From Acidobacteriaceae bacterium (GTDB lineage Bacteria; Acidobacteriota; Terriglobia; Terriglobales; Acidobacteriaceae), in assembly GCA_003134435.1 (NCBI GenBank), contig PLBE01000251.1, forward strand, positions 1-34,994: a stretch of DNA of 34,994 bases. Reading direction: 5' to 3'. Shown in pieces: positions 1 to 34,994 of this stretch. The notes beneath the pieces were generated by a model. It was given only the letters and a program-made list of their open reading frames with translations, was not told where the DNA came from and did no database searches. Both the position numbers and the translations under genes were made by a program. Within the stretch, counting starts at the first letter, position 1. Each line of letters opens with the position of its first letter.

Positions 1-454
1 GAAAATCAGAAACCACGGGCACCCCGAGCCGAGCCGCAATCACCGCGCCTTCGCCGGTTTGCCAGGTCACTGCGAATTTTCGCCCGAGAAACCGCTCCGC
101 CACGCCCTGGTGATACAGCGTCTGTCCGTGACAGCCGACCAGGTCCAGCTTGACATGGTGCTTGCAGGCTGTCTCCGCGACCGACTCCGCATACAGTTCG
201 CCCAGCAGAAAATTCAGCCGCGCCAGGTCGGCCACGCGCGCCAATTCCGCGTTCATCGCCCCCAGGATTGCCCGCCGCACCGGGGGAGGGAAGTGATACT
301 CCTCGTGGGCCAGAAGCACAAAGTCTGACTGCGGCTTCCGTTGTGGAGATGTCCCTCTGGCCCATCCGCTCGCGCCCGAGGGGAATCGGACCAGCGCCAC
401 ATTGATTCCGTCGGCCGACGTGCCGCTCATCACCCCGGCAACAATCATGCTCAT
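1..454 (-). CDS. anmK: Anhydro-N-acetylmuramic acid kinase, N-terminal part (cut by window edge)
   Basis: AnmK phosphorylates 1,6-anhydro-N-acetylmuramic acid while opening the anhydro ring, giving MurNAc-6-phosphate in cytoplasmic peptidoglycan recycling. About 151 residues are visible. The start MSMIVAGVMSGTSADGINVA carries the family's phosphate-binding signature (usually GLMSGTSxDGID). The later segment LVGCHGQTLYH matches the conserved HGQT motif, and WQTGEGAVIAARLGVPVVSDF matches the following family block. The first ATG (452-454) overlaps the nagZ stop in an ATGA arrangement, so translation is probably coupled; a second in-frame ATG lies two codons inside. NagZ releases the anhydro-sugar that AnmK consumes, so the pairing is functionally sensible. 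The rest of the gene lies outside the window, so integrity cannot be judged. The frame is read directly; function is by family resemblance. Confidence 0.9.
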   Translation of the reverse strand, partial: MSMIVAGVMSGTSADGINVALVRFPSGASGWARGTSPQRKPQSDFVLLAHEEYHFPPPVRRAILGAMNAELARVADLARLNFLLGELYAESVAETACKHHVKLDLVGCHGQTLYHQGVAERFLGRKFAVTWQTGEGAVIAARLGVPVVSDF

Positions 455-1590
455 CCGCGCTCCACCTTGCCATCGTGATCCGCGCGAGCGAGATCTGACC
501 GGGCGAGCGTAGCCATCCGAATCTCTTCTCCGAACTCCCAGAGCCGACGCGTCAGCTTTTCGGTCTTCGTCTGGGTTGGCGCTGATTGTCGCGAATGGCG
601 CTGCAAGGTCAGAAGTTTCTGTCTGAGCTTCTGTACTCTGGACGCCGCTTCCGCGGCCCGTTTGGCAAACTTCCGATCCTTCTCGCTTTCGGCCACCAGT
701 GCTTCGTAGGCGCGGAGGATTGCTTCTTCCTTATGACAGATCAGCGCCAAATCGCCACCCGCGCGGATATGCTGCACGGCCGTCTGTTCGATAGTAGCGA
801 ATTCCGCGACCGCTCCCATCTCCAGATCGTCGGAGACGATCAGCCCGCCGTAACGAATCCTCTTCCGCAGAATATCGCTAATCCATTTCTTCGATAACGA
901 AGCCGGCGTTCGTTCCACCGTTACTTGCGGATAGGCTGCGTGCGAGACCATGACAAACGGCAGTTGATGACGCAGGGTCCGGTATGGGAGCAGGTCCTCG
1001 ACCAGCATTTTCTTAAGCGGCTTCTCAATGACGGGCAGATCCTGATGGCTGTCGAGTTTGCCCTCGCCCAGTCCCGGGAAGTGCTTGCCGCAGCCGAGTA
1101 CTCGCGCCTCGCGCAATCCCGAAAGAAATTCGCGCGCGTAGATGACTACCTGCTTCGGATCGTCCGAAACCGCCCGCGAATTCAGCACCGGACGCGAAGC
1201 CTCAAAGGCCAAGTCGAGCACCGGGGCAAAATCCACGTTGAAGCCAAGCGTGCGGCAGTTCTCGCCAATCACGCGTCCATGCCTGCGATAAAGCGCCCGG
1301 CTGCCCGTGGCAAACACCTCTGCCGCGGAAGGTGCCGCGCCGATCACGTTGCGGAAACGATCGACTGTGCCGCCTTCAAGGTCCACGCAAGTGAAAAGCG
1401 GCGTGGCCACGTACTTCTGGCATTCGCGCAGAAGAGTGTGCGTCTGCTCAGCTCCAGTGATGTTGCGCGCAAACAGAATCACCCCCGCCGGCTGAACTTT
1501 CGTGAGCAGGGAAGCGAGACGCGGAGACATCTTGGTCCCGTCGAAGCCGATGATGAGGAGTTGGCCGATGTGCGGTTTCAAATCACGCAT
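451..1590 (-). CDS. nagZ: Beta-N-acetylhexosaminidase NagZ (glycoside hydrolase family 3)
   Basis: NagZ removes N-acetylglucosamine from GlcNAc-1,6-anhydroMurNAc peptides in the cytoplasm during cell-wall recycling. From the ATG at 1590 the product is 379 aa. Visible GH3/NagZ motifs are FTCVDLEGGTVDRF near residue 70, KHFPGLGEGKLDSHQDLP at 169-186 with the Asp-His general acid/base loop, and VSDDLEMGA with the expected nucleophile Asp254. A TTG start at 1629 in the same frame would add 13 residues, overlap the upstream gene's stop (TTGA) and has an AAGG-type ribosome site. I prefer the ATG because MRDLKPHIGQLLIIGFDG matches the usual family start. The 3' end overlaps anmK by four bases. No signal peptide is seen, as expected for a cytosolic enzyme. 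A C-terminal tail of about 60 residues beyond the barrel is basic and poorly conserved in appearance. Confidence 0.93.
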   Translation of the reverse strand: MRDLKPHIGQLLIIGFDGTKMSPRLASLLTKVQPAGVILFARNITGAEQTHTLLRECQKYVATPLFTCVDLEGGTVDRFRNVIGAAPSAAEVFATGSRALYRRHGRVIGENCRTLGFNVDFAPVLDLAFEASRPVLNSRAVSDDPKQVVIYAREFLSGLREARVLGCGKHFPGLGEGKLDSHQDLPVIEKPLKKMLVEDLLPYRTLRHQLPFVMVSHAAYPQVTVERTPASLSKKWISDILRKRIRYGGLIVSDDLEMGAVAEFATIEQTAVQHIRAGGDLALICHKEEAILRAYEALVAESEKDRKFAKRAAEAASRVQKLRQKLLTLQRHSRQSAPTQTKTEKLTRRLWEFGEEIRMATLARSDLARADHDGKVERG

Positions 1591-1625
1591 TCTTATATCT
1601 GACTTAGCAGCCTGCCTAAAAAACT

Positions 1626-2396
1626 TCAATCACCACCCTTAGCGATTGAAGGCGCGTTCGGGACGGTGCTCGTCGCCCACACCTCGTCCGCCTGTTCTTT
1701 CGCGGTATCAATGAACCACTGATATGTTTGGTTGTACTCATTGGGCTTGGGTACGCCTAGCACAAGCATTTGCTGCCACACTGCAAACCAAACCTTCGAC
1801 TCAAATGTGAAACGAGCAATCTCCTGCTCAAGGGTGTTCGCTAAACAACCGAGTCCAGTGAAGCCAGTGGGGAAGCCTAAGAGTTTTTCGTTTTCTATTG
1901 TCCGAGAATCAGGGGTCAGTAAAATCTTTCGTATGTACTCTAAGTTAATCGTATAGGCGTTGCCGTTCAAAACGTCGCGGTTAGAATAAAACTTCTGGAA
2001 CAACTCAAAGGTCTTCTCTTTGGTGAAGTCTTTGTAGTACTTGCTGAGGTATTCCAGCAATGTGACGTATTCCAATCCCGTGGTTATCGTCACCAGAACA
2101 AACCCTGAAAACATGAGCAATGCACTTTCGCGCGACCTGGCCGGAGGCATTGTTTGTGATTGCTTAAAAAGTGACTCGATGAGCGACACGGTGCGTGTTT
2201 CGTAGTCGTGCAAGCCCCCGTCTTTTGCCAATCCCGCTAACCAAGGATTGGTTTTTACGCTATCTTGAATCAAGCGAGCCACTTCGGGCTTCATATCGAA
2301 AGGGATTGGTTTAGGCTGACCCGGTTCGCCTATATCGTTCGCAGCCCTTTTATTTCTAAAGACAATTTCCGCTACAGTCTTTCCGAAGATTTTCAT
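1626..2396 (-). CDS. Hypothetical protein, 256 aa, accessory-looking
   Basis: I do not recognise a family. The reading frame is well supported: the ATG is preceded by AAGGAGG at good spacing, and the stop abuts nagZ. The protein starts MKIFGKTVAEIVF and has a hydrophobic stretch around residues 91-107 (SALLMFSGFVLVTITTG) that may be a membrane segment or a buried helix. The second half is rich in aromatic and charged residues. The DNA is visibly more AT-rich than nagZ and mutS on either side. It lies 73 nt downstream of the zinc-knuckle gene on the same strand, so the two are probably co-transcribed. Both sit between mutS and nagZ together with a toxin-antitoxin pair, so they are likely part of an acquired block. 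Function is unknown. Confidence 0.75.
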   Translation of the reverse strand: MKIFGKTVAEIVFRNKRAANDIGEPGQPKPIPFDMKPEVARLIQDSVKTNPWLAGLAKDGGLHDYETRTVSLIESLFKQSQTMPPARSRESALLMFSGFVLVTITTGLEYVTLLEYLSKYYKDFTKEKTFELFQKFYSNRDVLNGNAYTINLEYIRKILLTPDSRTIENEKLLGFPTGFTGLGCLANTLEQEIARFTFESKVWFAVWQQMLVLGVPKPNEYNQTYQWFIDTAKEQADEVWATSTVPNAPSIAKGGD

Positions 2397-2469
2397 AGGG
2401 CCTCCTTATTAGCACCCGGCTCTTGTGGGTGATTCGACGACTTGCAACCACCTTCACAAAGCGCTTTCC

Positions 2470-3273
2470 TCATGTGTTCTTTACCCTGTTTAGATATTTC
2501 ACGACGTTCGCAGCGCGGTACGCCTTCGCGGTTGACTCTTGAATCACGCTCTTGATGCTTCCCGAAATCCCGTCCGAGACCACTATCGGGTGCAGGGGGT
2601 GTGAGGCGAAGCAGGTTTGCTTCAGACCCGAGGGAATCATATTTCCGACTAGCAGAGCGAACTCAATTCCCGGGACGAAGAACAGAAAGTTGTGATAGCC
2701 GGATGCGGACCCTCGGTATGGATAACAGAAGCCGATCGTCTTTACCGCAGGGGGTATAATCCCTACGATCAATGCCATTGTTGCCGGGAATAAAGCCTCC
2801 CCGCGGAGAAAAGCACGTGCCGATTCCCCGTACTTGCCAAACTGGATGAGCGGCTCAGTTTCGCCGCCCCTCCATGAATGAACCGACGCTTTCCAAAACA
2901 CTCCCATCGCGAAATGAGTGAGCTTGGCGACGTCAATCTTGGCATTTTTTGATGCCGCATACACTTTCGAGTCGCCATCGCTGCCCCCGAGCGTGCCCTC
3001 CAGCAAAAGGTCATGGAAAGGAAATGTCCCTTCGGCTGTTGCGAGCAGCGGTAAAACCCAGCTCTCGCCTTCACGACTCAGTATGCCGCCGTCACACTCC
3101 TTGCAGAGAAGCGGATGTTGGAGTTGTCTGCCGGATTGCATAATGACTTTGCTAGATATGGAAATGGGATCATCATTGGGTGTCCGACAGAAATCATGGA
3201 CTCCCCGAGCCATAAGATGGCTATTGATGAGAGGCTTTTCTAATAGACAGAGCTTACAGATGCCGAGTTGCAT
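2470..3273 (-). CDS. Hypothetical protein with HNH-like zinc-knuckle cysteines, 267 aa
   Basis: The N-terminus contains C6-x2-C9, a Ser-His pair at 18-19 and C57-x2-C60-D61 (LLCKECDGGILSREGE). This is the pattern of treble-clef/HNH-type zinc-binding proteins often annotated as HNH endonuclease-like hypotheticals. I cannot assign a catalytic His-Asn-His set with confidence, so nuclease activity is not claimed. The remaining 200 residues show no motif I recognise; a hydrophobic patch near residues 160-185 is probably a folded core. The start is ATG at 3273 with only a weak GGTAAGA-type ribosome site. Base composition is lower in GC than the neighbours. It is encoded with the 256-aa protein downstream. 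Context next to a toxin-antitoxin pair and a duplicated mutS end suggests acquired DNA, with defence or selfish roles possible but unproven. Confidence 0.75.
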   Translation of the reverse strand: MQLGICKLCLLEKPLINSHLMARGVHDFCRTPNDDPISISSKVIMQSGRQLQHPLLCKECDGGILSREGESWVLPLLATAEGTFPFHDLLLEGTLGGSDGDSKVYAASKNAKIDVAKLTHFAMGVFWKASVHSWRGGETEPLIQFGKYGESARAFLRGEALFPATMALIVGIIPPAVKTIGFCYPYRGSASGYHNFLFFVPGIEFALLVGNMIPSGLKQTCFASHPLHPIVVSDGISGSIKSVIQESTAKAYRAANVVKYLNRVKNT

Positions 3274-3392
3274 GATCTTACCGCCAGCTATAGACCTGAC
3301 CTCAATTGTACAGGCCTGAAACTCGGGGACAGACGGGCTATTTTCTGTTGCCTGCGCTTATGGCGATCCGCCTGACCTTTTCGTCACACTGC

Positions 3393-3497
3393 GCGTCTCG
3401 GCGGTTAGATTTCTTTCTTCAGTTCCGCCAGCAAGTTTAGCGCTTCGAGCGGCGTCAGACGGTTCAAATCTACTTCGCGCAGCTTTTCCAGCACGGG
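3393..3497 (-). pseudogene. Duplicated 3' end of mutS (last 30 codons plus 12 bp)
   Basis: This stretch matches the true mutS end at 4080-4184. The first 29 bases (3393-3421) are identical, covering 12 bp past the stop, the TAA and the last codons. Over the following coding part there are 12 substitutions across 30 codons, and every one is silent: both copies encode [20 protein letters not shown] followed by [10 protein letters not shown] and stop. The fragment has no start or upstream mutS sequence. It begins about 14 nt past the toxin stop codon, and the in-frame residues just upstream (LTSTAR) only loosely resemble the mutS linker. It is best read as a remnant or attachment-site copy of a related mutS gene rather than an expressed gene. 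Confidence 0.85.
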
Positions 3498-3511
3498 CCG
3501 GGCCGTCGAGG

Positions 3512-3787
3512 TCAAGGCCAGTCTTGCGCGCCGTGGTAGATGCGCAAAATCTCCAGGTCTTGATCTTGAATGCGATAGACAACGATGTAAGGCAATCCAG
3601 CGAAGACCAGTTCCCGTGTGCCTTCAATCCGCCCCTTGCGGCCGCGACGAGGAAAGTCTCCCAGCTTGTCACAACCAGTGTAGAGAGTCTGTGCCACCTT
3701 GGCGGCGGCGTTAGGATTGTCTTGCTGAATGTGGCTAACAATATTGCAGAAATCTTGCGTGGCGGGAGTGGTCCAGCGCAGGCGCAT
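3512..3787 (-). CDS. ParE/RelE-family toxin of a type II toxin-antitoxin system
   Basis: The 91-aa product starts MRLRWTTPATQDFCNIVSHI and ends with the family's diagnostic block: FPRRGRKGRIEGTRELVF, LPYIVVYRI and LEILRIYHGAQDWP. This matches the ParE/RelE plasmid-stabilisation fold, whose members poison gyrase or cleave mRNA on the ribosome; sequence alone favours the ParE side. I chose the ATG at 3787 because it overlaps the antitoxin stop as TAATG, the usual translationally coupled arrangement. The longer 102-aa version starts inside the antitoxin and is unlikely. The stop codon lies about 14 nt from the duplicated mutS end. The module sits between two mutS 3' ends. Confidence 0.88.
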   Translation of the reverse strand: MRLRWTTPATQDFCNIVSHIQQDNPNAAAKVAQTLYTGCDKLGDFPRRGRKGRIEGTRELVFAGLPYIVVYRIQDQDLEILRIYHGAQDWP

Positions 3788-4011
3788 TATGGCCGCAGAA
3801 TCTGCTGAATCTTGGCCCAAACTTCACCGTGCTCCACAAATTCTCCGCGATCCGCAGCCGCCAGCCCAAGGTTCACGGCTTCGATGAAGTGGCTGTCGTC
3901 CTCCAGGTAGCGGCTTAAGACCTGCTGGGCCAGTTCGTCGGTTTTCAGCCCGCGCTGTGCCGCGATTTGTGCAAGCTGGGCTTCCTTCTCAGGCTGAAGA
4001 CGTATTTCCAT
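3787..4011 (-). CDS. Antitoxin partner of the ParE-like toxin
   Basis: A 74-aa protein immediately upstream of, and overlapping by one base with, the toxin. The N-terminal part MEIRLQPEKEAQLAQIAAQ followed by RGLKTDELAQQVLSRYL looks like a ribbon-helix-helix DNA-binding antitoxin: one short strand, then two helices. The C-terminal part, with GEFVEHGEVWAKIQQIL, would be the toxin-binding segment. A GTG at 4017 is an alternative start two codons earlier. I prefer the ATG at 4011 because the promoter just upstream places the predicted transcription start on it. Antitoxins of this class usually repress their own promoter; the sequence shows a promoter directly abutting the gene but I did not find a clear operator palindrome. 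Confidence 0.85.
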   Translation of the reverse strand: MEIRLQPEKEAQLAQIAAQRGLKTDELAQQVLSRYLEDDSHFIEAVNLGLAAADRGEFVEHGEVWAKIQQILRP

Positions 4012-4017
4012 GGTCAC

Positions 4018-4046
4018 AGTCTACGAAGGTTTGCGAGTGCTGTCAA
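4018..4046 (-). promoter_or_regulatory. Sigma-70-type promoter of the toxin-antitoxin operon, probably leaderless
   Basis: On the minus strand a perfect -35 box TTGACA (4046-4041) is followed by a 17-bp spacer and -10 box TAGACT (4023-4018). Six bases after the -10 box falls the A of the antitoxin ATG at 4011. The predicted transcript therefore begins on the start codon, with no room for a ribosome-binding site. Confidence 0.65.
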
Positions 4047-4079
4047 CACGGCGATTTAATCGCATTTTCCGGCGCGTTT

Positions 4080-4184
4080 GCGTCTCGGCGGTTAGATTTC
4101 TTTCTTCAACTCTGCTAGCAAGTTTAGCGCTTCCAGCGGCGTCAGCCGGTTCAAATCCACCTCGCGTAACTTCTCCAGCACCGG
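4080..4184 (-). repeat. mutS 3' end, right copy of the 105-bp direct repeat
   Basis: This is the genuine end of mutS plus 12 bp of downstream DNA, repeated in direct orientation at 3393-3497 with an offset of 687 bp. The unit enclosed (one repeat plus the toxin-antitoxin pair) is thus 687 bp long. The two copies are identical for 29 bp around the stop codon and about 89% identical overall. Confidence 0.85.
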
Positions 4185-6815
4185 TTGCGACAGCGGCGTG
4201 AAGATGGTCAACTGCGTCGGACGCTCGGGTTCTGCTCCTGGCGTCAGATGGCTCGAGAGGCGGCGCTCGGACGATTCGTGCTCGGCCAGCACTTCGCGCG
4301 CGCGCACTACTACTTCGTTTGGCAATCCCGCCAGCTTGGCAACTTCGATGCCGTAGCTGCGGTCGGCTGCTCCTGGTTCGACCCGGCGCAGAAAGACTAC
4401 GCTTCCGCCGGTTTCCTTGACGGACACGTGATAGTTCTTCACGCCGGCCAATTGCTCAGCAAGTTCAGTCAGCTCGAAATAGTGTGTGGCAAACAAAGTC
4501 TTGGCGTGCACTCGCGCGTGCAGATATTCGACGGCCGCCCATGCGATCGCCAGTCCGTCATAAGTGGACGTGCCGCGCCCGACCTCATCCAGCAGAATCA
4601 GCGACCGCGCCGTTGCCGTATGCAGAATCGCCGCCGTCTCCGTCATCTCGACCATGAACGTCGAGCGCCCCCGAGCCACGTTGTCGCTGGCGCCAATGCG
4701 CGTGAAGACGCGATCCACAATGCCCAGCCGCACAGCACGCGCCGGAACAAACGAGCCCATCTGCGCCATGATCACGATCAGGGCAGCCTGCCGCAGATAG
4801 GTGCTCTTGCCGCCCATGTTCGGTCCCGTCAGCACTACGATGTTGTGCGTCGAGGCATTCAGGAAGAGATCGTTGGGAACAAAACGCTCGCTCCCCGCCG
4901 CCAGTTCCTGTAGTTCGATTACAGGATGGCGGCCTTCGACAATCTCCAGATCAGCGAAGTCCGCAGTCTTCTCAGCTTCGTCAAAAGTCCGCTCAAACTT
5001 CGGCCGGCAGTAATGCCGCAGGGCCGCGATGTGTGCCAGGCAACCGAGCGCATCCACTTCCGCCAGGGCCAGCGCGGTTTGCCGGATGCGCTTCGCTTCG
5101 GCGGCAATCGCAGAACGCAACTCGGCAAACAGCCGCCGCTCGATTTCGACGATCTTCTCCTGGGCATCGAGAATCTTCGACTCATACTCCTTCAATTCCG
5201 GAGTCGTAAAACGCTCGGCATTCACCAGCGTTTGTTTGCGTTCGTAATCGGTCGGCGCGTGCTGCAGATTCGCCTTCGAAATCTCGATGTAGTAACCAAA
5301 GATGGAATTGAACTTCACCTTCAGCGAGCCAATCCCGGTGCGTTCGCGCTCGCGGGTCTCCACTTGCGCCAGATATTGCTTTGAGTTGCGGCTCAGGTCG
5401 CGGAGTTCGTCGAGATCTTTATCGATACCTGGAGCGATCACCCCTCCATCGCTCAGCGTTAACGGCGGTTCGGAAACCAGCGTGATATCGATGTTCTCGC
5501 GCAGATCGCCAAGCTCGTCGATCGCCATATGGAGCACGGATAGCCGCGAAGCGGCCGCTTGCTGCTCGGATAACCCGGCTAACACCGCTCGAACATGCGG
5601 AAGTTTTGCGAGTGACGCTGCCAGGGCCAACACATCGCGTGGATTTGCCGTCTCTAGCGTGACCCGGCTGAGCAGGCGTTCGAGATCCAGAATGCCATCG
5701 AGCGCACGCCGCAACTCTTCGCGGCGAACTGTGTCCTTGACCTGAATTTCAACCGCATCCAGACGGCCTTCGATCTCGGCCCGATCTAATGTAGGGCGCA
5801 GGATCCACATGCGGAGCAAACGCTTGCCCATGGGCGTGACCGTGGCATCGAGGCAGCGGAATAGCGTGACTCCGTGTTCCGTGCCTGAGAAGAGCGGTTC
5901 GATTAACTCGAGGTTGCGTACGGTCACCGCGTCCAGCACGAGGCAGTTCTGGCGCTCGTAGAAGCCGATGCGGTCGACGTGATCGAGTGTGCCCCGCTGC
6001 GTCGACCGGATGTAATACAAAATTGCGCCCGCCGCCGAGGCCGCCGCCTGCTTACCCGCCAATCCGAAGCCCTCGAGCGACAGCACACCGAAATGATTTT
6101 CCAGGAGCGGGATGGCGTGGTCGGGAGCGAAGATCCAGTCGTCCAACGGAGTCTCCGCCCATCCAGAACTGGAGATGCGAGCGACCGGAGCCGTGCTGGC
6201 GGAAGCGTTGGCTTGCGCACGTGGATGGGTCAGGGTGGCTGTCTCTCTTTCGTGCCTCCTTTCGAGCAGTGGAGCAGAAGAACCGTACAACATCTCTCTT
6301 GGCCGCAATTGCTCAAGTTCCTCTTGAATGCGGCGTCCCGCCTGCTCCCCCGCGAACTCCGTGGCTCGAAACTCCCCCGTCGACAGATCGAGCGCGGCGA
6401 AACCTACGTGATCTCCAACCGTTGCTACCGCTGCCAGGAAGTTGTTTTCCTCCGGGTTCAAGGACGAATCCGCCGCCGTGCCCGGCGTCACCACGCGGGT
6501 CACCTCGCGCTTCACCAATTTCTTCGCCAGACGGGGATCTTCCACCTGCTCGCAGACCGCGACCTTGAAGCCGCGCCGAATCAGCTTGGCGATGTAGCCT
6601 TCGGCGGCGTGGTAGGGCACTCCACACATGGGGATGGCCATACCCTTTTCTTTATTGCGCGAGGTCAGCGTGATTTGGAGTTCGCGCGCCGCCAAAACCG
6701 CGTCGTCGAAGAAAAGTTCATAGAAATCCCCCAAACGAAAAAACAGGAGAGCGTTTGGATGTTCCTTCTTCACAGCGGCGTATTGGCGCATCAGCGGCGT
6801 TGAGGGTTCCGACAT
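4092..6815 (-). CDS. mutS: DNA mismatch repair protein MutS
   Basis: MutS binds mismatches and small loops and, with MutL, starts strand-directed repair. The product is 907 aa, slightly longer than the usual 850-880. The mismatch-reading motif GDFYELF is at residues 29-35 with the expected Phe31-x-Glu33. The ATPase has Walker [10 protein letters not shown] at 664-672, Walker [17 protein letters not shown] with Asp743, and the [10 protein letters not shown] block shortly after. The C-terminal [18 protein letters not shown] is the conserved MutS tail. The open frame continues upstream to 7652, but that part is antisense to galT; the ATG at 6815 gives the proper family start [12 protein letters not shown]. 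No strong ribosome site precedes it. Its 3' end is duplicated 687 bp downstream, past a toxin-antitoxin pair. Confidence 0.97.
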
Positions 6816-6870
6816 ATAGGGACTTGGTAGTTGTTTAATCTCTACTCCTTGTAATTTGCAAGCTCGTGTT

Positions 6871-6906
6871 TCGGAAAACCAGTTTACCTGCCGGGAAGTT
6901 TTCCGA
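6871..6906. promoter_or_regulatory. Inverted repeat in the mutS/galT divergent promoter region
   Basis: TCGGAAAAC at 6871-6879 is the exact reverse complement of GTTTTCCGA at 6898-6906, separated by 18 bp, inside the AT-rich 165-bp region between the divergent mutS and galT genes. It could be an operator for a dimeric regulator or a hairpin in the mutS leader. No confident -35/-10 pair was found on either strand. Confidence 0.4.
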
Positions 6907-6980
6907 TAGTAAAATTTCAAAATTACCAAATTACTAATTCTCCATTTGACTCCCTCCCGCGGTTTTGTTCTCCTTACGCC

Positions 6981-7967
6981 ATGGAACTTCGCAAAGATCC
7001 CATCACTCGATCCTGGGTGATCACTGGCGACGATGTCATCGAGCCCGTTCCACAACCTCAAGCGTGTCGATTTTGCGGACCGTCGGCCTTGCCCGTCCAG
7101 GTGATCGCCAACCTGCCGGGTGTGGATGGCAGCGCATGGTCGGCGCGGTCCGTCGTCCACCCCCATGCTCTTTACCACGTCGAAGGCGAGGCCGCGCGCC
7201 GCGGTGACGGCCTTTACGACCGCATGGGATCGGTCGGAGCCCATGAAGTTTTGCTCGAAAATCCACGTCACGACGCTCAGATGTGGACTGCAAGCGATGT
7301 CGAAGTCGAACAGTTCCTGCGTCTGGCTGCGCTTCGCCTGCAGGATTTGAAGCGCGACAGCCGCTTCAAGTACATCAGCATTTTTAAGAATCATGGTGCC
7401 GGTGCCGGGCAGGAATTCGAGCACCCCACTTCCCAGTTGACCGCCACCACATTTGTGCCGCGGCGAGTGCTCTACGAACTGCGCGCCGGCCGCGAATATT
7501 TTGAAAGTAAAGAGCGCTGCGTCTTCTGCGACATTCTCGCGCAGGAGGAGCGGCAGAATCTGCGCATTGTCGAAGTTCGAGGAGACTATGTGGCCTTCTG
7601 CCCGTATGCTCCGCGCACCCCATATGAAACCTGGATCATGCCCCGCAGCCATGAATCCTCCTTCGAACGCACCGGCTCATCGCGCGTGGGCACGGTTACC
7701 GATCTGGCTGCGCTCCTGCGGCGCACGCTACAACGAATCCGCACCGTCACCGAAGCTTTTCACCTCGTGCTGCATACTTCGCCCAACAGCCAGCATCCTT
7801 CGGCAACCCTCGGGTACTGGAAAACCCTCGACGACGACTACCACTGGCACATCGAGATTCTGCCCATCATCGAGGCCAAGGCGAGATCGTACACGTTCAA
7901 GGAGATCTACTATTCTCCGGTGACGTCGGAGACGGCCGTGAAGCGGTTGCGCGAAGCGAAGATCTAA
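6981..7967 (+). CDS. galT: Galactose-1-phosphate uridylyltransferase family protein (GalT-like, altered active site)
   Basis: A 328-aa protein of the GalT branch of the HIT superfamily, which transfers nucleotidyl groups between sugar phosphates. It opens with [14 protein letters not shown], typical of bacterial GalT-like proteins. It carries a CxxC pair at C29/C32 and a second at C180/C183, the usual zinc or structural cysteines. [17 protein letters not shown] at 137-153 aligns with the catalytic NHGAxxGxSxxHPHxQ, but the second His (the covalent nucleophile) is Thr150. The C-terminal YHWHIEILP block is intact. The start codon ATG at 6981 lacks an obvious Shine-Dalgarno site. It is divergent from mutS and followed 80 bp later by a small conserved-looking gene. 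Because of the substitution, classical uridylyltransferase activity should not be assumed. Confidence 0.82.
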
Positions 7968-8047
7968 GGGCGCGTTGGCGTTCGTGTTTCCCAGGTTGTC
8001 CCGCACAACGAACAGCGAGCAGCGAACGACGAAAAGCGAAGACCCTG

Positions 8048-8428
8048 ATGACCATCCGTCGCCTGAAAACCTACACCGGATCCCATGGCTACGTTTACCA
8101 GTACTACTTCGTCGGAAAACGTCTCGTGCGGACAGCCGGTGCTCATGATTCGGCGGTTGAGGAATTTGACGCGCAGGAGTACATCTTCGATGTCACGTCC
8201 GACCGCAAGCTGACTTACGCGGTCAGTATTTTTCTGCCCCATCGGGTCGGCGTCGCCTGGGCTGAGTCGCACCGACGGACGCTCTCCGACTCCGAGCAGT
8301 ACGCCGCCGTGAAGATGCGCCTGTTCCGCGCTTTCGACGAACTGGTGGAGATGCAGGCCCACGGCCGAAAACTGCAAATCGACCCGCAATCTCTGGAAGA
8401 ATCGTTGGCGGCGCTGGGTGTGGAGTGA
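8048..8428 (+). CDS. Hypothetical protein, 126 aa
   Basis: A compact protein starting MTIRRLKTYTGSHGYVYQYYFVGKR, with a beta-rich first half and a helical C-terminal half (AAVKMRLFRAFDELVEMQAHG). I do not recognise a named domain. No signal peptide or membrane segment is visible. Codon use looks like that of its neighbours, and it follows galT on the same strand after an 80-bp gap, so it may be co-transcribed. The gap contains short imperfect repeats of the GCGAAC/ACGAA type at about 8006-8041. Confidence 0.75.
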   Translation: MTIRRLKTYTGSHGYVYQYYFVGKRLVRTAGAHDSAVEEFDAQEYIFDVTSDRKLTYAVSIFLPHRVGVAWAESHRRTLSDSEQYAAVKMRLFRAFDELVEMQAHGRKLQIDPQSLEESLAALGVE

Positions 8429-8579
8429 GCTCAGCGGCATGCTAAAAGCTCATCTCTGAACTCCAGGAGTTTTTACAAGGTCGTGACAATCTGATGACAC
8501 CCGTTCGCATTTGAAGTGATAACCTCGCCATCGGCCTGATGATTCAGGCCGCAATTCAGTGCATCCAGGAGGGAATCAT

Positions 8580-9836
8580 ATGGGCTCCGGCACGACTTCA
8601 CAGCGCGCTCGTTTGCTGGTTCTCGGTATCCTGCTCATTGCCTCGGCACATGCTGTTGCACAGGCGGGCCAACTCGATCCTGATTTTGGCCAAGGCGGCA
8701 TCGTCACCACCGACTTCGGAATTCTGCCGAACGGCACTGCCTCGGCCGCCGCCGTGACAATTCAGCCCGACGGAAAGATTATCGTCTTCGGCGGAGTCAC
8801 AAGCAGTAGCGGTACCAGCGTAGCGGCGGTTCGCTACAACACTAACGGCAGCTTGGACACGGGATTCGGAACGGCTGGGGTGGCCACTGTCGCCGGACTG
8901 ACCTTCCCTTCGGCCCTCGCTCTGCAACCCGACGGCAAAATTGTGGGCGTTGCTTTTAACATCGGCGGTTATGGCGGCGCCTTCGGAATCAACATCGTCC
9001 GATTTTCCTCCACCGGCGTGCTTGACCCTGCATTCGGGACCGGCGGCGTGGTGGGAACCGGGATCTTCAGCGCCCAAGTGCCCAGCGGCGTCGTCATCCA
9101 ACCGAACGGCAACATCCTGATTGCCGAGGGCGAGTTGCTGCGTCTTCTGCCCGACGGCCAGTTCGACACGAGCTTTGGGACTGGCGGGCAGGCGCACGTT
9201 CTGGGCGGAGACTAAGCTAACGGCCTGGCACTGCTCTCGAACGGGAAAATACTAGTGACGTCCGCGACTTCCTTCTCAGCCGGGGGCTTAGTCACTCGTT
9301 ATAACTCCAACGGAAACTTGGATTCCAGTTTCGCCATTGGCGGCCAGTTGGGCGCCACCGGGCCTTCGAACGCCCTGCTCCTTCTGAGCAATGGAGAGTT
9401 CCTAGTTGGCGGTGACTTGGCCAGCAGCGTCAACGGACCAGTTGGATTCGCGGTGTCCCGCTATCAGGCTGTGGGCGCCACCGATCCGAAATTCGGAGCG
9501 CATGGCGGCGTGGTGACACCGCTGGCGGGCTTTCCCACCATCGCAACCTCCGGGTTGGGCGTTCAAGCGAATGGAGATATTGTGGCCCTGGGAACCGCAT
9601 CGGCGAGCAAAACTTCGCAGGCGTTCGCCTTGGCCCGTTACACTCCTACTGGTCAACTCGACACCACCTTCGGAACCAGCGGCAGCGTGACAACTGCCTT
9701 CGGAACCACCACCGTCGCCGCCAGCGGCCTCGCGATTCAGGCGGACAGCAACATCGTTGCGGTGGGCGGCTACTCGACGACGAAGCCGAATGGAACGGAC
9801 GTCGGCTTTAAACTCGCCCGCTACCTGGGCCAATAA
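8580..9836 (+). pseudogene. Secreted delta-60 repeat protein interrupted by one in-frame TAA
   Basis: Reading from the ATG at 8580, preceded by AGGAGGGA, gives a signal peptide (LLVLGILLIASAHAVAQA). Tandem delta-60 repeats follow, with units such as LDPDFGQGGIVTTDFG, QPDGKIIVFGG and YNTNGSLDTGFGTAGV. The frame meets a TAA at 9213-9215 and then continues without a shift (ANGLALLSNGKILV...) through more repeats to the stop at 9836. The text on either side of the stop forms one continuous repeat unit, so a single base change is the simplest cause. The full frame is 418 codons plus the stop. The 5' piece alone would make a shorter secreted repeat protein of about 211 aa. Delta-60 proteins are of unknown function and probably fold as surface beta-propeller-like structures. 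Confidence 0.85.
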
Positions 9837-9851
9837 GAGGTAGACATCTTG

Positions 9852-9881
9852 CTGGCAGGGGACATCCTCGGCCCCTGCCGG
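9852..9881 (+). terminator. Hairpin after the delta-60 gene
   Basis: GGCAGGGG (9854-9861) pairs perfectly with CCCCTGCC (9872-9879) across a 10-base loop, 15 bp after the delta-60 stop, and the stem extends by two weaker pairs. There is no clean T-tract after it (TCTGCCTTTACC), so intrinsic termination is only possible. Confidence 0.45.
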
Positions 9882-9989
9882 TCTGCCTTTACCAGCAATC
9901 CGCCCGAGCGATCGTCGATGGGCGATGGTGCCCTACGGGAGGTAAAATGAGCCTTCCGCTGGTTGGCATAGCGCTGGAAGGAGGCCCGA

Positions 9990-10922
9990 ATGTCGCTCGT
10001 CGCCGCGACCGGAGACATTCAGCTGAAGTCGGTGCTGATCGCAACCGATTTCTCGGAAGCATCCGAGAAAGCTCTGCGCCACGCCCTGGCCGTCGCCCGC
10101 CACTACGAGGCGAAATTCTATCTGGCGCACGTGGTCTCCTCGTCTTCGTTTACTCTCGTGGGTCCCGAGGCCGTAGCTGCAGCAACGGATGCGGCCTACC
10201 GGGATATCCGTCAATTGGAGGAACAGCTTGTTCAAAGCGGCGCGCTTGCCGGTCTGCGCCATGAAATCATCGTTCGCCAGGGCAAAGTGTGGGAAGAGTT
10301 GGAGAACGTCGTCAGCCAGAAGCATATCGAGATGGTGGTCATCGGGACACACGCCCGGCGAGGTTTCGGCAAGCTCCTGCTTGGGTCCGTAGCCGAACAC
10401 ATTTTTCGCCATTCCGATTGCCTGGTTTTAACCGTCGGCCCGGGCTGCTTGCAGGATTCCCCCATCGACGGCAGTAGAGCAGTCCGTCCATTTTTGTTCG
10501 CAACCGACTTTAGCGAGCCTTCCTTGCGCGCCCTGCCCTATGCCATCTCATCCGCCAATCATTTCCAGACGAAACTGGTATTGCTCAATGTTCTCCCATC
10601 AGTTCCTATGCCGGAGGCGCCGAATCGGCCCACTGCTGGCGATGTCATGCAGGCGCGAGACCAGGCCCGCAGAAGCAGTCTCCAGCGCCTCCAGCAGTTG
10701 ACGTCGCAGAACCCCAAGCTGGCGGCCCAACCTGAGTTCATAGTGGAGTTCGGTTCACCAAGCGAACAAATTTTGCAGGTCGCTGACACGCTCAAGGTCG
10801 ATGTCGTTATTTTGGGTTTGCATCGCTCTCGCCATATCGACACTAAGTCTCACATGCCATGGGCTACCGCCTATGAAGTGGTATGCGGCGCGGGTTGCGC
10901 GGTCTTAACTGTGCGGGATTGA
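9990..10922 (+). CDS. Universal stress protein with two Usp domains
   Basis: A 310-aa cytoplasmic protein with two tandem UspA folds. Domain 1 (about residues 10-148) begins SVLIATDFSEASEKALRHAL and ends with GTHARRGFGKLLLGSVAEHI, a recognisable nucleotide-binding GxxxxxG-x-G...GS loop. Domain 2 (about 157-310) begins FLFATDFSEPSLRALPYAIS but ends LGLHRSRHIDTKSHMPW, where the glycine-rich loop is lost. ATP binding is therefore expected only in domain 1. The start ATG follows GGAAGGAGG at close spacing. It is monocistronic as far as visible: a hairpin lies upstream and a CRP-like site and promoter for the hem operon lie downstream. Such proteins are usually induced by stress or starvation; nothing in the sequence fixes the signal. 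Confidence 0.92.
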   Translation: MSLVAATGDIQLKSVLIATDFSEASEKALRHALAVARHYEAKFYLAHVVSSSSFTLVGPEAVAAATDAAYRDIRQLEEQLVQSGALAGLRHEIIVRQGKVWEELENVVSQKHIEMVVIGTHARRGFGKLLLGSVAEHIFRHSDCLVLTVGPGCLQDSPIDGSRAVRPFLFATDFSEPSLRALPYAISSANHFQTKLVLLNVLPSVPMPEAPNRPTAGDVMQARDQARRSSLQRLQQLTSQNPKLAAQPEFIVEFGSPSEQILQVADTLKVDVVILGLHRSRHIDTKSHMPWATAYEVVCGAGCAVLTVRD

Positions 10923-10984
10923 TTTGGCAATGCCCGTGCTCATTTTCCGATTTTGGTGTCAGGTTCGACAGCCTGAACCCCCGG

Positions 10985-11000
10985 TGTGACTCACATCACA
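10985..11000. promoter_or_regulatory. Perfect CRP-like site TGTGA-N6-TCACA upstream of the hem operon
   Basis: The 16-bp palindrome TGTGACTCACATCACA matches the E. coli CRP consensus halves exactly. Its centre lies about 70 bp upstream of the start predicted from the TATAAT box at 11050-11055, close to the -71.5 class I position. Which CRP/FNR-family protein would bind in this organism is unknown. Confidence 0.55.
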
Positions 11001-11049
11001 AACCCCTGTGACGGCATACGTTTCCCGTCAAGCCCAGCCCCCGGCACAC

Positions 11050-11055
11050 TATAAT
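11050..11055 (+). promoter_or_regulatory. TATAAT -10 box of the hemX-hemA-hemC-hemD operon
   Basis: A consensus TATAAT sits 78 bp before the first ATG. No good -35 hexamer is found 16-18 bp upstream, which would fit an activator-dependent promoter using the CRP-like site at 10985-11000. Confidence 0.45.
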
Positions 11056-11132
11056 CACGCAGGCGGGCGAGATTCGCACTGGCCTGCCGAAGCTCCAGGA
11101 AATAAAGCATCAGGAATGTTTAAGAACCAGGA

Positions 11133-11951
11133 ATGATGACCCTGACTTGGCTGCGCGTTGCGCTGGTTTTTTATGCGGCGGGATTACTCTATGCGCTGGT
11201 CGCGCTCACCCGCACTTCAGAGATCCTTGGAAAAATTGCGCTCCATGCCTCCTACCTCGGCATGGTGTTCCATTTCGTTTCCTTGACTGAAGCGGTGGTC
11301 CAGAGCGGCCAGCTCGCGAGCGCCTCGGTACATAATTCGGAATCGCTGCTGGCTTTCCTGATTATGGTCGTCTTCATGATCGCCTATCTGGTGTACAAAA
11401 CGACCACTCCGGGCATCGTGATTTTTCCCCTGGTTTTTCTGCTTACGTTTGTCGCTGCCACCGGCCAGCAACCGCTGGTCTTTGCCTCCGTGGCGGTGAA
11501 ACACGGTTGGCTGGCGGTGCATATCCTGATGATCTTTACCGGATACGCGGCTCTGTTCCTCAGCTTTGGCGCCAGCATCCTCTACCTGATGCAAGAGCGC
11601 GCTCTGAAATCGAAGAGTGCGAGCGGAATGTTCTCGCGACTGCCCGCGCTGCAGGTCATTGACGACATTGGTTACCGTTCGCTCATGCTGGGATTCCCCT
11701 TTATGACCTTGGGCCTGATCGCGGGCTCGGTGGTGGCCGAGGCCACCTACGGCCGCATTGATTTTTCCGATCCCAAGATTCTGCTTTCGGTTCTGATGTG
11801 GGTGGTGTATTTGCTGATGGTGTTTACCCGCCTTAATGCCGGATGGCGCGGACGCCGCGCCGCCATGCTTGCCAGCGTGGCCTTTGTTGCGGCCATCGTG
11901 GCCTGGATCGCCAACTACTTCAGCGGAATGCACAGGTTCATCGCATCATGA
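11133..11951 (+). CDS. hemX: CcsA/HemX-family integral membrane protein
   Basis: A 272-aa, very hydrophobic protein with about eight predicted membrane segments, of the cytochrome c assembly (CcsA/CcmC/HemX) family. Recognisable elements are KHGWLAVHILMIFTGYAALF and the distal block LGFPFMTLGLIAGSV ... LLSVLMWVVYLLMVFTRLNAGWRGRRAA. The tryptophan-rich heme-handling WWD motif of true CcsA is missing: YGRIDFSDPK stands where WGxxWxWDPK is expected. This favours the HemX type, which is commonly found next to hemA and influences glutamyl-tRNA reductase level or heme handling. Its stop overlaps the hemA ATG (ATGA), so the genes are translationally coupled. Function beyond the family is inferred from context. 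Confidence 0.85.
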   Translation: MMTLTWLRVALVFYAAGLLYALVALTRTSEILGKIALHASYLGMVFHFVSLTEAVVQSGQLASASVHNSESLLAFLIMVVFMIAYLVYKTTTPGIVIFPLVFLLTFVAATGQQPLVFASVAVKHGWLAVHILMIFTGYAALFLSFGASILYLMQERALKSKSASGMFSRLPALQVIDDIGYRSLMLGFPFMTLGLIAGSVVAEATYGRIDFSDPKILLSVLMWVVYLLMVFTRLNAGWRGRRAAMLASVAFVAAIVAWIANYFSGMHRFIAS

Positions 11952-13288
11952 GATTCCAGCTCATTGGCGTCAATCACAAGACCGCCCCGGTTGAGGTACG
12001 CGAGCGCCTCGCCATTCCGGAATCGCGTTTGCCTGAAGCTTGCAAGCGGCTGTCCGAGCACCCCTCGGTTTCCGAAGGCATGATCGTCTCCACCTGCAAC
12101 CGGGTGGAATTTATCGCCAACATGAAGAATGGCTCGGGTGATCTGCGCGAGTTCCTGCGGGAGTATTTCGAAACCGATCTGGCGCAGTTTGAAGCCCACC
12201 TCTACGAATTTCGCGAAGATGAAGCCATCCGGCACATTTTTCGCGTCGCCGCCAGCCTTGACTCCATGGTCGTCGGCGAGCCTCAGATCTTAGGACAGGT
12301 CAAGGAAGCCTACGCCACTGCCCGCGCCGTGGGAGCGGTGCGCGCGCAACTCGATCAGTTGCTCACCCGAGCCTTTGCCGTCGCCAAGCGTGTGCGCACC
12401 GAAACCGCGGTTGGATCTTCGTCGGTCTCGATCGCTTCAGTGGCCGTCGAACTGGCCAAGAAAATCTTCGGAACACTGAATGGTAAAAGCGTTTACCTGG
12501 TGGGTGCGGGCAAGATGAGCGAACTGGCGGCCCGGCATCTACTCGCGCATGGTGCCGGGTCGCTGTTCGTTGCCAACCGAACCTATGATCGCGCCATCCG
12601 TCTGGCGCAGAAATTTAACGGACAGGCGATCGAGTTTGGCCGGCTCTACGATACCTGCGATCGCGCCGATATCGTGATTACATCAACCGGCTCTCCTCAC
12701 TTCATCTTCAAGCCCGAACAAGGCGAAAAGCTCATGGCGCTGCGCAAGAACAAGCCCATGTTCTTTATCGATATTGCCGTGCCCCGCGACGTCGATCCGG
12801 AGATGAACAAGATCGATGGCATCTTTGTTTACGACATAGACGATCTCCAGCAAGCCGTCAGTTCGCACGTCTCCGATCGCAAGAAAGAAGCGGAAAAAGC
12901 CGAGGGAATCGTCAATGGCGAGGTCCACAAATTCCACGCTCGCCTCCAGACTCTTGACGTCGTGCCCACCATCGTCAGCCTCCAGGACCACCTCGAAACC
13001 ATTCGCCAGGCCGAGATTGACCGGGTTCGCGGACGTCTGGGGCCCATGACCACCGATCAGGAACTCGCCGTCGAAGCCCTAACTCGTGGCATCGTGAACA
13101 AAATCATGCATACTCCAATCAGCACCTTGAAAACGGCGGCGCGCGATCCGGAGTCCACTACCGTCATCGACCTGGTCCGCCGGCTCTTTAATTTGCACGA
13201 CGATCCGCATGCTTCAGATGAAGCCAGTCACGCCGTGGTTTCAAAATCCGATCGGGGGACCACCTCAGAAAAAAGGAGACAAAACTGA
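11948..13288 (+). CDS. hemA: Glutamyl-tRNA reductase
   Basis: HemA reduces glutamyl-tRNA(Glu) with NADPH to glutamate-1-semialdehyde, the first committed step of C5-pathway tetrapyrrole synthesis. From ATG 11948 the product is 446 aa. The start [20 protein letters not shown] is the family signature. STCNRVEF places the catalytic Cys at residue 50. [17 protein letters not shown] is conserved, and the NADPH-binding region [18 protein letters not shown] is intact. The C-terminal dimerisation domain includes [16 protein letters not shown] frame extension back to 11843 is antisense-free but lies inside hemX and is not needed. The gene overlaps hemX by 4 nt at its start and hemC by 1 nt at its end (TGATG). 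Confidence 0.97.
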
Positions 13289-14223
13289 TGCCTCGCCTGC
13301 GCATCGGATCCCGCGGCTCACAGCTTGCGCTCTGGCAGGCGCATCACATTTCCGGTTTGTTGCGCGCTCAGGGCCACACCGTCGAGCTTGAAATCATCAA
13401 GACCACCGGCGATAAAATCACCGACGTGGCGCTGGCGAAGGTCGGCACCAAGGGTATGTTCACCAAGGAAATCGAAGAAGCGCTGGTGGAAAACCGCGTC
13501 GACCTCGCGGTCCACAGCCTCAAAGATCTGCCCACGGAGTTGGCCGCCGATTTCGAAATTGCCGCCATTACCACCCGCGAGAATCCGCGCGACGTGTTCT
13601 GTTCCGTGAAGTTCGCAAATATCGAAGCGCTGCCGCAGCAGGCAAACGTCGGCACCAGCAGCCTGCGCCGCCAGGCTCAGTTGATGGCCCTGCGCCCCGA
13701 TCTGAAGATTCATTCGCTCCGCGGTAATGTGGACACGCGTTTGCGCAAGCTCGAGGCGGGCGATTACGATGCCATCATTCTCGCCGCCGCCGGCCTGAAT
13801 CGTCTGGGCAAAACGCAACTGGTCCGCCAGGTGATCTCCGCCGAAGTTATGACTCCCGCCGCCGGACAAGGCGCCTTGGGAATCGAAATCCGTAACGGCG
13901 ACACCGCAACCCGCTCCCTCTTGGCATTTCTTGATGACGCTGCCGCCCGCGCCACCACTACCTGTGAACGCGCCCTGCTCAATAAACTCGGCGGCGGCTG
14001 TCAGGTTCCCATCGGAGCCTTCGCGGAAGCGGTGGGAGGCCGTATTCGCCTGAACGGTCTCGTAGCCCATCCCGATGGAACCAGGGTTCTGCGCGAAACC
14101 CGCGAGGGCGATGATCCCGTGCGCCTCGGCGAAGAAGTCGGCGAAACTCTTCTTCGTCGAGGCGGCGATGTTATTCTCGAAGAAGTTTACGGCGAAGGCT
14201 TCGCTCTACCGCAGCAACCATGA
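13288..14223 (+). CDS. hemC: Porphobilinogen deaminase (hydroxymethylbilane synthase)
   Basis: HemC joins four porphobilinogen units into hydroxymethylbilane. The 311-aa protein has the full family pattern: [14 protein letters not shown] at the start, HSLKDLP with catalytic Asp80, [10 protein letters not shown] and [14 protein letters not shown] for cofactor and substrate contacts, and [12 protein letters not shown] with Cys238, which carries the dipyrromethane cofactor. AAGGAG precedes the ATG, which shares a base with the hemA stop. It stands third in a four-gene tetrapyrrole operon. Confidence 0.97.
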
Positions 14224-14274
14224 AGCATCGACGTTGACTCTGACAACCAAGAGCTGAGAGCTCGCAACCGACTG

Positions 14275-15108
14275 ATGCGCAAGCCCAACGAAAACCGTCC
14301 CCTCGCCGGAACCCGGATTCTTGTCGGACGCGCCCGCCACCAGGCTGGCAGCCTTTCCACCAGCCTCCGCAGCCTGGGCGCTTCGGTCATCGAAATACCG
14401 TTCATTGAGATTCGCAAGCCGCAATCGTACCAGCCCCTCGACGACGCTCTCAAAAATATCCGGAATTATGACTGGCTCATTCTCACCAGCGCCAATGGCG
14501 TCGAAGCCATGTGGGAACGCGTCCGCAAACTTCGCATCACGCGCCGAAATCTCAAGCATCTCCAGATTGCTGCCATCGGGCCCGCGACCAAGAAGGCGAT
14601 CGTGAAGCATGGCCTCAAAGTGAAGATGGTTCCCGAGGAGTACGTCGCCGAGTCCGTGGTGCAGGGCCTGCGCGATAAGGTCAATGGCAAGCGCGTCGTC
14701 CTGATACGGGCCAAGGTCGCCCGCGATGTGATTCCAGCAGAACTGCGCGCCGCCGGAGCCGAAGTCGATGTGATCGAAGCTTACGAAACCGTGGTGCCCG
14801 AGAAATCGCGCGCACGCCTGCGTGCATTGATGAGAAATGCGAAACGCCGCCCGCACATCGTGACCTTCACCAGTTCTTCCACCGTGAAGAACTTTGCGGA
14901 ACTGCTCGGCCAGCAGAAGGCAGGTTCACGCGGCGAGGGCTTGCTCAAAGGCCTCCACTTTGCTTCAATCGGTCCAGTAACCTCGGCGACATTGCGCGAA
15001 TTGCAGATGCCGGTTGCGATCGAAGCCCGCGAATTCACCATGGGTGGGCTGATTCGAGCCATTGTGCTTGCCCGCTACGCAGAGGCAGAGAAGATCGCAG
15101 CGGTGTAG
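14275..15108 (+). CDS. hemD: Uroporphyrinogen-III synthase
   Basis: HemD closes and inverts ring D of hydroxymethylbilane to give uroporphyrinogen III. The family is weakly conserved, but the 277-aa protein has the expected two-lobed layout: TRILVGRARHQAGSLSTSL at the start, LILTSANGVEAMWERV, IAAIGPATKKAI, RDVIPAELRAAGAEVDVIEAYET and the later TFTSSSTVKNF ... ASIGPVTSATLRE. It begins 51 bp after hemC, with no strong ribosome site seen. The position directly after hemA-hemC supports the assignment. The operon ends here; the next gene is convergent, with about 20 bp between stops. Confidence 0.92.
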   Translation: MRKPNENRPLAGTRILVGRARHQAGSLSTSLRSLGASVIEIPFIEIRKPQSYQPLDDALKNIRNYDWLILTSANGVEAMWERVRKLRITRRNLKHLQIAAIGPATKKAIVKHGLKVKMVPEEYVAESVVQGLRDKVNGKRVVLIRAKVARDVIPAELRAAGAEVDVIEAYETVVPEKSRARLRALMRNAKRRPHIVTFTSSSTVKNFAELLGQQKAGSRGEGLLKGLHFASIGPVTSATLRELQMPVAIEAREFTMGGLIRAIVLARYAEAEKIAAV

Positions 15109-15128
15109 AAACGAAGCTTGCTCTGTTC

Positions 15129-15794
15129 CTACTCCGGCTTTGACACGCCCATCTGCGGGTCAATCGCGTCCAGATAGGTCTGGAGCCGGTCCTTGAGTTC
15201 GGGTTTCATGCCGGTGAATTCGATTCCATTGCCCACCCCCGGATCGCAGGTCCGGATCACCGCCGAAACATGGATGTGCTCCGCATCGAGCCAGAAATCC
15301 ACACGCAGGACAGTTCCCACGGGCAAAGGTTGCATGCTTTCGACGTAGCATCCACTGCCGCTGACGTCGCTGGCATTAACGCGAATCGGCGCGTTCACGC
15401 GTTCGTCGCGCAGTTCCAGCGGAAGCGAGATTTTGTGGCGGTGAAAACGCCGCCGGTTCGAGGCCGAGACCCTTACCGTCGCCCCGTCGAGCGGTAGATA
15501 GTTTCTCCACGGGCATTCCTGATCGGCGACTAACTTCACCCCCACTTCATTTTTTTTCACCGTTCCGGTGTTCATCACCCAAATCACCGTGCAGCGGGTT
15601 TTTCGATCGTCGCACTGCACCCCGATCACGTCGCCCACCTTCAATTCGCGCTCCACGCCCGCGATCAGCGCGCCCTCGGAACTGATGTTCTGGGCCCGCG
15701 CGTGCTGCGAAAAAGGACGACCGTCCGCACTCATCCCCCAGATACGTACAGGGAGATCCACAGTCAAACGGGGCTCGCTTTGCTGTTCGGGCAT
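15129..15794 (-). CDS. Tandem PilZ-domain protein (probable c-di-GMP receptor)
   Basis: The 221-aa protein holds two PilZ-like beta barrels. The first (about residues 5-100) keeps NISSEGALI but has EPRLTVD where RxxxR should be, so it probably does not bind the nucleotide. The second (about 105-215) has RRRFHRHK followed by DVSGSGCYVE, a canonical RxxxR...DxSxxG c-di-GMP site. I chose the ATG at 15794 because GAGGAAG lies just upstream; a start at 15857 would add 21 poorly supported residues. No membrane segment is visible, so it is probably cytoplasmic. It sits downstream of the ChbG-like gene on the same strand (115-bp gap) and about 2 kb from fliM-fliN, but no direct flagellar link is shown. 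Confidence 0.88.
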   Translation of the reverse strand: MPEQQSEPRLTVDLPVRIWGMSADGRPFSQHARAQNISSEGALIAGVERELKVGDVIGVQCDDRKTRCTVIWVMNTGTVKKNEVGVKLVADQECPWRNYLPLDGATVRVSASNRRRFHRHKISLPLELRDERVNAPIRVNASDVSGSGCYVESMQPLPVGTVLRVDFWLDAEHIHVSAVIRTCDPGVGNGIEFTGMKPELKDRLQTYLDAIDPQMGVSKPE

Positions 15795-15909
15795 GCCGCT
15801 TCCTCGGTTTACGGCTGTTGCGATGATAACGCCCCCGGACGCCGTGCGGCATGACAAACTTGGGCCGGGGCAGTAACGACCGAAGCACTACCTTCGGTAC
15901 GCGCAATGG

Positions 15910-16839
15910 TCACTTGGCGGGCGTTTCCGCGAGCTTTTCGACGAAATCCCGATAGCTGATGACCTGGATCTTCTGCTCCTCCAGGAATTGACGCAGTTCG
16001 GGCGAAGTCAGCAGCAACCGCTCCTGCTCGCGCGAATCGAGCAAGCGGGTGCCAGCGGCGCGCAAGTCGGCATCGCTGTAGCCGGGATGGCAGACGAACT
16101 CCCAAGTGCCTTCCGGCAGGCCGGCAAGGGTCTGACGCAGCAGGGAACTATAATTGGCGCTCCCGGCGCCGTTGGCGGCCAAACCAGTCTCAATCACTCC
16201 CACCACGCCGTCGGGCGTTAGCAGTCCGGCGCGCCTCGTTCGCTGCAGGAATTGCCCCGAGAACGTGTGCAGCATCCGGACCTGGGTGTAGCGCTTCCAG
16301 AGATTGCGCTTTCCTTTGAACCACCGGGCGGGCATGGCTTTTACGGGAACGAACGGATTGCGGATGGCTCGCACCCCGCAAATCCGAGCCGCGCGCACCA
16401 ACGCCTCCAGAATCTCAGGAAAAATGTGGGCGTGCTTGTGACTATCGAGGTGAGTGACGTGCATACCAGTGGCTTGTATCTTTCTGATCTGCCCCGTGAT
16501 TTCCGCGACCAGTTGATCGCGATCGAAGCCCCCTAGCATGGCGCGCGCCGCGAAGGCCGACAAGCTGGAGTAGAACTTGTCCGGCTCGGCCGAGCGCACC
16601 GCCACCATCGTATCCACCGAGGCGGGGGGCAACACAGGCGTGCCGTCCACCAGTACCACGTGGCATCCCACGGAGAGATTTGGCGTAGAGCGCGCCGCCG
16701 CCACCGCATCCTCGAAAGCGGCGCCGTTAGCCATCAAAGTGGCCGAAGTCACCACTCCGTGAGCATGAGCCTCGAGGATGGCACGATTCACTCCGGCCGT
16801 AAGACCAAAATCATCGGCGTTGACGATGAGCGTGCGCAC
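15910..16839 (-). CDS. ChbG/HpnK (YdjC)-family carbohydrate deacetylase
   Basis: A 309-aa metal-dependent deacetylase-like protein. The metal site residues are visible: NADDFGLT at 7-14 (Asp9/Asp10), His60 in VGCHVVLVDG, LDSHKHAH at 131-138 and the C-terminal CHPGYSD. The start MRTLIVNADDFGLTAGVNRA is typical for the family. Members remove acetyl groups from chito-oligosaccharides (ChbG) or act in hopanoid side-chain synthesis (HpnK). The segments VLVDGTPVLPP and GVRAIRNPFVP resemble the HpnK branch, but no other hopanoid gene lies in the window, so the substrate stays open. ATG 16839 is well placed. Confidence 0.88.
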   Translation of the reverse strand: MRTLIVNADDFGLTAGVNRAILEAHAHGVVTSATLMANGAAFEDAVAAARSTPNLSVGCHVVLVDGTPVLPPASVDTMVAVRSAEPDKFYSSLSAFAARAMLGGFDRDQLVAEITGQIRKIQATGMHVTHLDSHKHAHIFPEILEALVRAARICGVRAIRNPFVPVKAMPARWFKGKRNLWKRYTQVRMLHTFSGQFLQRTRRAGLLTPDGVVGVIETGLAANGAGSANYSSLLRQTLAGLPEGTWEFVCHPGYSDADLRAAGTRLLDSREQERLLLTSPELRQFLEEQKIQVISYRDFVEKLAETPAK

Positions 16840-16947
16840 TCAGAAAGTGTAGCAGCCGCGGCGGCCAGCGCGCCGTTGTTTGACAAGCGGCCAGTCTCAG
16901 GGCAGTTCGGGCTGCAAATTTGTCTGCCGGACCGGTTGCTGCAAAGT

Positions 16948-16977
16948 TTGACCGGCGAGGGAACCGTCCAGTATGCT
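16948..16977 (+). promoter_or_regulatory. Sigma-70-type promoter upstream of tRNA-Val
   Basis: TTGACC (16948-16953), an 18-bp spacer and TATGCT (16972-16977) point toward the tRNA. The predicted start near 16984 would give an 80-base leader before the mature tRNA 5' end. Confidence 0.5.
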
Positions 16978-17063
16978 CGAAGTTTGTGAGTGGTTGTGAA
17001 GCGAGTTTCGTTTACGAAAAGTTTCTCCACCGGCGGTCCAGTTCTGCATCATCCGCGCCGCGC

Positions 17064-17140
17064 GGGCGGTTAGCTCAGCTGGTTAGAGCGCCTGCCTTAC
17101 AAGCAGGAGGTCGCAGGTTCGAGTCCTGCACTGCCCACCA
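17064..17140 (+). tRNA. tRNA-Val (anticodon UAC)
   Basis: A complete cloverleaf can be drawn. The acceptor GGGCGGT pairs with ACTGCCC with one G-T wobble. The D arm is GCTC...GAGC. The anticodon stem is CCTGC/GCAGG with loop CTTACAA, giving anticodon TAC. The T arm is GCAGG/CCTGC with TTCGAGT. The discriminator A is followed by an encoded CCA ending at 17140. The gene stands alone, between a divergent deacetylase gene and the convergent fliN. No integrated element was seen at its 3' end. Confidence 0.96.
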
Positions 17141-17206
17141 TTATTCAATGACCTGGCGGTTGGATCTCCGTTCTCGATTGAGTCAAACTCGATTCCAGGC
17201 AGTGGT

Positions 17207-18022
17207 TCATAGCATCGCATCGGCGACTTCGGTGACGCGGATGCCATAGTTGCCATCCACTACGACTACTTCTCCGCGGGCGATCAGTTTGTCGCCCAGA
17301 AGGAGATCGGCGGGTTCCTGAAGTTTGCGGTCGAGTTCGATCACCGATCCTCGAGTTAGCTCCAGGATCTCGTGCGAGGTCATGATTCTTCGTCCAAAAC
17401 GAAGAGTGAGACTTAGATCGACACCGACCAAGCGGTCGAGATTGACAGCGGCAGGGCGAGGCTGTTGGGGCGCCGAGTCTGATTCGGTTGCCACCTCAAA
17501 CGTTGATGGAGTCGGGGCTACGGACGAGAAACAGGCTTCTAGTCCGGGACTGAGGCGGAGCCCCAGCCTCACACTGGCGCCGGAGGCCTCCTTCGCTATT
17601 AGTCTTACGGTATTGCCAGTCCATGTAGGCGCTTCCGCCGCATCCAACTGCAGTGTGACATCGCCAAAGTTCGACTTCAGTCGAGTGGTTGCGACTCCGG
17701 CAACTTGGCGGAGCAATTTGATCAGTGCTTCCAAGTGATCGACACTCAGATCGGAGGATGGATCGGTCGTTTCTCCCAGAAAATCCTGCGCCAGCCTCAC
17801 TACATCCGGCCCTTGAAATTCAAAGGCCGCATGGCCCGCGAGTTGGCCGGAGACGGAGAGCTGAAAGTACTGTAGCGGGGCGTCGTCGGCCGCACGGGCA
17901 TCGGCGGCGGCCAGTTCGACCGTCCATGGAGTGCCGAGCGCCTGGGAGAACACCTCGCTCGCGGCTTGTACAAAGGCATCGAGAAAGTTAAAGAATGGCG
18001 TGCCGTCCTTGATGGCTAACAT
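17207..18022 (-). CDS. fliN: Flagellar motor switch protein FliN/FliY-like
   Basis: The last 75 or so residues of this 271-aa protein are a classic SpoA/FliN domain: DLSLTLRFGRRIMTSHEILE, LTRGSVIELDRKLQEPADLL, then DKLIARGEVVVVDGNYGIRV. FliN forms the lower C-ring of the flagellar switch, with FliM. The 195-residue N-terminal part is much longer than in E. coli FliN and has no CheC-type phosphatase motif that I can see, so it is a long FliN rather than a clear FliY. A Pro/Gln/Ser linker (about 165-195) joins the two parts. The ATG overlaps the end of fliM by 7 nt, so translation is coupled. Confidence 0.88.
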   Translation of the reverse strand: MLAIKDGTPFFNFLDAFVQAASEVFSQALGTPWTVELAAADARAADDAPLQYFQLSVSGQLAGHAAFEFQGPDVVRLAQDFLGETTDPSSDLSVDHLEALIKLLRQVAGVATTRLKSNFGDVTLQLDAAEAPTWTGNTVRLIAKEASGASVRLGLRLSPGLEACFSSVAPTPSTFEVATESDSAPQQPRPAAVNLDRLVGVDLSLTLRFGRRIMTSHEILELTRGSVIELDRKLQEPADLLLGDKLIARGEVVVVDGNYGIRVTEVADAML

Positions 18023-19005
18023 GGGTTTCGCCCTCGTTCCTCTCCGGGAATAGTCAATCGTCGCTCAACCTGGGCGGCGCGATTCCGGCCATGACGGACG
18101 GCGTAGGCTTCAAAAGCCTTCCGTCCGGCAATCATCAGGGCAGCCGGCTCCTTGGCGGGAATGCCCAGATTGCATACATCGTTGGGCGAAAGTTTAGCAA
18201 CGGTCTCAATCGAAAGACGAATACCGGAGATTCCCAGATCGACTGGGAAAGAACAATCGAGCATCTTCTGCTCGAGCCTTTCGTGGGCCCGCCCGACGTT
18301 CGGAGTTTTCTTCGAAGTAGTGTTCGTGGACAGCTTTCGCAGCAGGGTGTTCGCGACCGAGATGGGAAGAACGAAATTGAGCATGCCATTGACCTCGGCC
18401 AGGCGGGCCTCGAAGCTAAGGCACAGAGTCTTCTCGGTCGGAGCCAGAAAACTTTGCATCTGGGTCGGGCTCTTGCGGCCCTCGATCTGGAGTCTTGCAC
18501 CCAGGGTGGACCACGCGGTTTCCAAGTCCCGGCAGATAATCCTGGCGATGTCTTCAATAATCGGTTCTTCGATTTCGCTGATTTCGCGCGTAATGGCCGC
18601 GCAATGCCCGGTCCCCCCCAGCAATATATCGAGGAGCGGAAACACCAGAGAATGGTCCATCTGGAGAAGAGTCGACGAGCCGGCCATTTGCTCGACTTCG
18701 AAACACATGACGTAGGTGTGCTCGGGCAAGCGCGTCAAGAATTCGCTGTATAACAACTGCTCGGCGGAAACAAACTTCACCTCGAATTCGGTGCGAAGAT
18801 AAGCGCCCATCGACTGGTTCAGGCTACGGGCGAACGCTTCGTGCATGGCATTGATGGCGGCGGCTTTATGACTGCTCAGCAGTCCCGACTGGCCGAACAT
18901 GCAGGGCACGATGGAGCGGGTTTCAATACGTGTCGCTTCTTCCTTCCTGCCAGCGGTCTTTTTGAGCATGGCGTCCATTTCGGCTTGGGTAAGAACTCTT
19001 TCCAT
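18016..19005 (-). CDS. fliM: Flagellar motor switch protein FliM
   Basis: FliM links CheY-phosphate to the rotor and helps set flagellar rotation direction. The 329-aa length is normal. The N-terminal MERVLTQAEMDAMLKK matches the CheY-binding LSQxEIDALL peptide. The middle domain has LLDILLGGTGHCA with the conserved GGxG, and the C-terminal SpoA-type domain includes FPVDLGISGIRLSIETVAKL. It is followed by overlapping fliN. No other flagellar genes are in the window, so this is a detached switch operon. The ribosome site before the ATG is weak. Confidence 0.93.
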   Translation of the reverse strand: MERVLTQAEMDAMLKKTAGRKEEATRIETRSIVPCMFGQSGLLSSHKAAAINAMHEAFARSLNQSMGAYLRTEFEVKFVSAEQLLYSEFLTRLPEHTYVMCFEVEQMAGSSTLLQMDHSLVFPLLDILLGGTGHCAAITREISEIEEPIIEDIARIICRDLETAWSTLGARLQIEGRKSPTQMQSFLAPTEKTLCLSFEARLAEVNGMLNFVLPISVANTLLRKLSTNTTSKKTPNVGRAHERLEQKMLDCSFPVDLGISGIRLSIETVAKLSPNDVCNLGIPAKEPAALMIAGRKAFEAYAVRHGRNRAAQVERRLTIPGEERGRNPC

Positions 19006-19128
19006 TAGATTAGTCCTGGCTGTCTGCCAACTCGAGGCGGGAACTGGCGGGCCCGCGCCCGCCGGCCGGGTTCGAATTGAGCTGATTAGGAATTGATGAG
19101 CAAGTGGGCATAATCTGCCTAGCTCAAG

Positions 19129-19144
19129 TGCACGAATGATGCCA
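19129..19144 (-). promoter_or_regulatory. Possible sigma-54 (-24/-12) element upstream of fliM
   Basis: On the minus strand TGGCATCATTCGTGCA has GG and GC dinucleotides separated by exactly 10 bases. It matches the TGGCAC...TTGC sigma-54 consensus except in the CG part and one base of the -12 box. It lies about 124 bp before the fliM ATG. Flagellar genes are often sigma-54 controlled, but such short matches also occur by chance. Confidence 0.35.
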
Positions 19145-19258
19145 AATAATCGGCCATTTGAGGCACCTCGCCCCCTGGACCGATTCGGCCCTGGATTCAG
19201 TCATCGTGTGCCACCGAACGCGTTTCGCGGCGTTCTTGAGCCTCGCCGCTTTGTTGCA

Positions 19259-19549
19259 TTAACTCGGTGACCAGGCCGTTCTATCCGGTCTGATGGCGGG
19301 CTCCCAGTCCGCGCCGGAATCTCCGTCGAAGTATTCGTGAAAAAGCAGCAGGTCGCGCCACTGCGGGTCGGTCTGAACCGGCTCGAGATTCCCCATTGCT
19401 GGACGGAGTCCCTTTTCATCGCGCAGAAAAATGCTGGTCATGCGTCGCGACAATTGTCCTGCCACCTGCCACAAGGTCATCAGGATTCCTGTGGCACGTT
19501 CGAGGACGGGAGAGAAGGGAACGGTGGGCGTTCGTAAAGAGTCGATCAT
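19259..19549 (-). CDS. Small hypothetical protein, 96 aa
   Basis: The frame from ATG 19549 starts MIDSLRTPTVPFSPVLERAT and ends with an acidic, tryptophan-containing tail (WRDLLLFHEYFDGDSGADWE). Third codon positions are GC-rich in the manner of neighbouring genes, which supports real coding, but no ribosome site is obvious and I recognise no family. An upstream start at 19579 would run through the hairpin after the acetyl-CoA synthetase gene and is less likely. It lies between the synthetase and fliM on the same strand. Confidence 0.5.
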   Translation of the reverse strand: MIDSLRTPTVPFSPVLERATGILMTLWQVAGQLSRRMTSIFLRDEKGLRPAMGNLEPVQTDPQWRDLLLFHEYFDGDSGADWEPAIRPDRTAWSPS

Positions 19550-19559
19550 CTCGCTGGGT

Positions 19560-19619
19560 GGAGGGCCGGGCGTCCCCACCCGGCCTTCCTACAGCTTGAC
19601 AGGCGAGGCGCCGTCAAGC
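19560..19619 (-). terminator. Two strong hairpins after the acetyl-CoA synthetase gene
   Basis: GGAGGGCCGGG (19560-19570) pairs with CCCGGCCTTCC (19579-19589), with one G-T pair and an 8-base loop. GCTTGAC (19594-19600) pairs with GTCAAGC (19613-19619). Both lie within 80 bp past the stop of the synthetase gene on the minus strand. There is no T-tract, so they may instead protect the mRNA 3' end. Confidence 0.45.
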
Positions 19620-19640
19620 CTCCTTCCAGCGTGCCAGCGT

Positions 19641-21749
19641 CTAATCCTCCGTCCCGAATTTCTTCAGGTCGTCCGGTCCATCCGCCAGCGCCACAGCTTC
19701 TTTGCCCTGGGCCATTTCCCGAACCTTCTCGACCGCGTCGGGATTGGCCAAAGTCGAGATATCTCCAGTGTTCATGTTATTGGAGACGGCGGCCAGCACC
19801 CGGCGCATGAGCTTGCCAGACCGGGTTTTTGGCATATCGGGCACGATCAGGATCCTTCGGGGGCGGGCAATCTTGCCGATCATCGTTTCGATGACCTTGT
19901 TGATCTTTTCCACAATCGCGGGGCTGGATTCGATGCCCGGTTGCAGTACGACATAAACTTCGGGTACTCGGCCCTTGATCTCGTCCACTACCGGCACCAC
20001 CGCTGCCTCGGCCACCTCCGGAACCGTCAGGCAGGCCGATTCGATTTCCTTGGTGCCCAAACGATGGCCCGCTACGTTGATGACATCATCCACCCGGCCG
20101 AGAATGCGGAAATACCCATCCACCGCCAGCACGGCTCCGTCCGCCGCGAAATATGGCCAGTCATGCCAGTCTTTGCTGTTGGGATTCTTGCAATATTTCC
20201 TGTAGTACTGGGTGACGAAACGTTCGCGATCGCCCCAGATGGTTTGCATGATCCCCGGCCATGGATTGCGGATGCAGATGTTCCCCGCCTTTCCCGATCC
20301 GGCCGCAATCGGCTCGTTGTTTTCGTCGTAAATCGCAGGATAAATTCCCGGCATCCCCGGGCCCGCGCTGCCCGGCTTCATGGGATCCAGTGCCGGCTTG
20401 GTGCTGCAGAGGAATCCGCCGTTCTCGGTTTGCCACCAGGTATCGACGATCACCGCTTCACCCTTGCCCACAATGTCGTGATACCAGCGCCACACTTCTG
20501 GTTCGATCGGTTCTCCGACCGTCGTCATGTGTTTGAAATGGTATCTGTACTTGGTAGGTTCATCGTGACCGGATTTCCGCAACATGCGAATGGCGGTCGG
20601 CGAGGTATGGAAGATGTTGACATCCAGGCGCTCAGCAATTCTCCAAACCCTGCCCGCGTCCGGATAAGTCGGCACCCCTTCATAGAGCACGCTGGTCGCC
20701 GCCAGAGCCAGCGGACCATACACGATATAGGAGTGGCCGGTGATCCAGCCGATGTCGGCCATGCACCAGTAAACGTCCTCAGGATGAATGTCCTGGATAT
20801 ACTTCGAAGTGCCGGCTACGTAAGAGAGATACCCGCCGGTGCGATGTTGACAGCCTTTCGGTTTCCCGGTGCTGCCGCTGGTGTACATGAGAAAGAGCGG
20901 AGCTTCCGCATCCATGGGGACGGGATCAACCAATTGGCCCGCATAATTGGGCAGCACCTCGTCAACCCAGACATCGCGTCCTTTCACAAACGGCGAAGCT
21001 GAGGCATTCTTGCCGGTGTGGCGTCGCCAGACCAGAACCTTGTCCACCACCTGGCCTTCCTGCTTGGCAAAATTCAGCGCCACATCGGCGCCCGCTTTGT
21101 GGTCGAGAAGTTTGCCATTGCGATAGTAACCGTCCATGGTGATCAGGACGCGGCTCCCCGAATCGGCGGCGCGCAGCCCGCAAGCCTCGCCGCTAAAGCC
21201 GCCAAAAACTACCGAGTGAATGACTCCCAGGCGGGCGCATGCCAGCATGGTGATCGGCAGTTCAGGAACCATCGGCATATGAATCGTGACTCGATCTCCG
21301 CTCTTCAGGCCGCAGTAGTCGCGAAGCAGTGCCGCGAATTCGTTCACCCTTACGTAGAGTTCGCGGTAGGTGACCGAAACGGGCGCTTCGGATTCCGGCT
21401 CCGGGACAAAAATCAGCGCCGCTTTGTTCTTGTACTTGGCGAGGTGCCGGTCCACGCAGTTATAGGAGGCGTTGATCTTGCCGCCCACAAACCATTTCCA
21501 AAACGGCGGATCGCTGGTGTCAAGCGTCGTGTGCCAGTACTGGTCCCAACTCAGAAGGTCAGCGTACTCCCGAAAGCATTCCGGGAAATTCTTTTCACTG
21601 AAGCGCTCGGTCACACTGGGATCGGTCAGATTGGCCTGGCCGACAAACTTCGCCGGAGGATAATAATATTCTTCCTCGCGCCAATGGACTGCTATCTGAG
21701 CCTCGCTCGTTTCAATCACCGCCTGCGGCTTGGGACGTATTTCCGCCAT
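19641..21749 (-). CDS. acs: Acetyl-coenzyme A synthetase
   Basis: Acs activates acetate to acetyl-CoA through acetyl-AMP. The 702-aa protein has the ANL-family motifs in order: LFLMYTSGSTGKPKGCQH (phosphate loop), DVYWCMADIGWITGHSY, VIVDTWWQTENGGF with the Trp that keeps the acyl pocket small, YFRILGRVDDVINVAGHRLG (hinge), and PKTRSGKLMRR with Lys646, the catalytic lysine that is reversibly acetylated in this family. The N-terminal Acs cap (SWDQYWHTTLDTSDPPFWKW) is present; the C-terminal tail beyond residue 660 is slightly long. AAGGAGT precedes the ATG. It lies 232 bp after actP, with nothing recognisable in that gap, and serves acetate taken up by ActP. Confidence 0.95.
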   Translation of the reverse strand: MAEIRPKPQAVIETSEAQIAVHWREEEYYYPPAKFVGQANLTDPSVTERFSEKNFPECFREYADLLSWDQYWHTTLDTSDPPFWKWFVGGKINASYNCVDRHLAKYKNKAALIFVPEPESEAPVSVTYRELYVRVNEFAALLRDYCGLKSGDRVTIHMPMVPELPITMLACARLGVIHSVVFGGFSGEACGLRAADSGSRVLITMDGYYRNGKLLDHKAGADVALNFAKQEGQVVDKVLVWRRHTGKNASASPFVKGRDVWVDEVLPNYAGQLVDPVPMDAEAPLFLMYTSGSTGKPKGCQHRTGGYLSYVAGTSKYIQDIHPEDVYWCMADIGWITGHSYIVYGPLALAATSVLYEGVPTYPDAGRVWRIAERLDVNIFHTSPTAIRMLRKSGHDEPTKYRYHFKHMTTVGEPIEPEVWRWYHDIVGKGEAVIVDTWWQTENGGFLCSTKPALDPMKPGSAGPGMPGIYPAIYDENNEPIAAGSGKAGNICIRNPWPGIMQTIWGDRERFVTQYYRKYCKNPNSKDWHDWPYFAADGAVLAVDGYFRILGRVDDVINVAGHRLGTKEIESACLTVPEVAEAAVVPVVDEIKGRVPEVYVVLQPGIESSPAIVEKINKVIETMIGKIARPRRILIVPDMPKTRSGKLMRRVLAAVSNNMNTGDISTLANPDAVEKVREMAQGKEAVALADGPDDLKKFGTED

Positions 21750-21981
21750 ATCAATTACTCCTTAAGAATTTGCTGAATGGGATTGCTGAAGAGAATCGTC
21801 GCACAAGATTGCCAAGAGATCTCTGAATTCGTAAGTACGGACACACGCCAGCCAGCGCCGATTCCGCTGGGAATAAGCGCTGGCGTGGCGCCACCCGGAA
21901 GTCTGCAAATCATTCATCTTACTGCCCGGCTGCCACCTGGCCCTCCCAGAAAACAAATCAAAAAACTGCCGGCGAATCAGC

Positions 21982-23589
21982 CTAGTGAGAGCCAGCCCTT
22001 TCCGCGCCCAGTCCGGTGTTCGAGCGGACCAGCAACTCGTTGAACTTCTCTTGGGAGCTCGGTTCGTTGCTCAGCAGCGTGCCGACGATCGCTCCGATGA
22101 AACCCAGCGGAATACTTAGAATGCCGGGATTTTCCAGTGGGAACAATGCCTTGGCCTGGATCAGATGCCGGGCAGTGCCGACCACCGTGGGTGGATCGAT
22201 CGCCATCAGACTGGGACTGACAATGATCAGCCCGATCGATGCCAGCAAGCCCACTCCCAGGCCAGTCACTGCGCCCGCGGTATTGAACCTCCGCCAGAAG
22301 ATCGACAGCACAATCACGGGAAGGTTGGCCGATGCCGCCACCGCAAACGCCAGGGCCACCAGGAACGCCACGTTCGCCGTTGGCCCGAGCAGAATCGCAA
22401 TTCCGATGGCTACCGCCCCCACCACGAAAGCGGAGATGCGCGCGACCATTACTTCTTCTCCAGGCTTGCGCTCTACGCCGCTATGGATGACGTTGGTCCA
22501 GAAGTCATGCGAAAAAGATGTTGTCGCGCTGATCGTGAGCCCCGCAACCACCGCCAGGATCGTGGCAAAGGCAATGGCCGAGATGAACGCGAAGAAGATG
22601 TTTCCAGCCAGCGCTTGCGCCAGCAACGGCGCGCTCATGTTCGTTCCCCCATGCGTCTTGATGAAGTCGGGACCAACGATGGTCGCGGCTCCGAAGCCGA
22701 GGAAGGTGGTCATAATGTAGAAGGTGCCGATCAATACCATCGCCCAAACCACGCTGTTGCGCGCCGTTTTCGCGTCCGGCACGGTATAGAACCGCACCAG
22801 GATGTGGGGCAATCCCGCGGTGCCGAAGATCAGCGCCAGACCCAGCGAAACTAAATCCAGCGGACCGTACGGTGGTTTGTAGCGCAGCCCCGGCGTCATG
22901 AAATCCTTGACCACCTCCGCGCCTTTGGCATCGTGATACGTTACATGCCCGATGGCCGAGAAGAAGTCGCCGAAACTGAAGTGGAAGTGAGCCATGACCA
23001 GAATGCTCAGCAGGAAAGTTCCCGCCATGAGCAGAATAGCCTTGATGATCTGCACCCAAGTGGTCGCCAGCATGCCGCCGAAAACCACGTAGACGATCAT
23101 CAGAATGCCCACGCCGGTGACCGCCTGGTTATAGTTGACGTAGCCGCCGAGCAGCAGTTTTACCAACGCGCCCGCACCCACCATCTGCGCGATCATGTAA
23201 AAAGTGCTGACCGTGAGCGTGCTGAGCGCGGCCATCGCCCGCACCGGCCGCGGCTTCAGGCGATAGGCGAGCACGTCCGCCATGGTGTACTTGCCGGCGT
23301 TACGCAGTGGTTCCGCAATCACCAGCAGGACCGTCAGGTATGCGACCAGCCAGCCCACCGAAAACAGGAATCCGTCATAGCCCTGGAAAGCGATGATGCC
23401 GGCAATACCCAGGAACGACGCGGCGCTCATATAATCGCCGGCAACTGCGATTCCATTCTGCCAGCCTTTGATCTGGCGGCTGGCGGCAAAGTAGGCGCCG
23501 GCGCCCTGAGATCGTTTGGATGCCCAGAACGTGATGCCGAGAGTAATGGCGATGAAGAGCAGGAACATGAAAAGCGGCACGCTCACCAT
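21982..23589 (-). CDS. actP: Cation/acetate symporter ActP-like (sodium:solute symporter family)
   Basis: A 535-aa protein with about 13 hydrophobic segments. GWQNGIAVAGDYMSAASFLGIAGIIAFQGYDGF is split by a short charged turn and is typical of the ActP branch of SSS transporters, as is GTAGLPHILVRFYTVPDAKTAR. It would import acetate or a related short carboxylate with a cation. It starts 3 bp after the DUF485 gene stop, with AAGGAGG inside that gene's end, the same partnership as yjcH-actP in E. coli. It is followed by acs. No truncation is seen. Confidence 0.93.
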   Translation of the reverse strand: MVSVPLFMFLLFIAITLGITFWASKRSQGAGAYFAASRQIKGWQNGIAVAGDYMSAASFLGIAGIIAFQGYDGFLFSVGWLVAYLTVLLVIAEPLRNAGKYTMADVLAYRLKPRPVRAMAALSTLTVSTFYMIAQMVGAGALVKLLLGGYVNYNQAVTGVGILMIVYVVFGGMLATTWVQIIKAILLMAGTFLLSILVMAHFHFSFGDFFSAIGHVTYHDAKGAEVVKDFMTPGLRYKPPYGPLDLVSLGLALIFGTAGLPHILVRFYTVPDAKTARNSVVWAMVLIGTFYIMTTFLGFGAATIVGPDFIKTHGGTNMSAPLLAQALAGNIFFAFISAIAFATILAVVAGLTISATTSFSHDFWTNVIHSGVERKPGEEVMVARISAFVVGAVAIGIAILLGPTANVAFLVALAFAVAASANLPVIVLSIFWRRFNTAGAVTGLGVGLLASIGLIIVSPSLMAIDPPTVVGTARHLIQAKALFPLENPGILSIPLGFIGAIVGTLLSNEPSSQEKFNELLVRSNTGLGAERAGSH

Positions 23590-23592
23590 AAT

Positions 23593-23931
23593 CTACTTGC
23601 CTCCTTTGAGGGTCTCGGCCTTGGCCACAATATCTTTCGCCAGCCGATCAAAGTTGTTGGCGGCTTTGACGTAGAGGCCGGCAATGATCCACGCCATGAA
23701 AAACTGAGACAGGGCGAACAGGTAAGCGAGGTTGACGTTTCCGATCACCTTGGTAGCCATAAACTGCGGCGCGTATCCGTCGAGCACCGGCAACGCAAAG
23801 TAGTACAGCACAAAAAAAATAAACGCGGGCACGATGAAGGTTCTCTTCGTGGCCATCAGATCCTTAAACTCCTGGCTGTTTGCCATCTTGTCCCAGATCG
23901 CCTGGGATGTTTGGTAGCGCTCTTCTGCCAT
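23593..23931 (-). CDS. DUF485 small inner-membrane protein (YjcH-like)
   Basis: A 112-aa protein with two hydrophobic segments (TFIVPAFIFFVLYYFALPVL and VNLAYLFALSQFFMAWIIAG) joined by a short loop, ending in a basic tail. The pattern and position directly before actP identify it as the DUF485 partner of acetate symporters; its role is unknown but probably stabilises or regulates the transporter. I chose ATG 23931 because AGGAGGAG sits just upstream; the 14-residue longer version is unsupported. Confidence 0.9.
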   Translation of the reverse strand: MAEERYQTSQAIWDKMANSQEFKDLMATKRTFIVPAFIFFVLYYFALPVLDGYAPQFMATKVIGNVNLAYLFALSQFFMAWIIAGLYVKAANNFDRLAKDIVAKAETLKGGK

Positions 23932-24111
23932 GGGGCTCCTCCTGGTTAGGACTCGCTGCTGAACTGCGTTCACTCGGAACCGACCCCAATCGAGAGGAGG
24001 CCTGGCCGGAAACGGAACCGTCTTCCCTACCGCGGCGACGATTCCATTTCCGAAAGTTCCGCTATTGCGGCAAGCATTGTAACCCTACCGCAGCCAAGTG
24101 GCTGAACTAAT

Positions 24112-26211
24112 TTAGAAAGTAAAGATCGGGCCAAACTCGGTCCGGTTATCCTTCCACTTGTCAGAGGGTCGGCCAGCGATCAAGTAGGCGTTGCCGATGT
24201 CGGGCAGCAAGCTGGTCTGATATTGCGACTGTTCGAACGCGAATGTGGTCCATGCGTTCAGCTTGTAGTAGACCGTCGCCGCCAGCAGTCTGGACTGCGA
24301 GAGCGGGATCCCGCCGTTGCAACCCAGGCTGCCATCCGCGCTGCCGCAGCCAATGCCCGAGGCGTGCTGCAGGTCGTGGTGTACCACCTGGTCCTTCCCC
24401 GCGTGCAGATAAAGCTGCCACCCAGCGTTCCGGCCCTTGGGATCGGCATTGAACAATCGGGACAAAGGCAAGCCCAGATTGATAAAGCCGCCAAAAGCCC
24501 CTATCGGATGCTCCGGGGCAATCTTCCACGTGCCGCCGGAAGCAGTACAGGTGCTGTCGGTCACGATGGCCACCGAGCAGCCAATGTCCATGCCTCCGGT
24601 TGCGGCTTGCACATTGTCAACCGTCGGGACATCGGTCACATTGAAGAGCCCTCGGGTATCGGTGAAGAAGGTATTCAACTGGCCGCCCAGCATGAAGCGC
24701 ATGTCGCCCCCGCGCCAGGCGCTGGCTACCAGAGTAAACCAGCGAGTGGGCAGCTGTACGGCGAGCTGATTGCCGAACATATGGCTACTGTTGGTAAAAC
24801 CGGAAGGGAAGGTATTCAACGCATCTGGAACACCAGCAAGATTGCTCCTGGTGGTGATGGAGGTGCGCTTGCCCTGGAATCCGCTCCAGAATATCTGTGC
24901 CGGCGCAACCGCTGGCGCTTTGTCGAGTTGAAACTGGAAGGCAATCTTGCCTTCGATTTCGGGACGGCCAGAATCGGCTCCCTCGCGCTCGCCTTCTCCA
25001 ATCTGCGCTTCAAAACCTCCCAGAGCGTTGGGGACGTTTTGAAGTTTGTAGATTTCGCCGGAACTCGGCATCATGATGGCAAACTCAGGAGCGAACTTCA
25101 AATTGCGGTCGCCACCCAGTTTCTGCACCAATCCAAAGCGGAATTGGGGAGAGCGCTCATAGATGTCTCCGGAGAAAGCCCCGAGGAATGTGGTTTCGAG
25201 AATGTTGGGGAGGGCGTTGGATCCGAACAGGGTCCAGTCCTGCCCAGCTTCGAAGAATACGTCCGAGGTCTCGCTCGCCGCGTAATCCAGCCGCGCGTAA
25301 GCCAAGCGAAGCCGCGGTTGCGGATTGCGAATCGACGAGACGTCCGCGTTGTCTACTTCCGTGAACCCGCCCTCGAAATCGCCTTCTACTTTACCGGTCA
25401 AGGTCAGGCTCTTCGACATATCAGGCCACTCGAAGTTGGCTCCAAAACGAGAGGAGCGCGCCTTTAAGTGGAATGAAGGGTCCTGGGTGGGACCGGTGCT
25501 GAGGACGTCACTGGAGTTTAGAAATATTCCCGGGAATGGGAAATCGTCACCATTGGGGGCGCTGGTGTCGTGCACCGCAGTCACCTTGACGAAACCGTAG
25601 GGAGTGACGCGCACCGCTCCCGCCTTGAAGCTGGGAATCAAGCCGTCCTTGACCGGGGGATCAACCGCAAGCACCCGCAAGGGCGCGACCGCTGGAACCA
25701 CCGTGGGTCCCTCGGGCTTTGCTGGCGCCGGAGCCGCCGGGGCGGCTTGGGTTTCCAGGTTGGCGACCGATGACGAGACCGCTGAGGTTGCCGCGACCGG
25801 TGCGGCCACAAGAGTCGGGGAGGGGGCGGCTGGTTTCGTGGCTGCGCTCAAATCCGCCGCGCTCAACACGCCTTTGCGGTTGAGCACATCGACCAGAGCC
25901 TGGAATTGAGCCGTGGGTGAGGCATTTCGAATCGCATTCGCTTCGGTTGGAGCCAACACCCCTTTCATGACGAGTACGCCGAGCAATGCCGTGACGTTCG
26001 CATCCGTGGTTGAAACACTCGGGCTCAGACTTGGGGCCGGGGTTGGACTTGGCGCTGGACTTGGACTTGGCGCACCAGAGTTTCCTTCTGCGCTGGTCGC
26101 GTTGGCTGTATTTTCGTTTGCGGTTTTTGCGTCACTGTTACCCGCCATGACGGGCGCGGCCGTGATGGCTAGTACTAGAAAAGCGGACAACCATTTCTTC
26201 ACATCGAACAT
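24112..26211 (-). CDS. Large outer-membrane porin-like protein, 699 aa
   Basis: A signal peptide (KKWLSAFLVLAITAAPVMAG) is followed by a Pro/Ser/Ala-rich linker (about 30-70) and two short related helical units (GVLVMKGVLAPTEANAI and DVLNRKGVLSAADL). A second Ala/Pro linker follows, then a long barrel-like region from about residue 195. Alternating strands such as RLRLAYARLDYAASETSDVF, FEAGQDWTLFG and FRFGLVQKLGG, and a final aromatic residue (FGPIFTF), are typical of outer-membrane beta barrels. The linker and helical units may anchor the protein to the cell wall. The promoter has a CRP-like site at -41.5. With the nearby ActP, MFS and acyl-CoA synthetase genes, a role in uptake of small carboxylates is likely, but the substrate is not shown. 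Confidence 0.85.
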   Translation of the reverse strand: MFDVKKWLSAFLVLAITAAPVMAGNSDAKTANENTANATSAEGNSGAPSPSPAPSPTPAPSLSPSVSTTDANVTALLGVLVMKGVLAPTEANAIRNASPTAQFQALVDVLNRKGVLSAADLSAATKPAAPSPTLVAAPVAATSAVSSSVANLETQAAPAAPAPAKPEGPTVVPAVAPLRVLAVDPPVKDGLIPSFKAGAVRVTPYGFVKVTAVHDTSAPNGDDFPFPGIFLNSSDVLSTGPTQDPSFHLKARSSRFGANFEWPDMSKSLTLTGKVEGDFEGGFTEVDNADVSSIRNPQPRLRLAYARLDYAASETSDVFFEAGQDWTLFGSNALPNILETTFLGAFSGDIYERSPQFRFGLVQKLGGDRNLKFAPEFAIMMPSSGEIYKLQNVPNALGGFEAQIGEGEREGADSGRPEIEGKIAFQFQLDKAPAVAPAQIFWSGFQGKRTSITTRSNLAGVPDALNTFPSGFTNSSHMFGNQLAVQLPTRWFTLVASAWRGGDMRFMLGGQLNTFFTDTRGLFNVTDVPTVDNVQAATGGMDIGCSVAIVTDSTCTASGGTWKIAPEHPIGAFGGFINLGLPLSRLFNADPKGRNAGWQLYLHAGKDQVVHHDLQHASGIGCGSADGSLGCNGGIPLSQSRLLAATVYYKLNAWTTFAFEQSQYQTSLLPDIGNAYLIAGRPSDKWKDNRTEFGPIFTF

Positions 26212-26528
26212 GGACGGTGTCTCCTCATTTCGAGCAGCCTCGTGGCTTGGCTCGGCACATGGGCCGCGATTGTATCCCCTTTTCTCAAACCGTCAAGTGA
26301 TTTGTGTCACGTCCCTTCATAATTCCAAAAATAAAATTCTGGAGAAGCCGCTGGCGTGCCCACTGCGCTCGCGCTCATCGGGTAAGCACTCGCGAAGAGA
26401 TGCGTCCTGGTCCGATGGCGGAGTCGCATTCGCCCCAGCAGAAGCTCAGAATTTTCCTGAAATCGGGAGATTATTTGAAAACGTATTCCAATAACCATAG
26501 CCCCGCGTTGTTAGTTTCTATTTGCAGG
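26212..26528. other. Intergenic region between the MFS gene and the porin gene
   Basis: This 317-bp gap holds the porin promoter and CRP-like site at 26269-26311. In the remaining part (26312-26528) I see no gene, repeat or convincing terminator; the short open frames there lack ribosome sites and coding character. Confidence 0.6.
26269..26311 (-). promoter_or_regulatory. Porin promoter with class II CRP-like operator
   Basis: On the minus strand TTGACG (26296-26291), a 16-bp spacer and TACAAT (26274-26269) predict a start near 26262. The palindrome GTGATTTGTGTCAC (core of 26296-26311 read on the plus strand) is centred 41.5 bp upstream of that start and overlaps the -35 box edge. This is exactly where class II CRP activators bind. 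The same core with one change occurs at 28095-28110. Confidence 0.6.
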
Positions 26529-27920
26529 CTAACTGGCCAGCGCGGTTCGGGCTGCCTCTTCCTTGGCGGCGTCGGAGGCGCGCTCTCTTTCTCCAACTTG
26601 ATCGAGATGCAGATCCTTGGTCTCGGGAGAATAGAGCAGGCTGACAAATGTCATGACCGATCCGATCGTCAGTATGACGGCCGGAGACAACCACAAGTCC
26701 TGTTTTTCAATGGCGGCGATAAACGGAATCTTGTGCGCCCACCACACGTAAGCGCTGAACCATGCGCCCAGCAGAGCGCCCGAAGAATAGCCGAAGCCAA
26801 CTCCGGCGGCGCGCCGTTTGGTGGGGAAACGTTCGCAAAGATAAGCGGGAACAACTCCCCATGCCAGTTTCAGCATAGCGGCCATGACCGTGCCGAGGAC
26901 GGCCAACCAGAAATTGCGGGCAATCGCGGCATGATACAGAACGTAGAAGACAGGAATGCCGAATACCACCAGAAAGCCGCAATACCACTGCGTTAAGATT
27001 TTCCTTCCGGTTCGATCCGACAGCCATCCGTAAAAGTTGTAGCCCAGAAATGCCATGAAGAGCGCAAACCCGTAAATCAGGCTGTAGGTCGTGGTGTCGA
27101 AGCCCCGTCCCTTGAGCGTCAGAATGTTGGGTAGGAATCCATAAACCGAGTAGTCGGTCAGGAACAGCCCGGTCATGAAGAAAAAGACCTGGAGAAAATC
27201 GAATAATTGCGGCGGCTTAAACAAACTCAGGAAAGGTGATCTTTCAATCTTGCCCAGCGCTTTCGTCTTCTCGAACTCGGGGGACTCGTGCAGATTATTC
27301 CGAATGTAGAGCGCAAAAAATACTGGGATCGCTCCTGTCATGAACACAATCCGCCAGCCATAGGCGAGCATGGTCTCTTTGGTGGTCAGAAAAGAAACCA
27401 GCGCAAACACCAGCGAGCCGAAAACATAGCCGAGGGGAAACCCGGATTGAATGAAGCCGCCAATCGTCCCGCGCTTCTTTTGCGGGGCATACTCAATCGC
27501 GAAAGTATGACCAACAGCGTATTCGCCGCCAAAGAAAATTCCCATCAGCAAGCGCAGCATACAAAAAACTACGTACGACCAGACGCCAATCTGCGCGTAG
27601 GTCGGCAAGAAGCCCCCCAGCAGCGACATTAGGCCGACGCCGCCGATGGTTAACACCAGAAGAAAGCGGCGGCCAATCTTGTCGGCATAGCGTCCGAAGA
27701 TCGCCGACCCGATCGGCCTCGAAGCCATCGTGATCGAGTACGTAAAAACAATCACAATGTATTGCCAGGCGGCGCTGCCTTTGGGCGAGACAAAAACCTT
27801 GACCAGAATTGGCGCCATGACCAGAACCAGCGCCATGTCATAGGCGTCAAGCATGAACCCCAGAAACTGGGAAATCATCGCCATCTTTGCATCTCGGGAA
27901 AGTTCTTGGCGCTCCGTCAT
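26529..27920 (-). CDS. MFS transporter, metabolite:H+ symporter (carboxylate type)
   Basis: A 463-aa major facilitator with twelve predicted membrane segments. The loop between segments 2 and 3, GRYADKIGRRFLL, is the MFS signature, and FFGGEYAVGHTFAIEYAPQKKRG is the mark of the sugar-acid/carboxylate MHS and lactate (JEN/Sialate) branches. FGFMLDAYD-type residues near the start (FLGFMLDAYDMALV) place the family's conserved Asp. I chose ATG 27920 because AGGAG lies at proper spacing; the 63-residue longer frame runs through the regulatory region. It is divergent from the second acyl-CoA synthetase gene, and the shared intergenic region carries CRP-like sites, so joint control is plausible. Substrate is inferred as a monocarboxylate from context only. 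Confidence 0.88.
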   Translation of the reverse strand: MTERQELSRDAKMAMISQFLGFMLDAYDMALVLVMAPILVKVFVSPKGSAAWQYIVIVFTYSITMASRPIGSAIFGRYADKIGRRFLLVLTIGGVGLMSLLGGFLPTYAQIGVWSYVVFCMLRLLMGIFFGGEYAVGHTFAIEYAPQKKRGTIGGFIQSGFPLGYVFGSLVFALVSFLTTKETMLAYGWRIVFMTGAIPVFFALYIRNNLHESPEFEKTKALGKIERSPFLSLFKPPQLFDFLQVFFFMTGLFLTDYSVYGFLPNILTLKGRGFDTTTYSLIYGFALFMAFLGYNFYGWLSDRTGRKILTQWYCGFLVVFGIPVFYVLYHAAIARNFWLAVLGTVMAAMLKLAWGVVPAYLCERFPTKRRAAGVGFGYSSGALLGAWFSAYVWWAHKIPFIAAIEKQDLWLSPAVILTIGSVMTFVSLLYSPETKDLHLDQVGERERASDAAKEEAARTALAS

Positions 27921-28040
27921 GGGAACTCCTGGAAGGGATGTCCTCCGCGTCCCGACTTGGCTCGGGACTTGGCTCAGAACATTGCGCGCAACGGTATGTC
28001 GTCCTTTACCTGCCGTGCTATGATCCGCGTCACGCGTCAT

Positions 28041-28110
28041 TGTGACGTGCGTCATAACCCGCCCCCCCCTCAGCGACGAAACAATACACCTCATTGTGAT
28101 TTGCGTCACT
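28041..28110. promoter_or_regulatory. Two CRP-like sites in the MFS/acyl-CoA synthetase divergent region
   Basis: TGTGA-N6-TCATA at 28041-28056 and TGTGA-N6-TCACT at 28095-28110 lie on the same helix face, 54 bp apart (about five turns). Further half-sites GCGTCA(C/T) occur at 28027 and 28034. The second site shares 13 of 14 core bases with the porin site. A possible -10 box TATTTA at 28150-28155 would put it near -60 for the synthetase gene, a class I distance. Confidence 0.55.
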
Positions 28111-28184
28111 GCGGTCGGCCACCAGCGGAGTCACAATCCTCGCCGTCTCTATTTAGCTCGCAGTCCCTTTCTTCGGAGGTTCCC

Positions 28185-30095
28185 ATGAGCGCTCTTACTG
28201 CCTCGCAGCCAGAAAATATCTCCAATCTGTTGGTCATGGATCAGGAATATGCCGCGCCTGCCATCGTGGTCCGCGACGCTATCCAGAAAGACTGGCTGGG
28301 AGAGTGTGCGCGCTCGCGCAAGGATCCGGAGGGTTTCTGGGCCGACTACGCCGCCACCTTTGCTTGGTCACGCCAGTGGGACCGGGTGCTGGAGTGGGAT
28401 GGCGTGCATCATCGCTGGTTCACGGGCGCCAAGACCAACATCACCATCAACGCCCTCGATCGTCATGCTGAATCCGATCGTTGCAATCGTGCCGCCTACA
28501 TTTGGCTGGGCGAGGATGGCAGCGAGCGCATCGTCACCTACGGACAGCTCTACCGGTTGGTCTGCCGTTTTGCCAATGGGCTCAAATCATTGGGCGTGGT
28601 CAAAGGCGATCGCGTCATTATTTATATGCCTCTGACCATTGAAGGCGTAGTCGCCATGTTGGCCTGCGCTCGCGTCGGGGCGATTCATTCTGTCGTCTAT
28701 GCCGGTCTGGGCCACACCGCCTTGCGCGATCGCATTACTGACGCCCAGGCCAAAGTCGTGATCGCCGGCGACGTTGGCTACCGGCGCGGCAAAACGGTCG
28801 CCCTCAAAGCCATCGTCGATGAAGCAGTGGATGGCCTGGAGTGCGTGGAGAAAGTCGTAGTGTTCTCGCGGGCCGGCGCCGAATTGACCGCTCCTCGCGA
28901 GATCGATTTCAATGAACTCCTGAAGTTTTCACCCCACTGTTCAGCCGAAGAGATGGATGCCGAGGATCCTCTCTTCCTGCTCTACACCTCCGGTTCCACC
29001 GGCAAGCCCAAAGGCGTCGTACACGTACATGGCGGTTATATGGTTGGGACCACCTACCACCTGGCGAGCTACTTCGATGTGGGCGAACGCGATGTCTTCT
29101 GGTGCACGTCCGACATCGGCTGGGTGGTCGGTCACTCCTACATTACCTATGCTCCGTTGTGTGCAGGCGTAACCACGCTGTTCCGCGAAGGCGCCATCGA
29201 TTATCCGAATCCTGGAATTGCCTGGGAAATTGTCGAGCGCTACGGCGTCACCAAGATGTTCACTGCTCCCACCGCTCTGAGAATGTTCATGCGCTACGGC
29301 GAGAGTTTCCCGGCAGCACACGACCTGTCGACCTTGCGCGTGATTGCTTGTGCCGGGGAACCGCTGAATCCCGAAGCCTGGCGCTGGGCGCAAACCCACC
29401 TCGCCGGCGACGGCAAATGGGGATATGTCATCGATAACTGGTGGCAAACAGAATTAGGCGGACCCGCGCTCGGCACGCCGCCGACCATGGCCATGCGTCC
29501 GGGAAGAGTCGGCGTGGCCGTGCCTGGAGCCGAGGCCGATGTCCTCGACGAAAACGGCAAGTCAGCCCCCGCTGGAGTCGGAGGACGCCTTGTGCTGAAG
29601 CGCCCCTTCCCCCACATGCTCCGCACCGTGTGGCGCGACCCGGCCCGCTACGAACGAGACTGGCAGATCATTCCCGGTTGCTACGTGACCGGCGATGTCG
29701 CGACCCGAGACAAAGACGGATATATCGCCGTGCTCGGCCGCTACGATGACGTGCTCAACGTGGCCGGACACCGCATTGGCACCGCCGAGGTTGAAAGCGC
29801 GCTCGTGTCGCATCCGGCCGTGGCCGAGGCGGCAGCCATCGGCGTTCCCGACCCCATGAAAGGCGAGACCATCAAGGTATTCGTGCAGGTTCGTGCCGAT
29901 CATGTCGCCTCCGACTCTCTCGCCGCCGCGCTGATCGAGCATGTGCGCCGGGAACTGGGGCCGATTGCGACTCCATCTTCTCTCGAGTTTGTCGCCGCGT
30001 TGCCCAAGACCAGATCCGGGAAAATACTGCGACGTATTCTCAAGGCGAAAGAGGCTGGGGTGGACGCGGGCGATGTCTCCACCATGGAAGGCTGA
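28185..30095 (+). CDS. Acetyl/propionyl-CoA synthetase-type acyl-CoA ligase (second Acs paralogue)
   Basis: A 636-aa ANL-family ligase that forms acyl-CoA through acyl-AMP. Motifs seen are LFLLYTSGSTGKPKGVVH, DVFWCTSDIGWVVGHSY, YVIDNWWQTELGGP with the pocket Trp indicating a small acyl group, YIAVLGRYDDVLNVAGHRIG and PKTRSGKILRR with catalytic Lys613. It differs clearly from the 702-aa Acs 6 kb away (shorter N-terminal cap, different pocket flank), so it is not a recent duplicate and may prefer another short acid such as propionate. GGAGG precedes ATG 28185; the longer open frame upstream covers the regulatory region and is rejected. A 15-bp tandem duplication spans its stop codon. Confidence 0.93.
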   Translation: MSALTASQPENISNLLVMDQEYAAPAIVVRDAIQKDWLGECARSRKDPEGFWADYAATFAWSRQWDRVLEWDGVHHRWFTGAKTNITINALDRHAESDRCNRAAYIWLGEDGSERIVTYGQLYRLVCRFANGLKSLGVVKGDRVIIYMPLTIEGVVAMLACARVGAIHSVVYAGLGHTALRDRITDAQAKVVIAGDVGYRRGKTVALKAIVDEAVDGLECVEKVVVFSRAGAELTAPREIDFNELLKFSPHCSAEEMDAEDPLFLLYTSGSTGKPKGVVHVHGGYMVGTTYHLASYFDVGERDVFWCTSDIGWVVGHSYITYAPLCAGVTTLFREGAIDYPNPGIAWEIVERYGVTKMFTAPTALRMFMRYGESFPAAHDLSTLRVIACAGEPLNPEAWRWAQTHLAGDGKWGYVIDNWWQTELGGPALGTPPTMAMRPGRVGVAVPGAEADVLDENGKSAPAGVGGRLVLKRPFPHMLRTVWRDPARYERDWQIIPGCYVTGDVATRDKDGYIAVLGRYDDVLNVAGHRIGTAEVESALVSHPAVAEAAAIGVPDPMKGETIKVFVQVRADHVASDSLAAALIEHVRRELGPIATPSSLEFVAALPKTRSGKILRRILKAKEAGVDAGDVSTMEG

Positions 30096-30115
30096 TCGTC
30101 GGAAGGCTGATCGTC
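30086..30115 (+). repeat. Perfect 15-bp tandem duplication across the stop codon
   Basis: GGAAGGCTGATCGTC occurs at 30086-30100 and again immediately at 30101-30115. The first copy contains the end of the acyl-CoA ligase gene (Glu-Gly-stop), and the second repeats the same in-frame stop. The identity suggests a recent slippage event with no effect on the protein. Confidence 0.9.
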
Positions 30116-30608
30116 CGCTGGATAGCCTCGCTCGAAGCTGAGGGATATCCCTCACGCTGCAGGCTAAACGGACAAAGCGCATAGACTCCAATATCGTCGC
30201 CGCAAAAATCTTCACAGTCCTATAACATAATGCTTTGAAAGGACACGGCTTCACACTCACGGAAAAATCGTGTGGGGCGGGCCTTTGCCTCTTCTGGAAG
30301 TACCCAGGAAATCCGAGACGTTGTCTTGACAAGGCACAGCTTCGGCCGCCGCCTGCCAACAGTAGGCGGTTAAGATAACGAAGATAATAATAATGATAGT
30401 CAATGAAAATTGTAACAAGCCGTGAAACGAAAAAGCTTGCTCAACCAGGATCGAGCGCGCATCCAAGAAAATTAGGATGGTCCTCTACACTGTATTGGAC
30501 ACCGGCACGAGTTGGCGCCTTGTTCGAGTTTAGCTCGGCGCCCAGATTCTCGTCGGAACGCATTTCGGATGAACACAGACTTGATCTTTCAGAGGTGAAG
30601 CGCTGGAT
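30096..30608. other. Non-coding region before the phosphoesterase gene
   Basis: The 513-bp stretch contains the second copy of the tandem repeat, a perfect 16-bp palindrome TGAGGGATATCCCTCA at 30139-30154 (possible terminator stem or operator), and a small hairpin CCGCCT/AGGCGG (30349-30369). An AT-rich patch runs about 30370-30420. I see no convincing gene or promoter; an open frame at 30403-30612 overlaps the next start and lacks coding character. Confidence 0.6.
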
Positions 30609-32066
30609 ATGAGTAGACTTCGCGTCTTGCTATTCGCAATCGTGATCTTAACCGTCGGAGCCACGCTGCTCAGCCTCAATGGCTGCGGCGGCGCCGGCAG
30701 CTCTACCACTCCACCGCCGCCAGGAAAGATTCAGCACGTGGTGATCATCTTCCAGGAGAACCGCACTCCGGATAATCTTTTCCAGGATCCAGTGCTGATC
30801 AACGCGGGCGCTGCCATTGCGCAAAGCGGAAAAGACTCGACCGGCCACACCGTCCAACTCAAGAAAGTCCCACTGGTCGTCGACTACAATCCCGGCCACG
30901 GTCACCCCGCCTTTCTCGATATGTGCGATCTGAACTCCGGGACGGGGCAATGTCAGATGGATGGGGCCGACCTGGTTCCGATTTCCTGTGATCCGGGAGC
31001 AACGGATTGCCCCGCCCCCAACCTGGCGTTTGGCTATGTTGACCCGAACGACGTGCAGCCCTACTTCCAACTGGCCGAGCAGTATACGTTCGCCGACCAT
31101 ATGTTTCAGACCAACCAGGGGCCCAGTATGCCGGCCCACCAGTTCATCATTTCCGGAACCTCGGCTCCATCGACGGGCAGTAATCTGTTTGCGGCCGAGA
31201 ACCCGACCGGGAACGGACCGCCCGATGCCGGATGCGACGCGCCCGCGGGTGCAACCGTCCAGCTAATCGATCCCACCGGCAACGAAAATTCCAATTCTCC
31301 AATCTTCCCGTGTTTTGAACACCAAACGCTGACCGACCTCCTGGAGGCCAAAAGCCTTAGTTGGCGGTATTACGCGCCCGGCAGTTCACCGGAGCCCGCG
31401 GTCCACGGAATGCCGGCCATCTGGAACGGACCGGAATCCATCAGGCATATTTGCGGTCCGCAGACCGGTCCCAACGGCACCACTTGTGAAGGAGCGGATT
31501 GGATCAACCATGTGGTTCTCAATCAAACTCAGATCCTCACCGACATTACCAGTAACCAGTTGCAGGATGTGAGCTGGGTGATCCCGACTGGCGATGCATC
31601 CGACCATGCCGGGATCGACGAACTCGGAGGCGGCCCTTCATGGGTGGCGTCCATCGTGAATGCGATCGGCCATAGTTCTTATTGGGCGAACACGGCCATC
31701 TTCATCGCGTGGGACGACTGGGGAGGCTGGTACGACCATGTTCCGCCGCCGCAGGTACTGGTGAACTGCGAGCAGTGGGGATGCGGTTACGTTTACGGCT
31801 TCCGCGTTCCCCTGATCGTGGTTTCTCCGTACGCCAAGGCGCAGTACATTTCGCACCAGCAGCATGATTTCGGCAGCATACTGAAGTTCATTGAGACCAC
31901 CTTCAGCCTGCCTTCGCTCGGCTACGCGGATGCGGCGGCCGATGATCTCTCCGATTGCTTCGACTACAACCAGACGCCTCTACAGTTTCAGACGATCCCC
32001 TCAGCCCTCGATGCGCAGTACTTTCTAAACGACAAATCGCCGCCGACGGCGCCGGACGAGGAGTGA
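30609..32066 (+). CDS. Lipoprotein phosphoesterase (phospholipase C / acid phosphatase family)
   Basis: The 485-aa product has a lipoprotein signal ending LLSLNGC with Cys26 as the predicted lipid site, then a Gly/Ser/Pro linker. The PF04185-type phosphoesterase domain starts IQHVVIIFQENRTPDNLF, the metal-binding and nucleophile region of this family. QTNQGPSMPAHQFIISGTSA, FIAWDDWGGWYDHVPPP and YGFRVPLIVVSPYAK follow in the expected order. Members hydrolyse phospholipids or other phosphate esters outside the cytoplasm, which fits surface anchoring. A GAGGTG site lies about 10 bp before the ATG. It is convergent with the peptidase gene; a perfect hairpin separates them. The exact substrate cannot be told from sequence. 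Confidence 0.9.
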   Translation: MSRLRVLLFAIVILTVGATLLSLNGCGGAGSSTTPPPPGKIQHVVIIFQENRTPDNLFQDPVLINAGAAIAQSGKDSTGHTVQLKKVPLVVDYNPGHGHPAFLDMCDLNSGTGQCQMDGADLVPISCDPGATDCPAPNLAFGYVDPNDVQPYFQLAEQYTFADHMFQTNQGPSMPAHQFIISGTSAPSTGSNLFAAENPTGNGPPDAGCDAPAGATVQLIDPTGNENSNSPIFPCFEHQTLTDLLEAKSLSWRYYAPGSSPEPAVHGMPAIWNGPESIRHICGPQTGPNGTTCEGADWINHVVLNQTQILTDITSNQLQDVSWVIPTGDASDHAGIDELGGGPSWVASIVNAIGHSSYWANTAIFIAWDDWGGWYDHVPPPQVLVNCEQWGCGYVYGFRVPLIVVSPYAKAQYISHQQHDFGSILKFIETTFSLPSLGYADAAADDLSDCFDYNQTPLQFQTIPSALDAQYFLNDKSPPTAPDEE

Positions 32067-32207
32067 AGGTACTGGCGCTGAGGTTGGGGTGGCGCTGCTC
32101 CACGCTCGCTTTCCCCCGTGGTTCTCGGTGTCCTCAGTAGTGGTGATTTTGACTTGCTTCGACCAGCCGAGGAAATCCGCAGAACAAGCATCCGCCGAAT
32201 GAACCAA

Positions 32208-32230
32208 GGGCGCGGAACCTGTCCGCGCCC
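32208..32230. terminator. Perfect hairpin between convergent genes
   Basis: GGGCGCGGA (32208-32216) pairs with TCCGCGCCC (32222-32230) around a 5-base loop, lying between the stops of the phosphoesterase and peptidase genes. It lacks a T-tract on either side but could terminate or insulate both transcripts. Confidence 0.5.
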
Positions 32231-32261
32231 CAAAGTAAGTAGCAGCGATCTTCGGCTGCCG

Positions 32262-34994
32262 CTAATTCACCGTGAGCGTTACCGTTGCCGCGGTTCCCGC
32301 AACCGTTCCCGTAGTAGCATTCACGTTTACGGTATAAGTGCCTTGCGGCGTTCCCGGGTTCGACGAACCGCCTCCCGAACTGCCTCCGCAGGATGCCAGG
32401 AACATGGTGGTAGCGCCCAGCACTACGATCAAGCTTAATACTCGCAGACCGCGCGTCCCGTTCTTCCTGGATCCCATCGTAAAGACAATCCCGAACAGTC
32501 CCGGAATCAGCAACGCATAGAGATAGCCTGGGCCGCTTCCGTGGTTGAGCGGTTTGCGCAGTTGGCTGGTACTCGGCGCGGTGGTTTTGATGCTGACCGT
32601 CACCGTCGCTGAAGTGGTGGCCGTCGCGGGGTTAAAGATGCAAGTGGACTCGGAAGGCAACCCCGAGCAGCTATAGGTTAAGGGTATAGCGGTCGTTGCG
32701 TTGGTAACAAAACCGTTGCTGCTGGTGACCGTGATCGTATCCGGCCCCGCCGTCGCGCCCTGTGCCACCGTCAGTGTCGGAGTAGTCGCCGCGAGGGTGA
32801 AGCTGGGAGCGATCACGTTGACGACGACCGGGGTCGCACTCGTGGATGGCGAGTAATTCCCGGCGTAGGCAGCCGTAAGGCTGTTTGATCCCACCGGAAG
32901 CTGAGTGGTGGTAAGGGACGCAACCCCCGCGGCGACCTGCTTGGTCGTCGATCCGAACACCGAGCCGTTATTGTAGAAAGTCACGGCCCCGGTCGCGGTG
33001 TTGGGTTTTGACGGCGACGCGACCGTAACGTTGAGGGTCACGCTCTGGCCCTCAAAGACTGGCGGCGTTGCCGTGGTCGCGATCGAAGTCGTAGTCGTGA
33101 CGTAGGTATCGCCAAATGCGATCGCCAGGTTATTTGCATCCACCGATCCGAGTCCGGTCACCAGGTTATAGCCCGTGATGGCATCCGAAGCGGAAGAAAG
33201 GTAGCCGAAGATTCCTTCCGTTGCCGGTGAGACCGCTGCCGGACAAACCTGCGCCGCTGGCTGGCCGGAGGGTGTTGCGGGATCGCAGTAGATCTGGTTG
33301 CTGCCAGGGGCCGTGGCGTAATCGCTGGTGGTTGCTTTGTGGAACGCAAGCGCCCCTTGATTATAAGTTGCGATCTGGTAAAGGCTCTGGTTGATGTTGC
33401 CCAGCCCCGGACTTCCTTGCAGTCCGTTCGTGACAACATACTGATTCAGCAGCGTCACCATGCCGGCGAACACCGGGGAAGAAGCCGACGTTCCCCCGAC
33501 AATGGAGTTATTCGCGACCGCCGAAAGGATGCCACCGGAGCAACTCGCGTCCGAGCACCATATGTATCCCGGCAGGTTTGGGGAAGCCAGCAGAGCCACG
33601 TCGGGCGTGAACCGCACGTGCGTCGACTGGCCGATGCTCAGGCCCTGCTGCCAGACCGGTTGCGGAAAGCCGCCGGTGCACTCCGTGCCATTGACGGTGT
33701 AGCAGTTGCTCGGGCCACCTCCGCTCGCAGACCTCAGGCCGATGGCGACCTGCGCTGTCTGGGCGTTCGTGATCCCGGTACAGTCACGGGGGTTGGCGAC
33801 GCAGAAGGCGCCGATTTCCTGAATGTCGTTCCACGCGCCTTCGGGAATGCAGGCGCCCAGACCTTCGCCAGCCGCGCACAGAGCCGAGCCGCCGTTGGGC
33901 CCGTTCGTGGTACTCCAATACGTGTCAGTGTATTCGCTGAAGGGAACCATCGTGCCACCCACGCCCGTAACTTCCGGACTGCTTGCGGGATAGCTCACCG
34001 CCAGGCCGCCGCTGGCATAGATTTCGTTTGGATTGCCCAAAGGCGGATCGCACCCGGCCGCGCCGCTGTCCCCGCTCGAATTCATGAAAGTGATGCCTTG
34101 CATGTTTGCCACCTTCAGTTCCGCTTCGTCGGAAACGAAGGTTCCTTCGCCGGTTCCGCTGGTGAGCGCCTCTTCCAGTTCGCACGCGCCATAACTCATA
34201 GTGATGACCGGCGCCAAGTTGTGGTTGACGGCGTAGTACCATGCGTCCCAAACACCATTGCCGTTTTGGTCGGGTGCGTTCACATAGATGATTTGCGCGT
34301 TGCGAGCCGTCGCTCCCGACCATTCCAGGTCAAGATCGGCCTCGGCCAGATCATCGGGGGAAGTGATTCCACCCGGATCGGCATTCACCAGCACATACTG
34401 AAGATTGGTCGTATTGCACGGGGCAACGATGAGGCCACTGACGTTCGTGTCGCAACTGCCGCCGCCGCTGGTCGGGATGGTGGGAAGATTGAAGCCGCTC
34501 CGGAAATCGTTCAGGTCCGACAGATACACGTCGGTCTGGCCAATCACCGCCAGCTTCTGCCCCGTGCCGTCGATCCCCGCCGTGTACAGCGCGCCAATAT
34601 CGTAAATCGTGGCAATGTCATCCGGCGCCAGGTAGAGGTTATATGTTTGCGGGTTCGTGTCCGGGACCGGATACGTGTATTTGGGCAATTTGTGCTGCAG
34701 GTAGGATTTCGCGCGGAAATTGCTCAGTCCGCGAACCCCGGTCACGATGCCGGAAAGCGCCGCCGGAATCGATAGCGGAGTGGTGTTGGAGAAATGCGCT
34801 TCTCCATTGACGTTGAAATTGTGAATCGAGGTTCGGAAGGCGGATTCGGCCTGCGCCGAAGTTCCGCTGAACACGATGAAGTTGCGCGCCCGCGCCACTT
34901 CGACAATGCTGAAGCCCTGCGACTGCAGCCAGGCCGTGAGTTTCTGAATGTCGGCGGGACTGAGCCCAAAGCGGTCGGCATACTGCTCCGGCGT
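32262..34994 (-). CDS. Sedolisin (S53, pro-kumamolisin) peptidase with Ig-like domain and membrane anchor, 5' part outside window
   Basis: The frame is open to the right edge; about 910 residues are visible. The order is: end of the pro-kumamolisin activation domain (TPEQYADRFGLSPADIQKLT and following); the S53 catalytic domain with Glu/Asp in LAEADLDLEW, the oxyanion Asp in NSSGDSGAAGC and the Ser in VGGTSASSPVFAG; and a calcium-loop-like ITGYNLVTGLGSVDANN. Then follows a Big_3-type Ig-like repeat (SVTLNVTVASPS ... TGAVTFYNNGS). Near the C-terminus come two hydrophobic segments (LYALLIPGLFGIVFTMGS and VLSLIVVLGATTMFLASCGG) and a Thr-rich tail. This fits an acid-active secreted protease tethered to the envelope. 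The GTG at 34898 is not the true start; the propeptide continues beyond it. Confidence 0.92.
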   Translation of the reverse strand, partial: TPEQYADRFGLSPADIQKLTAWLQSQGFSIVEVARARNFIVFSGTSAQAESAFRTSIHNFNVNGEAHFSNTTPLSIPAALSGIVTGVRGLSNFRAKSYLQHKLPKYTYPVPDTNPQTYNLYLAPDDIATIYDIGALYTAGIDGTGQKLAVIGQTDVYLSDLNDFRSGFNLPTIPTSGGGSCDTNVSGLIVAPCNTTNLQYVLVNADPGGITSPDDLAEADLDLEWSGATARNAQIIYVNAPDQNGNGVWDAWYYAVNHNLAPVITMSYGACELEEALTSGTGEGTFVSDEAELKVANMQGITFMNSSGDSGAAGCDPPLGNPNEIYASGGLAVSYPASSPEVTGVGGTMVPFSEYTDTYWSTTNGPNGGSALCAAGEGLGACIPEGAWNDIQEIGAFCVANPRDCTGITNAQTAQVAIGLRSASGGGPSNCYTVNGTECTGGFPQPVWQQGLSIGQSTHVRFTPDVALLASPNLPGYIWCSDASCSGGILSAVANNSIVGGTSASSPVFAGMVTLLNQYVVTNGLQGSPGLGNINQSLYQIATYNQGALAFHKATTSDYATAPGSNQIYCDPATPSGQPAAQVCPAAVSPATEGIFGYLSSASDAITGYNLVTGLGSVDANNLAIAFGDTYVTTTTSIATTATPPVFEGQSVTLNVTVASPSKPNTATGAVTFYNNGSVFGSTTKQVAAGVASLTTTQLPVGSNSLTAAYAGNYSPSTSATPVVVNVIAPSFTLAATTPTLTVAQGATAGPDTITVTSSNGFVTNATTAIPLTYSCSGLPSESTCIFNPATATTSATVTVSIKTTAPSTSQLRKPLNHGSGPGYLYALLIPGLFGIVFTMGSRKNGTRGLRVLSLIVVLGATTMFLASCGGSSGGGSSNPGTPQGTYTVNVNATTGTVAGTAATVTLTVN

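What the first reader, a model, noticed from the sequence alone, without database searches (positions are those of the whole stretch)
3393..4184. Toxin-antitoxin pair bracketed by two copies of the mutS 3' end
A 105-bp direct repeat made of the last 30 mutS codons and 12 bp of downstream DNA flanks a ParE-like toxin and its antitoxin, giving a 687-bp unit. Because the repeat rebuilds the end of mutS, the gene stays intact after insertion. This is the strategy of elements that integrate into gene 3' ends, but no integrase is present. It could be a tiny mobile cassette moved by homologous recombination or by a recombinase in trans, using a conserved housekeeping gene end as its target.
Basis: partly seen in the sequence, partly recalled or inferred. 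Interest (0 to 1): 0.75.

Follow-up and report, generated by a model that had tools for sequence, protein, structure and literature searches.

The report
Toxin-antitoxin pair inside duplicated gene end
A tiny bacterial toxin-antitoxin gene pair sits between two copies of the end of a DNA-repair gene, and some related pairs in other soil bacteria sit between copies of the ends of quite different genes, which suggests that such pairs can settle in chromosomes without a transposase while leaving the neighbouring gene intact.

Summary
Two 105-bp copies (93 of 105 identical, 687 bp apart) of the mutS 3' end flank a RelB-like/ParE pair; the unit holds no integrase.

mutS is not a dedicated target. 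Of 300 family genomes searched, 275 matched the mutS tail; only this one has a second tail beside mutS (a genus mate has a shorter one, found separately). The architecture recurs elsewhere: in 140 related ParE loci, 10 have direct repeats tightly bracketing the pair (8 after setting two aside), against 1 of 1041 background positions. Duplicated stretches include ends of recO, dapD, trpA, uppP and a conjugation gene. HicA loci: 4 of 30. PIN and thioredoxin controls: 0 of 29 and 0 of 30. In seven close cassettes the shared part runs only from promoter to toxin stop.

All 12 differences between the mutS copies are synonymous. The outer copy resembles genus mates' mutS; the inner one leans towards another species. 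They most likely diverged as working alleles in different lineages and met by recombination.

Best reading: insertion with long target duplication, known for restriction-modification genes, here for toxin-antitoxin pairs, made by one-sided homologous plus illegitimate recombination. Pattern well supported; mechanism inferred.

The parts
4092..6815 (-). mutS, intact, with the proximal copy of the 105-bp repeat as its 3' end (ORF open to 7652; probable start near 6815)
   Evidence: start inferred from where the MutS models begin
4080..4184 (-). proximal repeat copy: last 30 sense codons of mutS, stop, 12 bp; leans towards the G023 lineage
4047..4079 (-). 33-bp spacer between repeat and promoter, not shared with related cassettes
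4018..4046 (-). promoter-like site TTGACA-17-TAGACT, aligned in the seven closest cassettes (one has TAAACT); ATG 6 nt after the -10 box (a leaderless transcript is inferred)
3787..4011 (-). RelB-like antitoxin, 74 aa from the conserved ATG
3512..3787 (-). ParE-family toxin, 91 aa, start overlaps the antitoxin stop (TAATG)
3498..3511 (-). 14-bp spacer between toxin stop and distal copy (illegitimate junction proposed here)
3393..3497 (-). distal repeat copy: displaced mutS end, 94-97% like mutS of G001, G017 and G010 over the 90 coding nt

Best explanation
A stand-alone unit (promoter, RelB-like antitoxin, ParE toxin; about 535 bp, no mobility gene) reached this mutS on DNA from a related species in which it already lay behind mutS. 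One side recombined by homology inside mutS and brought the donor's mutS tail with the pair. The other side was joined illegitimately, 14 bp behind the toxin stop, to the recipient's own mutS about 30 codons before its end. That replaces a stretch of mutS by donor mutS plus the pair and leaves 105 bp of recipient tail behind, so mutS stays whole. The product is an insertion with long target duplication. Shown: the architecture; its recurrence at other genes and with HicA-type pairs; the limits of the shared unit; the synonymous-only divergence; the native look of the outer copy. Inferred: the direction, the homologous plus illegitimate pair of junctions, the donor's arrangement, and selection for products that keep the neighbouring gene intact.
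For: Tight direct repeats bracket the pair in 10 of 140 testable ParE loci against 1 of 1041 background positions (Fisher 4e-9; 8 of 140 after setting aside L100 and L211, 3e-7; the test treats overlapping background positions and related loci as independent). Shifted windows give 0-3 of 132-139 (the 3 are the same repeats continuing; of three single hits one, L190, is the recO tail, and L174 and L227 were not followed), inverted orientation 1 of 140. HicA: 4 of 30 against 1 of 796 with that geometry. Controls with the wide window: PIN 0 of 29, thioredoxin 0 of 30, ParE 16 of 140. mutS copies: 12 of 12 differences synonymous. Over the coding 90 nt the distal copy is 94-97% to G001/G017/G010, as these are to each other (93-94%); the proximal copy is 88-89% to them and 92% to G023 and G020. 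G023-like variants are 14 of 26 in the last 300 nt of mutS and 19 of 71 further upstream (p 0.013; the split was chosen after seeing the bins), so the foreign tract may begin upstream of the duplication. G135 copies: 6 of 7 differences synonymous. Similarity among the seven closest cassettes begins at the -35 box and ends at the toxin stop. recO-glyQ: glyQ within about 55 nt of recO in 8 of 30 loci, and a HicA-type pair behind the same recO end in another genome.
Against: No donor with mutS followed directly by this pair was found: second mutS-tail matches in 300 family genomes are this genome's own plus separate mutS places in G058 and G299. The foreign-tail signal is modest, and at 12 of 26 such sites in the last 300 nt G000 follows the group consensus, not G023. 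Microhomology at the junction cannot be read without the donor. Published one-sided events generally delete a stretch (PMC3240628 passages). Most ParE loci (130 of 140) show no tight repeat, which age may explain but which is not shown; the six closest cassettes other than this one have no bracketing repeat at E 1e-3. PIN loci show none. For recO (25 bp, no differences), G312 recO (1 difference, not synonymous) and dapD (3 synonymous, 2 not; 8 and 5) a plain duplication followed by decay fits as well.
Confidence: 0.55

Rival explanations
1. A linear donor fragment (mutS tail plus pair) circularised by end joining and entered by one crossover in the mutS tail, leaving the tail on both sides.
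For: Seen in E. coli: 56 of 60 clones gave the PCR product diagnostic for a duplication, and 14 sequenced ones showed 109-950 bp of the homologous segment duplicated, ascribed to single crossover of a circular molecule (PMC3240628 passages). Gives the same architecture.
Against: The distal copy looks native over nearly its whole length, so the crossover would have to fall in its first 10-20 bp, and the foreign look of mutS may start upstream of the repeat. Gene conversion could hide this.
Confidence: 0.2
2. A cut-and-insert event with a long staggered break: both copies come from one target, as in transposition but with a long duplication; later recombination replaced the mutS tail.
For: recO copies in G288 are identical over 25 bp; duplication lengths vary; long, variable target duplications are reported for restriction-modification genes (PMC3031569 and PMC3874152 passages).
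Against: Needs a second event for mutS and for G135, where differences are all or nearly all synonymous; no nuclease or transposase in the unit.
Confidence: 0.13
3. Old local tandem duplication of the mutS end, with the pair arriving in between and the outer copy decaying.
For: Direct repeat beside mutS; dapD copies carry amino-acid changes as decaying copies would.
Against: 12 of 12 synonymous differences have probability about 8e-8 if substitutions were random with respect to coding, 4e-5 if all were transitions, and the outer copy is the one that resembles relatives.
Confidence: 0.04
4. Site-specific integration into the mutS 3' end by an integrase acting in trans.
For: Gene 3' end rebuilt, as with known integrative elements (recalled); unit small and without its own integrase.
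Against: Different genes, 5' ends as well as 3' ends, and variable duplication lengths; nothing shared beyond the promoter-to-stop unit in seven cassettes.
Confidence: 0.03
5. Assembly chimera of two strains in a metagenome bin (contamination estimate 4.42%).
For: The genome is a 261-contig assembly; the two copies look like two species.
Against: No repeat through which to misjoin was found at the toxin/distal-copy junction within 500-7000 (the rest of the genome was not tested for this); the same architecture occurs in other assemblies.
Confidence: 0.05

Closest known systems
Insertion with long target duplication of restriction-modification genes (Nobusato 2000, Furuta 2010; neither held, known here only through PMC3874152 and PMC3031569 passages)
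   Different: Cargo is a type II toxin-antitoxin pair; the mutS copies carry the signature of two species' alleles; the host group is acidobacterial by the titles.
Homology-facilitated illegitimate recombination (PMC3240628 passages; proposed for T6SS effector-immunity modules in PMC5361080 passages)
   Same: One homologous anchor plus one illegitimate junction carries foreign genes in; a displaced native 3' part remains downstream.
   Different: Generally gives a deletion; here the illegitimate end would have fallen inside the anchor gene, giving a duplication.
Genomic islands integrating at gene 3' ends with a tyrosine integrase (recalled, no call)
   Same: Rebuilds the 3' end of the target gene.
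   Different: No integrase in the unit, no fixed target or core.
ParDE/RelBE type II toxin-antitoxin families (PF05016; ParE structures 5cw7 and 5czf)
   Same: Toxin belongs to the ParE/RelE superfamily; overlapping antitoxin gene upstream.
   Different: Antitoxin matches RelB only weakly; activity untested.

Membership tests
Insertion with long target duplication | Insert bounded by direct copies of one target stretch, length variable, tens to over 100 bp | tested here: met
   105 bp at mutS; 25-98 bp at recO, dapD, trpA, uppP and a coupling-protein gene
Insertion with long target duplication | Relatives show the uninterrupted site with one copy | tested here: met
   nagZ estimated within 19 nt of mutS in 3 of 20 genus genomes, G004, G006 and G021; glyQ within about 55 nt of recO in 8 of 30 loci. 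Genus level only, no sister strain; other sites not checked
Insertion with long target duplication | Cargo is a restriction-modification system (as described) | tested here: not met
   Cargo is RelB-like/ParE or HicA-type
Integrase-dependent 3'-end island | Integrase gene in the element | tested here: not met
   687-bp unit holds only the pair
Integrase-dependent 3'-end island | Constant target and constant core | tested here: not met
   Different genes and lengths; second tail beside mutS only in G000 among 275 matching genomes (which would miss short copies such as that of G020)
Integron or dif-module cassette | attC or dif-like recombination sites | not tested
   No dedicated search was made; no similarity outside promoter-to-stop in seven cassettes
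ParE/RelE type II toxin-antitoxin | Toxin family match above curated cut-off | tested here: met
   PF05016 68.7 bits, cut-off 23; TIGR02385 28.5 bits, cut-off 27.9
ParE/RelE type II toxin-antitoxin | Toxicity neutralised by the antitoxin | not testable with these tools
   needs the bench

The most novel reading that the evidence does not exclude
Small type II toxin-antitoxin pairs of several families (RelB-ParE, HicA-HicB) are transposase-free mobile units: a bare promoter-to-stop unit travels on short donor fragments anchored in a neighbouring housekeeping gene, and the illegitimate far end lands inside that same gene. Only products that rebuild the gene survive, so the insertions accumulate at gene ends and leave duplicated, species-mixed gene tails as a datable scar.
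Probability: 0.4. Interest if true: 0.75.

Novelty: new variant of a known kind. Interest (0 to 1): 0.6.

Why it matters
How chromosomal toxin-antitoxin pairs move when no transposon, phage or integron carries them is an open question; a 2009 review calls them highly mobile and says that how acquired systems become fixed is not yet understood (PMC2654758 passages). The duplicated gene tails give a readable scar that tells target, direction, donor lineage and relative age, so the route can be tested genome by genome. If general, it links toxin-antitoxin pairs with restriction-modification genes through a shared way of settling, and explains why housekeeping gene ends such as those of mutS, recO or a nuoG-like gene hold them.

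Tried and rejected
Dispersed repeat: the G+C-rich motif after mutS was searched in the own genome with up to 3 mismatches; 2 matches, control 1, so no repeat family drives this. mutS as a family-wide hotspot: rejected for long tails. Close copies of the pair at other sites (L056-L058, L060-L062): no direct repeat at E 1e-3 within the held 1.5-kb flanks; L059 has one, but both its copies lie on the same side of the pair. So most insertions carry no visible scar. PIN toxins: no sign of the pattern in 29 testable of 30 loci, although a PIN-like ORF lies between the distant copies of L118 and a Phd/PIN-like pair follows the G020 mutS copy (both by eye). Defence models: no PADLOC match for the pair or the two cargo ORFs.

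Rows set aside. One search listed matches in 125 of 300 genomes, its place list cut; I used 90 of the listed places. Of these 90, 3 had short flanks. Of 80 loci, 23 repeated loci already held and 4 of the 57 new ones had short flanks. Of 16 wide hits of 140: L100 repeats the antitoxin's own region, L211 looks like a palindromic dispersed repeat, L063 is at the null level, L225 and L118 are distant repeats. Eleven remain: L055, L071, L109, L115, L121, L127, L129, L130, L137, L149, L190. They are not all independent: L115 and L127 share one dapD site, L130 and L121 the end of one gene kind, L071 and L190 the recO site; L109 and L137 are weak. Two background positions of 1041 also scored in the wide test; a rescan of 21 of the 22 background sequences on both strands points to G020 mutS and one place in G001, the latter not followed. 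Of the four HicA hits L377 is short (27 bp) and L383 may be a shared protein tail rather than a target copy (4 synonymous, 7 other differences).

Papers: Nobusato 2000 and Furuta 2010 were not held. Searches for toxin-antitoxin pairs with target duplication or flanking repeats showed, in listings and in the passages that I opened, none describing this for toxin-antitoxin pairs, apart from one mycoplasma paper noting direct repeats at a pair as recombination scars (PMC8562856 passages). PMC4615327 and PMC3784515 were seen in passages, PMC1891008 in its reference list only. Most subscription papers are not in that library.

Full report
What is there. On the minus strand mutS ends at 4092. Behind it follow a 33-bp spacer (from the repeat's end at 4080), a promoter-like site TTGACA-17-TAGACT (4046-4018; the only promoter-like site in 3300-4250, expected 0.3), a RelB-like antitoxin (4011-3787), a ParE toxin (3787-3512), 14 bp, and a second copy of the last 30 sense codons of mutS with stop and 12 bp (3497-3393). 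The copies are 93 of 105 identical and 687 bp apart. They are the only two matches in the assembly at E<=0.001. Downstream lie two ORFs without Pfam, NCBIfam or PADLOC match and then nagZ.

The copies come from two lineages. All 12 differences between them are synonymous, and the 90 coding nt encode the same 30 residues. If substitutions were random with respect to the code this has probability about 8e-8, or 4e-5 if all were transitions; if a share of them arose in a functional copy, so that 60% synonymous is expected (my estimate), it is 0.002. Over the coding 90 nt the outer copy is 94, 96 and 97% identical to mutS of genus mates G001, G017 and G010, which are 93-94% to each other there, but 87% to its own neighbour; the copy inside mutS is 88-89% to those three and 92% to G020 and G023. 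This tail is more conserved than the rest of mutS, where G000 is 85-87% to the same three. At sites where G023 differs from the group consensus, this genome follows G023 at 14 of 26 in the last 300 nt of mutS and 19 of 71 upstream (p 0.013; split chosen after seeing the bins). So the outer copy is best read as the native end, pushed out, and the tail now in use as an import. The last point is moderate evidence only.

It is not about mutS. Of 20 genus members with a readable mutS end, only this one and G020 hold a long second tail; G020 has 64 bp, 97%, 537 nt behind mutS, with an unassigned stretch between and a Phd/PIN-like pair after it (assigned by eye; in a few of the 20 the contig ends within 2-4 kb). 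A search of 300 family genomes with the last 47 residues of mutS found matches in 275; second matches were this genome's outer copy and separate mutS places in G058 (open frame of 188 aa) and G299 (two frames of 1011 aa, 460 kb apart). Short copies such as that of G020 would be missed. The space between mutS and nagZ holds different genes in most genus members, and mutS and nagZ nearly touch in 3 of 20, G004, G006 and G021.

The architecture recurs. I took 90 of the places listed for related ParE toxins (125 of 300 genomes matched, place list cut; stretches) and, of 80 loci from a public genome collection, the 57 that were new. In 140 testable loci I compared the 200 nt lying 450 to 250 nt before the toxin start, just upstream of the antitoxin, with the 100 nt after the toxin. 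Ten reach the threshold of 16, against 1 of 1041 positions in 22 background sequences, mostly around mutS. Windows shifted away give 0-3 of 132-139, the three being continuations of the same repeats, and the inverted orientation gives 1 of 140. With wider windows it is 16 of 140 against 2 of 1041; five of the 16 are set aside as stated under Tried and rejected. The duplicated stretches include gene ends: recO 3' end (25 bp, identical), dapD 3' end in two genus mates, trpA 5' end, uppP 3' end in opposite orientation, and the 3' end of a type IV coupling protein gene. In these five kinds the neighbouring gene keeps one whole end, upstream or downstream.

Other toxin-antitoxin families. In 30 HicA loci 4 show bracketing repeats against 1 of 796 background positions with the same geometry, and that one lies at the G020 mutS copy. 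Two of the four sit at the 5' end of the same gene, which I name nuoG-like from memory of its sequence, in two genera; one sits at a gene 3' end with stop codon; the fourth is uncertain. In the genus of G288, 30 recO loci were held of 36 matching genomes of 40; glyQ lies within about 55 nt of recO in 8 of 30. RelB-ParE with a recO-tail copy occurs in G288, G312 and the record of L190, where a HicA-HicB pair (PF07927, PF15919) has joined it. G330 has a HicA toxin with a HicB-like partner (by eye; Pfam matches below cut-off) between recO and a 33-bp recO-tail copy. PIN loci (0 of 29) and thioredoxin loci (0 of 30) show nothing at this threshold; against the ParE rate this is only p about 0.04 each.

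The unit. Aligning the seven closest cassettes, one with a stop inside the toxin and one frame-shifted, similarity begins at the -35 box and stops at the toxin stop codon; flanks are unrelated except that two, from one genus, share their upstream gene. The ATG lies 6 nt behind the -10 box, so the message is probably leaderless (inference). Apart from this one, none of the seven is bracketed by a repeat at E 1e-3.

Mechanism. The simplest account for mutS is one homologous crossover inside mutS and one illegitimate junction on the far side that landed in the recipient's own mutS tail. This is homology-facilitated illegitimate recombination with its end inside the anchor gene. Published cases generally delete (PMC3240628 passages), but the same paper reports duplications of 109-950 bp of the homologous segment through circular molecules and a single crossover, which is my first rival. 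Selection for an intact neighbour gene would then explain why insertions are seen at gene ends. Addiction by the pair may add retention; that is not tested here.

Known and new. Long, variable target duplications were described for restriction-modification genes (PMC3031569 and PMC3874152 passages; originals not held). I found no description for toxin-antitoxin pairs in the searches named under Tried and rejected. I therefore call this a new variant of a known kind.

Limits. By their titles 76 of 80 named related loci are metagenome assemblies; loci within a genus are not independent and background positions overlap; no donor was found; the threshold of 16 is the 99.7% level of mismatched pairs of the same loci. 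The window's genus is taken to be acidobacterial from the titles of the nearest loci (Acidobacteriaceae, Terriglobia); the window's own record is unnamed.

Noticed in passing
window 1626-3273: Two ORFs (267 aa, with cysteine and histidine pairs suggesting a zinc or HNH-like fold by eye, and 256 aa) between the outer mutS copy and nagZ; no Pfam, NCBIfam or PADLOC match; no match in the genus mates' mutS loci with 1.5-kb flanks.
   Followed up: partly
L033-L051, mutS to nagZ: The mutS-nagZ space carries different cargo in most genus members (TPR-like, DMT-like, Clp-N-like and membrane proteins by eye), a small variable hotspot.
   Followed up: partly
L376, L377: HicA-HicB pairs inserted between two genes that look like nuoF and nuoG (recalled names), with the start of the second gene duplicated, in two different genera.
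   Followed up: partly
L243: Behind recO a RelB-like antitoxin without its toxin is followed directly by a HicB-like gene, as if one pair had been replaced by part of another (by eye).
   Followed up: no
window 4095-4150 and orthologues: The codons GCGCTAAACTTGCT near the mutS end look unusually conserved at synonymous positions across much of the genus (by eye).
   Followed up: no
L050 (G022): The mutS gene of G022 carries an apparent in-frame insertion shortly before its 3' end (query split at residues 157-158 with one open frame).
   Followed up: no
L043 (G020): A 577-nt stretch without a convincing gene separates mutS from the end of a 64-bp copy of its tail region; a Phd/PIN-like pair and a weak further fragment resembling the mutS downstream element follow.
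   Followed up: partly
L174, L227, L225 and G001 near mutS (L033): Direct repeats that scored in shifted or distant windows or in the background and were not explained.
   Followed up: no
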